A DNA stretch of 64,000 nucleotides from Dechloromonas sp. HYN0024 (GTDB taxonomy: Bacteria > Pseudomonadota > Gammaproteobacteria > Burkholderiales > Rhodocyclaceae). The stretch is from the NCBI RefSeq assembly GCF_003441615.1, contig NZ_CP031842.1, forward strand, positions 496,001 through 560,000. Reading direction: 5' to 3'. The notes beneath the pieces were generated by a model that saw only the letters and a program-made list of their open reading frames with translations, had not been told where the DNA came from and did not search any database. Every line of letters starts with the position of its first letter. Position 1 is the first letter of the stretch. Both the position numbers and the translations under genes were made by a program. Shown here piece by piece: positions 1-64,000 of this stretch.

Positions 1-2358
1 TGGCGGGCCAGCGCCGGTTTTGATCTGGGCTGGGAAATGGACGAATTGCCTAACGTTCGCGACGAGATCCTGCATCTGCCCGACAGTCCCATCGATGTCC
101 TGCTGGAAGAGCTGCCCCGGCTGCTACCCGATGCAGGCCAGTGGTATGGCTATCTCGAACGTCTGGCGCTCGAGCTGCCGGGCTGGTCCGGGATGTTTCT
201 CTGGCGTGACCGCAACCCCGGATTCGCGGAAGGTGTTCCGGTGGCGATGCTCGACTTTCTCGCCGTGCGCGTCCTCCTCGAACGCCTGCTCTGTGAGGAT
301 TTGCTGCGTCGACTGACCGGTGGACCGCTGGCGCTGGCTGACTTGCCTGACTACTATGCGGCGCGTCCGGAAGAGTTTGTCGTCCGCGCCGCCCGGCACC
401 AGTCCTGGCTCCCCGAAGCCATGCAGGGGCAGGCTGCCTACCTCGTCGATCTGTCCCGCAGCGGCCACGTGGCGCGTGATGCCTGGCAGGAACTGGCCGA
501 GGTGATCGCTCCGGTCATGCGCCAGGCGCAGGCCGGTGATTCGGCCTGGCGAATGGCCGCCCTGAGTCGCCAGCTGGGCTTGACGCTGGTAGACCTTGAG
601 GCGCTCGGCAGCGCTGCGGCAGCCACACTGCGGTCCTGTGCCGACAGTTTGACGCCGATGCAGCGAGGTCAGATATGGCTGCTTGCCTACGAGCGCCACT
701 ACCGCCAGCAACTTTTTGCTGCACTCACCGCCAATCATGGTCGCCAGGACGCCGTAGCCAGACCGTCGGCCCAGGTCGTCATGTGCATGGATGATCGTGA
801 GGAGGGGACCCGCCGGCATCTCGAGGAGATCGCGCCGGATATTGCCACCTATGGCGCCGCCGGCTTTTTTGGCGTGCCGATCTACTGGCAGGGGCTCGAC
901 GATGCGGTGCCGACGGCACTCTGTCCGATCGTCGTGCGACCTACTCAACTGGTACGGGAACAAGGGGAGGCTGGGACTGAAATTGTGCAGGGTCAGCGTG
1001 CCGCCCGTCGCGAGCGACGCCTGCTCTGGCGTGAAAGTTTCTATCAGGCGACGCGCCGCCGGGCGGTGGCCGGGCCATTGCTGACCGCGTTGGGCAGTCT
1101 GCCGGCTGTGGCATCGCTGGCGGCGGTCACGCTGGCGCCCGGCTGGTTTGGTGAAACGGTACGGCGCTGGCGCGAGCAATATGATGGCCGACTGCCGACC
1201 CGGCTGGCGATGACCGCCGAGCAGGCGGTGGCGGCCACCCCCGAGCAGCCCCAGGCAGGACTCACCGACGCCGAGCAGGTCGGCCGGGTTGACGCTTTTC
1301 TGCGCATGATCGGCCTGACCACCGATTTCGCTCCGCTGGTCCTGATTTTTGGGCACGGCTCGGGCAGCCAGAACAATCCGCACCTTTCCGCCTATGACTG
1401 CGGGGCTTGCTCCGGCCGGCACGGCGGTCCAAGTGCCCGGGTCTTTGCGGCCATGGCCAATCGGCCCGAGGTGCGCGTCGGGCTGGCTCAACGCGGCATG
1501 CTGATTCCCGAGAGCTGCTGGTTCGTTGCGGCCGAGCACAATACCTGTGACGACGGGGTCGAGTGGTACGACCTTGATACGGTGCCGGAAACGCACCAGC
1601 CAGCGCTCGATACCCTGGTGCATCAGGTATCCGAGGCCTGTCGTGCCCATGCCGCCGAGCGCTGCCGCCGATTGGCCTCGGCCCCTGTTCGGCCGACGCC
1701 CTGGCGGGCTCGTCAGCACGTGCTTGGCCGGGCCAGCGACATTTCCCAGGCCCGGCCGGAACTCGGTCATGCCACCAATGCCGCCGCCTTTGTCGGCCGG
1801 CGCGAGATGAGTCGTGGACTCTTCCTTGACCGCCGGGTCTTCCTGATTTCGTACGATCCGACCACCGACGATGACGGCCGGATCGTCGAAGGCATCCTGC
1901 TCGCGGCGGGGCCCGTCGGTGCCGGCATCGCCCTTGAGTACTATTTCTCGACGGTCGATAACGCGCATTTCGGCTGCGGTTCGAAGATTACCCACAATAT
2001 CACTGGCTTGTTCGGGGTCATGGAGGGGGCCGATTCAGACTTGCGTACCGGCCTGCCCTGGCAGATGGTCGAAATCCACGAGCCGATGCGTTTGCTGGTC
2101 GTCGTCGAACAGACACCGGATGTTCTGACGGCCATCCTGAGTCGTCAGCCACCGCTGCAGGAACTGATCAATAACGAATGGATCATTCTGGCGTCGAAGT
2201 CGCCATTGACCGATGCCATCGCCCAATATTGCCCGCGCCGCGGCTGGTTGCCGTGGTCGGGCAAGGCGGTCCTGCCCCAGGTGGCGCGCTCGGCTGACTG
2301 GTTTGCCGGGGAGTCGGAGGCGATGACGCCGGCGATCATTCTTGGAGCTGTCCGATGA
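1..2358 (+). CDS. dabA: DabA, inorganic carbon transporter subunit (DUF2309), 5'-partial
   Basis: DabA is the soluble, zinc-dependent, carbonic-anhydrase-like subunit of the DAB system. It is thought to convert CO2 to bicarbonate on the cytoplasmic side, driven by ion flow through DabB. The frame is already open at base 1, so the N-terminus lies outside the window; 785 codons are visible. Counted from the first internal Met (base 37), the family's metal/catalytic set is present: Cys250-x-Asp252 in MCMDDREE, His440 in FGHGSGS and Cys455 in DCGACSG. The 15-residue His-Cys spacing equals that of His524/Cys539 in Halothiobacillus DabA2. The stop overlaps the next start as ATGA, so the two genes are translationally coupled. 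Family and active-site residues are seen; carbon uptake in this organism is inferred. Confidence 0.9.
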   Translation, partial: WRASAGFDLGWEMDELPNVRDEILHLPDSPIDVLLEELPRLLPDAGQWYGYLERLALELPGWSGMFLWRDRNPGFAEGVPVAMLDFLAVRVLLERLLCEDLLRRLTGGPLALADLPDYYAARPEEFVVRAARHQSWLPEAMQGQAAYLVDLSRSGHVARDAWQELAEVIAPVMRQAQAGDSAWRMAALSRQLGLTLVDLEALGSAAAATLRSCADSLTPMQRGQIWLLAYERHYRQQLFAALTANHGRQDAVARPSAQVVMCMDDREEGTRRHLEEIAPDIATYGAAGFFGVPIYWQGLDDAVPTALCPIVVRPTQLVREQGEAGTEIVQGQRAARRERRLLWRESFYQATRRRAVAGPLLTALGSLPAVASLAAVTLAPGWFGETVRRWREQYDGRLPTRLAMTAEQAVAATPEQPQAGLTDAEQVGRVDAFLRMIGLTTDFAPLVLIFGHGSGSQNNPHLSAYDCGACSGRHGGPSARVFAAMANRPEVRVGLAQRGMLIPESCWFVAAEHNTCDDGVEWYDLDTVPETHQPALDTLVHQVSEACRAHAAERCRRLASAPVRPTPWRARQHVLGRASDISQARPELGHATNAAAFVGRREMSRGLFLDRRVFLISYDPTTDDDGRIVEGILLAAGPVGAGIALEYYFSTVDNAHFGCGSKITHNITGLFGVMEGADSDLRTGLPWQMVEIHEPMRLLVVVEQTPDVLTAILSRQPPLQELINNEWIILASKSPLTDAIAQYCPRRGWLPWSGKAVLPQVARSADWFAGESEAMTPAIILGAVR

Positions 2359-3881
2359 ACCCAATGCTCGCCCGGCTTCCTGAATGGATCTGGCTGGTCC
2401 CGGTGCTGCCGCTGATGGCGGTGGTCATCAATGGTATCCGTGTTCTGCTCGGCCGGGCGACGGGCGATGCCGCCGAGCCGCTGACGGCCCGCCTGTCCTC
2501 GCTGGCGGCCTTTGGTGGGTTGGTTCTCCTTTTGGCCATTGATGGCATGGCCCTTGTTTACGGGGCCCCCGGGCATCGTCGCCTGGCTCACTGGTTTGGT
2601 AACGGCAATTGGGAGGCCAGCTTCTCGTTCATGCTTGACCCGCTCTCCCTGACGTTGGGTACGCTGACCGCGCTGATCGGCTGGCTGGTCATGCGTTTCT
2701 CGGCCAATTACCTGCATCGCGAAGCCGGCTTTCACCGTTTCTTCCTTGCCCTCAGTTTCTTCCTCGCCGGCATCCAGCTCGTCCTCCTTGCCGGTAACGG
2801 GCTGCTCGCCTTTGTCGGCTGGGAAATGTGCGGCGTTTCATCGTTCCTGCTCATTGGCTACGCCTGGCAGCGGCCGGTGGCGACCGGCAACGCGCTGTTC
2901 GCCTTCGTCACCAATCGCGGCGGCGATGCCGGCTTCCTGCTGGCGCTCGGGCTGGCGGCAACCTGGCTCGGCGGGTTCGAATGGACCCTGCTGGCAAAGG
3001 CTTCGCAGATCAGTGTCGTCAACGACCGCTTGCTGGTCATTGGCTTTGTCATCGCGGCCCTTGCCAAGTCGGCCCAGCTGCCCTTCTCGGCGTGGATCAC
3101 CAAGGCGCTGGAGGGGCCGACCCCATCTTCGGCAATTTTCTACGGCGCGGTAATGGTGCATGCCGGGGTCTATCTGATGCTGCGCCTGGAGCCCCTGCTC
3201 ATTCAGGTGCCCGACGTCATGTTCGGGCTGGTCGTGGCCGGTGCGCTGACGGCGATCTATGCCTGGCTCTGTGGACTGGTGCAGACTGACGTCAAGTCGG
3301 CGCTGATTTTCGCAACCGTTTTTCAGGTTTCGCTGATGTTTGTGTCCATCGGCCTCGGCTGGACGACGCTGGCCCTGGTCCACCTCTGTCTGCACGCCGG
3401 CTGGCGGGTCTGGCAGTTCCTCGTCGCCCCCTCATGGCTGGTCATTACCCGCCAGCGGCCGCCTCCGCCGCCGGCTTGGCTGCGCCAGAATCAGCTGTTG
3501 TATACCATCGCCCTGCAACGTTTCTGGCTCGACAAGCTGTCGCAGACGCTGCTAGTCGAGCCGACCCAGTCCTTTGCCCGTGATGTGCGGGCCCTCGAGG
3601 AGCAATTCATCGATCACGCCATCGGTCAGCCCGGGTGCGGCAAGCCGATCCATGCCGAGCGGCCGCTGGTCCTTGCCGACGGTTTGCCGGGGCGCCTCCT
3701 GGCGGCGCTATCCGATGTCCTGCAGCATATCGAATATCGCCTGCTGCTGCGCGGCAAGGGCGGTACGGCCGAGAAACTGATGCACCGGGCTGGCGCCTAC
3801 CTGCGGACACTGGAAAACCTTCTTGAACAGCCGCGCTATCTGATGATGGCGGTCATGGCGACTTTCGTGGTGATTCTCTGA
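2355..3881 (+). CDS. dabB: DabB-like, NuoL/Mrp-type ion-translocating membrane subunit
   Basis: A 508-aa polytopic membrane protein of the proton-conducting antiporter family (PF00361), the usual partner of DabA. Residues 1 to about 345 form the NuoL-like bundle, with the conserved LPFSAWITKALEGPTP loop and MVHAGVYLMLR helix. At the place where NuoL/DabB proteins have HAxxKAxxFL, this one reads LHAGWRVWQFL, giving Arg351 instead of the conserved Lys. The usual last helices are then replaced by a proline run (369-373), a soluble segment of roughly 120 residues and one final hydrophobic helix. The start ATG at 2355 overlaps the dabA stop; the stop overlaps the next gene as TGATG. Assignment as DabB rests on position next to dabA and fold; the C-terminal part is unusual. 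Confidence 0.8.
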   Translation: MNPMLARLPEWIWLVPVLPLMAVVINGIRVLLGRATGDAAEPLTARLSSLAAFGGLVLLLAIDGMALVYGAPGHRRLAHWFGNGNWEASFSFMLDPLSLTLGTLTALIGWLVMRFSANYLHREAGFHRFFLALSFFLAGIQLVLLAGNGLLAFVGWEMCGVSSFLLIGYAWQRPVATGNALFAFVTNRGGDAGFLLALGLAATWLGGFEWTLLAKASQISVVNDRLLVIGFVIAALAKSAQLPFSAWITKALEGPTPSSAIFYGAVMVHAGVYLMLRLEPLLIQVPDVMFGLVVAGALTAIYAWLCGLVQTDVKSALIFATVFQVSLMFVSIGLGWTTLALVHLCLHAGWRVWQFLVAPSWLVITRQRPPPPPAWLRQNQLLYTIALQRFWLDKLSQTLLVEPTQSFARDVRALEEQFIDHAIGQPGCGKPIHAERPLVLADGLPGRLLAALSDVLQHIEYRLLLRGKGGTAEKLMHRAGAYLRTLENLLEQPRYLMMAVMATFVVIL

Positions 3882-5392
3882 TGGGCAGCGGAATGGGTTC
3901 ACTAAGCGAAATTTTCTGGAACGAGCAGGCCGAACTGCCACTACTCCTCTTCCTGCAACTTCTTCCCCTGTTTGGCGCGGCTGTGGTCTATGCCTTCAAC
4001 GAGCGGCGCACGGCGGTCACCCTTGGCAAGGTCTTTGCGCTGGCTGAACTGCTGCTCTGCATCGTCGTCGTCAGTCATCTCGATCCCTTGCGGCCGGCCC
4101 TGCAACTGGCCGAACGCTTCGCGCCCCTGGCCTACCATGTGGCGGTAGATGGCCTGAGCCTGCTCTTTTTGCTGCTCGCTGCCCTGCTTACCTTTCTCAT
4201 GACCCTGTATGGCATGAGTCGCGGCATGATCTCGCCGGGGCGACTGTTTGCTGTCCTCTTGCTGGCCGAAGCTGGACTGGTCGGGATGCTGGTGACGGTG
4301 AACGTGGCGTGGTTTTCTGCTTTTTCGGCGCTTGAGCTGTGGTCGGTGGTCTACCTGTTGCGGCGCTGGGCTTCGTCGCGGGCCGAAATTCATGCACTGG
4401 CCCGCTTTGTCCAGTACCAGTCGTTTGGTTGGGTACTCTTTGCCGCCGGTTGCGTCGTGCTCGGCTGGGGCCATGCCGAGGCGACGGGCGGATACTGGAG
4501 TTTCGATCTCTTCGATCTGGTCGGCGCCGTTCCGGTCGGCAAGTTCCAGACGGCGGCCTTCTACTTGCTGTTCTACGGACTGGCCGTTCGTACACCGCTC
4601 TTTCCGCTGCATGGCTGGTTGCCCAACATGGCGCAGCACGGGTTGATCGCCGTCGCCCCTGCGCTCATGGTCGGCGTCAAGGTCGGCATTTACGGGATGA
4701 TGCGTTTTGTCCTACCGCTGACGCCGGCGGCGGTCCAGTATTGGCAGCCGTATGTCGTCGGCTTCGCCATGGCCGGGGTCTTTTTCACGGCGGCGCTCGC
4801 TTTCCAGCAGAGCAATTTGCGCCGCCTGCTGGCTTTCGCCGTGGTCAGTCACACCAGTCTGCTGGTTATCGGCCTGTTCAGCCTGCATGAGTCGGGGATT
4901 CAGGGGGCCATGCTGCTGGCCGCCAACTTCGGGCTGGCGGTGACCGGCATGTGGTTCATCGTCGGCTTTGTCTTCCGGCGCACCGGGACGACCGAACTAC
5001 ACGAACTGTCCGGCCTGTTCGAGCGCATTCCTTTCCTCGCCATCGCTTTCCTGAGTTTTGGTCTGGCCATCGTTGGTATGCCGGGGACGCCGGGTTTCGA
5101 TGCGGCACACCTCATACTTGAGGCGTCGATCGATACCTTCGGGGCACTGTCTACTGTCGCAACCGCCCTCGGCAATGTCGCCGCTGCCGGCTTCCTGCTC
5201 TGGGCTTTCCAGAAGGCCTTTCTGTCACAGGCCAAAGCGGGCGGGCACGATGTGGACCGGACGCAGATCATGGAATATCTGGTCTGCGGCATTGCTCTGG
5301 TAGCCATGCTGGCGATTGGATTTTTTACCGAGCCCTGGCTGTATCTGACCGAAACGGCCAGTCAGACGGCTGCCGCGAGGTTTGTAAAATGA
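3881..5392 (+). CDS. NuoM-like proton-conducting membrane subunit (first paralogue)
   Basis: A 503-aa multi-spanning protein of the complex I subunit 4 (NuoM/ND4) and Mrp antiporter family. It shows the hallmark FPLHGWLPNM loop, a GVKVGIYGMMRF helix and a GMPGTPGF helix break. The charged residues of the NuoM channel can be placed. Glu152 (ALELWSV) matches E. coli Glu144 and Lys267 matches Lys265. The Lys234 site is Arg237 (AVRTPLF) and the Glu407 site is Ala409. It is therefore a modified channel subunit. The start at 3881 shares one base with the upstream stop (TGATG); an alternative Met at 3893 lacks this coupling. It probably sits in a complex with DabA and its two membrane neighbours rather than in respiratory complex I, because no other nuo gene is present. 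Confidence 0.75.
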   Translation: MGSGMGSLSEIFWNEQAELPLLLFLQLLPLFGAAVVYAFNERRTAVTLGKVFALAELLLCIVVVSHLDPLRPALQLAERFAPLAYHVAVDGLSLLFLLLAALLTFLMTLYGMSRGMISPGRLFAVLLLAEAGLVGMLVTVNVAWFSAFSALELWSVVYLLRRWASSRAEIHALARFVQYQSFGWVLFAAGCVVLGWGHAEATGGYWSFDLFDLVGAVPVGKFQTAAFYLLFYGLAVRTPLFPLHGWLPNMAQHGLIAVAPALMVGVKVGIYGMMRFVLPLTPAAVQYWQPYVVGFAMAGVFFTAALAFQQSNLRRLLAFAVVSHTSLLVIGLFSLHESGIQGAMLLAANFGLAVTGMWFIVGFVFRRTGTTELHELSGLFERIPFLAIAFLSFGLAIVGMPGTPGFDAAHLILEASIDTFGALSTVATALGNVAAAGFLLWAFQKAFLSQAKAGGHDVDRTQIMEYLVCGIALVAMLAIGFFTEPWLYLTETASQTAAARFVK

Positions 5393-6843
5393 CCCCGGCG
5401 CTCCTTTCCCTGCTCATTTTTCTGCCGCTCGTTAGCGGGCTCATGCTCTGGCTGCTGCCGGCCAGGGTGACGCGCCATCTGGTCGCCGTCAGCATGCTGA
5501 CGACGCTCCTTCTGGCAACCGCCGTGTTGTTCGCCTACGACCCGGCAGGGGCGCGTTTCCAGTTGATTGAACGAGCGTCCTGGGTGAGCAGTCTGAATAT
5601 TCATTACCAGGTCGGGATTGATGGCATTTCGGTGCTCTTTCTGCCGGCCACGGCGCTCCTTTTTCTGGCTTCGCTGGTGGCTGGCTGGAATGCGGTTGAG
5701 GACGCCCCGCGCCTGCATTACAGCCTGTTGTTGCTGCTTCAGTCGGCGACGCTGGGCGTTTTCTGTGCCCTGGATACAGCCTTGTTCTTTGTCTTCTGGG
5801 AGCTGACGCTGGTCCCCCTTTACTTCCTCCTCGGTCGTTGGGGGGGCTGCTCTGGGGGCGGCGCGGCGGCACGCTATTTTCTTATTATGCTGGCCGGTGG
5901 CATTCCCTTGCTCATTGCCTTTGTCATGCTTGCCGCCAGCCAGCCGGTGCCAAGCTTTGACCTGCTTGCCCTCTTCGGCATGCCGCTCCCCCGGCCTACC
6001 CAGACCGCAGTTTTCCTCCTCTGCCTGCTTGGTTTTGGCGTCAAGGTGCCGCTGGTGCCACTGCATACCTGGTTGCCGCAATTTGCCCTGGCGGCACCCG
6101 GCTCACTGACGGCGCTTCTTGTCGGGGTCAAGCTGGGGGTCTTCGGGCTGATTCGTTTTGCCGTCCCGCTGGCACCCGAGGCGGCCATTGATCTGCACTG
6201 GCTCCTCGCTGGTCTGGGTACGGTGGCCATTCTCTATGGTGCGGTCGGCATGCTGGCCCAGAGCAACCTGCGCGTTGGTCTGGCTTATGCGAGTATCTGT
6301 CACGTTGGCCTGGCGGTCCTCGGGCTGGCCTCGTTCTCGGCGCAGGCGGTGCAGGGGGCGGTGTCCCTGCTGCTCAGTTTTTCAGTGGCTTCGGGTGGGG
6401 CTTTCATCCTGCTCGAATTTTTGCGCCAGCGCACCGGTTCGACCGATATTCATGCCCTGGGCGGGGCGGCCAGAACCATGCCCCTGCTCGCCAGCGGATT
6501 CCTGATCTGCGGACTGGCCGGGGTTGGCATGCCGGGAACGAGTAGTTTCCCTGGCGAATTCATGCTCATCATTGCCGCTCTGCAAAGTCACACCGGGGCC
6601 GGCATGGCGGCATTGTTCGGGTTGTCGATCGCTGCTGGCGGCTTTTTGTCGCTTTACCGAAAGGCCTTTTTTGGCCCGGTTACCCGGCCGGGTGTTGCTG
6701 ATGCCAGCGATCTTCGGCCCCGCGAATGGGCCGTGCTGGTGGCATTGATCGTGATGATCGTTGGCATCGGGGTGTACCCCGGGCCATGGATTGAAATTGT
6801 CAGGCCCGCCGCCGAGCTCTGGGCGGCCGGGTTACTGCGCTGA
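5389..6843 (+). CDS. NuoM-like proton-conducting membrane subunit (second paralogue)
   Basis: A 484-aa membrane protein of the NuoM/ND4 family and last gene of the dab operon. Unlike the preceding paralogue it keeps the full set of channel residues: Glu138 (FWELTLVPLYF), Lys219 (GVKVPLVPLHTWLP), Lys248 (GVKLGVFGLIRF) and Glu390 (SFPGEFMLI), corresponding to Glu144, Lys234, Lys265 and Glu407 of E. coli NuoM. That suggests a working ion pathway. The start ATG overlaps the previous stop as ATGA. It ends 12 bp from the stop of the convergent yjdM gene. Likely role (inferred): ion-conducting partner of DabA/DabB. Confidence 0.78.
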   Translation: MTPALLSLLIFLPLVSGLMLWLLPARVTRHLVAVSMLTTLLLATAVLFAYDPAGARFQLIERASWVSSLNIHYQVGIDGISVLFLPATALLFLASLVAGWNAVEDAPRLHYSLLLLLQSATLGVFCALDTALFFVFWELTLVPLYFLLGRWGGCSGGGAAARYFLIMLAGGIPLLIAFVMLAASQPVPSFDLLALFGMPLPRPTQTAVFLLCLLGFGVKVPLVPLHTWLPQFALAAPGSLTALLVGVKLGVFGLIRFAVPLAPEAAIDLHWLLAGLGTVAILYGAVGMLAQSNLRVGLAYASICHVGLAVLGLASFSAQAVQGAVSLLLSFSVASGGAFILLEFLRQRTGSTDIHALGGAARTMPLLASGFLICGLAGVGMPGTSSFPGEFMLIIAALQSHTGAGMAALFGLSIAAGGFLSLYRKAFFGPVTRPGVADASDLRPREWAVLVALIVMIVGIGVYPGPWIEIVRPAAELWAAGLLR

Positions 6844-6855
6844 GGCGGCCAGGTT

Positions 6856-7194
6856 TCAGGCCTTCTTGACGAACTCCGACTTGAGCTGCATGGCACCGAT
6901 GCCGTCGATCTTGCAGTCGATGTCGTGGTCGCCGTCGATCAGGCGGATGTTCTTGACCTTTGTGCCGACCTTGACGACCGACGACGAGCCCTTGATTTTT
7001 AGGTCTTTGATGACGGTGACCGAGTCGCCATCTTGCAGTACGTTGCCGTTGGCATCCTTCCAGACGCGGACCTGCTCGGCGCTTTCGCCGGCCTCCTTGC
7101 TCCACTCGTGGGCGCATTCCGGGCAGACATAGTTGCTGCCGTCTTCGTAGGTGTATTCCGATTTGCACTTCGGACAGTTCGGCAAGCCGCTCAT
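6856..7194 (-). CDS. yjdM: YjdM/PhnA family zinc-ribbon protein
   Basis: A 112-aa cytoplasmic protein of the PhnA/YjdM family. The N-terminus carries a zinc ribbon (CPKC at 8-11 and CPEC at 24-27), followed by the small beta-barrel PhnA domain with the sequences VWKDANGN and DGDSV. Despite the PhnA name, this family is not phosphonoacetate hydrolase and its role is not settled. The start codon follows an AAGGA ribosome-binding site. The gene lies only 12 bp downstream of sulP on the same strand, so the two are probably co-transcribed. Full length for the family (about 111-113 aa). Confidence 0.88.
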
Positions 7195-7206
7195 GGGTTT
7201 TCCTTA

Positions 7207-8898
7207 TTAATAGTCTTCTTCAAAGCCGCCCATCAGGTTGGGCAGCAGGATAGTGGCGCGTTTGAGGGCGTCCGATAGATCGGGGCAAACATTGTCATCG
7301 CCCAGGTGGTCGATGAAGCCCGAACGATACAGCAGCGAGCCAGGTTGCGAATTAAGGCCGCTGACGATCAGTGTGCAGCCGCGTTTCAAGAGCTTGTCGC
7401 GGAGATTCTCGAGGCCTTCGAGTCCGGTGGTGTCGAGTTGAATGAGGCGGCTCATGTCGAGGACGACGACTTCCGGGTGCCCTTCGCGGGGATCGAGCAG
7501 TTCTTCGAGTTTATTGACTGCACCGAAGAACAGTGAGCCGAATAGTTGCCAGGCAGCGACGCGCATGGTGCCATCCGGATAGAGAAACTGCGGTTCGTCG
7601 GCCTCCTCCGTCAGCGGCAGGCGCTCGATCCTGGTCAGTTCCGACATCCGGTAGATGAAGAACAGGCTGGCCAGCACCATGCCGAGTTCAACGGCGATGG
7701 TCAGGTCGAAGACGACGGTGACAAAAAAGGTGGCGAGCAGAATGACCCGATAGTTGTAGGAGTAGCGCCGCAGTTCGAGAAACTGGTGCCATTCACCCAT
7801 ATTGATGGCGACCACCATGACGATCGCCGACAGCGTAGCCAGTGGCACGTAGGAGGCGAGTGGGGCGGCGATGAGGACGACGCCGAGCAGGACGAAAGCG
7901 TGGATGATGCCGGAAATCGGCGTCCGCCCGCCGGTTTTTACGTTGGTGGTGGTGCGGGCGATGGCCCCGGTCGCCGCGAAGCCGCCGAACAGAGGCGCAG
8001 CGATATTGGCGAGGCCCTGGGCGATGAGTTCCTGGTTGGGGTCGTGACGGTCGTCAATCTGGCTGTCGGCTACGCGGGCCGAGAGCAGCGACTCAATGGC
8101 ACCCAGCAGGGCGATGGTAATGGCGGGCGAGATCAGCTTGCCGAAATCGTGGATCGAGAGATTGGGCAGGCCGAAATCAGGCAGCTCCTGAGGGATGCCG
8201 TGGAAGCGGCTGCCGATGGTTTCAACCGGCAGGTCGAACAGGAAGGATACCAGCGTGCCGACAATGAGTACGACGAGTGGCCCCGGTGCGCGGCGCATCA
8301 ACGCAAAACGCTGGGCCAGTCGGTTGTAGGAGAGCAGAAAGACGAAACAGACGGAAGCCAGACCGAGGGTCGGCAGGTCGACGGTGTCGGCATACGCTGC
8401 CAAGGTTTTGATGCGATGGAAAAATTCAGCCGGCAGATTGTCGATTTGCAGCCCAAAGAAATCCTTGATCTGGGCGAGGAAGATGACGACGGCGATGCCG
8501 TTGGTGAAGCCGATGACGACGGTAACCGGAATGAAGCGGATCAGTTGACCCATGCGGGCCAGGCCCATGGCGAGCAGGAAGATGCCGGCGAGGATGGTGG
8601 CACCCATCAGGTTGGCGAAGCCATGGATGGCAACGATGCCATAGATGATAGGGATGAAGGCGCCGGTCGGTCCGCCAATCTGTACCCGCGAGCCGCCCAG
8701 GGCCGAAATGATCAGGCCGGCGACGATGGCCGTCCAGATGCCGGCGGTCGGCGAGCAGCCGGAAGCGATAGCGAAAGCCATGGCCAGTGGCAGGGCGAGA
8801 ACGCCGACGGTAATGCCGGCCGCGATATCCTTGCCGAGTTGCGCGCGCGTATAAGTGGGCAGGCAATCGAGCAGCTTTGGGTGGAAGGCGATTTTCAT
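7207..8898 (-). CDS. SulP-family inorganic anion transporter with STAS domain
   Basis: An inner-membrane secondary transporter of the SulP/SLC26 family, 563 aa from the ATG at 8898; a GTG nine bases upstream (8907) is possible, and neither has a strong ribosome-binding site. The N-terminal signature (SPTAGIWTAIVAG, then GGSRVQIGGPTGAF) and about a dozen hydrophobic segments are followed by a cytoplasmic STAS domain (roughly 440-545: VVVLDMSRLIQLDTTGLEGL). Members carry sulfate, bicarbonate (BicA) or dicarboxylates; sequence alone does not tell which. Its position beside the DAB operon makes bicarbonate a reasonable guess. It leads a two-gene operon with yjdM and is divergent from the RHH regulator. 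Confidence 0.88.
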   Translation of the reverse strand: MKIAFHPKLLDCLPTYTRAQLGKDIAAGITVGVLALPLAMAFAIASGCSPTAGIWTAIVAGLIISALGGSRVQIGGPTGAFIPIIYGIVAIHGFANLMGATILAGIFLLAMGLARMGQLIRFIPVTVVIGFTNGIAVVIFLAQIKDFFGLQIDNLPAEFFHRIKTLAAYADTVDLPTLGLASVCFVFLLSYNRLAQRFALMRRAPGPLVVLIVGTLVSFLFDLPVETIGSRFHGIPQELPDFGLPNLSIHDFGKLISPAITIALLGAIESLLSARVADSQIDDRHDPNQELIAQGLANIAAPLFGGFAATGAIARTTTNVKTGGRTPISGIIHAFVLLGVVLIAAPLASYVPLATLSAIVMVVAINMGEWHQFLELRRYSYNYRVILLATFFVTVVFDLTIAVELGMVLASLFFIYRMSELTRIERLPLTEEADEPQFLYPDGTMRVAAWQLFGSLFFGAVNKLEELLDPREGHPEVVVLDMSRLIQLDTTGLEGLENLRDKLLKRGCTLIVSGLNSQPGSLLYRSGFIDHLGDDNVCPDLSDALKRATILLPNLMGGFEEDY

Positions 8899-8944
8899 GC
8901 GGCGCACTCAGTAGATGAGCGAAGCATTATATGAGCGCCTAATT

Positions 8945-8980
8945 TATCGTCAATGTTAATCACATGTTAATATGATGTAA
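8945..8980 (+). promoter_or_regulatory. Direct repeats and -10-like element between sulP and the RHH gene
   Basis: The 105-bp divergent intergenic region is much more AT-rich than its surroundings. It contains two copies of ATGTTAAT, at 8953-8960 and 8964-8971, exactly 11 bp apart (one helical turn). The second runs into TATGAT (8971-8976), a fair -10 hexamer for the downstream RHH gene. Short direct repeats one turn apart are typical operators for ribbon-helix-helix repressors, so autoregulation and control of sulP are plausible but unproven. Confidence 0.4.
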
Positions 8981-9003
8981 TTAGGACAGAATAAGAGCCA
9001 ATC

Positions 9004-9198
9004 ATGGAGAATCGCACCGCCCGCTTGACCATTCTCATCGATCCACAGAAAAAGAAAATTTTCGAGGAAATTTGTGCTTCCAAGGATCTGACCTCGTCTC
9101 AGGTCGTTCGCCGTCTGGTCCGCGAATACATTATCGACAATGCGGGTGATCGCGAGTTGCCGGCGTGGTTGAAGCCAAGTGGCAAGGTTGCCGACTAG
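9004..9198 (+). CDS. Ribbon-helix-helix (CopG-like) regulator
   Basis: A 64-aa protein with the ribbon-helix-helix layout: beta strand RTARLTILID (4-13), helix KKKIFEEICASKD, turn, helix SSQVVRRLVREYIID (31-45). Such dimers bind short tandem operators as repressors, either of metabolic genes or of toxin-antitoxin pairs. No toxin gene is next to it: the 3' neighbour is a convergent membrane protein that overlaps its stop by 4 bp, and the 5' neighbour is sulP, divergently read. It could therefore control sulP and itself. Target not known. Confidence 0.7.
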   Translation: MENRTARLTILIDPQKKKIFEEICASKDLTSSQVVRRLVREYIIDNAGDRELPAWLKPSGKVAD

Positions 9199-9527
9199 TT
9201 GTCCCGGCTGTCTGTTGATTGGTTAGCCCGGTCGGGGTGCTGGGCGCCGACATAGGCATCGAATTTTGCCTGCATGGCCGGTCCCTGCTTGGCCAGCTCG
9301 CGAAGGATGCGCGCTACTGCCCACAGCATGACGACAACGCCTCCTGCCGTGCATGCCACGGCCTCTGCCACCGATGACGGGAAGCCGGCCAGTAGTGCGC
9401 CTTTGCCGGCAGCAAACCAGCTCGCGCCAATGCCGACGCAGGCCAGACCGAACATGTCGATCAGCGCATAGAGAAAGATCGGGCCGGTCAGGTTCGGGCG
9501 CGGGGGGCGATTCGATGAGTTGAGCAT
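9195..9527 (-). CDS. Small predicted membrane protein, unknown function
   Basis: A 110-aa protein that I do not recognise. It has a proline/asparagine-rich N-terminus, two hydrophobic segments (about 16-41 and 54-78) and a polar C-terminal tail (RELAKQGPAMQAKFDAYVG and beyond). The layout suggests an inner-membrane hairpin with both ends in the cytoplasm. It overlaps the stop codon of the convergent RHH gene by 4 bp. Its upstream region is the long non-coding stretch holding DnaA-box-like sequences. The coding potential is supported by a clean frame and sensible hydrophobic pattern only. Confidence 0.6.
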   Translation of the reverse strand: MLNSSNRPPRPNLTGPIFLYALIDMFGLACVGIGASWFAAGKGALLAGFPSSVAEAVACTAGGVVVMLWAVARILRELAKQGPAMQAKFDAYVGAQHPDRANQSTDSRDN

Positions 9528-9942
9528 GCGTTTTTCCGACCTTGATCAGGTTTCCGGGTTTTCTTCAAAATGTCTTGACAAAGGCAAAGTGAAGGCTTGA
9601 CTTATGCACAGTAATGGGGCGCTTTACGGACACCGTCTATCGTTGTGCTGGCGAATTTGACAGATTGCATCGGTTTGTTCATTACGCAAATAAAATCAAT
9701 GGGTTATGATCAAGCTCAAGTTTCGGGCAGGGTAAGAAAAACCCTTGTGGAACGGTGACTTAGCGACTAACCCCTTGATTCATTCACAGACTTATCCACA
9801 GTTTTTGTGGATAGTTTCAAAAGCCCAAACGGTGTAGCTAGATTGCGGGGTTAAGTTAAAGTGATACTTTAGGTTGTGTCATGATTTTGCTGCGGCGCAA
9901 CAAGGGATTCCTCGCTGCGCCAAGCCTTTTGACCATCCCGAC
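9528..9942. other. 415-bp non-coding region with DnaA-box-like sequences
   Basis: No gene is visible between the small membrane protein and metG. The stretch is AT-richer than its surroundings. It holds TTATGCACA (9602-9610) and TTATCCACA (9792-9800), both fitting the DnaA-box consensus TTATNCACA. Two one-mismatch copies lie beside the second: TCATTCACA (9780-9788) and, on the minus strand, CTATCCACA (9806-9814). TTATCCACA and the reverse copy form an inverted pair separated by 5 bp. It also must contain the promoter of the minus-strand membrane protein. The dnaA gene is not in the window, so calling it oriC is not justified. Confidence 0.5.
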
Positions 9943-12033
9943 TTACTTTACGCGCATACCCGGCTGGGCACCGGTATCCGGTGACAGCAGGAAGATGCCA
10001 GGCGTATTGCCCGCAGTATCCGAAGCAGCCAGCACCATGCCTTCGGACAGGCCGAATTTCATCTTGCGCGGGGCCAGGTTGGCTACCATGACGGTCAGGC
10101 GGCCTATCAGCTGGGCCGGATCGTAGGCCGCCTTGATGCCGGCGAAAACATTGCGTGTTTCGTTGTTGCCGACATCGAGTGTCAGGCGAACCAGCTTATC
10201 GGCCCCCTCGACGTGTTCGGCGTTGGCGATGCGGGCGATACGCAGATCCACCCTCATGAAATCATCGATGTTGCAGAACGGCTCCCAGGGGGATTCGGCT
10301 TTCACTTCGTTCTGTTGATGTTCGGCATGGCGCTGCTGCGACTGTTGCTCCTGGGTCGGCGCCAGGGATTCCTTGTTGGCTTCGACCAGCTTTTCGATGA
10401 GCTTGGCATCGACCCGGGTCATCAGGTGCTCGTAGGGATTGATGCCGTGGCCGGCGGCGAGCAGGCTTTGCGCATCCGTCCAGGCGAGGGGGGCGATATT
10501 GAGGAATTTTTCAACCTTGCCGGCGACCACCGGGAGGATGGGCTTGAGCAGCACGGTGAGCAGGCGGAACAGGTTGAGCGCGTTGCTGCAGGCGGCGTGC
10601 AGCTCGACTTCGCGGCCCTCCTGCTTGGCCAGTTCCCACGGCTTGACGCTGTCTACGTACTGGTTGGCGGCGTCGGTTAGGGCCATGATTTCGCGCATGG
10701 CCTTGCCGAATTCACGTGCTTCATAAAGTTCGGCGATGCGTCCCGCGGCTTCCTGGATGCCCTTGATGGCTGGCAGGTCGGCAGCTGCTGGCGCGAGTTG
10801 GCCGGCGAAGCGCTTGGTGATGAAGCCGGCCGAGCGGCTGGCGATGTTGACGTACTTACCGACCAGATCGGAATTGACGCGGGCACCGAAGTCCTCGAGG
10901 TTGAGGTCGATGTCTTCCATGCTCGCCGACAGCTTGGCGGCGTAGTAATAACGCAGCCATTCCGGGTTGAGGCCGGTGTCGAGATAGCTCTGGGCGGTGA
11001 TGAAGGTGCCGCGTGACTTCGACATCTTGGCGCCATCAACGGTCAGGAAACCGTGCGCGAAAATCTTGGTCGGCGTGCGGAAACCGGCATGGGCCAGTTC
11101 GGCCGGCCAGAACAGGGCATGGAAGTAGAGAATATCCTTGCCGATGAAGTGGTACAGCTCGGTCGTCGAATCGGGTTTGAAGTATTCGTTGAAATCAAGG
11201 CCGTTCTTGGCGCACAGGTTCTTGAAGGAGCCCATGTAGCCAATCGGTGCATCAAGCCAGACGTAGAAATACTTGCCCGGGGCGTCGGGGATTTCAAAGC
11301 CGAAGTAGGGGGCGTCGCGCGAAATGTCCCAGTCGGTCAGCTTGTTCTCGCCAGGGGCTCCCAGCCATTCCTGCATTTTGTTGGCGGCTTCGTTCTGCAG
11401 GACGCCATTGTCGCGACTGGTGTACTGGCGCAGGAAGGATTCACAGCGTGGGTCGGAGAGCTTGAAGAAGTAATGTTCGGAGGTGCGCAGTTCGGGCTTG
11501 GCGCCGGAAATGGCCGAGTACGGGTCCTTGAGATCGGTCGGCGCATAGGCGGCGCCGCAGGATTCGCAGTTGTCACCATACTGGTCCTTGGCACCGCATT
11601 TCGGGCATTCGCCCTTGATGAAGCGGTCAGGCAGGAACAACTGTTTGACCGGGTCGTAATACTGCTCGATGGTCCGTGTTTCGATCAGGCCGGCGGCGCG
11701 CAGCTTGAGATAGATGTCGTTGGCGCAGTCGCGGGTTTCGTCGGAGTGGGTGCTGTAGTAATTGTCGAAGCCGACTCCGAAGCCAGCGAAGTCGCGCGAA
11801 TGCTCGCCGTGCACACGGGCGATCAGTTGTTCCGGGGTGATGCCTTCCTTCTCCGCCCGCAACATGATGGGCGTGCCATGCGTGTCGTCGGCGCAAACAT
11901 ACCAGCACTCGTTGCCGGCCATTTTCTGGAAACGTACCCAGATGTCGGTCTGGATGTACTCGACCAGATGGCCAAGGTGAATGGCGCCGTTGGCATAGGG
12001 CAGGGCGGAGGTGACGAGAATTTTGCGCGACAT
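9943..12033 (-). CDS. metG: Methionyl-tRNA synthetase
   Basis: Class I aminoacyl-tRNA synthetase, 696 aa, charging tRNA-Met in the cytoplasm. Seen in order: the HIGH motif as HLGH (19-22), a zinc-binding insert with CPKC and CESC pairs, the KMSKS loop (336-340), the anticodon-binding helical domain and a C-terminal tRNA-binding (Trbp111/EMAP-like) domain from about 590 ([11 protein letters not shown]) linked by a Gln/His-rich spacer. Length and domain set match the long bacterial MetG1 type of E. coli. It is a single transcription unit, divergent from the response regulator gene with 195 bp between. Confidence 0.97.
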
Positions 12034-12228
12034 GGCTGGCGGGTGCGGGAAAGGTAAAGGGCAATTTTACCGCGAGGAAGCAGCGAGAGGATTCACAAAT
12101 CCTCGGGAGCCGCCTTTGGCGCATTGTTGGCAAAGGTAAAACAACATGCTGTTTTGGTAAAATATGCCAAATAAGTTATTGTCGATCCCGGCGGAAACGC
12201 CCAGAATCCGAGTGACACGGGAGGATTT

Positions 12229-12912
12229 ATGATTTTTGCAGTAGTCGAAGACAGCAGGAACCAGGCCGAGGTGCTCAGGGCGCTTCTCAAGAGCGAGGGT
12301 CATCAGGCCGAAGTGTTTCTGGATGGGAACTCATGCGTCGAGGCGCTTCGGGATCGGCGCTTCGATTTCTTCATTATTGACTGGTCCCTGCCCGATATCG
12401 GGGGCGACGAAGTGCTTCGGGCGGTGCGCGGAAAATGCGGCTGGGAGGTTCCGGTAATTTTCTGCACGGGGCGCACCGACGAGGCTGCGGCATCCGACAT
12501 CCTTCGCCTCGGGGCCGATGACTTCATCCCGAAGCCGATTCGCTACATGGAGTTCATGGCCCGGATTCATGTCCTGCTCCGCCGCTGTCAGCCGCGCCCG
12601 GCCATGCAGCAGGTCGGCAGCATCGAAATCGACCTGGGGGGGCGCCGGATCATGCTGGCCGGGGTCGATGTCGACCTGACGCAGCGCGAATTCGAACTGG
12701 CGCTTATTTTGTTGCGCAATGTCGGTCGCTTGCTGTCGCGGGATGAATTGCTGAGCACCGTTTGGGCGCTGGATGGTGGGGGTGATACCCGTACCGTCGA
12801 TACCCATGCCAGCCGCCTGCGCAAGAGGCTCGGGCTGGCCGGGGAGAGCGGTCTGATGCTGTCGTCCGTCTATGGTCAGGGCTATCGTCTGGATACCGTT
12901 CAGTCGGGCTGA
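12229..12912 (+). CDS. OmpR-family response regulator (orphan)
   Basis: A 227-aa two-component response regulator. The receiver domain (1-115) has the acidic pair Glu7/Asp8, phospho-acceptor Asp51 (FFIIDWSLPD), Thr80 and Lys102 (FIPKPI). A winged-helix DNA-binding domain follows (about 130-225), with the OmpR-type RTVDTHASRLRKRL recognition region. It starts after a good GGGAGGA ribosome-binding site. No histidine kinase is adjacent: the neighbours are metG and apbC. The partner kinase and regulon are therefore unknown. Confidence 0.9.
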   Translation: MIFAVVEDSRNQAEVLRALLKSEGHQAEVFLDGNSCVEALRDRRFDFFIIDWSLPDIGGDEVLRAVRGKCGWEVPVIFCTGRTDEAAASDILRLGADDFIPKPIRYMEFMARIHVLLRRCQPRPAMQQVGSIEIDLGGRRIMLAGVDVDLTQREFELALILLRNVGRLLSRDELLSTVWALDGGGDTRTVDTHASRLRKRLGLAGESGLMLSSVYGQGYRLDTVQSG

Positions 12913-13017
12913 GTTCGGGCGCCGTTTCGGGTATGCTGGACAAAATTACTCGGGTATTTGCTGCGCCGGCCATGTCCTCCGGGTAATATTCGATACATCC
13001 CTGAAACCGGAGTTTCC

Positions 13018-14109
13018 ATGAGCTTTACAGAACAGCAAATCAAGGCTGCGCTATCTGCTGCAGTCGATCCCAATACCGGCAAGGATTTCGTGGCCGGCAA
13101 GGCAGTCAAGAACGTGAAGGTTGATGGCGACGATGTTTCATTCGACATCGAGCTTGCTTATCCCGCCAAGAGCCAGATTGACGCGATCCGCAAACAGGTG
13201 ATTGCGGCGGTTCGCACTCTGCCCGGCGTCGGCAATGTCTCGGCCAATGTGTTCAGCAAGATCGTTGCCCACTCGGTGCAGCTCGGCGTCAAGCTCTTGC
13301 CGGGCGTCAAGAACATCATTGCCGTGGCTTCCGGCAAGGGCGGTGTCGGCAAGAGTACGACGGCGGTCAACCTCGCCCTGGCATTAGCTCAAGAGGGCGC
13401 GCGGGTCGGTATTCTCGACGCCGACATCTACGGCCCCTCGCAGCCCCAAATGCTGGGCCTGGCAGGGCAGCAGCCGGAATCGAAGGACGGTCAGAACATG
13501 GAGCCGCTCGAGGCTTATGGCGTGCAGGCCATGTCCATTGGTTTCATGGTCGATGTCGAGACGCCGATGGTCTGGCGCGGTCCGATGGTCGCCCAGGCAC
13601 TTGATCAGATGCTGGGCCAGACCAACTGGAACGATGTTGACTACCTGATTGTCGACATGCCGCCGGGTACCGGTGACATTCAGTTGTCGCTGGCGCAGAA
13701 AGTGCCGGTGACCGGCGCGGTGATCGTCACGACGCCCCAGGACATTGCCTTGATCGATGCTCGCAAGGGTTTGAAGATGTTCGAAAAGGTCAATATTCCG
13801 ATCATCGGTATCGTCGAGAACATGAGCATTCATATTTGCTCGAAGTGCGGCCATGAAGAGCATATCTTCGGGACGGGCGGCGGCGAGAAGATGTGCGCTG
13901 ATTACGACGTGGAATTCCTCGGCAGCTTGCCGCTCGAACTGGCCATTCGTGAAATGGCCGATGGTGGCAAGCCGACCGTGGTCGGGGCGCCGGAGTCGCG
14001 CACGGCCGAGATTTATCGCGGCATCGCCCGTCGTGTGGCGATCAAGATTGGTGAAAAGGCCAAGGACATGAGCTCGAAATTCCCCAATATCGTGGTGCAG
14101 AACACATAA
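13018..14109 (+). CDS. apbC: Iron-sulfur cluster carrier ATPase ApbC/Mrp
   Basis: A 363-aa P-loop ATPase of the Mrp/NBP35 family that binds and transfers 4Fe-4S clusters to target apoproteins. An N-terminal MIP18/DUF59 domain (1-85) precedes the deviant Walker A GKGGVGKS (106-113) and the LDADIYGPSQ segment. The cluster-binding pair is Cys274-x-x-Cys277 (CSKC), shared between the two subunits of a dimer. The ATG at 13018 is preceded by CGGAG; an upstream in-frame Met at 12958 would add a non-conserved leader. The gene ends in a strong terminator before dcd. Confidence 0.95.
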   Translation: MSFTEQQIKAALSAAVDPNTGKDFVAGKAVKNVKVDGDDVSFDIELAYPAKSQIDAIRKQVIAAVRTLPGVGNVSANVFSKIVAHSVQLGVKLLPGVKNIIAVASGKGGVGKSTTAVNLALALAQEGARVGILDADIYGPSQPQMLGLAGQQPESKDGQNMEPLEAYGVQAMSIGFMVDVETPMVWRGPMVAQALDQMLGQTNWNDVDYLIVDMPPGTGDIQLSLAQKVPVTGAVIVTTPQDIALIDARKGLKMFEKVNIPIIGIVENMSIHICSKCGHEEHIFGTGGGEKMCADYDVEFLGSLPLELAIREMADGGKPTVVGAPESRTAEIYRGIARRVAIKIGEKAKDMSSKFPNIVVQNT

Positions 14110-14129
14110 GTTTTTGCCAAAACCCCACA

Positions 14130-14162
14130 CAAAGGCGGGTAAAATCCCGCCTTTGCTTTTTG
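14130..14162 (+). terminator. Rho-independent terminator after apbC
   Basis: A perfect 10-bp stem, CAAAGGCGGG (14130-14139) and CCCGCCTTTG (14146-14155), closes a 6-base loop TAAAAT and is followed by CTTTTTTG. It lies 20 bp after the apbC stop and before dcd. Confidence 0.85.
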
Positions 14163-14180
14163 TAGCGCGGAAGATAAAAA

Positions 14181-14747
14181 ATGGCCATCAAATCAGACAA
14201 ATGGATTCGCCGCATGGCGGCAGAGCACGGCATGATCGAGCCGTTCGCGCCAGAACTCGTGCGCGAAGTGAATGGCCAGAAGATTGTTTCCTACGGCACC
14301 TCCAGCTACGGCTACGATATTCGTTGCGCCCGTGAATTCAAGGTATTTACCAACATCAACTCGACGGTCGTCGATCCCAAGAATTTCGATCCGAAATCCT
14401 TCGTCGAGATTGAGTCCGATGTCTGCATCATTCCGCCGAATTCGTTCGCCCTGGCCCGCACCATGGAATACTTCCGCATTCCGCGTTCAGTACTGACGGT
14501 GTGTCTGGGCAAGAGCACCTATGCCCGCTGCGGCATTATCGTCAATGTGACGCCCTTCGAGCCGGAATGGGAAGGCTACGTCACCCTCGAGTTTTCCAAT
14601 ACGACGCCGCTGCCGGCCAAGATCTACGCTGGCGAAGGTTGCGCCCAGGTGCTGTTCTTCGAATCCGATGAAGTGTGTGAAACGTCGTATAAGGATAGAG
14701 GCGGCAAATATCAGGGCCAGGTTGGTGTGACCTTGCCGAAAATCTGA
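14181..14747 (+). CDS. dcd: dCTP deaminase
   Basis: A 188-aa enzyme that deaminates dCTP to dUTP, feeding dTMP synthesis together with the nearby thyA. It belongs to the Dcd/dUTPase trimer family. Visible signatures are SSYGYDIR near the N-terminus, the [10 protein letters not shown] loop containing the catalytic region, and [14 protein letters not shown] carrying the catalytic Glu. Length equals that of other Dcd proteins of betaproteobacteria. The ATG at 14181 follows GGAAG. Confidence 0.96.
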
Positions 14748-14779
14748 CGCTTACCCGTAACGAAAACGTCTTATTCTGT

Positions 14780-14797
14780 GACCCGCTGCGGCGGGTC
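14780..14797 (+). other. GC-rich hairpin in the leader of the decarboxylase gene
   Basis: GACCCGC (14780-14786) and GCGGGTC (14791-14797) form a perfect 7-bp stem with a TGCG loop in the 71-bp dcd-decarboxylase gap, followed by GCCGCTTTT. It may act as a weak terminator after dcd or an element in the decarboxylase leader. The U-run is poor. Confidence 0.4.
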
Positions 14798-14818
14798 GCC
14801 GCTTTTCAAGGATCGAAC

Positions 14819-17047
14819 ATGCGCTTCCACTTTCCCGTCATCATCATCGACGAAGACTTTCGCTCGGAAAATACCTCCGGCCTCGGTATCCGGGCGCTGG
14901 CCGAAGCCATTGAAAAGGAAGGTCTGGAAGTACTTGGCGTTACCAGCTACGGCGATCTGACCTCATTTGCCCAGCAGCAGAGTCGCGCCTCGGCCTTTAT
15001 CCTGTCGATTGATGACGAGGAGCTGGCACTCGAGCCGGAGGAGACGCTGGCCGAACTGCGCGCCTTTGTTGGCGAGATTCGCAACCGGAACGCCGAAATT
15101 CCCATCTTCCTGCATGGTGAGACGCGCACCTCGCGCCACATCCCGAATGATGTGCTGCGCGAACTGCATGGTTTCATCCATATGTTCGAGGACACGCCGG
15201 AATTCATCGCCCGCAACGTCAAGCGCGAGGCCAAGGCCTACCTCGCTTCGCTGCCGCCGCCGTTCTTCCGGGCGCTGGTCCATTACGCGGCAGACGGCTC
15301 ATATTCCTGGCATTGCCCGGGCCACTCGGGCGGTGTTGCGTTCCTGAAGTCGCCGGTGGGCCAGATGTTCCACCAGTTCTTCGGCGAGAACATGCTGCGC
15401 GCCGACGTCTGCAATGCCGTCGAGGAACTCGGCCAGTTGCTCGATCATACCGGGCCGGTTGCCGCCTCCGAGCGCAACGCGGCGCGCATTTTCAACTCCG
15501 ATCATCTCTATTTTGTCACCAACGGCACGTCGACCTCGAACAAGATCGTCTGGCACTCGACCGTCGCGCCGGGTGACATCGTCGTTGTCGACCGCAACTG
15601 TCACAAGTCCATCCTGCACGCCATCATGATGACCGGGGCGATCCCCGTTTTCCTGATGCCGACGCGCAACAATTTCGGCATCATCGGGCCGATCCCGAAA
15701 TCGGAATTCCTCTGGGAGAACATCCAGAAGAAGATTGCCGCCAATCCTTTCATCACCGACAAGACGGCCAAGCCGCGCGTCCTGACCATCACCCAGTCGA
15801 CCTACGATGGCATTCTCTACAACGTCGAGGACATCAAGGCCGAACTCGACGGCAAAATCGACACCCTGCATTTCGATGAAGCCTGGCTGCCGCATGCCGC
15901 CTTCCACGATTTTTATGGCGACTACCACGCCATCGGCGCCGACCGCCCGCGCTGCAAGGAGTCGATGGTCTTCTCGACGCAATCGACGCACAAGCTGCTG
16001 GCCGGTCTGAGCCAGGCCTCGCAGATTCTCGTTCAGGATGCCGAGAACCAGAAGCTCGACCGCGACATCTTCAACGAAGCCTATCTGATGCACACCTCGA
16101 CTTCGCCCCAGTACTCGATCATCGCCTCCTGCGATGTCGCAGCGGCGATGATGGAGGAGCCGGCTGGTACAGCGCTGGTTGAAGAGTCGATCACCGAAGC
16201 GCTCGATTTCCGTCGCGCCATGCGCAAGGTGGACGAGGAATGGGGCGCCGACTGGTGGTTCAAGGTCTGGGGGCCGGACGACCTGTCGGAAGAAGGCATC
16301 GAGGAACGCGAAGCCTGGATGCTCAAGCCGGGCGAACGCTGGCACGGCTTCAACAATCTGGCCGACGGCTTCAACATGCTCGACCCGATTAAGGCGACCA
16401 TCATCACCCCGGGCCTCGATGTCGACGGTGATTTTGCCGACGAATTCGGTATCCCGGCCGCTATCGTCACCAAGTACCTCGCCGAGCATGGCGTCATCGT
16501 CGAGAAGTGTGGACTCTACAGCTTCTTCATCATGTTCACCATCGGCATCACCAAGGGCCGCTGGAACACCCTGGTGACTGCCCTGCAACAGTTCAAGGAC
16601 GATTACGACAAGAATCATCCGCTGTGGAAGGTGCTGCCCGAGTTCGTGCAGAAGAACCCGCGCTACGAGCGCGTCGGCCTGCGCGACCTGTGTACCGAGA
16701 TTCACAGCGTTTACAAGCAGAACGACGTGGCCCGCCTGACCACTGAAATGTACCTTTCGGACATGGTGCCGGCCATGCGTCCGGCTGATGCCTTCGCCAA
16801 GATGGCGCACCGGGACATCGAGCGCGTGCCGGTGGACGAACTTGAAGGCCGCGTCACGGCAGTGCTCCTGACGCCGTACCCGCCGGGTATTCCGCTCCTC
16901 ATTCCGGGTGAGCGTTTCAATGCCAAGATCTGCAACTACCTGAAATTCGCCCGCGAATTCAATGCCACCTTCCCTGGCTTCGAGACCGACGTGCATGGCC
17001 TCGTCAAGGGTGCCGACGGTCGCTATTTCGTCGATTGCGTGCGCTGA
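14819..17047 (+). CDS. Orn/Lys/Arg family PLP-dependent amino acid decarboxylase
   Basis: A 742-aa fold-type I decarboxylase of the large bacterial ornithine/lysine/arginine family (AdiA, CadA, SpeF type). It releases CO2 from a basic amino acid to give a polyamine precursor. An N-terminal receiver-like wing domain (about 1-130) is followed by the PLP core with the Schiff-base Lys392 in STQSTHKLLAG, the TSTSPQYS motif and a C-terminal domain. The exact substrate cannot be read from the sequence; close betaproteobacterial relatives are called arginine or lysine decarboxylase. It follows dcd on the same strand and no antiporter gene is next to it, unlike acid-resistance operons. Confidence 0.9.
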   Translation: MRFHFPVIIIDEDFRSENTSGLGIRALAEAIEKEGLEVLGVTSYGDLTSFAQQQSRASAFILSIDDEELALEPEETLAELRAFVGEIRNRNAEIPIFLHGETRTSRHIPNDVLRELHGFIHMFEDTPEFIARNVKREAKAYLASLPPPFFRALVHYAADGSYSWHCPGHSGGVAFLKSPVGQMFHQFFGENMLRADVCNAVEELGQLLDHTGPVAASERNAARIFNSDHLYFVTNGTSTSNKIVWHSTVAPGDIVVVDRNCHKSILHAIMMTGAIPVFLMPTRNNFGIIGPIPKSEFLWENIQKKIAANPFITDKTAKPRVLTITQSTYDGILYNVEDIKAELDGKIDTLHFDEAWLPHAAFHDFYGDYHAIGADRPRCKESMVFSTQSTHKLLAGLSQASQILVQDAENQKLDRDIFNEAYLMHTSTSPQYSIIASCDVAAAMMEEPAGTALVEESITEALDFRRAMRKVDEEWGADWWFKVWGPDDLSEEGIEEREAWMLKPGERWHGFNNLADGFNMLDPIKATIITPGLDVDGDFADEFGIPAAIVTKYLAEHGVIVEKCGLYSFFIMFTIGITKGRWNTLVTALQQFKDDYDKNHPLWKVLPEFVQKNPRYERVGLRDLCTEIHSVYKQNDVARLTTEMYLSDMVPAMRPADAFAKMAHRDIERVPVDELEGRVTAVLLTPYPPGIPLLIPGERFNAKICNYLKFAREFNATFPGFETDVHGLVKGADGRYFVDCVR

Positions 17048-17065
17048 TCCCGACCGGCTGGCAGC

Positions 17066-17560
17066 TTAGCGCTGTCGGCGGTAGCTAAGAAAAGAGAACC
17101 CCGTCCCGCTCTGGCTGGATGGGGTATTTTTTTGGGCAATCTGCCAGTCGATGGCATGAATTTCCGGAAACCAAGCATCGCCTTCGGGTTCGAGATCGAC
17201 TTCAGTGATTTCCAGGCGATCAGCCAGCGGCATGGCCTGCCGGTATATCTGCTCGCCGCCGATGATGAAAACCGTCGCCGTGCTCGCTGCCAGTGTCAGT
17301 GCATGGTCCAGCGAATCAGCCAGTTCCGCGCCGGGTACCGGGTATTCGGCCTGACGGCTGATCACGATGTTGCGCCGGCCGGGTAACGGACGAAAACGCG
17401 GCGGCAACGATTCCCAGGTCTTGCGCCCCATGATCACCGTATGGCCCGCAGTCAGCGCCTTGAAATGCGCCATGTCCTCGGGAATGTTCCAGATCAGCTG
17501 ATTGTCCTTGCCGATCACCCGATTTTTGGCGACGGCGGCGATGATCACGACTTCAGGCAT
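17066..17560 (-). CDS. folA: Dihydrofolate reductase
   Basis: A 164-aa NADPH-dependent reductase that regenerates tetrahydrofolate from the dihydrofolate produced by ThyA. Characteristic segments are AAVAKNRVIGKDNQLIW (Met20-loop region), the catalytic acid Asp29 in NIPEDMAHFK, GRKTWESLP and the NADPH-binding IIGGEQIY. It is the last gene of the thyA-pgi-folA run, starting 2 bp after pgi, and ends 18 bp from the convergent decarboxylase gene. Confidence 0.96.
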   Translation of the reverse strand: MPEVVIIAAVAKNRVIGKDNQLIWNIPEDMAHFKALTAGHTVIMGRKTWESLPPRFRPLPGRRNIVISRQAEYPVPGAELADSLDHALTLAASTATVFIIGGEQIYRQAMPLADRLEITEVDLEPEGDAWFPEIHAIDWQIAQKNTPSSQSGTGFSFLSYRRQR

Positions 17561-17562
17561 GT

Positions 17563-19152
17563 TCAGGTCCGGAATTGGCGAAGGTGTTTGATCAGGCCAC
17601 GGGTCGACGCGTCGAGCGCGTCGCTCGGGGCGTCATCGCGAATGCACGGGGCGAGTTTCCCGGTCAGTTGCTTGCCGAGTTCGACGCCCCATTGGTCGAA
17701 GGAATTGAGGTTCCACAGAACGCCCAGGCAAAACACCTTGTGCTCGTAGAGGGCAATCAGCTGGCCGAGGGTGAATGGCGTCAGTTCGGGCAGGACCAGG
17801 GTGGTCGACGGCTGGTTGCCGGGAAAGCGGCGGAAGGCCAGCAGATGTTCGGGAATGCCCGCCGCCCGTGCTTCCTCGACGGTCTGGCCAAAAGCCAGAG
17901 CGGATGACTGGGCCAGGCAACTGGCGAGCAGCCCGCTGTGATGGCCGGGTAGCGGGAAATCGGACTTGCCGAGGGCAATGAAATCGCAGGCAACCAGCGC
18001 GCTACCCTGGTGCAGCAACTGGAAGAACGAGTGCTGGCCATTGGTCCCCGCTTCGCCCCACAAGATGGGATTGGTCGGATAGTCCACGGCCAGCCCGTCG
18101 CGGTTGGCCCGCTTGCCGTTGCTCTCCATTTCAAGCTGCTGCAGGTGTGAGGGCAGCAAGGCCAGCGAGTGGCTGTAGGGAAAGACGCCGTGGCTGTGGG
18201 CATCGAGGAAGTTGGTATTCCACAGGGCAACCAGTGCCAGGGTCAAAGGCAGGTTGGTGTCGGCCGGGGCACTGAAAAAATGCGCGTCCATGGCGTGGGC
18301 ACCGGCCAGCAACTGTTCGAAATTCCGGTAGCCGATGGCCAGTGCAATGGGCAGGCCGATCGCTGACCACAACGAGAAGCGGCCACCTACCCAGTCCCAG
18401 AACTCGAAGACGTTTTCTGGTGCGATGCCGAATTCTGCCGTGGCTACCAGATTGGTCGAGGCGGCGACGAAATGTCGGGCAATGGCACCTTTGTCACCCG
18501 TGCTGGCCAGTATCCAGTTGCGCGCGGTGTTCGCATTGGCCATCGTTTCCAGCGTCGTAAAGGTTTTGCTGGCGATGACGAACAAGGTGCTGCGGGGATT
18601 CAGTCGGGTCAATGTGCTGGCCAGATCGGCGCTGTCCAGGTTGGACACGAAATGGACATTGAGGTCGAGCTGCTCAAAGGCGGCCAGCGCATGGACGGCC
18701 ATGCGCGGGCCGAGGTCGGAGCCGCCAATGCCGATGTTCACCACATCGGTGATGCGTTCGCCGGAAAAACCGCGCCAGCGACCATCATGAATCTGTTCGC
18801 AAAATGCAGCCATGCGGCTAAGGACGTCTTTGACTTCGGCTGGTGCGGCGTTGCCGGCTCGCAGATCGACGTGCCGGACGGGGCGCCCTTCGGTGTGGTT
18901 GATCGGCTCGCCGGCGCGCATCCGTTCGATCCAGTTGCGCCAGCCGGCTTGCTCGGCCAATTGCCGGAGCAGGCCCATGGTGTGCAGGTCAAGCCGCTGC
19001 TTCGAATAGTCGAGCAGGATGCGGTCCTGACTGAGCGAGAAGCGCTCGAAACGGCCGGGGTCGGCGGCAAACAGGTCGCGCAGGTGGCGATGCTTGATGC
19101 TGCGGGCGTGTTCAGCCAGGGCGAGCCAGGCGGGACGGAGCGGTACCTGCAT
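17563..19152 (-). CDS. pgi: Glucose-6-phosphate isomerase
   Basis: A 529-aa cytosolic enzyme interconverting glucose 6-phosphate and fructose 6-phosphate. Signatures are VVNIGIGGSDLGPRM, the phosphate-binding SKTFTTLET, WGEAGTNGQHSFFQLLHQG and the C-terminal NSFDQWGVELGK. It lies between thyA (2-bp gap) and folA (2-bp gap) on the same strand, so translation is likely coupled. This is an unusual place for a glycolysis gene, as thyA and folA are normally neighbours. Slightly shorter than the 549-aa E. coli enzyme but with all motifs. Confidence 0.96.
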   Translation of the reverse strand: MQVPLRPAWLALAEHARSIKHRHLRDLFAADPGRFERFSLSQDRILLDYSKQRLDLHTMGLLRQLAEQAGWRNWIERMRAGEPINHTEGRPVRHVDLRAGNAAPAEVKDVLSRMAAFCEQIHDGRWRGFSGERITDVVNIGIGGSDLGPRMAVHALAAFEQLDLNVHFVSNLDSADLASTLTRLNPRSTLFVIASKTFTTLETMANANTARNWILASTGDKGAIARHFVAASTNLVATAEFGIAPENVFEFWDWVGGRFSLWSAIGLPIALAIGYRNFEQLLAGAHAMDAHFFSAPADTNLPLTLALVALWNTNFLDAHSHGVFPYSHSLALLPSHLQQLEMESNGKRANRDGLAVDYPTNPILWGEAGTNGQHSFFQLLHQGSALVACDFIALGKSDFPLPGHHSGLLASCLAQSSALAFGQTVEEARAAGIPEHLLAFRRFPGNQPSTTLVLPELTPFTLGQLIALYEHKVFCLGVLWNLNSFDQWGVELGKQLTGKLAPCIRDDAPSDALDASTRGLIKHLRQFRT

Positions 19153-19154
19153 GC

Positions 19155-19949
19155 TCAGACCGCGACCTGGGCGGCGATATGCGGATGCGGATCGTAGCCG
19201 TCGAGGCGGAAATCCTCGAATTTGAACGCGAAAATGTCATTGACCGCCGGGTTGATCCACATCGTCGGCAGGGCACGCGTGTCGCGCGCAAGCTGCAACT
19301 TGGCCTGCTCAAAATGATTCGAGTAGATGTGTGCGTCGCCGAAGGTGTGCACGAAGTCCCCGGGTTGGTAGCCGCAGACCTGGGCCAGCATCATGGTCAG
19401 CAGGGCATAGGAGGCGATATTGAAGGGCACGCCGAGAAAGATGTCGGCGCTGCGCTGATAGAGCTGGCAGGAGAGCTTGCCGCCGGCGACATAGAACTGG
19501 AACAGGCAGTGGCAGGGCGGCAGCGCCATGCTGTCGACGTCGCCGGGGTTCCAGGCGGAAACGATATGGCGGCGCGAGTCCGGGTTGTTTTTGAGGCTGT
19601 TCACCAGTTGGGTGATCTGGTCGATGAGGCGGCCATCCGGGGTTTCCCAGCGCCGCCACTGCTTGCCGTAGACCGGTCCGAGATCGCCGTTTTCGTCGGC
19701 CCATTCGTCCCAGATGCGGACGCCGTTCTCCTTCAGGTAGGCAATATTGGTATCGCCCTGCAGGAACCACAGCAGTTCGTGCACGATGGACTTGAGGTGA
19801 AGCTTCTTGGTGGTGACCATGGGGAAGCCCTTGGCCAGGTCGAAGCGCATCTGCCAGCCGAAGACCGAGCGGGTGCCGGTGCCGGTACGGTCGGATTTGT
19901 CGTGCCCGTTCTCGAGAACGTGGCGCATCAGGTCATGGTAGGGCTGCAT
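19155..19949 (-). CDS. thyA: Thymidylate synthase
   Basis: A 264-aa enzyme, the same length as E. coli ThyA, that methylates dUMP to dTMP using methylene-tetrahydrofolate. The nucleophile is Cys146 in [10 protein letters not shown]. Also seen are the dUMP phosphate-binding [19 protein letters not shown] near the N-terminus and the DYDPHPH-like C-terminal loop (GYDPHPHI). It is the first gene of a three-gene operon with pgi and folA. Its promoter must lie in the 176-bp region shared with the divergent gene starting at 20126. Confidence 0.97.
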
Positions 19950-20033
19950 CGCGTCGGCTATCCGGAACTATCAATAGTCAGCCATTTTACATCCCACGCT
20001 GGAACTCCGTGTGGCTGCCGCATGAATGGTGCG

Positions 20034-20068
20034 GTGAGGAAAATTTCCTGAGGCCGGAAATTCCTCAC
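20034..20068 (+). other. Hairpin-forming inverted repeat in the thyA/PilZ-like divergent region
   Basis: GTGAGGAAAATTTCC (20034-20048) pairs with GGAAATTCCTCAC (20056-20068) across a 7-base loop, with a 2-base bulge. It sits about 60 bp upstream of the start at 20126. No U-run follows, so a structured leader or a protein-binding site is more likely than a terminator. Confidence 0.45.
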
Positions 20069-20125
20069 GCTAGAAGGCGGGATATAGGACTACACTGGAA
20101 AAAAGCACTTACAGACGGAGGGGGA

Positions 20126-21676
20126 ATGGTGCTCAAGAAGGTTGCCAACCTGGGCGGGTTCTTTGCCCAAAAAACGGATCATCCGCTGGCCAATGCCCGG
20201 GAGTTTCGCAAAGTCCTGAGCGAATTGCCGAAGGACAATGCCTTCAAGGCACTCGACGAAATTACCGGTTGGCTTGAGTCACTCGAGGGAGCGAACGGAT
20301 TTCCCATCAGCACGATGTATGAAGTGCTTGAACAACTGGAAGAGGCGGCTCAGCCCCATCTGAAACGGCTGGCCCGAGATTATTTCGGCACCGCCCGTCT
20401 GTCGAGGTCGGAAGAGAACCGGCTGTGGTCGATCAACTATGCATTTTCGACCCGCCTGGCCGCCGCCTATGAGCGGTGCCTGCTCGCCATCGACGATAAA
20501 AGTCAGTCCGGTGAGCTGGCCAAGACGGTGCTACCAAGTTTGTGCGTCCGCCTGATGATGGCGCTCGGGCGTGCCCTCAAGTGGGAACAATTCCACTATG
20601 GGCCGTCGCGCGATACGTGCTGGCAGAGTATGGGCCGGGCCTTGATGGCGGCCGAGGCAGCCGGCGTGGCCGGCAAGGCAGTTGCCGTGCCGGGGCGGAA
20701 CGGAATGACCACGCCCGTCCAGGAATACCAGAAGGTGATGATTTTTCAGGCGGCCTCGCTCGATAGCCTGTTGCCGGTTGGCATTGAACTGGCTGAGCAT
20801 GTGATCGACCATTTTTTGTCAGGTTTCGTTTTTACAGCCGAGGCCCAGATCGATAGCGTTTACTGGGTCGACCTCAAACTGGCCCAGCCCCCCCTGCGTC
20901 TCGCCCGTATGCCGGCCCAGGCCGAGACGACCCAGCGTTTCATGAAGCCGGGCAGTGCCCACGAGGCGATGCGTGCCGTGCTCGATAACCTCGAGCGGGG
21001 CGGCGACATGCCGCCCGAGATCAATCTCGGTGGGCAATATCCGGTCAAGTTGCTGGTTGCGGTCTTCCGTCACCTGACCAATTACCTGTCGCCGATGCCG
21101 CCGCAACGGCTGCACGATCGCCATCGGGTCACGCACCGGATGGCGGTACTCAACGGGCTGGTTAACGCTTTCGTGGTTTTTTCCGACGAGTTTGGCGGTC
21201 GGCCGGCTGGCTTGCCGACCGAAACCTGGCTTGCCGAGAATGTCAGTCGGGGCGGCTTTGGCGCCCTGCTCGACAAGGTTCCGGAGGAGTGGCTGCGGGT
21301 CGGTGCCCTGCTCGCCATGCAGCCGGAGGGGGGCAGCAACTGGCTGCTCGGCGTCGTTCGTCGCTATCACCGGATGTCGGAAAACGATGCCCGCGTGGGC
21401 ATTCAGGCGCTGGCGACCAAGGCGGTTGCGCTTGAACTGCGGGGGAGAAATACCACCGCCAGCTATATGGCCGCAGCCGGCACCAGTCCAGCCTTGATGC
21501 TGCTTGATGGCAACGAGCCTGACGAGTTTCGGGTCATTCTGCCACCGACGACTTTCGATCAGCGGGAAAGTCTGGAGTACGTCCGCGATGGTCAGCGGTT
21601 CCAGTTGAATCCCGTGGCCCTGGTCGAACAGACGGCCGATTACGAACTGGCCCGCTACCGCCGGACGGCCGTTTAA
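20126..21676 (+). CDS. Unrecognised 516-aa protein with PilZ-like motifs in its C-terminal half
   Basis: A large cytoplasmic, mostly helical protein that I cannot name. The start at 20126 is chosen because it follows a strong GGAGGGGG ribosome-binding site; the frame is open 117 bases further upstream. The first 330 residues look like an alpha-helical domain. In the C-terminal part RVTHR (334-338) fits the RxxxR motif of c-di-GMP-binding PilZ domains. N-V-S-R-G-G (372-377) fits the second motif, D/N-x-S-x-x-G, at the right distance, followed by strands ending in RVGIQALA. A c-di-GMP receptor is therefore possible (inferred). It overlaps the convergent mog stop by 4 bp. Confidence 0.7.
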   Translation: MVLKKVANLGGFFAQKTDHPLANAREFRKVLSELPKDNAFKALDEITGWLESLEGANGFPISTMYEVLEQLEEAAQPHLKRLARDYFGTARLSRSEENRLWSINYAFSTRLAAAYERCLLAIDDKSQSGELAKTVLPSLCVRLMMALGRALKWEQFHYGPSRDTCWQSMGRALMAAEAAGVAGKAVAVPGRNGMTTPVQEYQKVMIFQAASLDSLLPVGIELAEHVIDHFLSGFVFTAEAQIDSVYWVDLKLAQPPLRLARMPAQAETTQRFMKPGSAHEAMRAVLDNLERGGDMPPEINLGGQYPVKLLVAVFRHLTNYLSPMPPQRLHDRHRVTHRMAVLNGLVNAFVVFSDEFGGRPAGLPTETWLAENVSRGGFGALLDKVPEEWLRVGALLAMQPEGGSNWLLGVVRRYHRMSENDARVGIQALATKAVALELRGRNTTASYMAAAGTSPALMLLDGNEPDEFRVILPPTTFDQRESLEYVRDGQRFQLNPVALVEQTADYELARYRRTAV

Positions 21677-22263
21677 GCCTGGGCAGGGCGGATCGCCGAT
21701 TTTGGCCGGAAGGCCTTGATCACGGATTCGTTGGTTTCGGCATAGGGGCCGCCGATCAGGTCGATGCAATAAGGCACCGCAGCAAAGATGCCGACGTGGG
21801 CGACCGTGCCGTCGGCCCGGCGAACGCCTTCCAGGGTTTCCCTGATCGATTTCGGTTGGCCGGGCAGGTTGATGATCAGGGCTTGCTTGCGAATGACGGC
21901 AACCTGGCGTGAGAGGATGGCGGTCGGCACAAAATTGAGGCTGATCCGGCGCATTTCCTCACCAAAGCCGGGCATTTCCTTATCGGCGACAGCCAGCGTG
22001 GCTTCCGGCGTGACGTCGCGCAATGCTGGGCCGGTGCCGCCGGTGGTCAGCACCAGATGGCACCGGTCGTCGTCGACCAGCGCCATCAGCGTTTTTTCAA
22101 TAGTCTCGCGGTCATCGGCGATCAGCCGCGTCTCGGCGCGCCATGGCGTGGACAGGGCCGACGACAGCCATTCCTGCAGGGCGGGAATGCCCTTGTCTTC
22201 ATAAACGCCGGTCGAGGCGCGATCACTGATCGAAACCAGACCGACGATCAATGCCTCACTCAT
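21673..22263 (-). CDS. mog: Molybdopterin adenylyltransferase
   Basis: A 196-aa MogA-type enzyme that adenylates molybdopterin before molybdenum insertion. Family signatures are IGLVSISDRAS-like at the N-terminus (LIVGLVSISDRAS), VLTTGGTGPALRDVTPEAT and INLPGQPKSIRE. The start at 22263 gives the canonical N-terminus MSEALIVGLVS; the frame is open further upstream but lies within darP. It overlaps the darP stop by 8 bp, so the two are probably coupled. Molybdenum cofactor users in the window include MsrP. Confidence 0.93.
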   Translation of the reverse strand: MSEALIVGLVSISDRASTGVYEDKGIPALQEWLSSALSTPWRAETRLIADDRETIEKTLMALVDDDRCHLVLTTGGTGPALRDVTPEATLAVADKEMPGFGEEMRRISLNFVPTAILSRQVAVIRKQALIINLPGQPKSIRETLEGVRRADGTVAHVGIFAAVPYCIDLIGGPYAETNESVIKAFRPKSAIRPAQA

Positions 22264-22798
22264 CGTCCGCATCCTCGTCCTCGGCGACCGGGGCACCCTG
22301 CCGGTCGAGGTCCTGCAGGATCTGGAAAATGGCGCGGAAATTCTTCGGCGGCTTGTGGTTTTCCAGTTCCTTGAGCGCATTGCGGCGCAGCTGGCGCATG
22401 TGCTGGAGATCGATATCGGGCCAGATGGCGGCGATTTCGGCGAGATAGGTTTCGTCTTCGATAAAGCGTGTGCGGAAACGTTCCAGGCGGTGCAGGCGGG
22501 CTGTTTCAGCCGACGATTCGCCGCGCAGCATGGCCAGGCCGGCGCGGATCGGCTCGTCATCGACGCCGCGCATGAGCTTGCCGAGATACATCACCTGACG
22601 GCGATGGGCGCCGTGAGCGGTGATTTTCTGGCATTCGCGGACGGCGTCATAAATGTTTTCCGGCAGTTTTATCTTCTTCAGTTGGCCGACCGACAGTTCG
22701 ACCAGTTCTTCGCCGAGATCGCGCAATTCATGCATGGCCTCCTTCTTCTTGGTCTTGGAAGGACGGCCTGTGTCTTCGGTGAAATCTTCTTCATGCAT
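22256..22798 (-). CDS. darP: DarP/YjgA, 50S ribosome assembly factor (DUF615)
   Basis: A 180-aa basic, helical protein of the YjgA/DUF615 family, which associates with late 50S ribosomal precursors. Signatures are RPSKTKKKEAMHELRDLGEELV, ECQKITAHGAHRRQ and YLGKLMR. The start at 22798 is preferred: the longer in-frame Met at 22867 would overlap the divergent pmbA start. darP next to pmbA is a conserved proteobacterial arrangement. An acidic C-terminal tail (EDEDADDE) is typical. Confidence 0.92.
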   Translation of the reverse strand: MHEEDFTEDTGRPSKTKKKEAMHELRDLGEELVELSVGQLKKIKLPENIYDAVRECQKITAHGAHRRQVMYLGKLMRGVDDEPIRAGLAMLRGESSAETARLHRLERFRTRFIEDETYLAEIAAIWPDIDLQHMRQLRRNALKELENHKPPKNFRAIFQILQDLDRQGAPVAEDEDADDE

Positions 22799-22865
22799 GG
22801 GGTTGTCCGGTGCGGGCAATAACGGGCTGTTATGATAGCGACTTTCCCGCTCCGACGTCGCCTCC

Positions 22866-24209
22866 ATGTCCGAAACAGCCGCATTTTCCTATTCCCACGC
22901 CACCCTGCAGCAACTCTCCGAGGACGTCCTCAAGCATGCGCGCAGCAAGGGGGCGACGGCCTGCGAGGTGGATGTCTCGGAGGGTTTCGGCCAGTCGGTG
23001 ACGGTGCGTTGCGACGAGGTTGAAACCATCGAATTCAATCGCGACAAGGGTATCGGCATCACGATTTATTCCGGTCAGCGCAAGGGCTACGCCAGCACTT
23101 CCGACTTTTCGGCGCAAGCGCTGCGCGAAACCGTCGAAGCGGCGCTCGACATCGCCCGCTTCACGGCCGAGGACGATTGTGCCGGTCTGGCCGATGCGGC
23201 GCTGATGGCGAAGAATCCGCCCGAGCTCGATCTGTACCATCCGTGGGCCCTGACCGTCGAAGAGGCGATCGAGACGGCCCGGCGCTGCGAGCAGGCCGCA
23301 TTTGACGCCAGTCCGCTGGTCAGCAATTCCGAAGGGGCCTCGATTTCGACCCAGCAGGCGCATTTCGTTTCGGCCAACAGCCTCGGCTTCATGGGCGGCT
23401 ACCCGACCTCGCGGCATTACATTTCGTGTTCGGTGATTGCCGGCGAACAGGATGCGATGCAGCGCGACGACTGGTACACCACCCATCGCAATGCCCGCCA
23501 CCTCGACGATCCGGCGCAGGTCGGCGCGATTGCCGCCAAGCGGGCGATTGCCCGGCTCGATGGGCGCAAGGTCAAGACCGGTGAGTTTCCGATCATTCTC
23601 GAAGCGCCTCTGGCTGGCGGCCTGCTCGGCAGTCTGGTGCATGCGGCAAGCGGTGGTGCCCTGTATCGCAAATCGTCGTTCCTGCTCGATCAGCTGGGCA
23701 AGAAAATCATGCCGGATTTCGTGCACATCGCCGAGCGACCGCATATTTCATGCGGTCTCGGCAGCGCCTCCTTCGACAGCGACGGTGTGGCGACGCGAGA
23801 TCGTGACGTGGTCGCCAACGGCATCCTGCAGGGGTATTTTCTGAGCACCTACACGGCCCGCAAGCTGGGCATGCAGACGACGGCCAATGCCGGTGGCAGC
23901 CACAACCTGATCATTCAGCCCGGTGATCTCGATCTTGATGGGCTGCTCGCCAAAATGGGGCGTGGCCTGCTCGTCACCGAACTGCTCGGCCATGGTATCA
24001 ACTACGTGACCGGTGATTATTCACGCGGGGCTGCCGGCTTCTGGGTGGAGGATGGCAAGATCGCCTATCCGGTCGAGGAAATCACCATTGCCGGCAATCT
24101 CAAGGCCATGCTGGCCGGCATCGTCGCTGTGGGCAACGACGTGCAGATCCGGGGCAGCAAGATTACCGGCTCGATCATGCTGGATAGGATGACGGTCGCC
24201 GGTGAGTAG
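22866..24209 (+). CDS. pmbA: Metalloprotease PmbA (TldE)
   Basis: A 447-aa subunit of the TldD/TldE (PmbA) protease, known for maturing microcin B17 and degrading CcdA in E. coli. PmbA itself lacks the zinc site carried by TldD, and here no HExxxH is seen, as expected. Recognisable parts are CEVDVSEGFGQSVTVR, GQRKGYASTSDFS, the central FPIILEAPLAGGLLGSL and the C-terminal VGNDVQIRGSKITGSIMLDRMTVAGE. tldD is not in the window. It is divergent from darP. Confidence 0.95.
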   Translation: MSETAAFSYSHATLQQLSEDVLKHARSKGATACEVDVSEGFGQSVTVRCDEVETIEFNRDKGIGITIYSGQRKGYASTSDFSAQALRETVEAALDIARFTAEDDCAGLADAALMAKNPPELDLYHPWALTVEEAIETARRCEQAAFDASPLVSNSEGASISTQQAHFVSANSLGFMGGYPTSRHYISCSVIAGEQDAMQRDDWYTTHRNARHLDDPAQVGAIAAKRAIARLDGRKVKTGEFPIILEAPLAGGLLGSLVHAASGGALYRKSSFLLDQLGKKIMPDFVHIAERPHISCGLGSASFDSDGVATRDRDVVANGILQGYFLSTYTARKLGMQTTANAGGSHNLIIQPGDLDLDGLLAKMGRGLLVTELLGHGINYVTGDYSRGAAGFWVEDGKIAYPVEEITIAGNLKAMLAGIVAVGNDVQIRGSKITGSIMLDRMTVAGE

Positions 24210-24314
24210 GATGTTGCTGCTATAAGGGTTTTCCGCAACTCGTCAGGGCGATGGTTTTGGCTAGAATGGAAAGGCATGATTCTGACGTGCCCAAACATTT
24301 CTGGAGGAGACAAT

Positions 24315-25403
24315 ATGCAACGTCGTGATTTTCTGAAAAAGGCTTCCGTCGGTGCTGTCGCCGGCGCTGCCACTACCCTCGCTGCACCGGCTATCGCCCA
24401 GGCCCTGCCCAATATCAAGTGGCGCCTGACCTCGAGCTTCCCGAAGAGCCTGGACACCATTTACGGCGGTGCTGAAGTTCTCGCCAACCGGGTGCGTGCC
24501 ATCACCAACGGCAAGTTCGACATTCGCGTCTTTGCTGGCGGCGAAATCGTTCCCGGCCTGCAGGCGCTTGATGCTGTGCAACAAGGTACGGTTGAAGTCT
24601 GCCATACCTGCTCCTACTACTACGTTGGCAAGGACAAGACCTTCGGTTTTGGCACATCGGTTCCGTTCGGCATGACGGCCCGTCAGATGAACGCCTGGAT
24701 CTACTACGGCGGCGGCCAGAAGCTGCTTGACGATTTTTATTCCAACTACAACGTCCTGTCCTTTGCCGGCGGCAATACCGGCACCCAGATGGGCGGCTGG
24801 TGGCGCAAGGAAGTTAATACCGTCGCCGACCTCAAGGGGGTCAAGATGCGTATCGCCGGTCTCGGCGGCACCGTTTTCTCGGCGCTCGGCGTCGTCCCGC
24901 AGCAGATCGCTGGTGGCGACATCTACCCGGCCCTGGAAAAAGGCACCATCGACGCAGCCGAATGGGTCGGTCCGTACGATGACGAAAAGCTGGGCTTCTA
25001 CAAGGTCGCCAAGAACTACTACTACCCGGGCTGGTGGGAGCCGGGCCCGACCATCCACTTCTTCGTCAACAAGGCCGAATGGGCCAAGCTGCCCAAGGAA
25101 TATCAGGAAGCCTTCCAGGCCGCTGCCTTCGAAGCCAACGTGACGATGATGGCCGAATACGACCACAAGAATCCGGCAGCACTGGCCAAGCTGATGCAGG
25201 CGGGTGTCAAGGTCAAGGAATTCTCTTCCGAAATTCTCAAGGCTACCTACAAGGCGGCAACCGATCTCTACGTCGACGAAGCCGGCAAGAACCCGGCCTT
25301 CAAGAAGATCTACGTCGAGTACGACAAGTACCGGCGAACGCAGTCGGCCTGGTTCAGTCTGGCCGAACGGCGCATGGATGGCTTCCTGCAGACCGGCAAA
25401 TAA
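24315..25403 (+). CDS. dctP: TRAP transporter substrate-binding protein, TakP/DctP type
   Basis: A 362-aa periplasmic binding protein. It begins with a Tat-type signal (RRDFLKKASVGAVAGAA, cleavage near AIAQA). The mature part closely follows Rhodobacter sphaeroides TakP, a 2-oxoacid binder: SSFPKSLDTIYGGAE, GGNTGTQMGGWWRKE with the ligand-binding Arg region, VVPQQIAGGDIYPALEKGTIDA, EWVGPYDDEKLGF. The substrate is therefore probably a 2-oxo acid such as pyruvate (inferred). The start at 24315 follows a strong GGAGGAG site. Its membrane partners are likely dctQ and dctM about 2.5 kb downstream on the other strand. Confidence 0.9.
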   Translation: MQRRDFLKKASVGAVAGAATTLAAPAIAQALPNIKWRLTSSFPKSLDTIYGGAEVLANRVRAITNGKFDIRVFAGGEIVPGLQALDAVQQGTVEVCHTCSYYYVGKDKTFGFGTSVPFGMTARQMNAWIYYGGGQKLLDDFYSNYNVLSFAGGNTGTQMGGWWRKEVNTVADLKGVKMRIAGLGGTVFSALGVVPQQIAGGDIYPALEKGTIDAAEWVGPYDDEKLGFYKVAKNYYYPGWWEPGPTIHFFVNKAEWAKLPKEYQEAFQAAAFEANVTMMAEYDHKNPAALAKLMQAGVKVKEFSSEILKATYKAATDLYVDEAGKNPAFKKIYVEYDKYRRTQSAWFSLAERRMDGFLQTGK

Positions 25404-25426
25404 GCGTCTGTCTGTTGTCGATAAAA

Positions 25427-25453
25427 AACCCGCGAATTTCGCGGGTTTTTTTA
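25427..25453 (+). terminator. Rho-independent terminator after dctP
   Basis: AACCCGCGA and TCGCGGGTT form a GC-rich stem with a very short loop, followed by TTTTTTT. The upstream A-run also makes it usable for the minus-strand dps transcript that ends at 25493. Confidence 0.85.
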
Positions 25454-25492
25454 TGGTGTGCCCGGTAGGGCGAACTTGCCTGATCGTGCTGC

Positions 25493-25957
25493 TTATTTCT
25501 CGAGCAGACTACGCAGCATCCAGGCGTTCTTTTCATGAATCTGCATGCGCTGGGTGAGCAGGTCGGCGGTCGGCTCATCGCCGGCCTTGTCCACGATGGC
25601 GAAAATGCCACGTGCTGTCTTGGTGACAGCTTCCTGGCCGGCGACCAGTTGCTTGATCATGTCCTCGGCCGAGACCTTGCCTTCGCTTTCCTTGATCACT
25701 GTCAGCCGGGCGAATTCGGCGTAGGTGCCGGGGGCGGCGACGCCCAGGGCGCGGATGCGTTCGGCGATGAGATCCAGGGCGTTCCACAGCTCGGTGTATT
25801 GATCCATGAACATCACGTGCAGCGTGTTGAACATCGGACCAGTGACGTTCCAGTGGAAATTGTGGGTTTTCAGGTAGAGGGTGAAAGAGTCGGCCAGCAG
25901 GTGTGACAGGCCGTCGGCGATTTTTTCGCGGTCCTTCTTGGTGATTCCGATATCCAT
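25493..25957 (-). CDS. dps: Dps-family ferritin-like DNA protection protein
   Basis: A 154-aa miniferritin that oxidises and stores iron with peroxide and can coat DNA in stress. The intersubunit ferroxidase ligands can be placed: His35 (THNFHWNV), His47 (TLHVMF), Asp62 and Glu66 (LDLIAERI). No long Lys-rich N-terminal tail is seen, so DNA binding may be weak. It stands alone between the dctP terminator and fpr; its proximity to fpr/FinR suggests an oxidative-stress grouping, though each has its own transcript. Confidence 0.93.
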   Translation of the reverse strand: MDIGITKKDREKIADGLSHLLADSFTLYLKTHNFHWNVTGPMFNTLHVMFMDQYTELWNALDLIAERIRALGVAAPGTYAEFARLTVIKESEGKVSAEDMIKQLVAGQEAVTKTARGIFAIVDKAGDEPTADLLTQRMQIHEKNAWMLRSLLEK

Positions 25958-26083
25958 GATTGTTCCCTTCGTCTGGTCGGTGTGGCAGGGTCAGAAAATA
26001 ATACTGCTCTGGCAACGGTTCAATGATGCCCGCCTGATCGACGTCGGGCCAATCGCATTTGGCTATGTGGGCGATAGGCCGTC

Positions 26084-26863
26084 CTATTTCTCGACAAAGG
26101 CGCGCTCGATCACGTAATCCCCCAGTTCGCCGGTATGGTGGTGGCCGACCTTGAAACCGCGCACATCGAGCATGGCGGCAGTGTCGGCGAGCATGGCCGG
26201 GCTGCCGCAGATCATGGCCCGGTCGGTGGCCGGGTCGAGGGGCGGCTGGCCGATGTCGGCGAAAAGCTTGCCGGAGTCGATGAGTTCGGTCAGTCGACCC
26301 TCGTTGCGGAACGACTCGCGCGTTACCGTCGGGTAGTAAATCAGCTTCTCCTTGACCCAGTCGGCGAAGTACTCGTGCTCCTTCAAGTCCTCCTCGATGT
26401 AGTCGTGATAGGCCAGTTCATTGGTCCAGCGTACGCCGTGGATGAGGATGACCTTTTCGAACCGCTCGTAGGTTTCCGGATCGTGAATCAGGCTCATGAA
26501 AGGGGCGAGGCCGGTGCCCGTGGCGAACATGAAGAGGCGCTTGCCCGGCTTCAGGTCGCGCAGGACCAGGGTGCCGGTGGGCTTCTTGCTGACCAGGATC
26601 GGATCGCCGGGCTGGAGGTGCTGCAGACGTGAGGTCAGCGGGCCATCCTCGACCTTGATGCTGAAAAACTCGAGGTATTCCTCGTGGTTGGCGCTGGCAA
26701 TGCTGTAGGCGCGGGTCAGCGGACGGCCATCGACTTCCAGTCCGATCATCACGAACTGGCCGTTAGTGAAGCGCAGGCCGGGGTCGCGTGTCGTCCGGAA
26801 GGTGAATAGCGTGTCGTTCCAGTGATGGACGGAGGTAACGGTTTCGGTGGCCAGGTTGCTCAT
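26084..26863 (-). CDS. fpr: Ferredoxin/flavodoxin-NADP+ reductase
   Basis: A 259-aa bacterial FNR (subclass I, Azotobacter FprA-like) that moves electrons between NADPH and ferredoxin/flavodoxin. FAD contacts are RPLTRAYSIAS; NADP contacts are FATGTGLAPF and MICGSPAML. The C-terminus ends in AFVEK, the extended tail typical of this subclass. It is divergent from a LysR gene with 98 bp between, the same arrangement as fpr/finR in Pseudomonas, where FinR induces fpr under superoxide stress. Confidence 0.95.
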   Translation of the reverse strand: MSNLATETVTSVHHWNDTLFTFRTTRDPGLRFTNGQFVMIGLEVDGRPLTRAYSIASANHEEYLEFFSIKVEDGPLTSRLQHLQPGDPILVSKKPTGTLVLRDLKPGKRLFMFATGTGLAPFMSLIHDPETYERFEKVILIHGVRWTNELAYHDYIEEDLKEHEYFADWVKEKLIYYPTVTRESFRNEGRLTELIDSGKLFADIGQPPLDPATDRAMICGSPAMLADTAAMLDVRGFKVGHHHTGELGDYVIERAFVEK

Positions 26864-26961
26864 GTCGGTACTCGTCGAGGGTTCAGATATGACTGATCTT
26901 AGGTGGCATCGTTTATTGATAAAAGCGGGTAATTTATATATCGTTAATCTAAAATATAGAT
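26864..26961. promoter_or_regulatory. Divergent fpr/LysR control region
   Basis: A 98-bp AT-rich gap separates the two divergent starts. The right half is notably AT-rich (TTATTGATAAAAGCG, then TTTATATATCGTTAATC). It must contain both promoters and, by analogy with fpr/finR, a LysR-regulator site. No single convincing T-N11-A palindrome could be fixed by eye. Confidence 0.45.
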
Positions 26962-27885
26962 ATGAAGATCACCCTGCGCCAACTTGAGGTCTTTGCGGCC
27001 GTTGCCCGTCTTGAAAATGTTTCGCGAGCCGCGGCTCAGCTCAACATGTCGCAGTCGGCAGCGAGCACGGCGCTGCTCGAACTGGAGCGTCATTTCGCTT
27101 GCCCTCTGTTTGACCGCGTCGGCAAATCCCTACGCCTCAACGGGAGCGGGCGGGGCTTGTTGCCGCAGGCCGAAGACATGCTGGCCCGAGCCCATGAAAT
27201 TGAAGGATTTCTGGCGGGGGGGCGTCTGGCTCCCGTCGCCGTCGGGGCGACGCTGACGATCGGCAATTATCTGGCGACGCTGGTGGTTGTTGATTACCTG
27301 CAAAAAAATCCGGGCAGTCGGGTCGATCTTGCCGTTTGTAATACGCAACAAGTGGTTGATCGCCTGCGCCGCTTTGAACTCGATGTTGGCCTGATCGAGG
27401 GCGAGGCCAGCGATTCGGATCTGATCTTCGAGCCGTGGATTGACGATGAACTGGTAGTGTTTTGCGCCCCATCACACGCCTTGGCGAAAGCTGGGGAGGC
27501 GGCACCGGCCGTCCTGGCGGAACAAAAATGGATCGTGCGGGAACCGGGTTCAGGGACGCGTGCCCTGTTCGACCGGGCGATCCGCTCGGTCGGCGTCGAT
27601 GCCGATGTCTGTCTGCAGCTTGAGCATACCGAGGCGATCAAGCGGGCGGTCGAATCGGGTCTGGGGGTCGGCTGCCTGTCCCGGCTGTCGCTGCGCGAAG
27701 CGCTGCGGCGCGGCAGTCTGGTCGAGATCAAGACGCCGGCACTGGCCCTGCGTCGCCGCTTCCAGTTTGTCCGTCAGCGCCGGCGCCACCTCAGTACGGC
27801 AACCCGCATGTTCATTGACGAGTGTCGTCGTCTGACCGGCGATGCGGCCGATACCAGCCAACTGACCTTGCCATTCATTCCCTGA
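26962..27885 (+). CDS. LysR-family regulator, FinR-like
   Basis: A 307-aa LysR-type transcription factor. The N-terminal winged HTH (1-60) reads LRQLEVFAAVARLENVSRAAAQLNMSQSAAS. The effector domain from about 90 has the usual two-lobe periplasmic-binding-like layout. The divergent position next to fpr points to FinR, which activates fpr and sulfur-assimilation genes in pseudomonads; this is inference from context. It ends about 10 bp before a hairpin shared with the convergent TRAP operon. Confidence 0.88.
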   Translation: MKITLRQLEVFAAVARLENVSRAAAQLNMSQSAASTALLELERHFACPLFDRVGKSLRLNGSGRGLLPQAEDMLARAHEIEGFLAGGRLAPVAVGATLTIGNYLATLVVVDYLQKNPGSRVDLAVCNTQQVVDRLRRFELDVGLIEGEASDSDLIFEPWIDDELVVFCAPSHALAKAGEAAPAVLAEQKWIVREPGSGTRALFDRAIRSVGVDADVCLQLEHTEAIKRAVESGLGVGCLSRLSLREALRRGSLVEIKTPALALRRRFQFVRQRRRHLSTATRMFIDECRRLTGDAADTSQLTLPFIP

Positions 27886-27892
27886 TCAGGAC

Positions 27893-27919
27893 GAAAAAAC
27901 GGGGTCCGCAGACCCCGTT
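27893..27919 (-). terminator. Terminator of the TRAP dctQM operon (shared)
   Basis: Read on the minus strand, AACGGGGTC, loop TGCG, GACCCCGTT is followed by TTTTCGT. It lies about 20 bp beyond the dctM stop and also immediately after the convergent LysR gene, so it may work in both directions, though the U-run favours the minus strand. Confidence 0.8.
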
Positions 27920-27938
27920 CTGGTTAGTGCGCGCAAAA

Positions 27939-29426
27939 TTACTTGCTGTCGCTCTGCAGGTTCTTGAGCAGGTCGGCCGCCGATTTATCGTCGTCCTTGT
28001 TTGCGTCGGGTTCTTCTTCGCTACGCTTCATGAGCGAGTCCAGATCGATGGCTTCCGGCGCCTTGCCTTCCTTCTCCAGTCTCTGCTGCTCCTTCTGCGC
28101 CTCGTCACCATAGCTGACGATGTTCGGGAAGATGATGATCAGCGCGACCATGATGATCTGAATGCAAACGAAGGGAATGGCACCCCAGTAGATGTCCGTC
28201 GTCTTGACGGACGATGGTGCCACCGAGCGCAGGTAGAACAGCGCGAAGCCGAAGGGCGGGTGCATGAAGGAGGTCTGCATGTTGACCGCGAGCAATACGC
28301 CGAACCAGACCAGATCAATGCCCAGCTTGTCAGCCACCGGAGCAAGCAGTGGCACGATGATGAAGGACAGTTCGAAGAAGTCGAGGAAGAAGGCGAGCAG
28401 GAAGACCAGCAGGTTGACCACGATGAGGAAGCCGACCTGTCCGCCGGGCAGGCCGAGCAGCAGGTGTTCGACCCACAGGTCACCATTGACGGCGCGGAAG
28501 ATCAGACCGAATACCGTCGAGCCGACCAGGATGAAAACAACGAACGAGGACAGCTTGCCGGTCGTTTCCATCGCCTGTTTGAGCAGTTTGAAGCTCAGAC
28601 GCTGGCGGGCGATGGCAAGGATCAGCGCGCCGGCAGCACCCATGGCGCCGCCTTCGGTCGGCGTGGCAATGCCGAGGAAGATGGTGCCGAGGACGAGGAA
28701 GATGAGGACCAGCGGCGGCACCAGTGTCGTGAGGACGCGGAACAGGAGCTTGAAACCGCGCAGGCTGCGTGCTTCAAGCGGCAGAGCCGGGCAGGCGCTC
28801 GGTTTGATGACGGAGAGGACGGCGACATAGCCAACGTACAGGCCAGTGAGGATCAGGCCGGGAATGAAGGCGCCTTCGTACATGTCGCCGACCGATTTGC
28901 CGAGCTGGTCGGCCATGATGATGAGCACCAGCGACGGCGGGATGATCTGAGCCAGTGTGCCGGAAGCGGCAATGACGCCCGAAGCAAGCCGCTTGTCGTA
29001 GCCGTAGCGGAGCATGATGGGTAGCGAGATCAGGCCCATTGAAATCACCGAGGCAGCCACCACACCGGTCGTCGCGGCGAGCAGGGCACCGACGAAGATG
29101 ACGGCGTAAGCGAGGCCGCCACGCAAGGGGCCGAACAGCTGGCCGATGGTGTCGAGCAGGTCCTCGGCCATGCCGGATCGTTCAAGAATCAGCCCCATGA
29201 AGGTAAAGAAGGGGATGGCGAGCAGCGTGTCGTTGGCCATGATGCCGAAGATGCGCTCGGGCAGGGCCTGGAAGATGGCCGGCGTGAGCAGGCCAAGTTC
29301 CATGCCGATGAGGCCGAAGACAATGCCGTTGGCAGCCAGCGAAAAAGCCACCGGATAGCCGCAGAGCAGGAAGACGACGAGGGCACCGAACATCAGCGGC
29401 GCCATGTTGGCGATCATCCATTCCAT
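27939..29426 (-). CDS. dctM: TRAP transporter large permease DctM
   Basis: A 495-aa ion-transporter-superfamily membrane protein, the channel-forming subunit of a TRAP transporter using a sodium or proton gradient. Typical parts are the N-terminal PVAFSLAANGIVFGLIG, MGLILERSGMAEDLLD and the ATPTEGGAMGAAGALI motif. It carries a long charged C-terminal tail (from about 435, rich in Glu, Lys and Asp, ending LLKNLQSDSK) beyond the usual membrane core. Its start shares one base with the dctQ stop (TAATG). Confidence 0.93.
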   Translation of the reverse strand: MEWMIANMAPLMFGALVVFLLCGYPVAFSLAANGIVFGLIGMELGLLTPAIFQALPERIFGIMANDTLLAIPFFTFMGLILERSGMAEDLLDTIGQLFGPLRGGLAYAVIFVGALLAATTGVVAASVISMGLISLPIMLRYGYDKRLASGVIAASGTLAQIIPPSLVLIIMADQLGKSVGDMYEGAFIPGLILTGLYVGYVAVLSVIKPSACPALPLEARSLRGFKLLFRVLTTLVPPLVLIFLVLGTIFLGIATPTEGGAMGAAGALILAIARQRLSFKLLKQAMETTGKLSSFVVFILVGSTVFGLIFRAVNGDLWVEHLLLGLPGGQVGFLIVVNLLVFLLAFFLDFFELSFIIVPLLAPVADKLGIDLVWFGVLLAVNMQTSFMHPPFGFALFYLRSVAPSSVKTTDIYWGAIPFVCIQIIMVALIIIFPNIVSYGDEAQKEQQRLEKEGKAPEAIDLDSLMKRSEEEPDANKDDDKSAADLLKNLQSDSK

Positions 29427-30019
29427 TATTTGGCCTCCTTGGCTTTGGCGGCGGCGATGGCGGCGGCCAGTTCTTCTTCGGCCGTCGGGCCCTTGTCTTT
29501 TTGGCCGGGGTCGTCGATGCGGCCAGCAAGGAAGGCCAGGCGCTTGATCAGCTCGGAAATGCCTTGCAGTGCAAGCAGGGTGAAGGCGACGGGCAGGATC
29601 ATCTTGACCGGCCAGCGGATCAGCCCCCCGGCATTGGCCGACATTTCATTGATGTGGAAGGAGTCGGCAACCAGTGGCAATGACAGCCAGAGAATGGTGA
29701 TGACCATCGGCAGCAGGAAGAAAATGGTGCCGAGTATGTCGATCCAGGCCTGTCCTTTGGGTGAAAGCTTGCCGGCGACAACGTCGATGCGGACATGCTC
29801 GTTTTTCTGTAGCGTATAGGGTGCGCAGAGCAGGAAAACGGCAGCAAACAAATACCACTGGATTTCCAGCAGGCCGTTCGAGCTGTAGTTGAAGATGAAG
29901 CGGACGGTGGCGTTGATGGAGCAGATGATGGTCATCACCAGCACGAGCCAGAAGGCGGCTTTGCCAATGCGCTCGTTGAGCTTGTCGATCAGCTGCGAGA
30001 GCTGGAGCAGAAGGGTCAC
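29426..30019 (-). CDS. dctQ: TRAP transporter small permease DctQ
   Basis: A 197-aa protein with four hydrophobic helices that pairs with DctM. Markers are the N-terminal LSQLIDKLNERIGKAAFWLVLVM, the LEIQWYLFAAVFLLCAPYTLQKNEHVRIDV segment typical of DctQ, and the C-terminal helix before a charged Ala/Lys tail. It is first in the dctQM operon and has a clear GGAGGA ribosome-binding site. The binding protein at 24315 (plus strand) is the nearest candidate partner. Confidence 0.92.
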   Translation of the reverse strand: MTLLLQLSQLIDKLNERIGKAAFWLVLVMTIICSINATVRFIFNYSSNGLLEIQWYLFAAVFLLCAPYTLQKNEHVRIDVVAGKLSPKGQAWIDILGTIFFLLPMVITILWLSLPLVADSFHINEMSANAGGLIRWPVKMILPVAFTLLALQGISELIKRLAFLAGRIDDPGQKDKGPTAEEELAAAIAAAKAKEAK

Positions 30020-30121
30020 GAATATTCCTCCTCGATTGATAGAATTCCCGGCTTCTGAATATGGCCGACGTTAATTGAACATCTCAGGGGCCGAATTTAC
30101 AGTGAAGGCGAGAGGCAGAGA

Positions 30122-30778
30122 ATGGTGGAAATCCCTACAACCCGGACAACGCATATTTGCCTGGTGCGCCACGGCGAAACCGAATGGAATGCCGAGCGGC
30201 GTATCCAGGGTCAGATCGACATCGGCCTCAATGACACCGGCCGCCGCCAGGCTGTAGCCGCCGGGCGCTGGCTCAGGACGGCCGGGATTATGGCCTTGTA
30301 CAGCAGTGATCTCAAGCGCGCCTGGACGACGGCGCAAGCCATTGGCGCTGAGCTGGGTCTGGTGCCGACCGCCGTGCCCGAAATGCGTGAACGGCGCTAC
30401 GGTGTTTTCGAAGGCCTGACCTACGATAAGGCAAAGACGAATCATCCCGATGGTTATGCGGCCTTCGAAGGACGTAACGCCGACTACGATTTCGAGAATG
30501 GTGAAAGCCTGCTCGTCATGTTCGCCCGGGTGACCGGCAAACTCCAGGAACTGGCGGCCCGGCATCCGGGCGAGACCATCGCCATCGTCCTGCACGGCGG
30601 GGTGCTCGACATCATCAACCGTTTCGTGCGCGGCAACGCACTGGAGGCACCACGTGACTTCCTGATTCCCAACGCAGGCATCAACTGGATTGCGGTGGAG
30701 GATGGTCAATGGCAGCTGAAAACATGGGGCGAAACCGATCATCTCGAGCCGGGTGCCCTTGATGAGCTTCCGGCGTGA
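30122..30778 (+). CDS. Histidine phosphatase family protein (phosphoglycerate mutase-like)
   Basis: A 218-aa enzyme of the histidine phosphatase superfamily. The catalytic motif LVRHGETEWN (His17) forms the phosphohistidine; the acid MRERRYGVFEGL and the second histidine in VLHGGVLD complete the site. Members include cofactor-dependent phosphoglycerate mutase, alpha-ribazole phosphatase and broad phosphatases, and sequence alone does not separate them; the length and FEGLTYDKA resemble GpmB-type phosphatases. It ends 39 bp upstream of glyA, so it may be co-transcribed with it. Confidence 0.85.
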   Translation: MVEIPTTRTTHICLVRHGETEWNAERRIQGQIDIGLNDTGRRQAVAAGRWLRTAGIMALYSSDLKRAWTTAQAIGAELGLVPTAVPEMRERRYGVFEGLTYDKAKTNHPDGYAAFEGRNADYDFENGESLLVMFARVTGKLQELAARHPGETIAIVLHGGVLDIINRFVRGNALEAPRDFLIPNAGINWIAVEDGQWQLKTWGETDHLEPGALDELPA

Positions 30779-30817
30779 TAAAATTCGACCCCTTTTCAAT
30801 GGCTTGAGGCATTTACC

Positions 30818-32068
<1,251 letters not shown>

Positions 32069-32085
32069 GGCAAAAATTGGGAATG

Positions 32086-32127
32086 GGCAATTGGTGATGC
32101 AAGTAGCCAATTGCCGATGACCGATGA
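32086..32127 (+). repeat. Inverted repeat plus short tandem repeat between glyA and nrdR
   Basis: GGCAATTGG (32086-32094) and CCAATTGCC (32107-32115) form a perfect 9-bp inverted repeat with a 12-base spacer. It is followed directly by two tandem CCGATGA units (32114-32127). No U-run follows. It may be a short dispersed palindromic element or an operator. Confidence 0.5.
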
Positions 32128-32136
32128 TCAGTAACC

Positions 32137-32601
32137 ATGAAATGTCCATTCTGTAGCCACGACGACACAGCCGTTGTCGACACCCGTCTCTCCGATGAGG
32201 CGGATGTCGTTCGTCGCCGCAGAAAGTGCAACGCTTGCGACAAGCGCTTTACCACCTATGAGCGGGCTGAGATTCAACTGCCGCAAGTGGTCAAGAAAAA
32301 TGGCCTGCGCACCGAGTTCAGCCGGGCCAAGCTGCGGGCAAGTCTTGAACTGGCCTTGCGCAAGCGGCCGGTGTCGATCGAGTCGGTCGATGCGGCGGTT
32401 GCCGATATCGAGGAAAGGCTCTTGTCAGCCGGTGAGCGCGAAGTCAGTACGCAGCAGTTGGGCGAACTGGTCATGCGCGAGTTGAAGAAACTCGACAAGG
32501 TGGCCTATATCCGTTTCGCCTCGGTCTATCGCAATTTTGAAGACGTCGATGCCTTCTCCAAGGCGATCCGCGAAGTCTCGCCGACATCCCGAAAAAAATG
32601 A
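32137..32601 (+). CDS. nrdR: Transcriptional repressor NrdR
   Basis: A 154-aa ATP/dATP-responsive repressor of ribonucleotide reductase genes. The N-terminal zinc ribbon has all four ligands, Cys3, Cys6, Cys31 and Cys34 (KCNACDKRF), followed by the ATP-cone domain (about 49-139). The length is standard. Its stop overlaps the ribD start as ATGA. No nrd gene is present in the window. Confidence 0.97.
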
Positions 32602-33686
32602 GTTTCTCGGCCGACGATTTTCGGCTGATGGCCCGCGCCCTGCAACTCGCTGAGCGAGGTCTGTGGACGACCTCGCCCAATCCACGGGTCGGCTGCGTGC
32701 TGGTTCGGGCCGGCGAAATCGTTGGCGAAGGCTGGCACGAGAAGGCCGGTGAGCCGCATGCCGAAGTCCACGCGCTGCGGATGGCTGGCGAAAAGGCAAA
32801 GGGTGCTACCGCCTACGTGACGCTGGAGCCGTGCAGCCATCACGGTCGGACACCACCCTGTGCCGAGGGGCTGATCGCGGCCGGGGTGTCCCGCGTTGTG
32901 GCGGCAATGACCGATCCGAATCCGCTGGTTGCCGGCAAGGGCATGGCCCTGTTACAGGCTGCCGGTATCGAAACGACCAGTGGTGTGCTCGAAAACGAGG
33001 CGCGCGAACTGAACATTGGTTTCGTTTCGCGCATGATGCGTGGCCGACCGTGGTTGCGCCTCAAGGCTGCCGCCAGTCTGGATGGAAAGACCGCCCTGAA
33101 CAACGGCGTCAGCCAATGGATAACCGGCCCAGCGGCGCGGCGTGACGGCCATGCCTGGCGGGCTCGGGCCTGTGCCATCCTGACCGGTATCGGAACGGTG
33201 CGCGATGACGATCCGCAATTGTCGGTGCGCGATGTGGAGACGACCCGACAGCCGTTGCGCGTGGTTGTCGATAGCCTGCTGGAGATTTCCCTGACGGCGC
33301 GCATTCTTCAGGATGCCCCCGTGCTTATTGCGGGTGCCATCGACAATCCCGAAAAGAGCGCCAAGCTGCGTGCCGCCGGACACATCGTTGAAATCCTGCC
33401 GAATGCGGCCGGCAAGGTCGATCTCAAGGCCTTGCTCGAATTGCTGTCGCGGCGCGGTATTAACGAAGTGCATGCGGAGGCCGGTTGCAAGCTGAACGGC
33501 TCGCTGCTGCGCGAAGGCCTGGTCGACGAGCTATTGCTCTATCTGGCACCCTGCCTGATTGGCGATGCTGCGAACGGCCTTTTTAATTTGCCTGAACTGA
33601 CGTCGCTAGCCGACAAGCAGCGCCTGCAGATTCGCGATCTGCGGCAGCTTGGCGAAGATATTCGCCTGATCGCCCGTTTCCCGTAG
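32598..33686 (+). CDS. ribD: Bifunctional riboflavin biosynthesis deaminase/reductase
   Basis: A 362-aa two-domain enzyme catalysing the second and third steps of riboflavin synthesis. The N-terminal deaminase (1-145) has the zinc site [11 protein letters not shown], then [12 protein letters not shown]. The C-terminal NADPH-dependent reductase (about 147-360) shows [14 protein letters not shown] and [20 protein letters not shown]. It is coupled to nrdR by a 4-base overlap. Its last 104 bases overlap the convergent moeB gene. Confidence 0.96.
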
Positions 33687-34428
33687 GGCCGCACACGGCG
33701 CAGTCGTGGTCCTGCTTGAAGCGGACCGTGCGCCACTCCATGGTCAGGGCATCAAGTAGCAGCAGGCGACCGGTCAGCCGCTCACCAATGTCGGCGGCCA
33801 GTTTCAGCGCCTCGGCCGCCTGCATGGTCCCGATGATGCCGGTCAGCGGCGCAAAGACGCCCATTACCGCGCAACGGACTTCCTCGACATCCTCGCCTTC
33901 CGGAAACAGACAGTGGTAGCACGGCGAATCGTCGCCGCGAAGGTCGTAGACGCTGATCTGGCCGTCGAAGCGAATGGCTGCCCCGGACACCAGCGGCTTG
34001 CGGTGATGGACGCAGGCCCGATTGATGGCGTGTCGGGTGGCGAAATTGTCGGTGCAGTCGAGTACGAGATCGGCCGTGGCAACCAGTGCATCAAGCGCTT
34101 CGCCGGAGAGCCTTTGTTGGAGCGGGACGATATTGATGTCCGGATTGATGGCCGTCAGCGCCTGTCGTCCGGATTCTGCCTTGGCCATGCCGACGCGGCC
34201 TTGCGTATGGAGAATCTGGCGTTGCAGGTTGGTGAAGTCGACGGTGTCGTCATCGACCAGCGTGATCCTGCCAATGCCGGCCGAAGCCAGATAAAGCGCC
34301 GCCGGCGAACCAAGACCGCCAGCCCCGATGATCAGCGCATGGGTACCCAGAATGCGGGCCTGACCTTCAATGCCCAGTGCGTCGAGCAGGATATGGCGGC
34401 TATAACGAAGTAGCTGTTCGTCGGTCAT
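33583..34428 (-). CDS. moeB: HesA/MoeB/ThiF adenylyltransferase
   Basis: A 281-aa E1-like enzyme that adenylates the C-terminal glycine of a sulfur-carrier protein (MoaD or ThiS). Signatures are RYSRHILLDALGIEGQ, the nucleotide loop GAGGLGS, DNFATRHAIN and the Cys in VRCAVMGVFAPLTG. Two Cys pairs for structural zinc are seen (CYHC, CAVC). Which carrier it serves cannot be decided. The C-terminal roughly 30 residues beyond CAVCG are not conserved-looking and lie antisense to the end of ribD, making the protein longer than the usual 250 aa. Confidence 0.92.
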   Translation of the reverse strand: MTDEQLLRYSRHILLDALGIEGQARILGTHALIIGAGGLGSPAALYLASAGIGRITLVDDDTVDFTNLQRQILHTQGRVGMAKAESGRQALTAINPDINIVPLQQRLSGEALDALVATADLVLDCTDNFATRHAINRACVHHRKPLVSGAAIRFDGQISVYDLRGDDSPCYHCLFPEGEDVEEVRCAVMGVFAPLTGIIGTMQAAEALKLAADIGERLTGRLLLLDALTMEWRTVRFKQDHDCAVCGPTGNGRSGEYLRQAAADRESAGAACRLATSVQAN

Positions 34429-34442
34429 CGGGTTGCTGGTCG

Positions 34443-34501
34443 GTAGTTATTGGTTGGTAGTGGCGATTGAGGAAAACTGCCGACTGGCAACTAACAACTA
34501 C
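34443..34501 (-). repeat. Imperfect inverted repeat between the HMA-like gene and moeB
   Basis: The 69-bp gap holds long imperfect arms, GTAGTTATTGGTTGGTAGT-type (from 34443) and its near-complement ending at 34501, with about 34 bp between arm centres. The right arm includes the stop codon of the 134-aa gene. The wording resembles degenerate repeats of TGGTTGGTAG/AACTAACAAC type. It could form an mRNA hairpin between the two genes. Confidence 0.45.
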
Positions 34502-34902
34502 TTGTATTCCCGCCACTCCGGTGGCGTGTCATCGTGGTCGCCGTGTGGGTGATGTTCCCAGGCATTGACGTAGGCTTCCGAAGCCGAGCGCTTGAGGCGC
34601 TTTTCGGGTGCCCCGATGTTATGCAGCTGGGTATCCTCGACGTAGTAGATAAGTGCCCGGGTGAGCTTGGTGAACAAGGTGTTGTCGAGGTGGAAGCCCT
34701 TGTCGACCAGATGTTCGTCAAGTTCGCGCAGGGTATGCTGCTGCAGGTCGTAGCTGACGTCGAGGGACCGCTTCTCGAAGCGCGCGTGCACCTCGACCGC
34801 TTCGATGTGCTGCAGATCATCAGCCGCTTCGGGCACTTGGCCCGGCGGGAACTTGGAGAACAGGATCTCCCGTTTTTTCTTGAGGTCTGTGCCGGCCATC
34901 AT
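34498..34902 (-). CDS. Conserved small protein with HMA-like fold pattern, function unknown
   Basis: A 134-aa cytoplasmic protein that I do not recognise by name. Residues 33-73 (AVEVHARFEKRSLDVSYDLQ, then TLRELDEHLVDKGFHLD) follow the beta-alpha-beta pattern of heavy-metal-associated domains but without the CxxC metal site. The C-terminus is rich in His and acidic residues (HHPHGDHDD), which could bind metal. It lies between ctpA (17 bp upstream) and moeB, and is probably in the same operon. Metal handling or partner binding is a guess only. Confidence 0.7.
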   Translation of the reverse strand: MMAGTDLKKKREILFSKFPPGQVPEAADDLQHIEAVEVHARFEKRSLDVSYDLQQHTLRELDEHLVDKGFHLDNTLFTKLTRALIYYVEDTQLHNIGAPEKRLKRSASEAYVNAWEHHPHGDHDDTPPEWREYK

Positions 34903-34919
34903 CCCTCCCGATCAATGCG

Positions 34920-36338
34920 CTATTGCGCCTTATTCTGCATGATCTGAAGACCCTTGAGAAGATTCAGTGCCTGCTGGAACTGGTAGTCCGCCTTGGTGGC
35001 GTATTCCAGACGTTGTGGCATTTCTTCCTCGGGCTCTTCCTTGCTCTTGTCCTTGCCATTTTTCGCTGGCTTTGCCGCACCCTTGGGATCGGGTTTGGCG
35101 GCTTCCTTCGCTGCTTCCTTTTCCCGATCATTGCTCAGATGGCGATCCAGATCGGCTTCGCGCAGGCGCATGCCCGGGCTGCTGCCGTTGGCGCTTTCCT
35201 CGACGACGATGTCGGGGGTGATGCCCTTGGCTTGGATCGAACGGCCTTCCGGCGTGTAATAGCGGGCCGTGGTGAGCTTGATGGCGGTGTTGCCGGGCAA
35301 TGGCAATACCGATTGAACGGAGCCCTTGCCGAAGGTTTGGGTGCCGACGATGATCGCCCGTTTGTGATCCTGCAAGGCGCCGGCGACGATTTCCGAGGCC
35401 GAGGCGGAGCCGCCATTGACCAGTACGATCATCGGCACCTTCTTGGCTTCGACAGGCATGGACTTGAGCGGGTCTTCCTTGCTGCCACGCAGGTAATCCT
35501 GGGCGCGGGCCTTGAAATCCTGCTTGGCATCAGCGGTTCGGCCGTCGGTCGAGACAACCTTGACGTCAGGTGGCAGGAAAGCGGCGGAGACGCCGATGGC
35601 GCCGTTGAGCAGGCCGCCCGGGTCGTTGCGCAGGTCGAGGACGAGACCCTGCAACTTGTTGCCATCCTTGTAGAGGGCGCTGACATGCTTGGCCAGTTCG
35701 GCCACGGTATTTTCCTGGAACTGGGTGACGCGCACCCAGCCATAGCCCGGCTCAATGAGCTTGGACTTGACGCTTTGCACCTTGATCACTTCGCGGATCA
35801 GGGTGACTTCGATGGGCTTGGTTTCACCCTTGCGGATGATGGAGAGCTTGATCGGGGTCTTCGGCTTGCCGCGCATTTTCTTGACGGCATCGGACAGGGT
35901 GAGGCCCTTGACCGGCGTTTCGTCGAGCTTGAAGATGAGGTCGCCTGACTTGATGCCAGCCCGGAAGGCCGGGGTGTCCTCAATTGGCGAAACAACCTTG
36001 ACCAGACCATCTTCCATGCCGACCTCGATGCCAAGGCCGCCGAATTCGCCCTGGGTGCCGACCTGCAGGTCCTTGAAGGCATCGGCGTCGAGATAGGTCG
36101 AGTGGGGGTCAAGATTGGAGAGCATGCCGGAGATGGCATTGGTGATCATTTTCTTGTCTTCGACCGGCTCGACGTAGCCCTGCTTGATGGCGCTGTACAC
36201 CTCGGCAAAGGTGCGCAGTTCGTCGATGGGCAGGCCCTGACCGACGTCCTTGTCGGCCATGGCCGGGAAGTTCAGGGTGATCAGTGCGCCGGCGACGAAG
36301 GCGCCAACGGTCAGGCTAAAGGTTTTTGTTTTGCTCAT
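34920..36338 (-). CDS. ctpA: Carboxy-terminal processing protease CtpA (S41)
   Basis: A 472-aa periplasmic serine protease of the CtpA/Prc group that trims cell-wall hydrolases and other exported proteins. An N-terminal signal/anchor (about 8-28) is followed by a PDZ domain (GEFGGLGIEVG to about 170) and the S41 catalytic core with Ser in NGGSASASEIVAG and Lys in GTQTFGKGS. A Lys/Glu-rich linker near the C-terminus is low-complexity. The start at 36338 is chosen because it overlaps the envC stop as ATGA; the Met five codons upstream is less likely. Confidence 0.94.
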   Translation of the reverse strand: MSKTKTFSLTVGAFVAGALITLNFPAMADKDVGQGLPIDELRTFAEVYSAIKQGYVEPVEDKKMITNAISGMLSNLDPHSTYLDADAFKDLQVGTQGEFGGLGIEVGMEDGLVKVVSPIEDTPAFRAGIKSGDLIFKLDETPVKGLTLSDAVKKMRGKPKTPIKLSIIRKGETKPIEVTLIREVIKVQSVKSKLIEPGYGWVRVTQFQENTVAELAKHVSALYKDGNKLQGLVLDLRNDPGGLLNGAIGVSAAFLPPDVKVVSTDGRTADAKQDFKARAQDYLRGSKEDPLKSMPVEAKKVPMIVLVNGGSASASEIVAGALQDHKRAIIVGTQTFGKGSVQSVLPLPGNTAIKLTTARYYTPEGRSIQAKGITPDIVVEESANGSSPGMRLREADLDRHLSNDREKEAAKEAAKPDPKGAAKPAKNGKDKSKEEPEEEMPQRLEYATKADYQFQQALNLLKGLQIMQNKAQ

Positions 36339-37756
36339 TTCAAGCTGGCCCATTTCATCGGGTCGATCGGTTGCCCTTGGTGGCGGAGTTCAAAGTATAA
36401 ACCGGATTCCGGATTGGCCCCGCTGTTGCCGACAGTTGCCACAGTTTCGCCGCCCTTGACGGCCTGGCCGACCTGTTTGAGCAGGGCGTCGTTGTTGCCG
36501 TAGATCGACAGATAGGCGTCGCCGTGGTCGACAATCAGCAGATTGCCGAAGCCGCGCATCCATTCCGAGAAGACGACGCGGCCACCGGCAATGGCCTTGA
36601 CCTCGCTGCCTGAACCGGCCTTGATGAAGAGGCCGCGCCAGGTGCCACCACCGTCGCGGGCGGTACCGAAGCGGCCGGAAACGGCACCCCGTACCGGCAG
36701 GCGCAGATGGCCCCGCTGGCGGGCAAAGCTGCCATCGCTGGGGGCAGGCTCATAGCGGTTTTCGGCTTCGCTGAGGCGCGGGCGTGAAGGCTCGACGCTC
36801 GGTGTCGGACGGGCAATTTCCTTTTCCTGAGGGGCCGGATGGCGCTTTTCGCTTTCCTTTTCCCGTTCTTTCTGCCTCGCCAGCGCCTGACGGGCTTCCG
36901 CTGCGCGCGCCGCTTCGGCTGCCTTGGCCGCCTGCGCTGCCTGGGCGGCAAGGATTTTCGAGAGTCGGTCGATCAGCTGGGTCATCCGCTTCTCGTTTTG
37001 CTGAAGATTGCCGATTTCCTTGCGCTGGGCACTGACTTTGCTGGATATCTGGGCGTACAGTGCCTGGCGTTCCTCGCGCTGCTTCTGCAGGTCGGCATGG
37101 CGCTTTTTCTGCTCGGCTTCTACTTCGGCGAGTTCGGCGCTGCGTTCCTTGGCGTCAGCGGCGAGGGACTTTTTCTTGTCGAGCGTGGCGGCGATCTCGC
37201 CCATCAACTCGGCGCGAGTCAGGGCGATGGCCGACAGATAGTGCAGGTCGCGCGCCATCTGGTTGGGGTCGTCGCCATTGAGCAAAAGCTGCAGGGAGTC
37301 CGGCGTGCCACGCAGGTACTGCTTGTAGAGCAGCTTTTCCAGTTGCGATTGTTGCTGGCCAAGGGTGGTGCTGAGTTCCTGCGATTGCTGTTCAAGGTTC
37401 CTGAGCTTTTTTTCCAGCTGGGCGCGGCTGTCGTTTAATTCGTGCAACTCGCGCTGCAGTCTGGAAATCAGGCGGTCTGATTCGCGCAGGCGGTCGCCGG
37501 CGTCGGCCTTGGTCTCTTCGCTGCTCGATAATTCCTTGCGCAGGCCCTCGATCCGGCTGCGCAATTCGCCAAGGTCGGCCTGTTTTTCAGCAATTTCGGG
37601 CGAGGCGGGTAGAGGGGCGGATTTTTTTTCAGCAACCGTTGGTTTGGCGCCAGCCGCCCCGGTGCCCATGAAAACGGCGGCAATCAGTGCCGCTGCCAGC
37701 CTTTTGCCGGTGCGCAGCAGGCTGCTCTGGCCGAGCCGGGGGGGTCCAAGGGTCAT
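36335..37756 (-). CDS. envC: EnvC-like murein hydrolase activator (degenerate LytM domain)
   Basis: A periplasmic septal protein that activates amidases for daughter-cell separation. From the Met at 37756 it has 473 aa; the frame is open to 37810 but that extends into the divergent arsR promoter. A signal sequence (TGKRLAAALIAAVFMGTGAAGA) precedes long coiled coils (about 55-285), an Ala/Lys/Glu-rich linker and a C-terminal LytM/M23 domain (about 350-470). The metal ligands are missing: TWRGLFIKAG replaces HxGxD and IYGNNDALL replaces YxHL, as in E. coli EnvC, so it should be a non-catalytic activator. Confidence 0.92.
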   Translation of the reverse strand: MTLGPPRLGQSSLLRTGKRLAAALIAAVFMGTGAAGAKPTVAEKKSAPLPASPEIAEKQADLGELRSRIEGLRKELSSSEETKADAGDRLRESDRLISRLQRELHELNDSRAQLEKKLRNLEQQSQELSTTLGQQQSQLEKLLYKQYLRGTPDSLQLLLNGDDPNQMARDLHYLSAIALTRAELMGEIAATLDKKKSLAADAKERSAELAEVEAEQKKRHADLQKQREERQALYAQISSKVSAQRKEIGNLQQNEKRMTQLIDRLSKILAAQAAQAAKAAEAARAAEARQALARQKEREKESEKRHPAPQEKEIARPTPSVEPSRPRLSEAENRYEPAPSDGSFARQRGHLRLPVRGAVSGRFGTARDGGGTWRGLFIKAGSGSEVKAIAGGRVVFSEWMRGFGNLLIVDHGDAYLSIYGNNDALLKQVGQAVKGGETVATVGNSGANPESGLYFELRHQGQPIDPMKWASLK

Positions 37757-37797
37757 CGCGGATTGATTTCGATTAAGCCAAACGCAAAACGCTATTT

Positions 37798-37803
37798 TAT
37801 AAT
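37798..37803 (+). promoter_or_regulatory. Perfect -10 hexamer TATAAT before arsR
   Basis: TATAAT at 37798-37803 is the best -10 match in this gap. It includes the ATG at 37802, so that ATG would lie upstream of the transcript. This, plus ACGAGG at 37819-37824, argues that translation begins at the TTG at 37832. No convincing -35 box is seen. Confidence 0.5.
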
Positions 37804-37831
37804 GCGCCATTCACCGAAACGAGGTTTTATC

Positions 37832-38149
37832 TTGGAAACGCCATCCTTCAGTTTGATCGACAAGCAGGAGCACATCGAGTTGGCCGCCCGTGCGCTGAAA
37901 TCCATCGCCCACCCGCTGCGCCTGAAAATTCTCTGTGTGCTGGGCGAGGACGAAGCCTGTGTCCAGGATATCGTCGAGGCGGTGGGGACGTCGCAAAGCA
38001 ATATTTCCCAGCATCTGGCCATCCTGCGCGAAAAAGGTGTGCTGGTGACGCGCAAGGATGCCAACCGTGTTTTTTACCGGGTTGGCGATCAGCGCACGCT
38101 GCAACTGGTCAGCATGATGCGTGAAGTTTTTTGCGGGACGGAGGAATAA
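37832..38149 (+). CDS. ArsR-family regulator with SqrR/BigR-like cysteine pair
   Basis: A 105-aa winged-helix regulator starting at a TTG with an ACGAGG site. The HTH reads VQDIVEAVGTSQSNISQHLAILREKGVLV. Cys35 (RLKILC) and Cys101 (REVFC) are 66 residues apart, the same spacing as Cys41/Cys107 of Rhodobacter SqrR and Cys42/Cys108 of BigR, which sense persulfides by forming a tetrasulfide bridge. The classical ArsR metal motif is absent. The next gene, 3 bp away, encodes a rhodanese, which fits a sulfane-sulfur response. A third Cys (43) is nearby. Confidence 0.9.
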   Translation: METPSFSLIDKQEHIELAARALKSIAHPLRLKILCVLGEDEACVQDIVEAVGTSQSNISQHLAILREKGVLVTRKDANRVFYRVGDQRTLQLVSMMREVFCGTEE

Positions 38150-38152
38150 GCA

Positions 38153-38578
38153 ATGCCGATGGATTTTATCAACCAGAATATCCTGCTCGTCTCGCTCGTC
38201 GCCGTCAGCGGACTTTCCCTGCTCTGGCCGATGCTGGCCGGTCAGTCTGCCGATGGCGTTGGTCCGGTCGAGGCGACCCAGCTGATCAATCGTCAGGATG
38301 CGCACATTCTTGATGTCCGCGAGGCCGATGAATATGCCACCGGACATTTGCCCGAGGCCAAGAATATTCCGGCCAGCAAACTGGCCGAGCGGGCTAGTGA
38401 AATCGAGAAGCTCAAGGGGGCACCGATCATCGTCTGCTGTGCGACCGGCATGCGTTCGAACAAGGCCTGTGCCGAGTTGAAGAAGCAGGGTTTCGAAAAG
38501 GTCTTCAACCTGTCCGGTGGTGTCGACGCCTGGGTGGGCGCCGGCTATCCGATCAAGAAAGGTGCCAAGAGCAAATGA
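38153..38578 (+). CDS. Membrane-anchored rhodanese-like sulfurtransferase
   Basis: A 141-aa protein with one N-terminal membrane helix (about 9-29) and a rhodanese domain (about 36-135). The active loop is CATGMR with catalytic Cys96 next to Cys95. It would carry persulfide sulfur at the membrane. Preceded by arsR with a 2-3 bp gap and overlapping grxC by 4 bases (ATGA), it is clearly in an operon: arsR-rhodanese-grxC, probably continuing to secB. Physiological sulfur donor not known. Confidence 0.92.
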   Translation: MPMDFINQNILLVSLVAVSGLSLLWPMLAGQSADGVGPVEATQLINRQDAHILDVREADEYATGHLPEAKNIPASKLAERASEIEKLKGAPIIVCCATGMRSNKACAELKKQGFEKVFNLSGGVDAWVGAGYPIKKGAKSK

Positions 38579-38835
38579 GCGCCCCGGTCCTGATGTATAC
38601 CACGGCGGTCTGCCCGTACTGCACGCGCGCCAAGCAACTACTGGCGGCGCGTGGGGTGACGCAAATCGCGGAAGTCCGGGTTGATCTCGACCCGGACCGG
38701 CGCGATGAAATGATGCAGAAAACCCAGCGGCGTACCGTGCCGCAAATCTACATCGGCGAAACCCACGTCGGTGGCTGTGACGATCTCTATGCTCTCGACG
38801 CATCCGGCCAGTTGAAGCCGCTGCTCGAAGGCTGA
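38575..38835 (+). CDS. grxC: Glutaredoxin 3
   Basis: An 86-aa glutathione-dependent dithiol oxidoreductase. The active site is Cys13-Pro-Tyr-Cys16; TVPQIYIGETHVGGCDDL is the glutathione-binding cis-Pro and GG region. The start overlaps the rhodanese stop. The rhodanese-grxC-secB-gpsA order is a widespread proteobacterial cluster. Confidence 0.97.
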   Translation: MSAPVLMYTTAVCPYCTRAKQLLAARGVTQIAEVRVDLDPDRRDEMMQKTQRRTVPQIYIGETHVGGCDDLYALDASGQLKPLLEG

Positions 38836-38878
38836 ACCGAATCGATTCAACGTCTGAATTAACCTCTGAAAGAAAATC

Positions 38879-39346
38879 ATGGAACAAAACGAACAGCCCG
38901 TCTTCGGTATTGAAAAGCTTTACGTCAAGGATCTGTCGATCGAAGTGCCGAATGCGCCGGAAATTTTCCTTGAGCGCGAGCAGCCGCAAGTCGAGATTCA
39001 GCTCAATACCGGTGGTCGTACGGTCGGCGATTCCGTTTATGAGGTGGTGCTGACGGTGACGGTTACCGCCAAGCTGGCCGACAAGAATGTTTTCCTGGTT
39101 GAAGTCGGTCAGGCCGGCATCTTCCGTATCCAGAACGTGCCGGAAGACCAGATCGAGCCGCTGATCGCTGTCGCCTGCCCGAACATTCTTTTCCCGTATG
39201 CTCGCGAAGCGATCTCCGATGCGGTCAGCCGCGCCGGCTTCCAGCCGATCGTGCTGCAACCGGTCAATTTCGAAGGCATGTACATGCAGCGCATGCAGCA
39301 GCAGGCCGAGCAGGCCGGTGCGCCGGCTGACGCCTCGATCCAGTAA
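38879..39346 (+). CDS. secB: Protein-export chaperone SecB
   Basis: A 155-aa tetrameric chaperone that holds preproteins unfolded and hands them to SecA. Typical text is FGIEKLYVKDLSIEVPNAP, FLVEVGQAGIF and CPNILFPYAREAISDAVSRAGF. It is 43 bp after grxC and its stop shares one base with the next start (TAATG). Confidence 0.98.
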   Translation: MEQNEQPVFGIEKLYVKDLSIEVPNAPEIFLEREQPQVEIQLNTGGRTVGDSVYEVVLTVTVTAKLADKNVFLVEVGQAGIFRIQNVPEDQIEPLIAVACPNILFPYAREAISDAVSRAGFQPIVLQPVNFEGMYMQRMQQQAEQAGAPADASIQ

Positions 39347-39792
39347 TGACCATCTGGCGTCGTGCGCTTGTCGCCCTGTCGCTGCTCAGCGCTGCCGGAG
39401 CAGCGCTGGCTATCGACTACCGTTCGGTCAGTGTGCCGGCGGCCATTCTTTTCGATGCGCCGTCGCTGCAGGGCAAGAAGCTCTACCTGATCAAGGCGCA
39501 GACGCCAGTCGAGGTTGTCGTCAAGCTCGACGGCTGGTTCAAGGTGCGTGATGCCGAAGGGACGCTGGCCTGGATCGAATCGCGCAGTATCGGCGAGCGC
39601 CGGACGCTGGTTGTGACCGCCTCAAAGGCTGAGGTCCGCCAGTCGGACAAGCCGGAATCGCCAGTCCTGGCCGAACTGGAGAAATGGGTCGCTGTCGACT
39701 TCATCGAATCCGCATCGCCGGGCTGGGCCAAGGTTCGCCACCGCGATGGGGCCACCGGCTTTATTCGCTCGACACAGGTCTGGGGTCTATGA
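39346..39792 (+). CDS. Exported SH3-domain protein
   Basis: A 148-aa protein with a cleavable signal peptide (about 1-22, LVALSLLSAAGAALA) and two bacterial SH3-like repeats (about 27-85 and 88-148), each ending in a WFKV/WAKV-type strand. Such proteins bind peptidoglycan or other periplasmic partners. It is translationally coupled at both ends, to secB (TAATG) and gpsA (ATGA). Function within this secB-gpsA operon is unknown, but the arrangement recurs in betaproteobacteria. Confidence 0.85.
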   Translation: MTIWRRALVALSLLSAAGAALAIDYRSVSVPAAILFDAPSLQGKKLYLIKAQTPVEVVVKLDGWFKVRDAEGTLAWIESRSIGERRTLVVTASKAEVRQSDKPESPVLAELEKWVAVDFIESASPGWAKVRHRDGATGFIRSTQVWGL

Positions 39793-40778
39793 GAATCACG
39801 CTGCTTGGTGCCGGTGCCTGGGGCACCGCGCTGTCCATCGCCTTTGCCGGCAAGCATGAACTGACGCTGTGGTCGCGCGAAGAAGATGTTGCGGCAGACC
39901 TTCTTGCCAGCCGCGAAAACCATCGGTTTTTCCCCGGCTACAAATTACCCGAGTCGGTTGCCGTGGCGACGGATTTCGAGGCGGCGGTGGCAACTGCCGA
40001 ATTGCTCATCGTGGCGACACCGATTGCCGGTTTGCGCCCTACGGTCGAACGCCTCAAGGCGATTGGCTGTACCTTGCCGCTGTTGTGGGTGTGCAAGGGT
40101 TTCGAGGCAGGGACTGGCAAGTTGCCCCACCAGGTCGTCACCGATGTGCTTGGCCAGCAGGCCCTGTGCGGCGCCCTGTCCGGCCCCAGTTTTGCCGAGG
40201 AAGTGGCAGCCGGGCAGCCGACAGCAGTGGCCCTGGCGGCGAGCGACCCGGCCTTTGCCCGCGAGGCGGCGCGGCAGTTGCACACGGCCCGCCTGCGCAT
40301 CTATGCCAATGATGACCTGGTTGGTGTTGAAGTCGGTGGTGCAGTGAAAAACGTCCTGGCCATTGCTACCGGCGTTTGCGATGGTCTGGGTCTTGGCCTC
40401 AATTCACGGGCAGCGCTGATGACCCGTGGCCTGGCCGAAATTGCCCGGCTTGGTCTGGCGCTCGGCGCCGACCGCCAAACCTTCATGGGCCTGGCTGGCA
40501 TGGGCGACCTGATCCTCACCTGCACCGGTGATCTGTCGCGCAATCGGCGGGTCGGTCTGGCCCTGGCCGAGAACAAATCGCTACCGCAGATTCTCGAAGA
40601 GCTTGGGCATGTCGCCGAAGGTGTCTATACGGCCCGTGAGGTTGATCGCCTGTCGACTCAACTGGGCGTCGACATGCCGATCAGTGCTGCCGTTGCCGCG
40701 GTGCTTGACGGTCGCCTGACGGCGGCAGCAGCGCTGGAGCTGCTGATGGCTCGTGATCCGAAGGAAGAGTTGGCCTGA
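39789..40778 (+). CDS. gpsA: NAD(P)H-dependent glycerol-3-phosphate dehydrogenase
   Basis: A 329-aa enzyme making sn-glycerol 3-phosphate from dihydroxyacetone phosphate for phospholipids. The Rossmann motif GAGAWGTAL is at the N-terminus; the catalytic Lys is in GGAVKNVLAIATG; LAGMGDLILTCTGDLSRNR is diagnostic. The start at 39789 overlaps the previous stop (ATGA); the open frame before it is antisense-free read-through of the SH3 gene and not used. Confidence 0.96.
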   Translation: MRITLLGAGAWGTALSIAFAGKHELTLWSREEDVAADLLASRENHRFFPGYKLPESVAVATDFEAAVATAELLIVATPIAGLRPTVERLKAIGCTLPLLWVCKGFEAGTGKLPHQVVTDVLGQQALCGALSGPSFAEEVAAGQPTAVALAASDPAFAREAARQLHTARLRIYANDDLVGVEVGGAVKNVLAIATGVCDGLGLGLNSRAALMTRGLAEIARLGLALGADRQTFMGLAGMGDLILTCTGDLSRNRRVGLALAENKSLPQILEELGHVAEGVYTAREVDRLSTQLGVDMPISAAVAAVLDGRLTAAAALELLMARDPKEELA

Positions 40779-40787
40779 GTCGCCGTT

Positions 40788-41252
40788 TTAACTGGCACCT
40801 TTGAAGCCGGCCTGACGCCAGGCTTCAAAGACGGTCACGGCGGCGGCGTTGGATAGGTTGAGGCTGCGCTGTCCAGACTGCATCGGCAGGCGCAGTCGCC
40901 TCTCCGGGGCAAACTCGGCGAGTACTTCCGGCGGCAGTCCGCTGGTTTCACGACCGAAGACAAATACATCGCTTTCCTGCAAGGTCGTGTCGTACGGGCT
41001 GCCAGTGCCTTTCGTCGTCATGGCGAATAGTCGCCGGCCGGCCAGGGCTGCCCGACAGGCTGCCCAGTCGGGGTGGCGAAGGACGCGGGCGTATTCGTGG
41101 TAATCCAGTCCGGCCCGGCGTAACCCCTTGTCAGTGATGTCAAAGCCGAGCGGCTCGACCAGATGCAATTCGGCCCCGGTATTGGCGCACAGGCGAATGA
41201 TATTGCCCGTATTGGGGGGGATTTCAGGCTGATAGAGAACGACGGCAAACAC
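40788..41252 (-). CDS. trmL: tRNA (cytidine(34)-2'-O)-methyltransferase TrmL
   Basis: A 154-aa SPOUT methyltransferase modifying the wobble base of tRNA-Leu. The GTG start at 41252 gives VFAVVLYQPEIPPNTGNIIRLCANTG, the family's N-terminus and usual length; longer starts would run into comF. The knot motifs are VFGRETSGLP and LPMQSGQRSLNLSNA. It lies 44 bp after comF on the same strand and ends 9 bp from the gpsA stop. Confidence 0.92.
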   Translation of the reverse strand: MFAVVLYQPEIPPNTGNIIRLCANTGAELHLVEPLGFDITDKGLRRAGLDYHEYARVLRHPDWAACRAALAGRRLFAMTTKGTGSPYDTTLQESDVFVFGRETSGLPPEVLAEFAPERRLRLPMQSGQRSLNLSNAAAVTVFEAWRQAGFKGAS

Positions 41253-41296
41253 GCGGGCGCTTTCAAATGGTTGAGGGGGCGAATTAGACCACGGAT

Positions 41297-42013
41297 TCAG
41301 TGCTTTAGCGCACGTGCGATGACCGCGCTGGTGACTGAGGCCGCACCGTGCAGTTTGAGGACCTGGGCGCATTCGCTGGCAGTGGCGCCGGTGGTCATGA
41401 CATCGTCGATCAGTAGCAGGTGCTGCCCGCTAAAGTCGGTTCGGCATTCGAAGGCGCCCCGCACGTTCTTGTGTCGGGCCTTGTGGGGTAGGTCTGCCTG
41501 GGGTGGGGTGGCCCTGATGCGCACGACATGACAGCGATCGACTGGAATATTCAGCAGCCGGCCAAGTCTTCCGGCGATTTCTGCCGACTGGTTGAACCCC
41601 CGCTGGCGCAAGCGTTCGGGGTGGAGCGGCAGGGGCACAATCAGGTCGTAGGGCTGATCGCCGATCCGCTCAGCCAGTCTGGCGGCGCTCCAGGCGGCGA
41701 CGGCCAGCTGGTGTCCGTATTTCAGCGCATGAATCATCCGGTCGGCGGGAAACTCGTAGCGATAGAGGGCGATGCTACGGTCGAAATGGGGCGGCGACTG
41801 CAGGCAGGCGCCGCAACGTTCCCCGTGAGTGGTTTGATCGGCGCAGACTGGCCACACGGTTCCCGCAAGCAGTGGCAGGTCGCTACTACAGGCGGGACAA
41901 AGCAAGGCTGACGGGCTGTCGGCGGTGCACAGCAGACAGCTCCCCGGCAATGCGCTATCGAGGATTTTCCGGCCAAGTCGTTTGAGTCCATCGGGCTGGG
42001 GTAAAATTGACAT
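41297..42013 (-). CDS. comF: ComF family amidophosphoribosyltransferase-like protein
   Basis: A 238-aa protein of the ComF/GntX family, linked to DNA uptake and use in several bacteria. An N-terminal zinc-finger-like segment (CLLC, CPAC and CGAC pairs) is followed by a phosphoribosyltransferase domain with LLLIDDVMTTGAT and RGFNQSAEIA. The Met at 42013 is preferred; the longer starts at 42040 and 42088 approach the divergent bioB. Together with pilBCD at 56-60 kb, competence functions are possible but no other com gene is visible. Confidence 0.88.
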   Translation of the reverse strand: MSILPQPDGLKRLGRKILDSALPGSCLLCTADSPSALLCPACSSDLPLLAGTVWPVCADQTTHGERCGACLQSPPHFDRSIALYRYEFPADRMIHALKYGHQLAVAAWSAARLAERIGDQPYDLIVPLPLHPERLRQRGFNQSAEIAGRLGRLLNIPVDRCHVVRIRATPPQADLPHKARHKNVRGAFECRTDFSGQHLLLIDDVMTTGATASECAQVLKLHGAASVTSAVIARALKH

Positions 42014-42096
42014 CCAGCCGGAGCGTCCGCGATAATCCATAATTACCGATGCGTTTCGTATCTGATTTTCAAAGCATTTTTCACGCAAGGCCTTCC

Positions 42097-43080
42097 ATGC
42101 AAGCTAGCTCCGTCGCCGCCGTTTCGTCCGTTTCGCCATCCACTTCTGCCCATCGCTGGTCGGTTGCTGAAGTGCTCGCTCTTTACGAGCTGCCGCTGAT
42201 GGATCTGATCTGGCGCGCCCAGGGGGTGCATCGCGAAAATTTTGATGCCAATGCCATTCAACGCTCGACGCTGCTGTCAGTCAAGACCGGCGGGTGCTCG
42301 GAAGATTGCAGCTATTGCTCCCAGTCGGCCCGTTACGACACGGATACCGAGCGCGAGCGCCTGATGCCGCTCAATGAGGTCGTTGCTGCTGCCCAGGCCG
42401 CCAAGGCCAAGGGGGCTTCGCGCTTCTGCATGGGGGCCGCCTGGAAGGGGCCGAAGGATAACGATCTCGACCGTGTTCTCGACATGGTGCGTGAAGTCAA
42501 GGCACTCGGCATGCAGACCTGCGTGACGCTCGGTATGCTCAAGGACGGCCAGGCCGAAAAGCTCAAGGACGCCGGTCTTGATTACTACAATCACAATCTT
42601 GATACGGACAAGGATTTCTACGGTCAGGTCATCAAGACGCACACCCATGACGACCGCCTCGATACACTCGAGCAGGTCCGCGATGCCGGCATCAACGTCT
42701 GTTCCGGCGGCATTATCGGCATGGGCGAGTCGCGCAAGAACCGCGCCGGTCTGCTGGTCCAGCTGGCCAACCTGCCCAAGGCGCCGGAGTCGGTGCCGAT
42801 CAATAATCTGGTGCCGATTCCCGGGACGCCGCTGGCCGAAAACGACCGCCTCGATCCCTTCGAATTCGTGCGCACCATCGCCGCTGCCCGCATCATGATG
42901 CCGACGTCCTGGGTGCGCCTGTCGGCCGGTCGTCAGCAAATGAGTGACGAGCTGCAGACGCTGTGTTTCCTGGCCGGTGCCAACTCGATGTTCTATGGCG
43001 ATCGCCTGCTGACCACCGACAACCCCGATGTCGACCGCGATGATGCGCTGTTCGCACGCCTCGGCGTCAAGGCCGTTTGA
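42097..43080 (+). CDS. bioB: Biotin synthase
   Basis: A 327-aa radical SAM enzyme inserting sulfur into dethiobiotin. The radical SAM cluster motif CxxxCxxC is [11 protein letters not shown]; other family text is [25 protein letters not shown] and [11 protein letters not shown]. The start at 42097 is preferred for its AAGG site; an in-frame ATG at 42049 lacks one and would add 16 residues. It overlaps the bioC start (TTGA). Confidence 0.96.
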
Positions 43081-43973
43081 GTAAGGCCAGTCCGCATGCC
43101 GGTTTTGTCGACCAGCCACAGGTTGGTCGACGGTTTGCCAGAGCGGCAGCTGCCTACGGCGAAGGTGACTTTTTCGCCCGCGAAGTCGATCGCCGGATGC
43201 AGGAGCGGCTTGATTTCGTCAAACTTGAACCAACCCGGATTCTTGATCTGGGTTGTAGCCGTGGCGGGAGTTTTGCCGGCCTTGCAGCACGCTATCCGCA
43301 AGCCGAGTTGATCGGTCTTGATGTGGCGCCGGCCATGCTCTTGGCGGGTCGGACCCAGCGTGCCGGCTGGCAGCGCTGGCTTGGTCTCGGCAAGCAGGCC
43401 GAGCCCCTTCGACTGGCGGCTGATGCGGCGCATTTGCCGCTCAAGTCCCGGGTGACCCAGATTGTCTGGTCAAACCTGCTGCTGCACTGGCTCGATGATC
43501 CGGTTCCCGCCCTGGCCGAGGCCCACCGTGTGCTGGATGTCGGTGGCCTGCTGATGTTCTCGACGCTCGGCCCGGACACCCTGAAAGAGCTGCGCACGGC
43601 TTTCTCCGATGGCTATGCCCATACCCAGCGTTTTGCCGATCTCCACGATCTTGGCGACATGCTGGTCGGCTGCGGTTTTGCCGATCCGGTGATGGACATG
43701 GAAGTCATCACGCTAACCTATGACGATCTCGATACGATGTTTGCCGAACTGCGGGCGGCCGGTTCATCGTGCGCCATGAAGGCCCGCCGCCATGGCCTGA
43801 CCGGACGCAAGTCGTGGGACAGTGGCCGGGCTGCCTACGAGGCCATGCGCAAGGATGGCAGGCTGCCAGCGACTTTCGAGGTTATCTACGGCCACGCCTG
43901 GAAGGTTGCCCCCAAGAAGACCCCAGATGGGCGCGCCATCGTCCGCTTCGACCTGCCACGCAAGGGTTCATAG
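43077..43973 (+). CDS. bioC: Malonyl-ACP O-methyltransferase BioC
   Basis: A 298-aa SAM-dependent methyltransferase that disguises malonyl-ACP to start pimelate synthesis for biotin. The SAM motif is [10 protein letters not shown], with [16 protein letters not shown] later. The start appears to be TTG at 43077, overlapping the bioB stop; no in-frame ATG exists before residue 40, and the N-terminal [13 protein letters not shown] is conserved in BioC. The coupled bioB-bioC order supports the assignment; bioA, bioD and bioF are not in the window. Confidence 0.88.
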
Positions 43974-43984
43974 GGGCAGGGAAT

Positions 43985-44650
43985 CTATTCCGGCTTTTGC
44001 TTGAAGAATTTCAGTGGTTTGGCGTTCTGAAACTGCGGAGCCGGGATCGCTTTTCGCTGCCGCTCGCGAATTCGCCAGCCGAGCAACAGGGCCACGCCAA
44101 TGCTGTAGGCCAGTGGCCAAAGCAGGGCCGTAGCCTTCACCAGCCAGAAGTAATGCACGCAGGCGAGAATGCTGATCAGGTAAATGTTGCGATGCAATTC
44201 CTGCCATTTTCGGCCGCCCAGCTGGCGAATAGCCCAGTTGTTCGAGGTGGCAGCCAGAGGGATCAGTAGCAGGAAGGCGGCAAAGCCGACCGTGACGAAG
44301 GGGCGCTTGAAGATGTCCTTGGCAATATCTTCGATTACAAAATCATGGTCAAAGCCGATGAAACTCAGGAAGTGCAAGCTGGCGTAAAAGAAGCAGAACA
44401 GGCCGAGCATGCGCCTGAGGCGGGTCAGCCAGTGCATTTGCGTCATCGCCCGTAGGGGCGTAATGCACAGCGTGATCAACAACAGGTTGATGGTCCATGT
44501 TCCTGTCCAGCGCTGGACGAACTCGACCGGGTTGGGGCCGAAGTCGTTTGTATAGGTGGCCCACAGCAGGCGGCAGAGTGGCAGCAGGCAGATGGCAAAG
44601 AGCGCGACCTTGATCAGGCCAAGCTGGCGGTTATCGGGATTGAAGCGCAT
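43985..44650 (-). CDS. msrQ: MsrQ haem-binding membrane subunit
   Basis: A 221-aa inner-membrane b-type cytochrome with about six helices that passes electrons from the quinone pool or flavin reductase to MsrP. Family markers are the ferric-reductase-like LRRMLGLFCFFYASLHFLSF and GGRKWQELHRNIYL segments with haem-ligand histidines. The start at 44650 lies one base after the msrP stop, so the pair is an operon. Confidence 0.95.
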   Translation of the reverse strand: MRFNPDNRQLGLIKVALFAICLLPLCRLLWATYTNDFGPNPVEFVQRWTGTWTINLLLITLCITPLRAMTQMHWLTRLRRMLGLFCFFYASLHFLSFIGFDHDFVIEDIAKDIFKRPFVTVGFAAFLLLIPLAATSNNWAIRQLGGRKWQELHRNIYLISILACVHYFWLVKATALLWPLAYSIGVALLLGWRIRERQRKAIPAPQFQNAKPLKFFKQKPE

Positions 44651-44651
44651 G

Positions 44652-45605
44652 TCAAAAGTTTTTCCGTAAATCCATGCCGGCATACAGGCCAGCGACCTGA
44701 TCGGCGTAGCCGTTGAAGGGCAGGGTCTTGCGTTTGAGGAATTCGCCGAGACGGCGTTCGTTGGCCTGGCTCCAGCGCTTGTGCGGTACGTCGGGATTGA
44801 CGTTGGAGTAGAAGCCATATTCGTCGGGGCCGGCTTTCATCCACGCTGTATTTGGCTGCTTTTCGACGAAGCGGATACGGACGATGGATTTCGCTCCCTT
44901 GAAACCATATTTCCATGGCACGACGAGGCGGAGCGGCGCACCATTTTGTTTGGGCATGACTTCTCCATACATGCCAAGCGCCAGGATGGTAAGGGGGTGC
45001 CGCGCCTCGTCGAGACGGAGACCTTCGATATAAGGCCAGTCGAGCAGGGGCAGTCGCACGTAGGGCATTTGCTCGGGGTCGGCGAGGCTCCAGAATTCGA
45101 CGTATTTGGCATTGCCGGTCGGCTCGACCCGCTTGAGCAATTCGCTGAACGGAAAGCCAACCCAGGGAACAATGGCGCTCCAACCCTCGACACAGCGCAT
45201 CCGGTAAATGCGTTCTTCAAGCGGCGCCCACTTCAGAATGTCGTCGATGGCAAAGGTCTTTGGCGCTTTCACTTCGCCGTCGACAGTCAGCGTCCACGGC
45301 TGGGTACGCAGGCGGTGGGCATTTTTTGCCGGGCTGTCCTTGTCCGGGCCGAATTCGTAGAAATTCCCGTAAGTGGTCATCGACTGGTAGGGCGTCAGCT
45401 TGTCGTCGATGGTCGACAAGGGGCTTGATAGCAGATTGTCGAACCGGCGGCTACGTCCGTCACGGGTTTCTGCGCCATGAGCCAGACCGAGGGTGCTTGC
45501 ACCAAGGCCGAGGGCGAGTGTCCGGATGAAGTCTCGGCGACCGGCATAGACCTGGGGGTCGGTGATTTCGGACGTTGGAATGTGCGGCGTGTGGCGAATC
45601 AGCAT
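44652..45605 (-). CDS. msrP: MsrP periplasmic methionine sulfoxide reductase, catalytic subunit
   Basis: A 317-aa molybdoenzyme (YedY family) that repairs oxidised methionines in periplasmic proteins. A Tat signal GRRDFIRTLALGLGAS is at 22-37. The molybdenum ligand is Cys138 in YRMRCVEGWSAIVPW. Other family text is PYQSMTTYGNFYEFG and RLVVPWKYGFKGAKSIV. It precedes msrQ. The 105-bp gap upstream shows no clear regulator site. Confidence 0.96.
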   Translation of the reverse strand: MLIRHTPHIPTSEITDPQVYAGRRDFIRTLALGLGASTLGLAHGAETRDGRSRRFDNLLSSPLSTIDDKLTPYQSMTTYGNFYEFGPDKDSPAKNAHRLRTQPWTLTVDGEVKAPKTFAIDDILKWAPLEERIYRMRCVEGWSAIVPWVGFPFSELLKRVEPTGNAKYVEFWSLADPEQMPYVRLPLLDWPYIEGLRLDEARHPLTILALGMYGEVMPKQNGAPLRLVVPWKYGFKGAKSIVRIRFVEKQPNTAWMKAGPDEYGFYSNVNPDVPHKRWSQANERRLGEFLKRKTLPFNGYADQVAGLYAGMDLRKNF

Positions 45606-45710
45606 ATCGGTTCCTGGTGGCTTCCATGTCCATTAGTCGGCGTAGATCGGGAATACTTACAGCGATTCCCGCTGGCGGATGGACTTCAGACTGCCAGGAT
45701 GCCTCCAGGT

Positions 45711-46553
45711 TCAGACAGAAAGGGCGGCGCGCAGCTCGGCGATTTCTGCATCGGCCGCCTGGCGCAGGTCTTCATGCTGTAGTCGGATGTCCGCTTGCCA
45801 GGCCTCCTCCTCTGCTCCGATGGTCCTGTTCTGCCACGCCGGGGCATTGCCGGCGAGGGCGATAGAAAAACAGAGGATATCGCTGATCGAGCGCGGGGCT
45901 TCCGCCCGGGTCCGGTGACTCTGATCGCGTACAGCATCGGTGATCGTGGTCGGTAGCCCCAGACTATGTAGCAGATTTTCCCCTATTCCTTCGTGCCAGC
46001 CGGCGATGAGTTCGATCATCAACGCTTCATTGTCTCGATAGTCTGGATAGGCTGCGGCACGAAACAGCAGGTAGAAAATGCCGATGTTGTGAACCAGGCC
46101 GGCCAGCATGGCCATATCAGGCGTGGCGTAGCCATTGTGGCGAGCCAGCGTGCGGGCGATGGCGGCAACCTGCAGGGAGTTCTCCCAGGCGGCTCTGGCG
46201 ATCGTGTTGTAACGCGATAGATGAACCGATTTGAGCATCTGATCCATGGCCACGGCAAGCGATGTCATGCGGACGATGTCGATGCCCAGTCGTTCGATCA
46301 CGGTATTCAGGTCGGCCACCGTATGGCCGGCCGGGTTGTAGATGACCGAACTGGCCAGGCGCAAAAGCTTGCTCGAAATCAGCGGCTCGACGCTGATTGC
46401 CTGGACGATCTGTTCGTTACGTACAAACGGATCTTTCAGGGCATTGCGGACCAGGATGGCCGCATCAAGGCAGGTCGGGAAATTGACATCGCCCGATAGC
46501 TCGCGGGCGATGTCGTCAAGAATTTGGAAGTGGGTACCACCCCGGCTGGGCAT
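45711..46553 (-). CDS. HDOD-domain protein
   Basis: A 280-aa cytoplasmic protein whose central region (about 20-215) is an HDOD domain, a non-catalytic relative of HD phosphohydrolases used in signalling (LRLASSVIYNP, IERLGIDIVRM). The HD-like position reads LVHNIGIFY, with Asn in place of Asp, so enzyme activity is not expected. It starts 1 bp after the CBS gene stop, an operon suggesting a joint nucleotide-sensing or regulatory role. Target unknown. Confidence 0.88.
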   Translation of the reverse strand: MPSRGGTHFQILDDIARELSGDVNFPTCLDAAILVRNALKDPFVRNEQIVQAISVEPLISSKLLRLASSVIYNPAGHTVADLNTVIERLGIDIVRMTSLAVAMDQMLKSVHLSRYNTIARAAWENSLQVAAIARTLARHNGYATPDMAMLAGLVHNIGIFYLLFRAAAYPDYRDNEALMIELIAGWHEGIGENLLHSLGLPTTITDAVRDQSHRTRAEAPRSISDILCFSIALAGNAPAWQNRTIGAEEEAWQADIRLQHEDLRQAADAEIAELRAALSV

Positions 46554-46554
46554 T

Positions 46555-46986
46555 TCAGCCGGCGATGTAGTTTTCCAGCTGGGCGATCAGGAATTTCTGG
46601 TCGCTGATGGTTTCCTTGACCAGGTCGCCGATCGAAATGATACCCAGGACATTGTTCTCGTCGTCGAGGACGGGCAGATGGCGGAAATGCTTTTCGGTCA
46701 TCAGGGCCATACACTCATCGAGGGATACACTCGGTGTGACATAGGCAACCTTGTCGCTCATGATTTCGCTGACCTGGGTTTCCTTGGAGGTCTTGCCTTG
46801 CAGGATGATTTTCCGTGCGTAGTCGCGCTCGGAAAAGATGCCGACCAGTTGCTCGCCATCAAGGACCAGAAGGGCGCCGACCTCGTGCTTCGCCATGACC
46901 GTCAGGGCGTGATAGACCGTATCGCTCGGAGCGACGACGGCCAAGGGGCGGGTTCTGCCGGCGAGAAGCTGTTTGAGTGTCTTCAT
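46555..46986 (-). CDS. CBS-domain pair protein
   Basis: A 143-aa protein made of two CBS domains (about 8-65 and 75-135), with VGALLVLDGEQLVGIFSERDYARK and HLPVLDDENNVLGIISIGDLVK as the typical strand-turn-Asp/Glu segments. CBS pairs bind adenine nucleotides and regulate a partner. The partner is probably the HDOD protein encoded directly downstream. Confidence 0.93.
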   Translation of the reverse strand: MKTLKQLLAGRTRPLAVVAPSDTVYHALTVMAKHEVGALLVLDGEQLVGIFSERDYARKIILQGKTSKETQVSEIMSDKVAYVTPSVSLDECMALMTEKHFRHLPVLDDENNVLGIISIGDLVKETISDQKFLIAQLENYIAG

Positions 46987-47062
46987 GTGTTGTCTCCTAC
47001 TCCTGTTGGATATTGTCCGTTCAGTCTAGCGTCCTCAACATGGACTGCCAAGCTTCCGAAAA

Positions 47063-47091
47063 ACAAAAAAGGCAGCCTAAGCTGCCTTTTT
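47063..47091 (-). terminator. Bidirectional terminator after the cytochrome c gene
   Basis: GGCAGC (47071-47076), loop CTAA, GCTGCC (47081-47086) has an A-run before and a T-run after. On the minus strand it is followed by TTTTTTG about 15 bp beyond the cytochrome stop, so it ends that transcript. Confidence 0.85.
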
Positions 47092-47107
47092 CTCACGTCT
47101 TCGCCAA

Positions 47108-47743
47108 TCAGCGAAGACCCGCTGCGTATTCTGCGACCGCCTTGATTTCGGCATCGGAAAGCTTGGCAGCAATCATGCGCATCATCTTTTCCGGATCGTT
47201 GGCGCGTTCTTCAACACGGAAGGCCTTCAGCTGGGCTTCGGTGTATTCCTGGAACTGGCCAGCCAGACGTGGGTACTGAGCGGGCAGGCCGGCACCAGCC
47301 GGGCCGTGGCAGCCGGCACAGGCGGGAACGCCCTTCTTGAAGTCGCCCTGACGCCAGATCTTCTGGCCGAGAGCAATCTGCTTTTCATCCTTGGCGGCGG
47401 CTGGCTTCTGCTTCTGGCGCGAGAACCAGGCGGCAACATTCTTGATGTCGTCATCGGAAAGCGGTGCGGCCATGCCGGCCATGATCGGGTTGTTACGCAC
47501 GGCCGGCTTGTCACCAACCGGCTTGAAATTCTTGAGTTGCTTGACGATGTATTCCTCGACCTGGCCGGCCAGGTTCGGGTTGGCCGAAGTCGGGCTGTTG
47601 CCATCGGCGCCATGACAGGCGACACAAATGGATTCGGCGATGGCCTTGCCCTTGGCAGGGTCAGCCTTGGCGTGGGCTTCTTCGGAAGCGTGGGTGACAA
47701 AACTGGTGGCGAAAAGGATTGCCAGTGCCGCTGTACGGATCAT
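47108..47743 (-). CDS. Dihaem cytochrome c (c4 type)
   Basis: A 211-aa periplasmic electron carrier with a signal peptide (about 1-19) and two class I haem c domains: CVACH (about 40-44) and CAGCH (about 141-145). The distal Met candidates are in [10 protein letters not shown] and MMRMIAAKL. The two-domain plan and spacing match cytochrome c4, which feeds terminal oxidases. Divergent from engB, the same arrangement as in many betaproteobacteria. Confidence 0.93.
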
Positions 47744-47850
47744 TTCGAACTCCTAGTGCGCGTTTATGGGCGCTTTGGCCGGAACGGAGGTTACAAACCT
47801 GTTATTCTATATCAGTTCGTCGCCCTCTTGGCGCGTCTTCCGAGTTTTTT

Positions 47851-48513
47851 ATGCCTCTGTTCCAACAGGCGGTTTTTTTGACAACCGTCGCCAATCTCCG
47901 TGATTTGCCGCAGGACTCCGTGCGCGAAGTGGCTTTCGCCGGTCGCTCCAATGCTGGCAAATCGTCGACCATTAATACCCTGGCCGGGCGTGTTCGCCTC
48001 GCCTATGTCAGTAAAACGCCGGGTCGGACCCAGCATCTGAACTATTTCACACTGGCCGACGGAAAATATTTCGTCGACCTGCCCGGCTATGGTTACGCCA
48101 AAGCGCCGGAAGCGATCCGTTCGCAATGGGAGGGACTGATTGGCCCTTATCTCAACAAGCGCGATCAGCTGGCCGGCCTGGTGGTCATCATGGACATCCG
48201 TCGCCCGATGACCGACCTCGATTTGCGCCTGATCGACTGGTTTCGGCCGACTGGCCGCCCGATCCACATTCTGCTTTCCAAGGCTGACAAGTTGAGTCGG
48301 CAGGAACAGACCAAGTCTTTGCGCTCGGTTAAGGCGGAAGTGGCCACCTGGGGCGATGCCGAGCTGTATTCTGTGCAACTCTTTTCCAGCCTGAAAAAGA
48401 CCGGCGTGGAAGAGGCTGAAGCGGTGCTGGCCAGCTGGCTGGAGATCGAAATCAAGCCGAAGGAAAACAAAGGGCCCCCGGATAAGGGGGGTCCGGGGGC
48501 CAAAAAGCCTTAA
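47851..48513 (+). CDS. yihA: Ribosome biogenesis GTPase YihA/EngB
   Basis: A 220-aa essential GTPase for 50S assembly and cell-cycle control. GTPase motifs are G1 [11 protein letters not shown]3 DLPGYGYA and G4 LSKADK. The ATG at 47851 gives the usual N-terminus ([12 protein letters not shown]); the frame stays open upstream into the divergent cytochrome region. The last 13 codons ([14 protein letters not shown]) are non-conserved and are encoded by a strong hairpin. Confidence 0.95.
48473..48501 (+). other. Strong GC hairpin inside the 3' end of yihA
   Basis: GGCCCCCGGA (48473-48482) and TCCGGGGGCC (48492-48501) form a perfect 10-bp stem with a 9-base loop. It lies within the last codons and ends 9 bases before the stop. 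It is followed by AAAAAGCC, not a T-run, so it is not a typical terminator for the plus strand. Confidence 0.6.
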
Positions 48514-48639
48514 CAGGGTCAAGGCGCCCGCTCAGGGAGGTGAAGCGGGAGACAGCGCGTGCCATCTGCGCTCTCTGACGCGCCGCATGGCGGGAAGTTC
48601 CGCCACAGTGCAAAATTTTGTTTATTTGATCGAGGTTGA

Positions 48640-49647
<1,008 letters not shown>

Positions 49648-49673
49648 GCTGAGACGCAGCAAAGCCGGATACG

Positions 49674-49706
49674 AAAATGGCGGCCTTGGCCGCCATTTTG
49701 TTTTTC
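49674..49706. terminator. Bidirectional terminator between hemB and slmA
   Basis: AAAATGGCGGCC (49674-49685) and GGCCGCCATTTT (49688-49699) form a perfect 12-bp stem with a TT loop, followed by GTTTTTC on the plus strand. It serves hemB; the slmA stop (49705) is at its edge on the minus strand. Confidence 0.85.
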
Positions 49707-50313
49707 AGGCGCCCGGAGCGCCGGATTGTGACAGGCAGGCGAAGTAGAGCATGGGCCATTGCTGCGGCCACTGGGTCAACGGCTCGCGGCTGAAGCCGCT
49801 GCGGGCATATTGTTCCCAGCGACCAACGACGTAGCAACGCAGCAGATTGGCCAGGGCGCCAAAGTCGGCGTCCGGTTTCAGGTTTTCCTGTGTGGCTGCG
49901 ATGCGCAGCGCCTGTTTCATGGCTGCTTCGACTTTGTCGAGGAGCGCATTGATGCGAATTTGCAGGCGCTCATTTTCATTGACCAGGGCGTCGCCGATGA
50001 GCACCCGGGTCATGCCGCGATTTTTCTGGGCAAAACGCAGGAGCAGGCCAATGATCAGTTCGATCTGCTTGAAGCCTTCGGTTTCTTCCGAGGTGATCTG
50101 ATTGATGACACCGAACAGGCTTTGCTCGATGAACTCGATCAGGCCTTCGAACATCTGGGCCTTGCTGGCGAAGTGACGGTAGAGCGCCGCTTCTGAACAG
50201 TCCAGTTTGCCGGCCAGGGCGGCTGTGGTGATCTTTTCCCCTTTCGGGGTTTCCAGCATTTCGGCCAGCGTCTGCAGAATTTGCAGGCGGCGCTCGCCCG
50301 GTTTTGTCGCCAT
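49705..50313 (-). CDS. slmA: Nucleoid occlusion factor SlmA (TetR family)
   Basis: A 202-aa TetR-fold protein that binds DNA sites and blocks FtsZ rings over the nucleoid. The HTH (about 10-55) is ITTAALAGKLDCSEAALYRHFASKAQMFEGLIEFIE, a close SlmA pattern; a C-terminal segment with WEQYARSGFSREPLTQWPQQWP is also typical. It lies downstream of the pyrimidine nucleotidase and argB, the conserved neighbourhood for slmA in betaproteobacteria. Confidence 0.92.
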   Translation of the reverse strand: MATKPGERRLQILQTLAEMLETPKGEKITTAALAGKLDCSEAALYRHFASKAQMFEGLIEFIEQSLFGVINQITSEETEGFKQIELIIGLLLRFAQKNRGMTRVLIGDALVNENERLQIRINALLDKVEAAMKQALRIAATQENLKPDADFGALANLLRCYVVGRWEQYARSGFSREPLTQWPQQWPMLYFACLSQSGAPGA

Positions 50314-50325
50314 CGATATCCCCTC

Positions 50326-50985
50326 CTAGTTGTTTTTGGCCGATATTTTCAGTCGACCGTAGCATTTTGTCAGTTGCATCGCTGAGCGAATTTTAACGTC
50401 AACATAAGGCGATTGGCGTAAGCCAGCACTCACCCACACGGTTTTCATGCCGAGCTTTTTGGCACTGACCAGATTGGCCAGGCTGTCCTCGACCATGATG
50501 CATTGGCGTGGGTCGAGGTGTTCGGCGCGGAGCAGGGTGCGGAAGCCGGCCAGCATTGGCTTCGGCTGGAAACGCACGTTTTCGACTGAATAGACGGCAT
50601 CGAAACAGCGGCCCAGTCCGGTGATGTCGAGAATGGCTTCGGTGTAATGGCGCGGCGCGTTGGAGAAGATGATTTTCCGGCCGGGCAGTCGGCGCAGTGT
50701 GTGGAGCAGGGGCTTGTCGAAAACAACCATGCGGGCCAGGTCGGGGAACTGGTGGGTTTCCCACAGAAAATGCCGGGGATCGGTGTCGTGATGGCGGATC
50801 AGGCCGAGCAGCGTGGCGCCGTAGCGGGTCCAGTAGTCCTGCCGGATGCGTGTTGCTTCACGCTCGTCGACGCCGAGGTGGCGCTCGATGTATTGGCGCA
50901 TCGAGCGGTTGATATGGGGAAAGATATGGGGTGTCGCGTTGTGCAGCGTGTTGTCGAGGTCGAACAACCAGACCGGATTCTTCAT
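50326..50985 (-). CDS. Pyrimidine 5'-nucleotidase (HAD family)
   Basis: A 219-aa HAD-superfamily phosphatase related to yeast Sdt1 and Phm8. The catalytic DLDNTLHNA (motif I), FSNAPRHY (motif II), a Lys in QPKPML and VEDSLANL (motif IV) are visible. The start at 50985 gives MKNPVWLFDLDNTL; an upstream Met at 51036 lies inside the hairpin region and adds non-conserved residues. Substrate (UMP/CMP) is inferred from family. Confidence 0.88.
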   Translation of the reverse strand: MKNPVWLFDLDNTLHNATPHIFPHINRSMRQYIERHLGVDEREATRIRQDYWTRYGATLLGLIRHHDTDPRHFLWETHQFPDLARMVVFDKPLLHTLRRLPGRKIIFSNAPRHYTEAILDITGLGRCFDAVYSVENVRFQPKPMLAGFRTLLRAEHLDPRQCIMVEDSLANLVSAKKLGMKTVWVSAGLRQSPYVDVKIRSAMQLTKCYGRLKISAKNN

Positions 50986-51002
50986 GGCGACTCCAGAGGC
51001 AA

Positions 51003-51026
51003 GGAGGCCCGCAGTGGCGGGCCTCC
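51003..51026 (-). terminator. Hairpin between argB and the pyrimidine nucleotidase gene
   Basis: GGAGGCCCGC (51003-51012), loop AGTG, GCGGGCCTCC (51017-51026) is a perfect 10-bp stem about 17 bp after the argB stop. No U-run follows on the minus strand, so it may be a partial terminator or an mRNA-stabilising element within the operon. Confidence 0.6.
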
Positions 51027-51043
51027 TGTCGGTCAATCCGGCA

Positions 51044-52463
<1,420 letters not shown>

Positions 52464-52467
<4 letters not shown>

Positions 52468-52892
52468 GCTTCCGGGAAGGAGGGTATGGCGCGGGTCGGC
52501 GTGTCGATCAATACCCAGAAGGCGGAGTTCATGGCGCGCCGTGCTTCGGCAGCGGCCAGAAAGACATTAATCAGGGTGGCGTAATCGGTGGGCGCTATCG
52601 CCTGTAATTGGGCGAGCCCATCGATCAGCAGGAGTTGCCCCTTGGCTGGCATTCCGTCGGGGTCGGTCAGGCAATCGTAGAGGGCGTCGAAGTTGGCGCC
52701 GTACCAGTCGGGAAAGTGCAGGGCGATCCCCAGTTTCCGCAAGGCATCGGGCGCTGCCGAGGTCTGACCAAGGTCGGCCCTGGCCACAAAAAAACCAGCA
52801 TGTCTGGCGGCCTTCTCGATGGCCTCCTGGCGGGCCGGTGCGAGGTGGAATACGCCGGAGGAACTGGCATTCTTAAGCAGTTTGTCGCGCAT
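52464..52892 (-). CDS. Barstar-family ribonuclease inhibitor
   Basis: A 142-aa cytoplasmic protein of the barstar family. The core is the C-terminal part (about 40-135) with the conserved LHFPDWYGANFDALYDCLTD signature, the helix and loop that plug the barnase active site. An N-terminal extension of about 35 residues precedes it. It follows the RNase gene by 10 bp and is coupled to nudB. Its job is probably to protect the cell from the neighbouring RNase before export. Confidence 0.92.
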
Positions 52893-52902
52893 CGCTCAGT
52901 TC

Positions 52903-53262
52903 CTATTCGACGATTCGCCGAAAGCTCTGGTAGTGGTCGTCGGTGTAGTAGTAGCTATCATCGCGTCCGACGATGATCCGGCGCGGCCCGCGATCCCGAC
53001 GCCACGGTGATTTGACCGTGTATTCGCGGTAGAAGCCTCTGGGGTGCTGAGGGAGACGACGTTCAAAATTGCCGAAGACAATGCCGTCGCGCCCGTAGGG
53101 AAAAGGGCCGCCGGTTTTGATCAACTCGAGTGTCTGCCGGGCTTCGCGGGGCAGATGGGTGACCAGAATAGTGTCGGTTGCAGCCTCGTTGCTGAAGCTG
53201 AAACCGAAGGCGCTCCCGATCGCCAGCCAGGCGACGATCAGGAAGCGCATCCAGGTCATCAT
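52903..53262 (-). CDS. Secreted barnase-type (N1/T1) guanyl ribonuclease
   Basis: A 119-aa protein with a signal peptide (about 1-22, FLIVAWLAIGSAFGFS) and a microbial N1/T1 ribonuclease domain. The catalytic triad can be lined up with barnase: Glu80 (YREYTV, barnase Glu73), Arg95 (RRIIVG, Arg87) and His110 (TDDHYQSF, His102). The FPYGRDGIVFGNFERRLP segment is also typical. The start is 9 bp after the aspS stop; the barstar gene follows. Being exported, it may act outside the cell or in the periplasm. Confidence 0.92.
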   Translation of the reverse strand: MMTWMRFLIVAWLAIGSAFGFSFSNEAATDTILVTHLPREARQTLELIKTGGPFPYGRDGIVFGNFERRLPQHPRGFYREYTVKSPWRRDRGPRRIIVGRDDSYYYTDDHYQSFRRIVE

Positions 53263-53271
53263 GTGGTGCCT

Positions 53272-55071
53272 TTAGGCACTGGGCGCAGCGACTTGCGTAT
53301 CGACCTTCTGACGCAGACGGATATGCAGTTCGCGCAGTTGCTTCTCGTCCACCGGGGAGGGGGCATTGGTCAGCAGGCACTGGGCGCGTTGGGTCTTCGG
53401 GAAAGCGATGACGTCACGGATCGACTCGGCACCGGTCATCATGGTGACGATGCGGTCGAGGCCGAAGGCCAGGCCGCCGTGCGGCGGAGCGCCATACTTC
53501 AGGGCGTCGAGCAGGAAGCCGAACTTGGCCTGTTGTTCTTCCGGTCCGATGTTGAGCGCCGAGAAGACTTTCTCCTGAACGTCGGAGCGATGGATACGCA
53601 CCGAGCCGCCGCCCAGTTCCCAACCGTTCAGCGCCAGGTCGTAAGCCTTGGCCAGACACTTGCCCGGATCGCTTTCGAGGAACTCGAGGTGCTCGTCCTT
53701 CGGGCTGGTGAAGGGGTGGTGGCAGGCGGTCCACCGCTTCGACTCGTCGTCGTACTCGAACATCGGGAAGTCGATGACCCACAGCGGAGCCCATTTGGCG
53801 CCGGTCACGAAGCCCTTTTCGTGGCCGATCTTGATGCGCAGCGCACCGAGGGCGTCGTTGACGATCTTGGCTTTGTCGGCACCGAAGAAGATGAGGTCGC
53901 CCGACTGTGCGCCGGTGCGTTCGAGCACAGCCTTGAGGGAGGCTTCCGAAAGGTTTTTGACGATGGGCGACTGGAGGCCAGTTTCGTTCGGCTGGCTGAC
54001 GTCATTGACCTTGATGTAGGCCAGGCCACGGGCGCCGTAGATGCTGACGAACTGGGTATAGGCGTCGATTTCGCCACGGGTCAGCGTGGCGCCACCCGGA
54101 ATGCGCATGGCGGCAATGCGGCCACCTTCGCTGTTGGCAACGCCGGCGAAGACCTTGAAGGCGACGTCCTTGAAGGCATCGGTGACTTCGGTCAGCTCGA
54201 GGGTGACGCGCAGGTCGGGCTTGTCGGAACCGAAGCGGTGCATGGCTTCGGCGTAGGTCATGCGCGGGAATTCCGGCAGATCGACGTCGATCGCTTCCTT
54301 GAACACGGTACGGATCAGCTTTTCCATCAGGGCGGTGATCTGGTCCTCGCTCATGAACGAGGTTTCGATATCGACCTGAGTGAATTCAGGCTGACGATCA
54401 GCGCGCAGATCTTCATCGCGGAAGCATTTGACGATCTGGTAGTAACGGTCATAGCCGGCAACCATCAACAATTGCTTGAAGAGTTGCGGCGACTGCGGCA
54501 AGGCGAAGAACTGACCATCATGGACGCGCGACGGCACGAGGTAGTCGCGGGCGCCTTCCGGGGTCGATTTGGTCAGCATCGGCGTTTCGATGTCGATGAA
54601 TCCGTTGTCGTCGAGGAAGCGACGGAAGGCCCGGGCCGTCTTGTAACGCAGCATGAGATTGTTCTGCATCTGCGGGCGGCGCAGGTCGATGACGCGATGG
54701 GTCAGGCGAACATTTTCGGAGAGATTGTCTTCGTCGAGCTGGAAGGGCGGCGTGACCGAAGGATTGAGGACTTCGATTTCGTGGCAGAGGATTTCGATTT
54801 CGCCGGAAGCCAGATTGGCATTGGTCGTGCCGGCCGGGCGCGGACGAACCTTGCCGGTGATTTTCAGGCAGAACTCGTTGCGCACTGATTCGGCAATGGC
54901 GAAGGTAGCGGCCCGATCCGGGTCACAGACGATTTGCGCCAGACCTTCGCGGTCGCGCAAGTCGATGAAGATGACGCCGCCGTGGTCGCGCCGACGATGG
55001 GCCCAGCCGCACAGGGTAACAATTTGCCCGTCGAGGGAGGCGTTGAGTTGTCCGCAATAATGGGTACGCAT
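53272..55071 (-). CDS. aspS: Aspartyl-tRNA synthetase
   Basis: A 599-aa class II synthetase. The N-terminal OB-fold anticodon domain (1-105) includes [23 protein letters not shown]; motif 2 is [17 protein letters not shown]; motif 3 is [13 protein letters not shown]. The GAD insert domain is present in the middle, as in all bacterial AspRS. Whether it also makes Asp-tRNA-Asn is not decided here. It is downstream of the DUF502 gene with a 17-bp gap. Confidence 0.98.
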
Positions 55072-55088
55072 GAAACTTTCCGGTTGAT

Positions 55089-55703
55089 TCAGGTGTTGGT
55101 GATGATGCGGGGATGTGGCTGGGGGGCCACAACGCCCATCGAGATGATGTATTTGAGTGCTTCGTCGACGGACATTTCAAGTTCGATGACATCTTTGGCC
55201 GGGAGCATCAGAAAGAAGCCGGACGTCGGATTCGGTGTGGTCGGTACGTAGACGCTGACATGTTCGGAATCGAGGTGATTGACGATGTCGCCGCCGGGAT
55301 GTCCGGTTTGAAAGGCGATCGTCCAACATTCCTGATGTGGGTATCGGATGAGCAGGGCTTTGCGAAAAGCATTGCCGTTCGGCGAAAACAGTGTGTCGGA
55401 AACCTGCTTGACGCTGTGGTAAACCGAGTTGACGACGGGAATCCGGGCCAGCACCTTTTCCGACCAGACGACCAGCTTCTGGCCAATGAAATTGGTCGCC
55501 AGAAGGCCCGTGAACAGGATCATGGCCAGGGTCAGAACCGCTCCGGCGCCGGGTATCTGGAAACCGACCAGATTTTGCGGATGGATGCCTTCCGGCAGCA
55601 GTCGCAGCGACTGGTCGAGAGCACTGACGATCGTCGACAGCACCCAGCCGGTTATGACCAGCGGGACCCAGATCAGCAGGCCGGTGATGAAATAACGTTT
55701 CAT
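55089..55703 (-). CDS. DUF502 family membrane protein
   Basis: A 204-aa protein with two hydrophobic helices (about 1-28, [19 protein letters not shown], and 52-75) and a soluble C-terminal domain with the family text [20 protein letters not shown]. Function is unknown; it is a regular neighbour of aspS in betaproteobacteria. The start at 55703 shares one base with the fmdB stop (TGATG). Confidence 0.9.
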
Positions 55704-55957
55704 CAACTGGCCACGCAAGATGAGCAGCTTCCTTCGCCGGTCTGGCAAGGGGGCGCTGCCGCCGGCTTGTTGCCGCCACCCTTGAAGTCAGTGGCATACC
55801 ACCCGCTGCCTTTGAGCTGAAAGCCGGCGGCGGAAAGTAGCTTGCTATAGCTTTCCTTGCTGCATTCCGGGCAAGTCGTGAGGACAGGGTCGCTCATCTT
55901 TTGCAGATGTTCTTTCTGGAAGCCGCAGGAGTCACAGCGATATTCGTAAATCGGCAT
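55703..55957 (-). CDS. FmdB-family zinc-ribbon protein
   Basis: An 84-aa protein with an N-terminal zinc ribbon (CDSC at 8-11, CPEC at 29-32; PIYEYRC start) as in FmdB/CxxC regulatory proteins. The C-terminal tail is Gly/Pro/Ala-rich and ends with three more cysteines (CSSC). It is first of the fmdB-DUF502-aspS run; role unknown, possibly regulatory. Confidence 0.92.
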   Translation of the reverse strand: MPIYEYRCDSCGFQKEHLQKMSDPVLTTCPECSKESYSKLLSAAGFQLKGSGWYATDFKGGGNKPAAAPPCQTGEGSCSSCVAS

Positions 55958-56028
55958 GGGAGTCCTCCAAAACCTTGAATTATAACCGAGAGTCTTAATT
56001 GACTATATCGGGGCGAGCCTTGCCTTTT

Positions 56029-56883
56029 TCAACCGATCAGGCCGAGATAGCTGCGTGTGATCGATTCGCCCCAGAAGAGGGCGATGCCGCCAGCTGCGGC
56101 AAGGTAGGGGCCAAAAGGGATCGGGACGTTGCGCCCGTGGCGGGCGGCAACGATCAGCGTGATACCAACGGCGGCACCGACCACCGAGGAGAGCAGAATG
56201 ATGGCCGGCAGCATGGACCAGCCCAGCCAGGCACCAAGGGCGGCCAGGAGTTTGAAGTCACCATAGCCCATGCCTTCCTTGCCGGTAGCCAGCTTGAACA
56301 GCCAAAAAACGCTCCACAGGGCGAGATAACCGAGCATGGCACCGACGACGGCGGACGACAGGTCGGTATAGGTTGCCCACAGATTGAAGCCGAGGCCCAG
56401 CCAGAGCAAGGGCAGGGTGATCGAGTCGGGCAGAAGCTGCGTATCAAGATCGATCGCGGCGAGTGCGATGAGCGCCCAGACCAGGGCTAGTGCGCCGGCC
56501 CCCTGAAGGGTCGGGCCAAAATGCCAGGCGACATAGGCAGAGAGCAGGCCGGTCAGTGCTTCGATAATCGGGTAGCGCAGGGAAATCGGGGCCTGGCAAG
56601 CCGAGCATTTACCCCTGAGGATCAACAGATAGCTGATCAGTGGAATGTTTTCGAGAGCGGTGATCTGGTGGCCGCAATCCGGGCAGCGCGAGCGGGGCTT
56701 GGCCAGCGACAGCGGGGCTTCTGCGGGCGGCGGTGATTCCCCACGCAAGTCGGCACATTGTGCGTGCCATTCCTGCTCCATCATTTTGGGCAGGCGGTGA
56801 ATCACCACGTTGAGGAAGCTGCCGACGCAAACGCCGAGCAGCCCAGCCACGGCGGCCAGACCGCCCAGGGTTTCGGGGAGCAT
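56029..56883 (-). CDS. pilD: Prepilin peptidase / N-methyltransferase PilD
   Basis: A 284-aa inner-membrane aspartic protease that cuts and N-methylates type IV prepilins. Two CxxC pairs (CPDC, CSAC) form the cytoplasmic zinc domain; the catalytic aspartates are in IDLDTQLLPD and GMGYGDFKLLA. The start at 56883 shares one base with the pilC stop (TGATG). It is the last gene of pilBCD; the usual next genes coaE and zapD are not here. Confidence 0.95.
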   Translation of the reverse strand: MLPETLGGLAAVAGLLGVCVGSFLNVVIHRLPKMMEQEWHAQCADLRGESPPPAEAPLSLAKPRSRCPDCGHQITALENIPLISYLLILRGKCSACQAPISLRYPIIEALTGLLSAYVAWHFGPTLQGAGALALVWALIALAAIDLDTQLLPDSITLPLLWLGLGFNLWATYTDLSSAVVGAMLGYLALWSVFWLFKLATGKEGMGYGDFKLLAALGAWLGWSMLPAIILLSSVVGAAVGITLIVAARHGRNVPIPFGPYLAAAGGIALFWGESITRSYLGLIG

Positions 56884-58109
56884 CAAACGACGGATCCAAT
56901 CTTGAAGATAGGCAGATACATGGCAACGACCATGCCGCCGATGAGCGTACCAAGAACCACCATGATGATCGGTTCCATGAGGCTGGACATGGCATCGACG
57001 GCATCGTCGACTTCCTGTTCGAAAAAGTCGGCCACCTTCGATAGCATCGAGTCGAGAGCGCCTGACTCTTCGCCAATGGAGACCATCTGGATCACCATGT
57101 TGGGGAAGATGTTGGTGTTCTGCATCGCTGTGGTCAGATTGACGCCAGTCGATACTTCGCTCTGGATCTGGCGCGTGGCGACCTTGTAGACGTGGTTGCC
57201 GGCCGCGCCACCGACCGACTCGAGGGATTCGACCAGCGGTACGCCGGCGGCGAACATGGTGGCGAGGGTGCGGGTCCAGCGCGCAATGACCGACTTGCGG
57301 ACAATATCGCCGAAAATGGGCATGCGCAGGAGCATACGATCCATCGCCATCTGGATTTTCTCGGAACGCTTCCAGCTTTCCAGGAAGGCGTACAAGCCGC
57401 CGCCGAGAATGCCGAAAATGGCCCACCAGTACGCCACGAAAAAGTCGGAAAGGGCGATGACGAAGAGGGTTGGGGCCGGCAGATCGGCACCAAAGGACTT
57501 GAACACGTCCTTGAAGGCTGGGATCACGAAGATCATGATGACGGCGGTGATGATGAAGGCGACGACAAGGACGGCAATCGGGTAGAAGAGGGCCGATTTG
57601 ATCTTGCCCTTGATGGCCAGGATCTTTTCCTTGTAGGTGGCGAGGCGGTCAAGCAGGGTATCGAGAATACCGGCCTGCTCACCGGCGGCGACCAGGTTGC
57701 AATACAGCGCATCGAACTGCAGCGGAAATTTGCGGAAAGCTTGCGACAGCGAACTGCCGGTTTCGACATCGGACTTGATATCAAGCAACAGTTTGCCGAC
57801 AGCGGGGTTGGAGTGGCCACGGCCAACGATGTCGAAGGACTGCAACAAGGGAACGCCGGATTTCATCATCGTCGCCAGCTGGCGGGTGAACAGCGAAATA
57901 TCCTTCTCGGTTATCGTGCCACCGGTCTTGAAGCGAACTTTCTTGACCTTGGCGTTGGTCACGCCCTGTCGACGCAGCATCGTTTGCACGACCGATTCGC
58001 TGGCCACGCGCATTTCGCCACGTACGGTTTTGCCGTCTTTATTCTTGCCTTCCCAGAGGAAAGTGCTTTCCTTGACTGCCGAGGCCCTATTTCTTGCGGC
58101 GGTAGCCAT
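56883..58109 (-). CDS. pilC: Type IV pilus inner-membrane platform protein PilC
   Basis: A 408-aa GspF-family protein. Two homologous GspF domains (about 75-197 and 278-400) each end in membrane helices; typical text is FTRQLATMMKSGVPLLQSFDIVGRG and WTRTLATMFAAGVPLVESLESVGGAAGN. It couples PilB motor action to pilus assembly. It lies 15 bp after pilB. Confidence 0.96.
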   Translation of the reverse strand: MATAARNRASAVKESTFLWEGKNKDGKTVRGEMRVASESVVQTMLRRQGVTNAKVKKVRFKTGGTITEKDISLFTRQLATMMKSGVPLLQSFDIVGRGHSNPAVGKLLLDIKSDVETGSSLSQAFRKFPLQFDALYCNLVAAGEQAGILDTLLDRLATYKEKILAIKGKIKSALFYPIAVLVVAFIITAVIMIFVIPAFKDVFKSFGADLPAPTLFVIALSDFFVAYWWAIFGILGGGLYAFLESWKRSEKIQMAMDRMLLRMPIFGDIVRKSVIARWTRTLATMFAAGVPLVESLESVGGAAGNHVYKVATRQIQSEVSTGVNLTTAMQNTNIFPNMVIQMVSIGEESGALDSMLSKVADFFEQEVDDAVDAMSSLMEPIIMVVLGTLIGGMVVAMYLPIFKIGSVV

Positions 58110-58124
58110 ATATTTTCCTTTTCA

Positions 58125-59840
58125 TTAGGCGTTGGTGGTGCTCAACACTTCGTCAAGCGACGTCATGCCTTGTTTGACCTTCAATAAACCAGATTCGCGT
58201 AGATCCTTGATGCCTTCGTCCTTGGCCTGTTTCGCCAGATCAAGGGCAGAGGCGCCCGACAAAATCTGCCGTTGCATGGCCTCGGAAATCGGCATTACCT
58301 GATAGATGCCGACGCGGCCCTTGTAGCCTGTTCCTTTGCAGCGTTCACAGCCGCCCGGGCCATACAGGGTCCACGAGCCATCGAGATCGGCCTGTTTGTA
58401 CCCGGCATCAAGGAGAGCCTGCTCGGGGACGGTGATCGGCTTCTTGCAGGTGCACAGCCGGCGGGCCAGACGCTGCGCGGTAATGAGTAGAACGCTGGAG
58501 GCGATGTTGAACATGGGGACGCCCATGTTCATCAGGCGGGTAAGCGTTTGTGGCGCATCATTGGTATGCAGCGTGGACAACACGAGGTGACCGGTCTGGG
58601 CGGCCTTGATCGAAATCTCGGCGGTTTCCAGATCGCGGATTTCGCCCACCATGATGATGTCGGGATCCTGGCGCAGGAAGGCTTTAAGCGCGACCGGGAA
58701 GGTCAGTCCGGCGCGATCATCGACATTCACCTGGTTGACGCCGGGCAGATTGATTTCGGCCGGGTCCTCAGCGGTGGAAATGTTGATGCCGTCCTTGTTC
58801 AGGATATTCAGGCAGGTATAGAGCGACACCGTCTTGCCCGAGCCGGTCGGGCCGGTGACCAGGATCATGCCGTAGGGCCGGGCGATGGCTTCCATCAGCA
58901 CGGCCTTTTGTTCCGGCTCGTAACCGAGCGCCTCGATGCCCAAGGTGGCCGAAGTCGGGTCAAGAATCCGCATGACGATTTTTTCGCCCTGCAAGGTCGG
59001 TAGGGTGCTGACCCGGAAATCGATGGCGCGACTCTTGGATAGCACAAGACGCATGCGTCCATCTTGCGGTACCCGCTTTTCGGCAATGTTCAGCCGGGAA
59101 ATGACCTTGATGCGCGAGGCGATCTTTTCCTTGATGGCGAGCGGCGGCGTCGCCACTTCGCGCAGGATGCCGTCTACCCGGAAACGGATACGGTAGAACT
59201 TTTCGTAGGGCTCGAAATGGATGTCAGAGGCGCCATCGTTGATGGCGTCGAGCAACATTTTCTGGATAAATTTGACGACGGGCGCATCGTCAATGTCCTG
59301 GCCTGCCGCATCATCGACCTTGGCCGCAGCTTCCTCGTCGAGAAAGTCGAGATTGATGTCTTCGCTGGTGAAATTCTTGAGGGCATCGGCTGCCGATTCG
59401 GAATATTTGGCGACGAGTGGTGCCAGTTTTGATTGCTCGACGACGATCGGATCTACCGCCAATCCGGTCTGAAAGCGGATTTCGTCGAGGGCGCGCAGAT
59501 TGGTCGGATCGGCGATAGCGACCGACAGGCGGTTGCCACGCTTGTTAAGCGGGATAACCTTGTGCGTGAAAATAAGTTTCCGGTCGATGGCATCGGTCGG
59601 GATGTGCGCCTCGTCGAAGGCAGCGAGATCGAGCAAGGGATAACCGAAGGTGTCGGCTACGAAGCGGGCGATATCCAGCGCGCCAGCCTTCTGGCTGATG
59701 ATGATCTGCTCAATCAATGAAGTCTTGGCGCTATGGGCTTGAGCCAGTAGCTGTTCTGCCTCAGCCTCCTTGAGTTGCCCGGCCTGTACGAGCGCTCGTG
59801 CCAGGCCGCCGAGTGGAGGATTTTGAGGTGTTGCTGCCAT
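58125..59840 (-). CDS. pilB: Type IV pilus assembly ATPase PilB
   Basis: A 571-aa hexameric ATPase that powers pilus extension. An N-terminal GspE-N domain (about 50-150) is followed by the ATPase core with Walker A GPTGSGKT (Lys336), [11 protein letters not shown] (His box) and [10 protein letters not shown] (Walker B region). Four cysteines (RLCTCKKP and GGCERCKG) form the zinc site. The start at 59840 gives [11 protein letters not shown]; upstream in-frame codons to 59942 are not conserved-looking. Confidence 0.95.
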
Positions 59841-60075
59841 TGATTGATATGGAATGCCGATTAGATCACCTGATGATGCTACGCAGGCGCGCGTTTGTAA
59901 AGGACAGGTCAGCGTCAGTCGGCCTGTTTCGCAACTAAGCAAAGATGAAATTGCGCTGGTTTGAGCTTTTCGGCGTGATGCGATGCCGAGCGCGGCCCGG
60001 ATTTTTGGGGCAGGTGCTGGCTAAGGGCCGCTGGTCAGACATCTTGTATTGCCCTCCCCGCTGGTGGGATGGGTG

Positions 60076-61347
60076 TTACGTGGCGTCTGGCCGAAAGAGG
60101 CGGACGGTGACGACACTCCTGTCCTGCGTTTGGAGTATCTCGACAGCGATGCCGGCCAGCTTGATGCTGGTACCCGATTCGGGAATGTCCTGGAAGTGTT
60201 CAAGAATCAGGCCGTTCAGGGTTTTCGGGCCATCTGTCGGGAAGTCCAGGCCGAGGGTCCGGTTCAGGTCGCGCAGGGCTCTGGCCCCTTCGACAATGGC
60301 ATCGCCGGCCGGCGACCAGCCCAGTTCATGGCCAAGGCCGGGGACGGTAGTTGTGAAATCGCCGACGAACTCTTCAATGATGTCCTCTAGCGTCAACAGG
60401 CCAAGGATTTCGCCATATTCGTCGACCACAAAGCCGATGCGCTGGCGGTTTTCCTGGAAAAAGGCGAGTTGCGAGAAAACCGGGGTGCCCGGGGCGATGT
60501 AATAGGGCGACTGCAGTTGCTCAAGTAGCCCCGCTTCGTCAAAGTCGGGGTCGCCCAGGCTGGCAAGCAGGCGACGTACCGGCAGGATGCCGATCAGTTG
60601 ATCGAGTGATTCGCGGCAGACCGGCAACCGGCTGTGATGGCTGGTGGTGAGTTGAGCGCGGACGTCTTCCCAGGGCTGGTCAAGATCGAGAATCTCGATG
60701 TGGCCGCGTGGCGTCATTACATCTTCAACAGTAATACTGTTCAGTTCGAACAGGCTAGACAGGATCGCGTGGTGCTTTTTCGGCATGAGATGGGCCGACT
60801 CAAGAACCAGGCTGCGGAGTTCTTCGGGGGACAGCTTGGTTTCTTCGTGCATGCTGCCGGGTGCGAGGCGAATGGCTTTGAGCAGGGCGGTGACGAAGAG
60901 ATTGACGAACCAGATGATCGGGTAGGCCAGACGCAGGAGCGGGGTCAGCACATAGCTGAGGATGGGGGCCAGGCGGTCGGCATGCGTTGCGCAGATGACC
61001 TTGGGTGAGATCTCGGCGACGACGAGCAGGGCAAAGGTGATGCACAGGGTGCCGATTTCCAGGGCGTATTTGGAATCGCCGAACAGGGCCAGGGCGATAT
61101 AGCCGGTCAGTGTCGCTGCAGCCGCGTTGAACAGCGTGTTGCCGAGGAGAATCAGGCCAAGCAGCTTGTCGGTCTGGCCGAGCAAGGCGAGGGTCAGTTT
61201 GGCGCCGCGATGGCCGTTCTGGGCAGCGTGCCGCAGGCGGTAGCGGTTGGCAGCCATCATCGCGGTTTCAGAACCGGAGAAAATGCCAGACAGGATAAGG
61301 AGCACGAACAGCGCCCCGAGCATGGCGGATAACGGCAGGTCAGTCAT
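60076..61347 (-). CDS. CNNM/CorC-type membrane protein with CBS domains
   Basis: A 423-aa protein of the HlyC/CorC (YfjD/CorB) family, linked to magnesium and cobalt handling. An N-terminal DUF21/CNNM membrane domain (about 1-190, with FSGSETAMMAANRYRL and EISPKVI) precedes two CBS domains (about 205-330; VEDVMTPRGHIEIL, DEYGEILGLLTLEDIIEE) and a C-terminal CorC_HlyC domain. It lies 9 bp downstream of ypjD, the pair conserved beside ffh in many proteobacteria. Confidence 0.92.
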   Translation of the reverse strand: MTDLPLSAMLGALFVLLILSGIFSGSETAMMAANRYRLRHAAQNGHRGAKLTLALLGQTDKLLGLILLGNTLFNAAAATLTGYIALALFGDSKYALEIGTLCITFALLVVAEISPKVICATHADRLAPILSYVLTPLLRLAYPIIWFVNLFVTALLKAIRLAPGSMHEETKLSPEELRSLVLESAHLMPKKHHAILSSLFELNSITVEDVMTPRGHIEILDLDQPWEDVRAQLTTSHHSRLPVCRESLDQLIGILPVRRLLASLGDPDFDEAGLLEQLQSPYYIAPGTPVFSQLAFFQENRQRIGFVVDEYGEILGLLTLEDIIEEFVGDFTTTVPGLGHELGWSPAGDAIVEGARALRDLNRTLGLDFPTDGPKTLNGLILEHFQDIPESGTSIKLAGIAVEILQTQDRSVVTVRLFRPDAT

Positions 61348-61356
61348 GGAAAATGA

Positions 61357-62196
61357 TCAGAATCGACCCAGGATGACTTCGGCAACGAAGCGACTGCCAA
61401 CGTAGGCCAGAATCAGGAGCGCGAATCCGGCCAGGGTCCACCGCAAGGCGCGTTTGCCGCGCCAGCCCCAGGCGTGGCGGCCGATTAGCAGGGTGGCGAA
61501 GATGCCCCATGAGGCAAAGGCAAACAGGGTCTTGTGATCGACGGTAAGCGGTTTGCCGAATAGCTCTTCAGAGAAAAGCACGCCGCTGCCCACAGTCAGG
61601 GTGAGCAGAATGAAGCCGATCAGCAACATGCGGAACAGCAGTTTTTCCATGGTCAGCAGCGGTGGCAGGCTGCCCAGGCTGCGTTTGACCGAACGTTTGT
61701 GCAGGGCGTTTTCGGTAAAGCCCATGAAAATTGCGTGCAGCGCTGACAGGGTGAGGAGGCTGTAAGCCAGCATGGCGGCCAGGAAGTGCAGCTTGAAGCC
61801 GGTGGCACTGGCATTCGCTACCAGGTGGACATTGGGGAAAAACACCGGAAGTGCCGCGCATACTGCAGCCAGCGGCAGAACCATGGGTTGCATGCCTTCC
61901 ATGCGGGCCATGAAGCTTTCCAGCCAATAAATGAGGACAGCCAGCCACATCATCAGCGAGAGGGCGAAGCTGAACGAGAAGCGCATGCCGACATCGGCGA
62001 ACAGGGCATCGTAGAGCCCGACAGCATGAATGACCAAGGCTGCGGCAATGGCAATGCGCTCCCAGGTTTGCATGGGGCAGGCGACGCACTGGTTCTCGCC
62101 CTCGCGCCAGCGAGTGTTCCAGAAATGGAAACCGAGCGCGCCATATAGCAGGGCGGCGAGAATGTGCGGCAGAAGCTGAATTACAATATCAACCAT
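61357..62196 (-). CDS. ypjD: YpjD-type inner-membrane protein, CcsA-like
   Basis: A 279-aa protein with about eight membrane helices of the cytochrome c assembly (CcsA/HemX-like) family. It shows the related MLAYSLLTLSALHAI and a C-terminal DHKTLFAFASWGIF with conserved His, but no full WWD motif is seen. In E. coli the homologue is linked to metal transport with CorB. It heads the ypjD-corB operon and is divergent from ffh. Confidence 0.88.
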   Translation of the reverse strand: MVDIVIQLLPHILAALLYGALGFHFWNTRWREGENQCVACPMQTWERIAIAAALVIHAVGLYDALFADVGMRFSFSFALSLMMWLAVLIYWLESFMARMEGMQPMVLPLAAVCAALPVFFPNVHLVANASATGFKLHFLAAMLAYSLLTLSALHAIFMGFTENALHKRSVKRSLGSLPPLLTMEKLLFRMLLIGFILLTLTVGSGVLFSEELFGKPLTVDHKTLFAFASWGIFATLLIGRHAWGWRGKRALRWTLAGFALLILAYVGSRFVAEVILGRF

Positions 62197-62225
62197 CCTT
62201 AGATTCTACTAGAAGCCCAACTGAC

Positions 62226-63584
62226 ATGCTCGATAACCTGACCAATCGCCTTGCTCGCGTCATGAAGACGCTCAAGGGCGAAGCTCGCCTGACCGAAGCC
62301 AACATTTCCGATGCCTTGCGCGAAGTGCGTATGGCCCTTCTGGAGGCCGATGTGGCCTTGCCGGTGGTCAAGGATTTTATCGCGGCGGTCAAGGAAAAGG
62401 CCGTCGGCGAGGCGGTCATCGGTTCGCTGAGTCCCGGTCAGGCTCTGATTGGCGTTGTCCACGCCGAACTGACCAAGATCATGGGCGATGCCCATGAGGG
62501 GATCAATTTCAATACGCAGCCGCCGGCCATTGTGCTGATGGCTGGTTTGCAGGGCGCTGGCAAGACAACGACGGTCGGCAAACTAGGTAAGTTTCTCAAG
62601 GAAAACCATAAGAAGAAGGTGCTGGTGGTCTCCTGTGACGTCTATCGTCCGGCCGCTATCGAGCAGTTGAAGTCAGTCGCCGGGCAGGCCGGGGTTGATT
62701 TCTTCCCGTCAACTGTCGGCGAGAAGCCTGAGGCGATTGCTCTGGCCGCTGTCGACTGGGCCAAGCGCCATTATCATGATGTTCTGCTTGTCGATACGGC
62801 TGGTCGTCTGGCCGTCGATGAGGAAATGATGGCCGAAATCAAGCGGCTGCATGCGGCGATCAATCCGATTGAAACACTGTTCGTCGTCGACGCCATGCTT
62901 GGTCAGGATGCGGTCAATACCGCCAAGTCCTTCAACGAGGCCTTGCCGCTGACCGGGGTCGTGCTGACCAAGCTGGACGGTGACGCGCGTGGTGGTGCAG
63001 CCCTGTCGGTGCGCCACATTACCGGCAAGCCGATCAAGTTCTCCGGGGTTGGCGAAAAGTTGACCGGTCTCGAGGCTTTCCATCCTGAGCGGATGGCCTC
63101 GCGCATCCTCGGCATGGGTGACGTGCTCTCGCTGATCGAGGATGCCAGGAAGGGGCTGGATGAAGAGAAGGCCATGGCCTTCGCCAAGAAGCTCAAATCC
63201 GGCAAGGGTTTCGACCTCAATGACTTCAAGGAGCAGATCGCCCAGATGCGCAACATGGGCGGGCTGTCGGCGATGATGGACAAGATGCCGGCGCAGATTG
63301 CCCAGATGGCCGGGCAGATGCCAGCTGGTGCCGAGAACAAGATGGTTGGCCGGGTTGAGGGCATCATCAATTCCATGACGCCGCTTGAGCGGTCCAAGCC
63401 GGAACTGATCAAGGCCAGCCGCAAGCGCCGCATTGCAATGGGGGCGGGCGTTCAGGTGCAGGAAGTCAATCGCCTGCTCAATCAGTTCGAGCAATCGCAG
63501 AAAATGATGAAGATGATGAGCAAGGGCGGCATCGGCAAGCTGATGCGCGGCATGAAAGGCATGCTGCCCGGCATGGGCCGCTGA
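62226..63584 (+). CDS. ffh: Signal recognition particle protein Ffh
   Basis: A 452-aa GTPase that recognises signal sequences co-translationally and docks with FtsY. The N domain (1-85), the G domain with GLQGAGKTTT, DTAGRLAVDEE and TKLDGDARGG, and the Met-rich M domain (about 300-452, ending MMKMMSKGGIGKLMRGMKGMLPGM) are all visible. It is only 29 bp from divergent ypjD. Its RNA partner gene (ffs) is not in the window. Confidence 0.98.
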   Translation: MLDNLTNRLARVMKTLKGEARLTEANISDALREVRMALLEADVALPVVKDFIAAVKEKAVGEAVIGSLSPGQALIGVVHAELTKIMGDAHEGINFNTQPPAIVLMAGLQGAGKTTTVGKLGKFLKENHKKKVLVVSCDVYRPAAIEQLKSVAGQAGVDFFPSTVGEKPEAIALAAVDWAKRHYHDVLLVDTAGRLAVDEEMMAEIKRLHAAINPIETLFVVDAMLGQDAVNTAKSFNEALPLTGVVLTKLDGDARGGAALSVRHITGKPIKFSGVGEKLTGLEAFHPERMASRILGMGDVLSLIEDARKGLDEEKAMAFAKKLKSGKGFDLNDFKEQIAQMRNMGGLSAMMDKMPAQIAQMAGQMPAGAENKMVGRVEGIINSMTPLERSKPELIKASRKRRIAMGAGVQVQEVNRLLNQFEQSQKMMKMMSKGGIGKLMRGMKGMLPGMGR

Positions 63585-64000
63585 TCAGGGGTTCAGCGTC
63601 AGGCGGGCCGGGCTGTCGTAGTGCCACTGGTTCTGCCAGGCGGCGCGAACCATGTTGGGGTATTCCGGCTTGCCCAGGCTGCCGTTATAGCGGCCTAGGG
63701 CGCGGAAGAGATCGCCTTTTTCGATATCCAGATAGTGGCGCAGGATAGTGCACCCATAGCGCAAGCTGGTGCGCAGGTCGAATAGCGAGTCATCCGTCCG
63801 GCCGATCAGTTTGACCCAGAACGGCATGACCTGCATATAGCCGCGTGCCCCAGCCGAGGATACGGCGTATTTGCGGAAGCCGGACTCGACCTGGATCACG
63901 CCGAGCACCAGTTGCGGGTCAAGCCCGGCCCGTGTCGCTTCGTAATGCACGCTGCGTAGCAGGTCGATGCGGTAGTCCCGGTTGGGGATGCGCTTTTCCA
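63585..64000 (-). CDS. Lytic transglycosylase (SLT domain), 5'-partial
   Basis: The frame remains open to base 64000, so the N-terminus lies outside. The visible 138 residues are an SLT-type murein transglycosylase: catalytic Glu in VIQVESGFRKYAVSS, GYMQVMPFW and RYNGSLGKPEYPN. It cuts glycan strands between MurNAc and GlcNAc. The stop abuts the ffh stop, convergent with no gap. Confidence 0.9.
   Translation of the reverse strand, partial: EKRIPNRDYRIDLLRSVHYEATRAGLDPQLVLGVIQVESGFRKYAVSSAGARGYMQVMPFWVKLIGRTDDSLFDLRTSLRYGCTILRHYLDIEKGDLFRALGRYNGSLGKPEYPNMVRAAWQNQWHYDSPARLTLNP

Follow-up and report, generated by a model that had tools for sequence, protein, structure and literature searches.

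Genes at the locus

The window, a stretch of 64,000 nucleotides from Dechloromonas sp. HYN0024, opens inside an operon of the order M0-dabA-dabB-M1-M2, which encodes one DabA and, in place of the usual single one, four different channel-type PF00361 subunits. Together with one convergent neighbour, which is context and lies outside the complex discussed below, the genes are as follows.

L002 7873-9318 (G000:C1:493873-495318), wholly outside the window, upstream: M0, NuoM-like PF00361 subunit, 481 aa
1..2358, + strand: dabA, putative class-II DabA; the window holds its 3' 785 codons (PF10070 689 bits on this part)
2355..3881, + strand: dabB, NuoL-like subunit, 508 aa (PF00361 108.9 bits; also PF00662)
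3881..5392, + strand: M1, divergent NuoM-like subunit, 503 aa (PF00361 115 bits, TIGR01972 273 bits)
5389..6843, + strand: M2, NuoM-like subunit, 484 aa (PF00361 169 bits, TIGR01972 409.5 bits)
7207..8907, - strand: SulP-family anion transporter (PF00916 311 bits and STAS)

The DabA protein is 1012 aa long in full, its start lying 680 bases upstream of window position 0 (L002 9320); over the whole ORF the PF10070 score is 806.5 bits against a curated cut-off of 25. M0 reaches 233.7 bits for PF00361 and 472.8 bits for TIGR01972. The junctions were read directly: one base lies between the end of M0 and the ATG of dabA, and the following genes overlap by ATGA (dabA/dabB), TGATG (dabB/M1) and ATGA (M1/M2). 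An earlier note on this DNA had described dabA followed by three non-identical PF00361 membrane proteins with such overlaps, which the domain scores and junctions bear out; its operon of four genes, dabA-dabB-M1-M2, has to be extended to five by M0, and the window cuts the operon so that the 5' end of dabA falls outside.

M1 and M2 are 32% identical, and DabB gave no BLAST match to either of them at E 1e-3. When the five genes and the flanking genes given were compared with Pfam, no redox or connector subunit of complex I was found, nor any further family in the five genes and scanned neighbours, where small ORFs were not scanned singly, a point relevant to the small MrpB-MrpG subunits of Mrp antiporters. 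The operon is located at 0.49-0.50 Mb, and the other three PF00361 genes of the genome, which served as NuoL/M/N references, lie at 2.33 Mb on the same contig.

Distribution of the five-gene set

The five-gene set was found in 36 out of 398 Pseudomonadota genomes sampled. In 32 of these genomes a single contig carries the genes in the order M0-dabA-dabB-M1-M2, so the arrangement is not due to chance; two more are split by contig ends, and in the remaining two (f66) dabA lies elsewhere while the other four genes stay together. M0 and M2 accompany the other genes in 36/36 genomes, some of them seen only as contig-end fragments, and M1-type matches are confined to exactly these 36 among the 398. 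Three-gene A-B-M operons, which have neither M0 nor M2, make up 22 out of 142 tallied loci and are found mostly in Planctomycetota. A 143rd locus (L056) is missing from the tally; its contig begins within dabA.

For the residue counts given below only loci classed exactly as M0-A-B-M1-M2 (68), A-B-MP (22) or two-gene B-A (31) were used, that is 68+22+31 of the 142. The 68 five-gene loci pool two sources and represent 66 different operons, two of which were each fetched a second time (L048/L156 and L051/L150); L013, L029 and L149, with M1 or M2 in two frames, were omitted.

A SulP-like gene occurs in the fetched stretch of 41/76 five-gene loci, 5/22 three-gene loci, 2/36 other DabB loci (both A-B; 0/31 two-gene) and 0/8 dabA-only loci, a tally with unequal flanks (about 10 kb or 7 kb) in which 30 of the 41 are our own locus and its relatives. 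No natural fusion between membrane subunits was noticed on looking through the fetched loci, and over-long frames in some of them were read as upstream extensions made by the ORF caller. In L130, from a genome without the five-gene set, a frame of 1335 aa joins a NuoL-like part to DabA.

The zinc site of DabA and its surroundings

The active-site residues noticed before, zinc ligands and Asp-Arg dyad alike, were confirmed by alignment to the DAB2 system of Halothiobacillus neapolitanus (DabA2-DabB2; PDB 9rd0; PMC13144422): C351, D353, R355, H524 and C539 of DAB2 correspond to residues 489, 491, 493, 679 and 694 of our DabA, with the codon of C489 at 784-786. All five positions (Cys-Asp-Arg, His, Cys) are conserved in 121/121 DabAs, and the predicted DabA model resembles a beta-carbonic-anhydrase fold.

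The surroundings of this site differ between the classes of loci. The finger glutamate Glu444, which in DAB2 is essential and completes the proton path (PMC13144422), is found in 31/31 two-gene DabAs compared to 0/68 five-gene and 0/22 three-gene DabAs; the 68 five-gene rows carry A38 L13 V5 S2 G2 F2 P2 T2 D1 M1 at this position, and the residue in our DabA is non-acidic. The L658 position is His in 90/90 DabAs of the five- and three-gene operons (His817 in our DabA, codon at 1768-1770, a numbering computed from the DAB2 alignment), and the S356 position is Glu in 68/68 five-gene and 19/22 three-gene DabAs. In the trees the residue differences between the classes trace back to a single deep division and should therefore be regarded as one evolutionary contrast, not as 121 independent tests.

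DabB and the NuoM-like subunits

DabB adjoins dabA, as in DAC/DAB systems in the broad sense. It keeps the TM1-11 region, has the NuoL TM12 region deleted, a loss shared by the 31 two-gene DabBs in the alignment, and ends in a C-terminal helical tail. It also retains the NuoL ion pairs. The switch glutamate E144 of NuoL is distributed inversely to the DabA finger glutamate: it is present in 68/68 five-gene DabBs, whereas the corresponding position in the 31 two-gene DabBs (I151 in DabB2) is occupied by I10 V10 M3 A2 S2 T2 L2. DabB2 itself was outside the alignments, and its residues I151, R182, D185 and K235 were taken from the DAB2 paper (PMC13144422). In the rows inspected, the hydrophobic C-terminal helices of the two-gene DabBs are absent from the five-gene DabBs. 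The tail past TM11 was modelled at low confidence, which leaves a lateral contact of DabB unproven. In the available text of PMC9040806 a longer lateral helix accompanies extra pumping subunits of complex I; no extension of this kind was seen in DabB (508 aa).

The three NuoM-like proteins are not equivalent. M0 keeps the NuoM residues E144, K234, K265, H322, H348 and E407 in 68/68 orthologues. M2 has E144, K234, K265, H322 and E407 in 67/67 scored rows, with H348 replaced in all of them (one of the 68 rows was gapped at the scored columns). In M1, E144 and E407 are absent and K234 is changed to Arg in 68/68 rows; K265 is kept and an invariant His follows the E407 position, both in 68/68. Having lost two channel glutamates, M1 may conduct no protons. 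In the trees M1 is sister to the M of the three-gene operons (SH-aLRT 93), and M0 lies outside this group in an unresolved fork with the NuoM of complex I. The trees are quick searches with SH-aLRT values only, covering 19/68 five-gene, 10 or 12/22 three-gene and 8 or 10/31 two-gene loci, with very long branches for two M rows from three-gene loci and one DabB row from a two-gene locus.

Comparison with known systems

Our operon shares with DAB2 a PF10070 DabA with identical zinc-site residues. It differs in gene order (A-B compared to B-A in two-gene loci), in the length of DabA (870 aa in the 9rd0 chain), and in possessing three NuoM-like partners; the absence of E144 from DabB, a DAB2-type trait, is not found here. 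As the finger glutamate is missing in five-gene DabAs we did not file the operon as DAB2-type class I. Structure-library searches (library to 2026-04-08) did not return 9rd0 among the 50 matches listed, and a very strict comparison of one two-gene DabB with solved structures gave no match. The three-gene A-B-M DACs share the class-II fingerprints of both DabA and DabB, and in their M, too, K234 is replaced by Arg and E144 is absent; unlike our operon they lack M0 and M2, and K265 is lost in their M as well. From these residue patterns it appears that the five-gene and the three-gene A-B-M operons belong to a second class of DACs (class II).

The membrane arm of complex I (NuoL/M/N, including 2M complex I) is likewise built from PF00361 subunits; in our operon M0 and M2 keep the NuoM set E144/K234/K265/E407 and DabB the ion pairs of NuoL. 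The difference is that a carbonic-anhydrase-like subunit replaces the redox arm.

That a DAB system needs one DabA and one DabB, the premise of the earlier note, is incomplete, as the available text of Klimchuk et al. 2017 (PMC5700660) already reports NuoM and SulP genes beside ybcC/dabA where it precedes a nuoL-like gene. Our locus resembles these "clade C" neighbourhoods (COGNAT). The idea of several membrane subunits moving several ions, as in NDH-1, was also put forward there, so that the proposal of extra subunits is not new; the coupling described runs from the reaction to ion export, the reverse of the PMF-driven view of 2026. The same available text does not say how many NuoM genes there are, and it mentions neither a fixed set of five genes nor residues specific to a class; no description of the five-gene set was found in the accessible parts of the literature searched, including PMC10880623, PMC9080137, PMC12628692 and PMC8552792.

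Proposed complex and alternative explanations

We consider it probable (about 0.6) that the five genes encode one class II DAC, a PMF-driven carbonic anhydrase that is built of five subunits and has a lateral arm in the membrane. The proposal draws on which genes are present and in what order, on their co-occurrence, on residue patterns and on fold predictions. A defined complex with a complex-I-like arm had been suggested before with four subunits; co-occurrence, persistence after rearrangement and the channel-residue patterns give this comparative support, the number of subunits being five, and from them we infer the physical association of the five proteins. DabA, a zinc beta-carbonic-anhydrase-like subunit, would be seated on DabB, and DabB would be joined sideways to M1, M2 and M0 like the antiporter-like subunits in complex I. 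Protons presumably enter through the NuoM-like arm, and their entry would drive the hydration of cytoplasmic CO2 in one direction only, towards bicarbonate. M1 could take the place of a missing half-channel beside DabB, and M2 (nearly complete) and M0 (with the complete NuoM residue set) could add further proton paths. With more protons spent per CO2, uptake could run on a weak proton-motive force. A point against the proposal is the unlinked dabA of the two f66 genomes, which would also fit a role of the other four proteins independent of DabA.

As residues that are important in the two-protein machine of known structure are changed, the proton gradient is probably used differently. Class II lacks the finger glutamate with which the proton path of DAB2 is completed and has a shortened DabB, but the ion-pair switch of complex I is kept in DabB. 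It is conceivable, though we hold it only tentatively, that class-II DACs, with neither the finger glutamate nor the hydrophobic DabB helices, represent a second mechanism of PMF-driven carbonic anhydrases, in which protons are taken up through a complex-I-like chain of neighbouring antiporter subunits and the DabB switch E144-R175/D178-K229 relays the push to the zinc site, and that the five-gene form, in which three NuoL/NuoM-type subunits (DabB, M0, M2) keep channel residues, spends several protons per CO2.

The occurrence of A-B-M operons, the sister relation of M1 to their M with M0 outside, and the degenerate channel of M1 compared to M0 and M2 would also fit a working core of DabA, DabB and M1, to which M0 and M2 are a separate or optional, merely co-expressed proton or ion channel module. 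We regard this as unlikely given the retention of M0 and M2 in every genome with the set and the cohesion of M0, dabB, M1 and M2 in f66 despite the moved dabA. It is improbable that DabA and DabB suffice exactly as in DAB2 with the NuoM-like genes as dispensable passengers: this pair is what five-, three- and two-gene loci have in common and the zinc-site residues are unchanged throughout, but the five-gene DabAs lack the finger glutamate and the DabBs inspected lack the hydrophobic C-terminal helices. In 2021 Schmid et al. reportedly tested one-, two- and three-subunit complexes, and every subunit is said to have been needed in those of three, which also argues against passengers.

The His at L658 and the Glu at S356 could mean that the zinc site, in changed surroundings, serves another reaction or sensing, and our genome has no RuBisCO match and a separate beta-carbonic anhydrase; with all zinc ligands and the Asp-Arg dyad kept, SulP genes as frequent neighbours and an ATP-citrate lyase domain in many hosts, such different chemistry seems quite improbable. 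Finally, M0, M1 and M2 all exceed the TIGR01972 cut-off, and the available text of PMC9040806 describes forms of complex I that have four or five pumping subunits, as would suit a role as additional pumps of the respiratory enzyme, like those of 2M complex I. The NuoL/M/N genes of the genome are however elsewhere, at 2.33 Mb, and M0, M1 and M2 travel with dabB in 36 genomes even where dabA is unlinked, making this reading highly improbable.

Host metabolism and significance

In the single-contig genome of our organism there is no match to RuBisCO (PF00016), and carbon fixation by this enzyme was rejected as the purpose of the operon there. RuBisCO matches were found in 1/36 five-gene genomes compared to 5/32 other dabA genomes; as 35/36 five-gene genomes are without a match, supplying the Calvin cycle with DIC is unlikely to be what the set generally serves. 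An ATP-citrate lyase domain is present in 23/36 of the hosts, which suggests a CO2-fixing reductive TCA cycle. Our genome is without this domain, and the bicarbonate might serve ordinary carboxylations in this organism.

The sideways transfer of energy among the antiporter-like subunits of complex I is a long-standing question, and complex I is hard to study because of its redox chemistry, its quinone and its dozen subunits. The published DAB2 proton path via Glu444 cannot hold for all DACs. If the proposed complex is real, a non-redox enzyme would be running on a complex-I-like membrane arm, and five proteins would couple an arm of this kind to a simple hydration reaction. As relatives with two, three and five genes exist in nature, sideways energy transfer would then be testable by subunit counting and growth assays in a laboratory strain deficient in carbonic anhydrase.

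A five-gene operon kept as a unit

The dab operon of Dechloromonas sp. HYN0024, whose genome is a single contig of 3.26 Mb, has the order M0-dabA-dabB-M1-M2. The earlier note had proposed a four-subunit complex of dabA and three overlapping NuoL/NuoM-type genes. The overlaps along dabA, dabB, M1 and M2 were borne out (ATGA, TGATG and ATGA, in this order), and the genes are conserved together, but their number is five: M0, a fourth PF00361 gene, lies directly upstream and ends one base before the dabA start. The latter is found 680 bases 5' of the window, which spans genome positions 496001-560000 and into which dabA continues. The genome contains seven PF00361 genes: the four of the operon and, at 2.33 Mb, three regarded as NuoL, NuoM and NuoN of complex I. 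According to TIGR01972 (cut-off 264 bits) M0, M1 and M2 are all NuoM-like with 473, 273 and 410 bits; DabB is NuoL-like, and its PF00361 match is limited to the first 221 of 294 profile positions. The nearest named loci belong to Azonexaceae/Rhodocyclaceae bacteria, with a DabA identity of up to 82% in the best segment.

We annotated 77 other loci and the own locus, plus 65 stretches from a sample of 398 Pseudomonadota genomes. Among the 142 tallied loci 68 show the five-gene order and eight a truncated or frame-broken form of it; the remainder are two-gene dabB-dabA (31), three-gene dabA-dabB-M (22), dabA-dabB (5) or dabA only (8). M1 or M2 is found in two overlapping frames in three draft genomes (L013, L029, L149).

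The genome search for dabA with several PF00361 genes proposed earlier shows that the five-gene set recurs in 36 of the 398 genomes. PF10070 matches in 69 genomes, 68 of them above cut-off, and these 68 include the 36; of the other 32, 31 possess a two-gene operon and one has DabB and DabA joined in a single frame. The set is in order on one contig in 32 of the 36 (in G145, one of these, M1 is spread over two frames and the contig stops within M2) and split by contig ends with unchanged order in two. In the last two, G157 and G161 (family f66), dabA is unlinked, and a second contig carries M0-M2-dabB-M1 side by side and away from complex I; in G161 this contig breaks off within M0, and dabA of G157 is located near CheW, cyclophilin and DNA-ligase genes. 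These loci (L138 and L191 in G157, L154 and L192 in G161) are a rearranged five-part system. An M1 search of the 398 genomes gave strong matches (at least 232 bits) in exactly the 36 five-gene genomes. Taken together with the f66 rearrangement, the five genes are therefore kept as a unit even after a change of gene order.

Two classes of DabA and DabB

We aligned 121 DabA sequences, using the numbering of the structure chain of DAB2, the solved DabA2-DabB2 pair. Five-gene and three-gene operons form class II, and DAB2-type two-gene operons form class I. The zinc site is common to both (ligands and Asp-Arg dyad invariant in 121 of 121), whereas E444, L658 and S356 separate the two-gene rows from the five-gene and three-gene ones.

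Residues at selected positions (two-gene; five-gene; three-gene)
DabA E444: E 31/31; E 0/68; E 0/22
DabA L658: L 31/31; H 68/68; H 22/22
DabA S356: S 31/31; E 68/68; E 19/22, C 3/22
DabB, NuoL E144: I, V, M, A, S, T or L in 31; E 68/68; E 22/22
DabB H254: His 31/31; Tyr in 90/90 class-II rows
DabB K342: Lys 31/31; Arg in 90/90 class-II rows
DabB residues past K342, median: 187; 157; 104.5

Three of 68 five-gene and none of 22 three-gene DabA rows have an acidic residue no more than six columns away from E444. DabA2 has a finger segment of 50 residues; among the rows inspected, this segment measures 51 and 61 residues in two two-gene DabAs and 77-80 in four of class II. Past K342 of DabB, the 19-residue window of highest hydrophobicity reaches 0.2-1.8 in class II (four rows) versus about 2.5 in two two-gene rows. 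PMC13144422 reports that E444A/Q abolishes DAB2 activity, that Leu658 stands where beta-CAs have the transition-state residue, and that growth yield drops by half once Glu is restored at the position of E144. In the light of these effects the class-II proteins therefore cannot work exactly as DAB2 does.

In the DabA tree five-gene, three-gene and two-gene sequences each occupy one side of a branch; five-gene and three-gene DabB cluster, and two-gene DabB is separate. The residue contrast suggests a different mechanism but is not statistical proof, because it reflects one deep split in the trees. A 1335-aa frame in genome G392 (L130, 3931-7938, forward strand) joins a NuoL-like N-terminal part to DabA and is apparently a natural DabB-DabA fusion.

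The NuoM-like subunits

Numbered as in E. coli NuoM, M0 retains E144, K234, K265, H322, H348 and E407 in 68 of 68 rows, and M2 keeps all of these except H348 in 67 of 67 scored rows. M1 lacks E144 and E407 and has Arg at the K234 position (each 68/68); K265 (68/68) and H322 (67/68) are kept, and an invariant His follows one residue past the E407 position (68/68). The M protein of the three-gene operons resembles M1 in lacking E144 (0/22) and in Arg at K234 (22/22), but it lacks K265 (0/21 scored rows). Its E407 position holds E in two and D in two of 20 scored rows, with E or D one position further in 20 of 20. It is possibly a channel-dead partner, as far as its residues indicate. These M sequences (L055-L086, L179) are fast-evolving, with end branches of up to 3.5.

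M1 is sister to the three-gene M (SH-aLRT 93), M2 joins both (98), and M0 falls into an unresolved fork with complex-I NuoM. This placement therefore suggests A-B-M1 as the older core, to which two NuoM-type channel subunits would have been added.

Genomic and metabolic context

Two genes of the window may be considered here:
7207-8907, reverse strand, SulP-STAS transporter, convergent with the operon
14819-17047, forward strand, Orn/Lys/Arg decarboxylase, CO2-releasing, lying some 8 kb beyond the 3' end of the operon

The decarboxylase is probably unrelated to the operon. The transporter matches TIGR00815 just above cut-off; its best NCBIfam match is the DauA model, below that model's cut-off, and it could be a bicarbonate carrier. 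A SulP-type gene, reported for COGNAT clade C as well (PMC5700660), adjoins 41 of 76 five-gene loci, with unequal flanks and mostly close relatives among the 41.

RuBisCO has no match in the own genome and occurs in one of 36 five-gene genomes. The ATP-citrate lyase domain, absent from the own genome, is present in 23 of 36, which suggests that many hosts run the reductive TCA cycle. A single beta-CA is encoded in the own genome. Genome G316, one of the 32 dabA genomes outside the five-gene set, carries both a two-gene and a dabA-dabB-M operon (L121, L179). A Planctomycetota contig (L081, 9074-16699) shows a dabA-dabB pair and an adjacent second dabA on the opposite strand, with no NuoM-like gene seen near them.

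Proposed mechanism

The DAC (DIC-accumulating complex) family, its association with NuoM and the idea that several ions are moved have been published before. Our searches of the searchable literature found no description of a five-gene set with four PF00361 subunits, of its persistence after rearrangement or of the class-II residue fingerprints. For the proposed five-gene complex we adopt the PMF-driven direction from PMC13144422. Following the complex-I analogy for extra subunits made in PMC5700660, and the mention in PMC9040806 of complex I forms that have additional pumping subunits, we infer that the extra channel subunits may raise the number of protons used per CO2.
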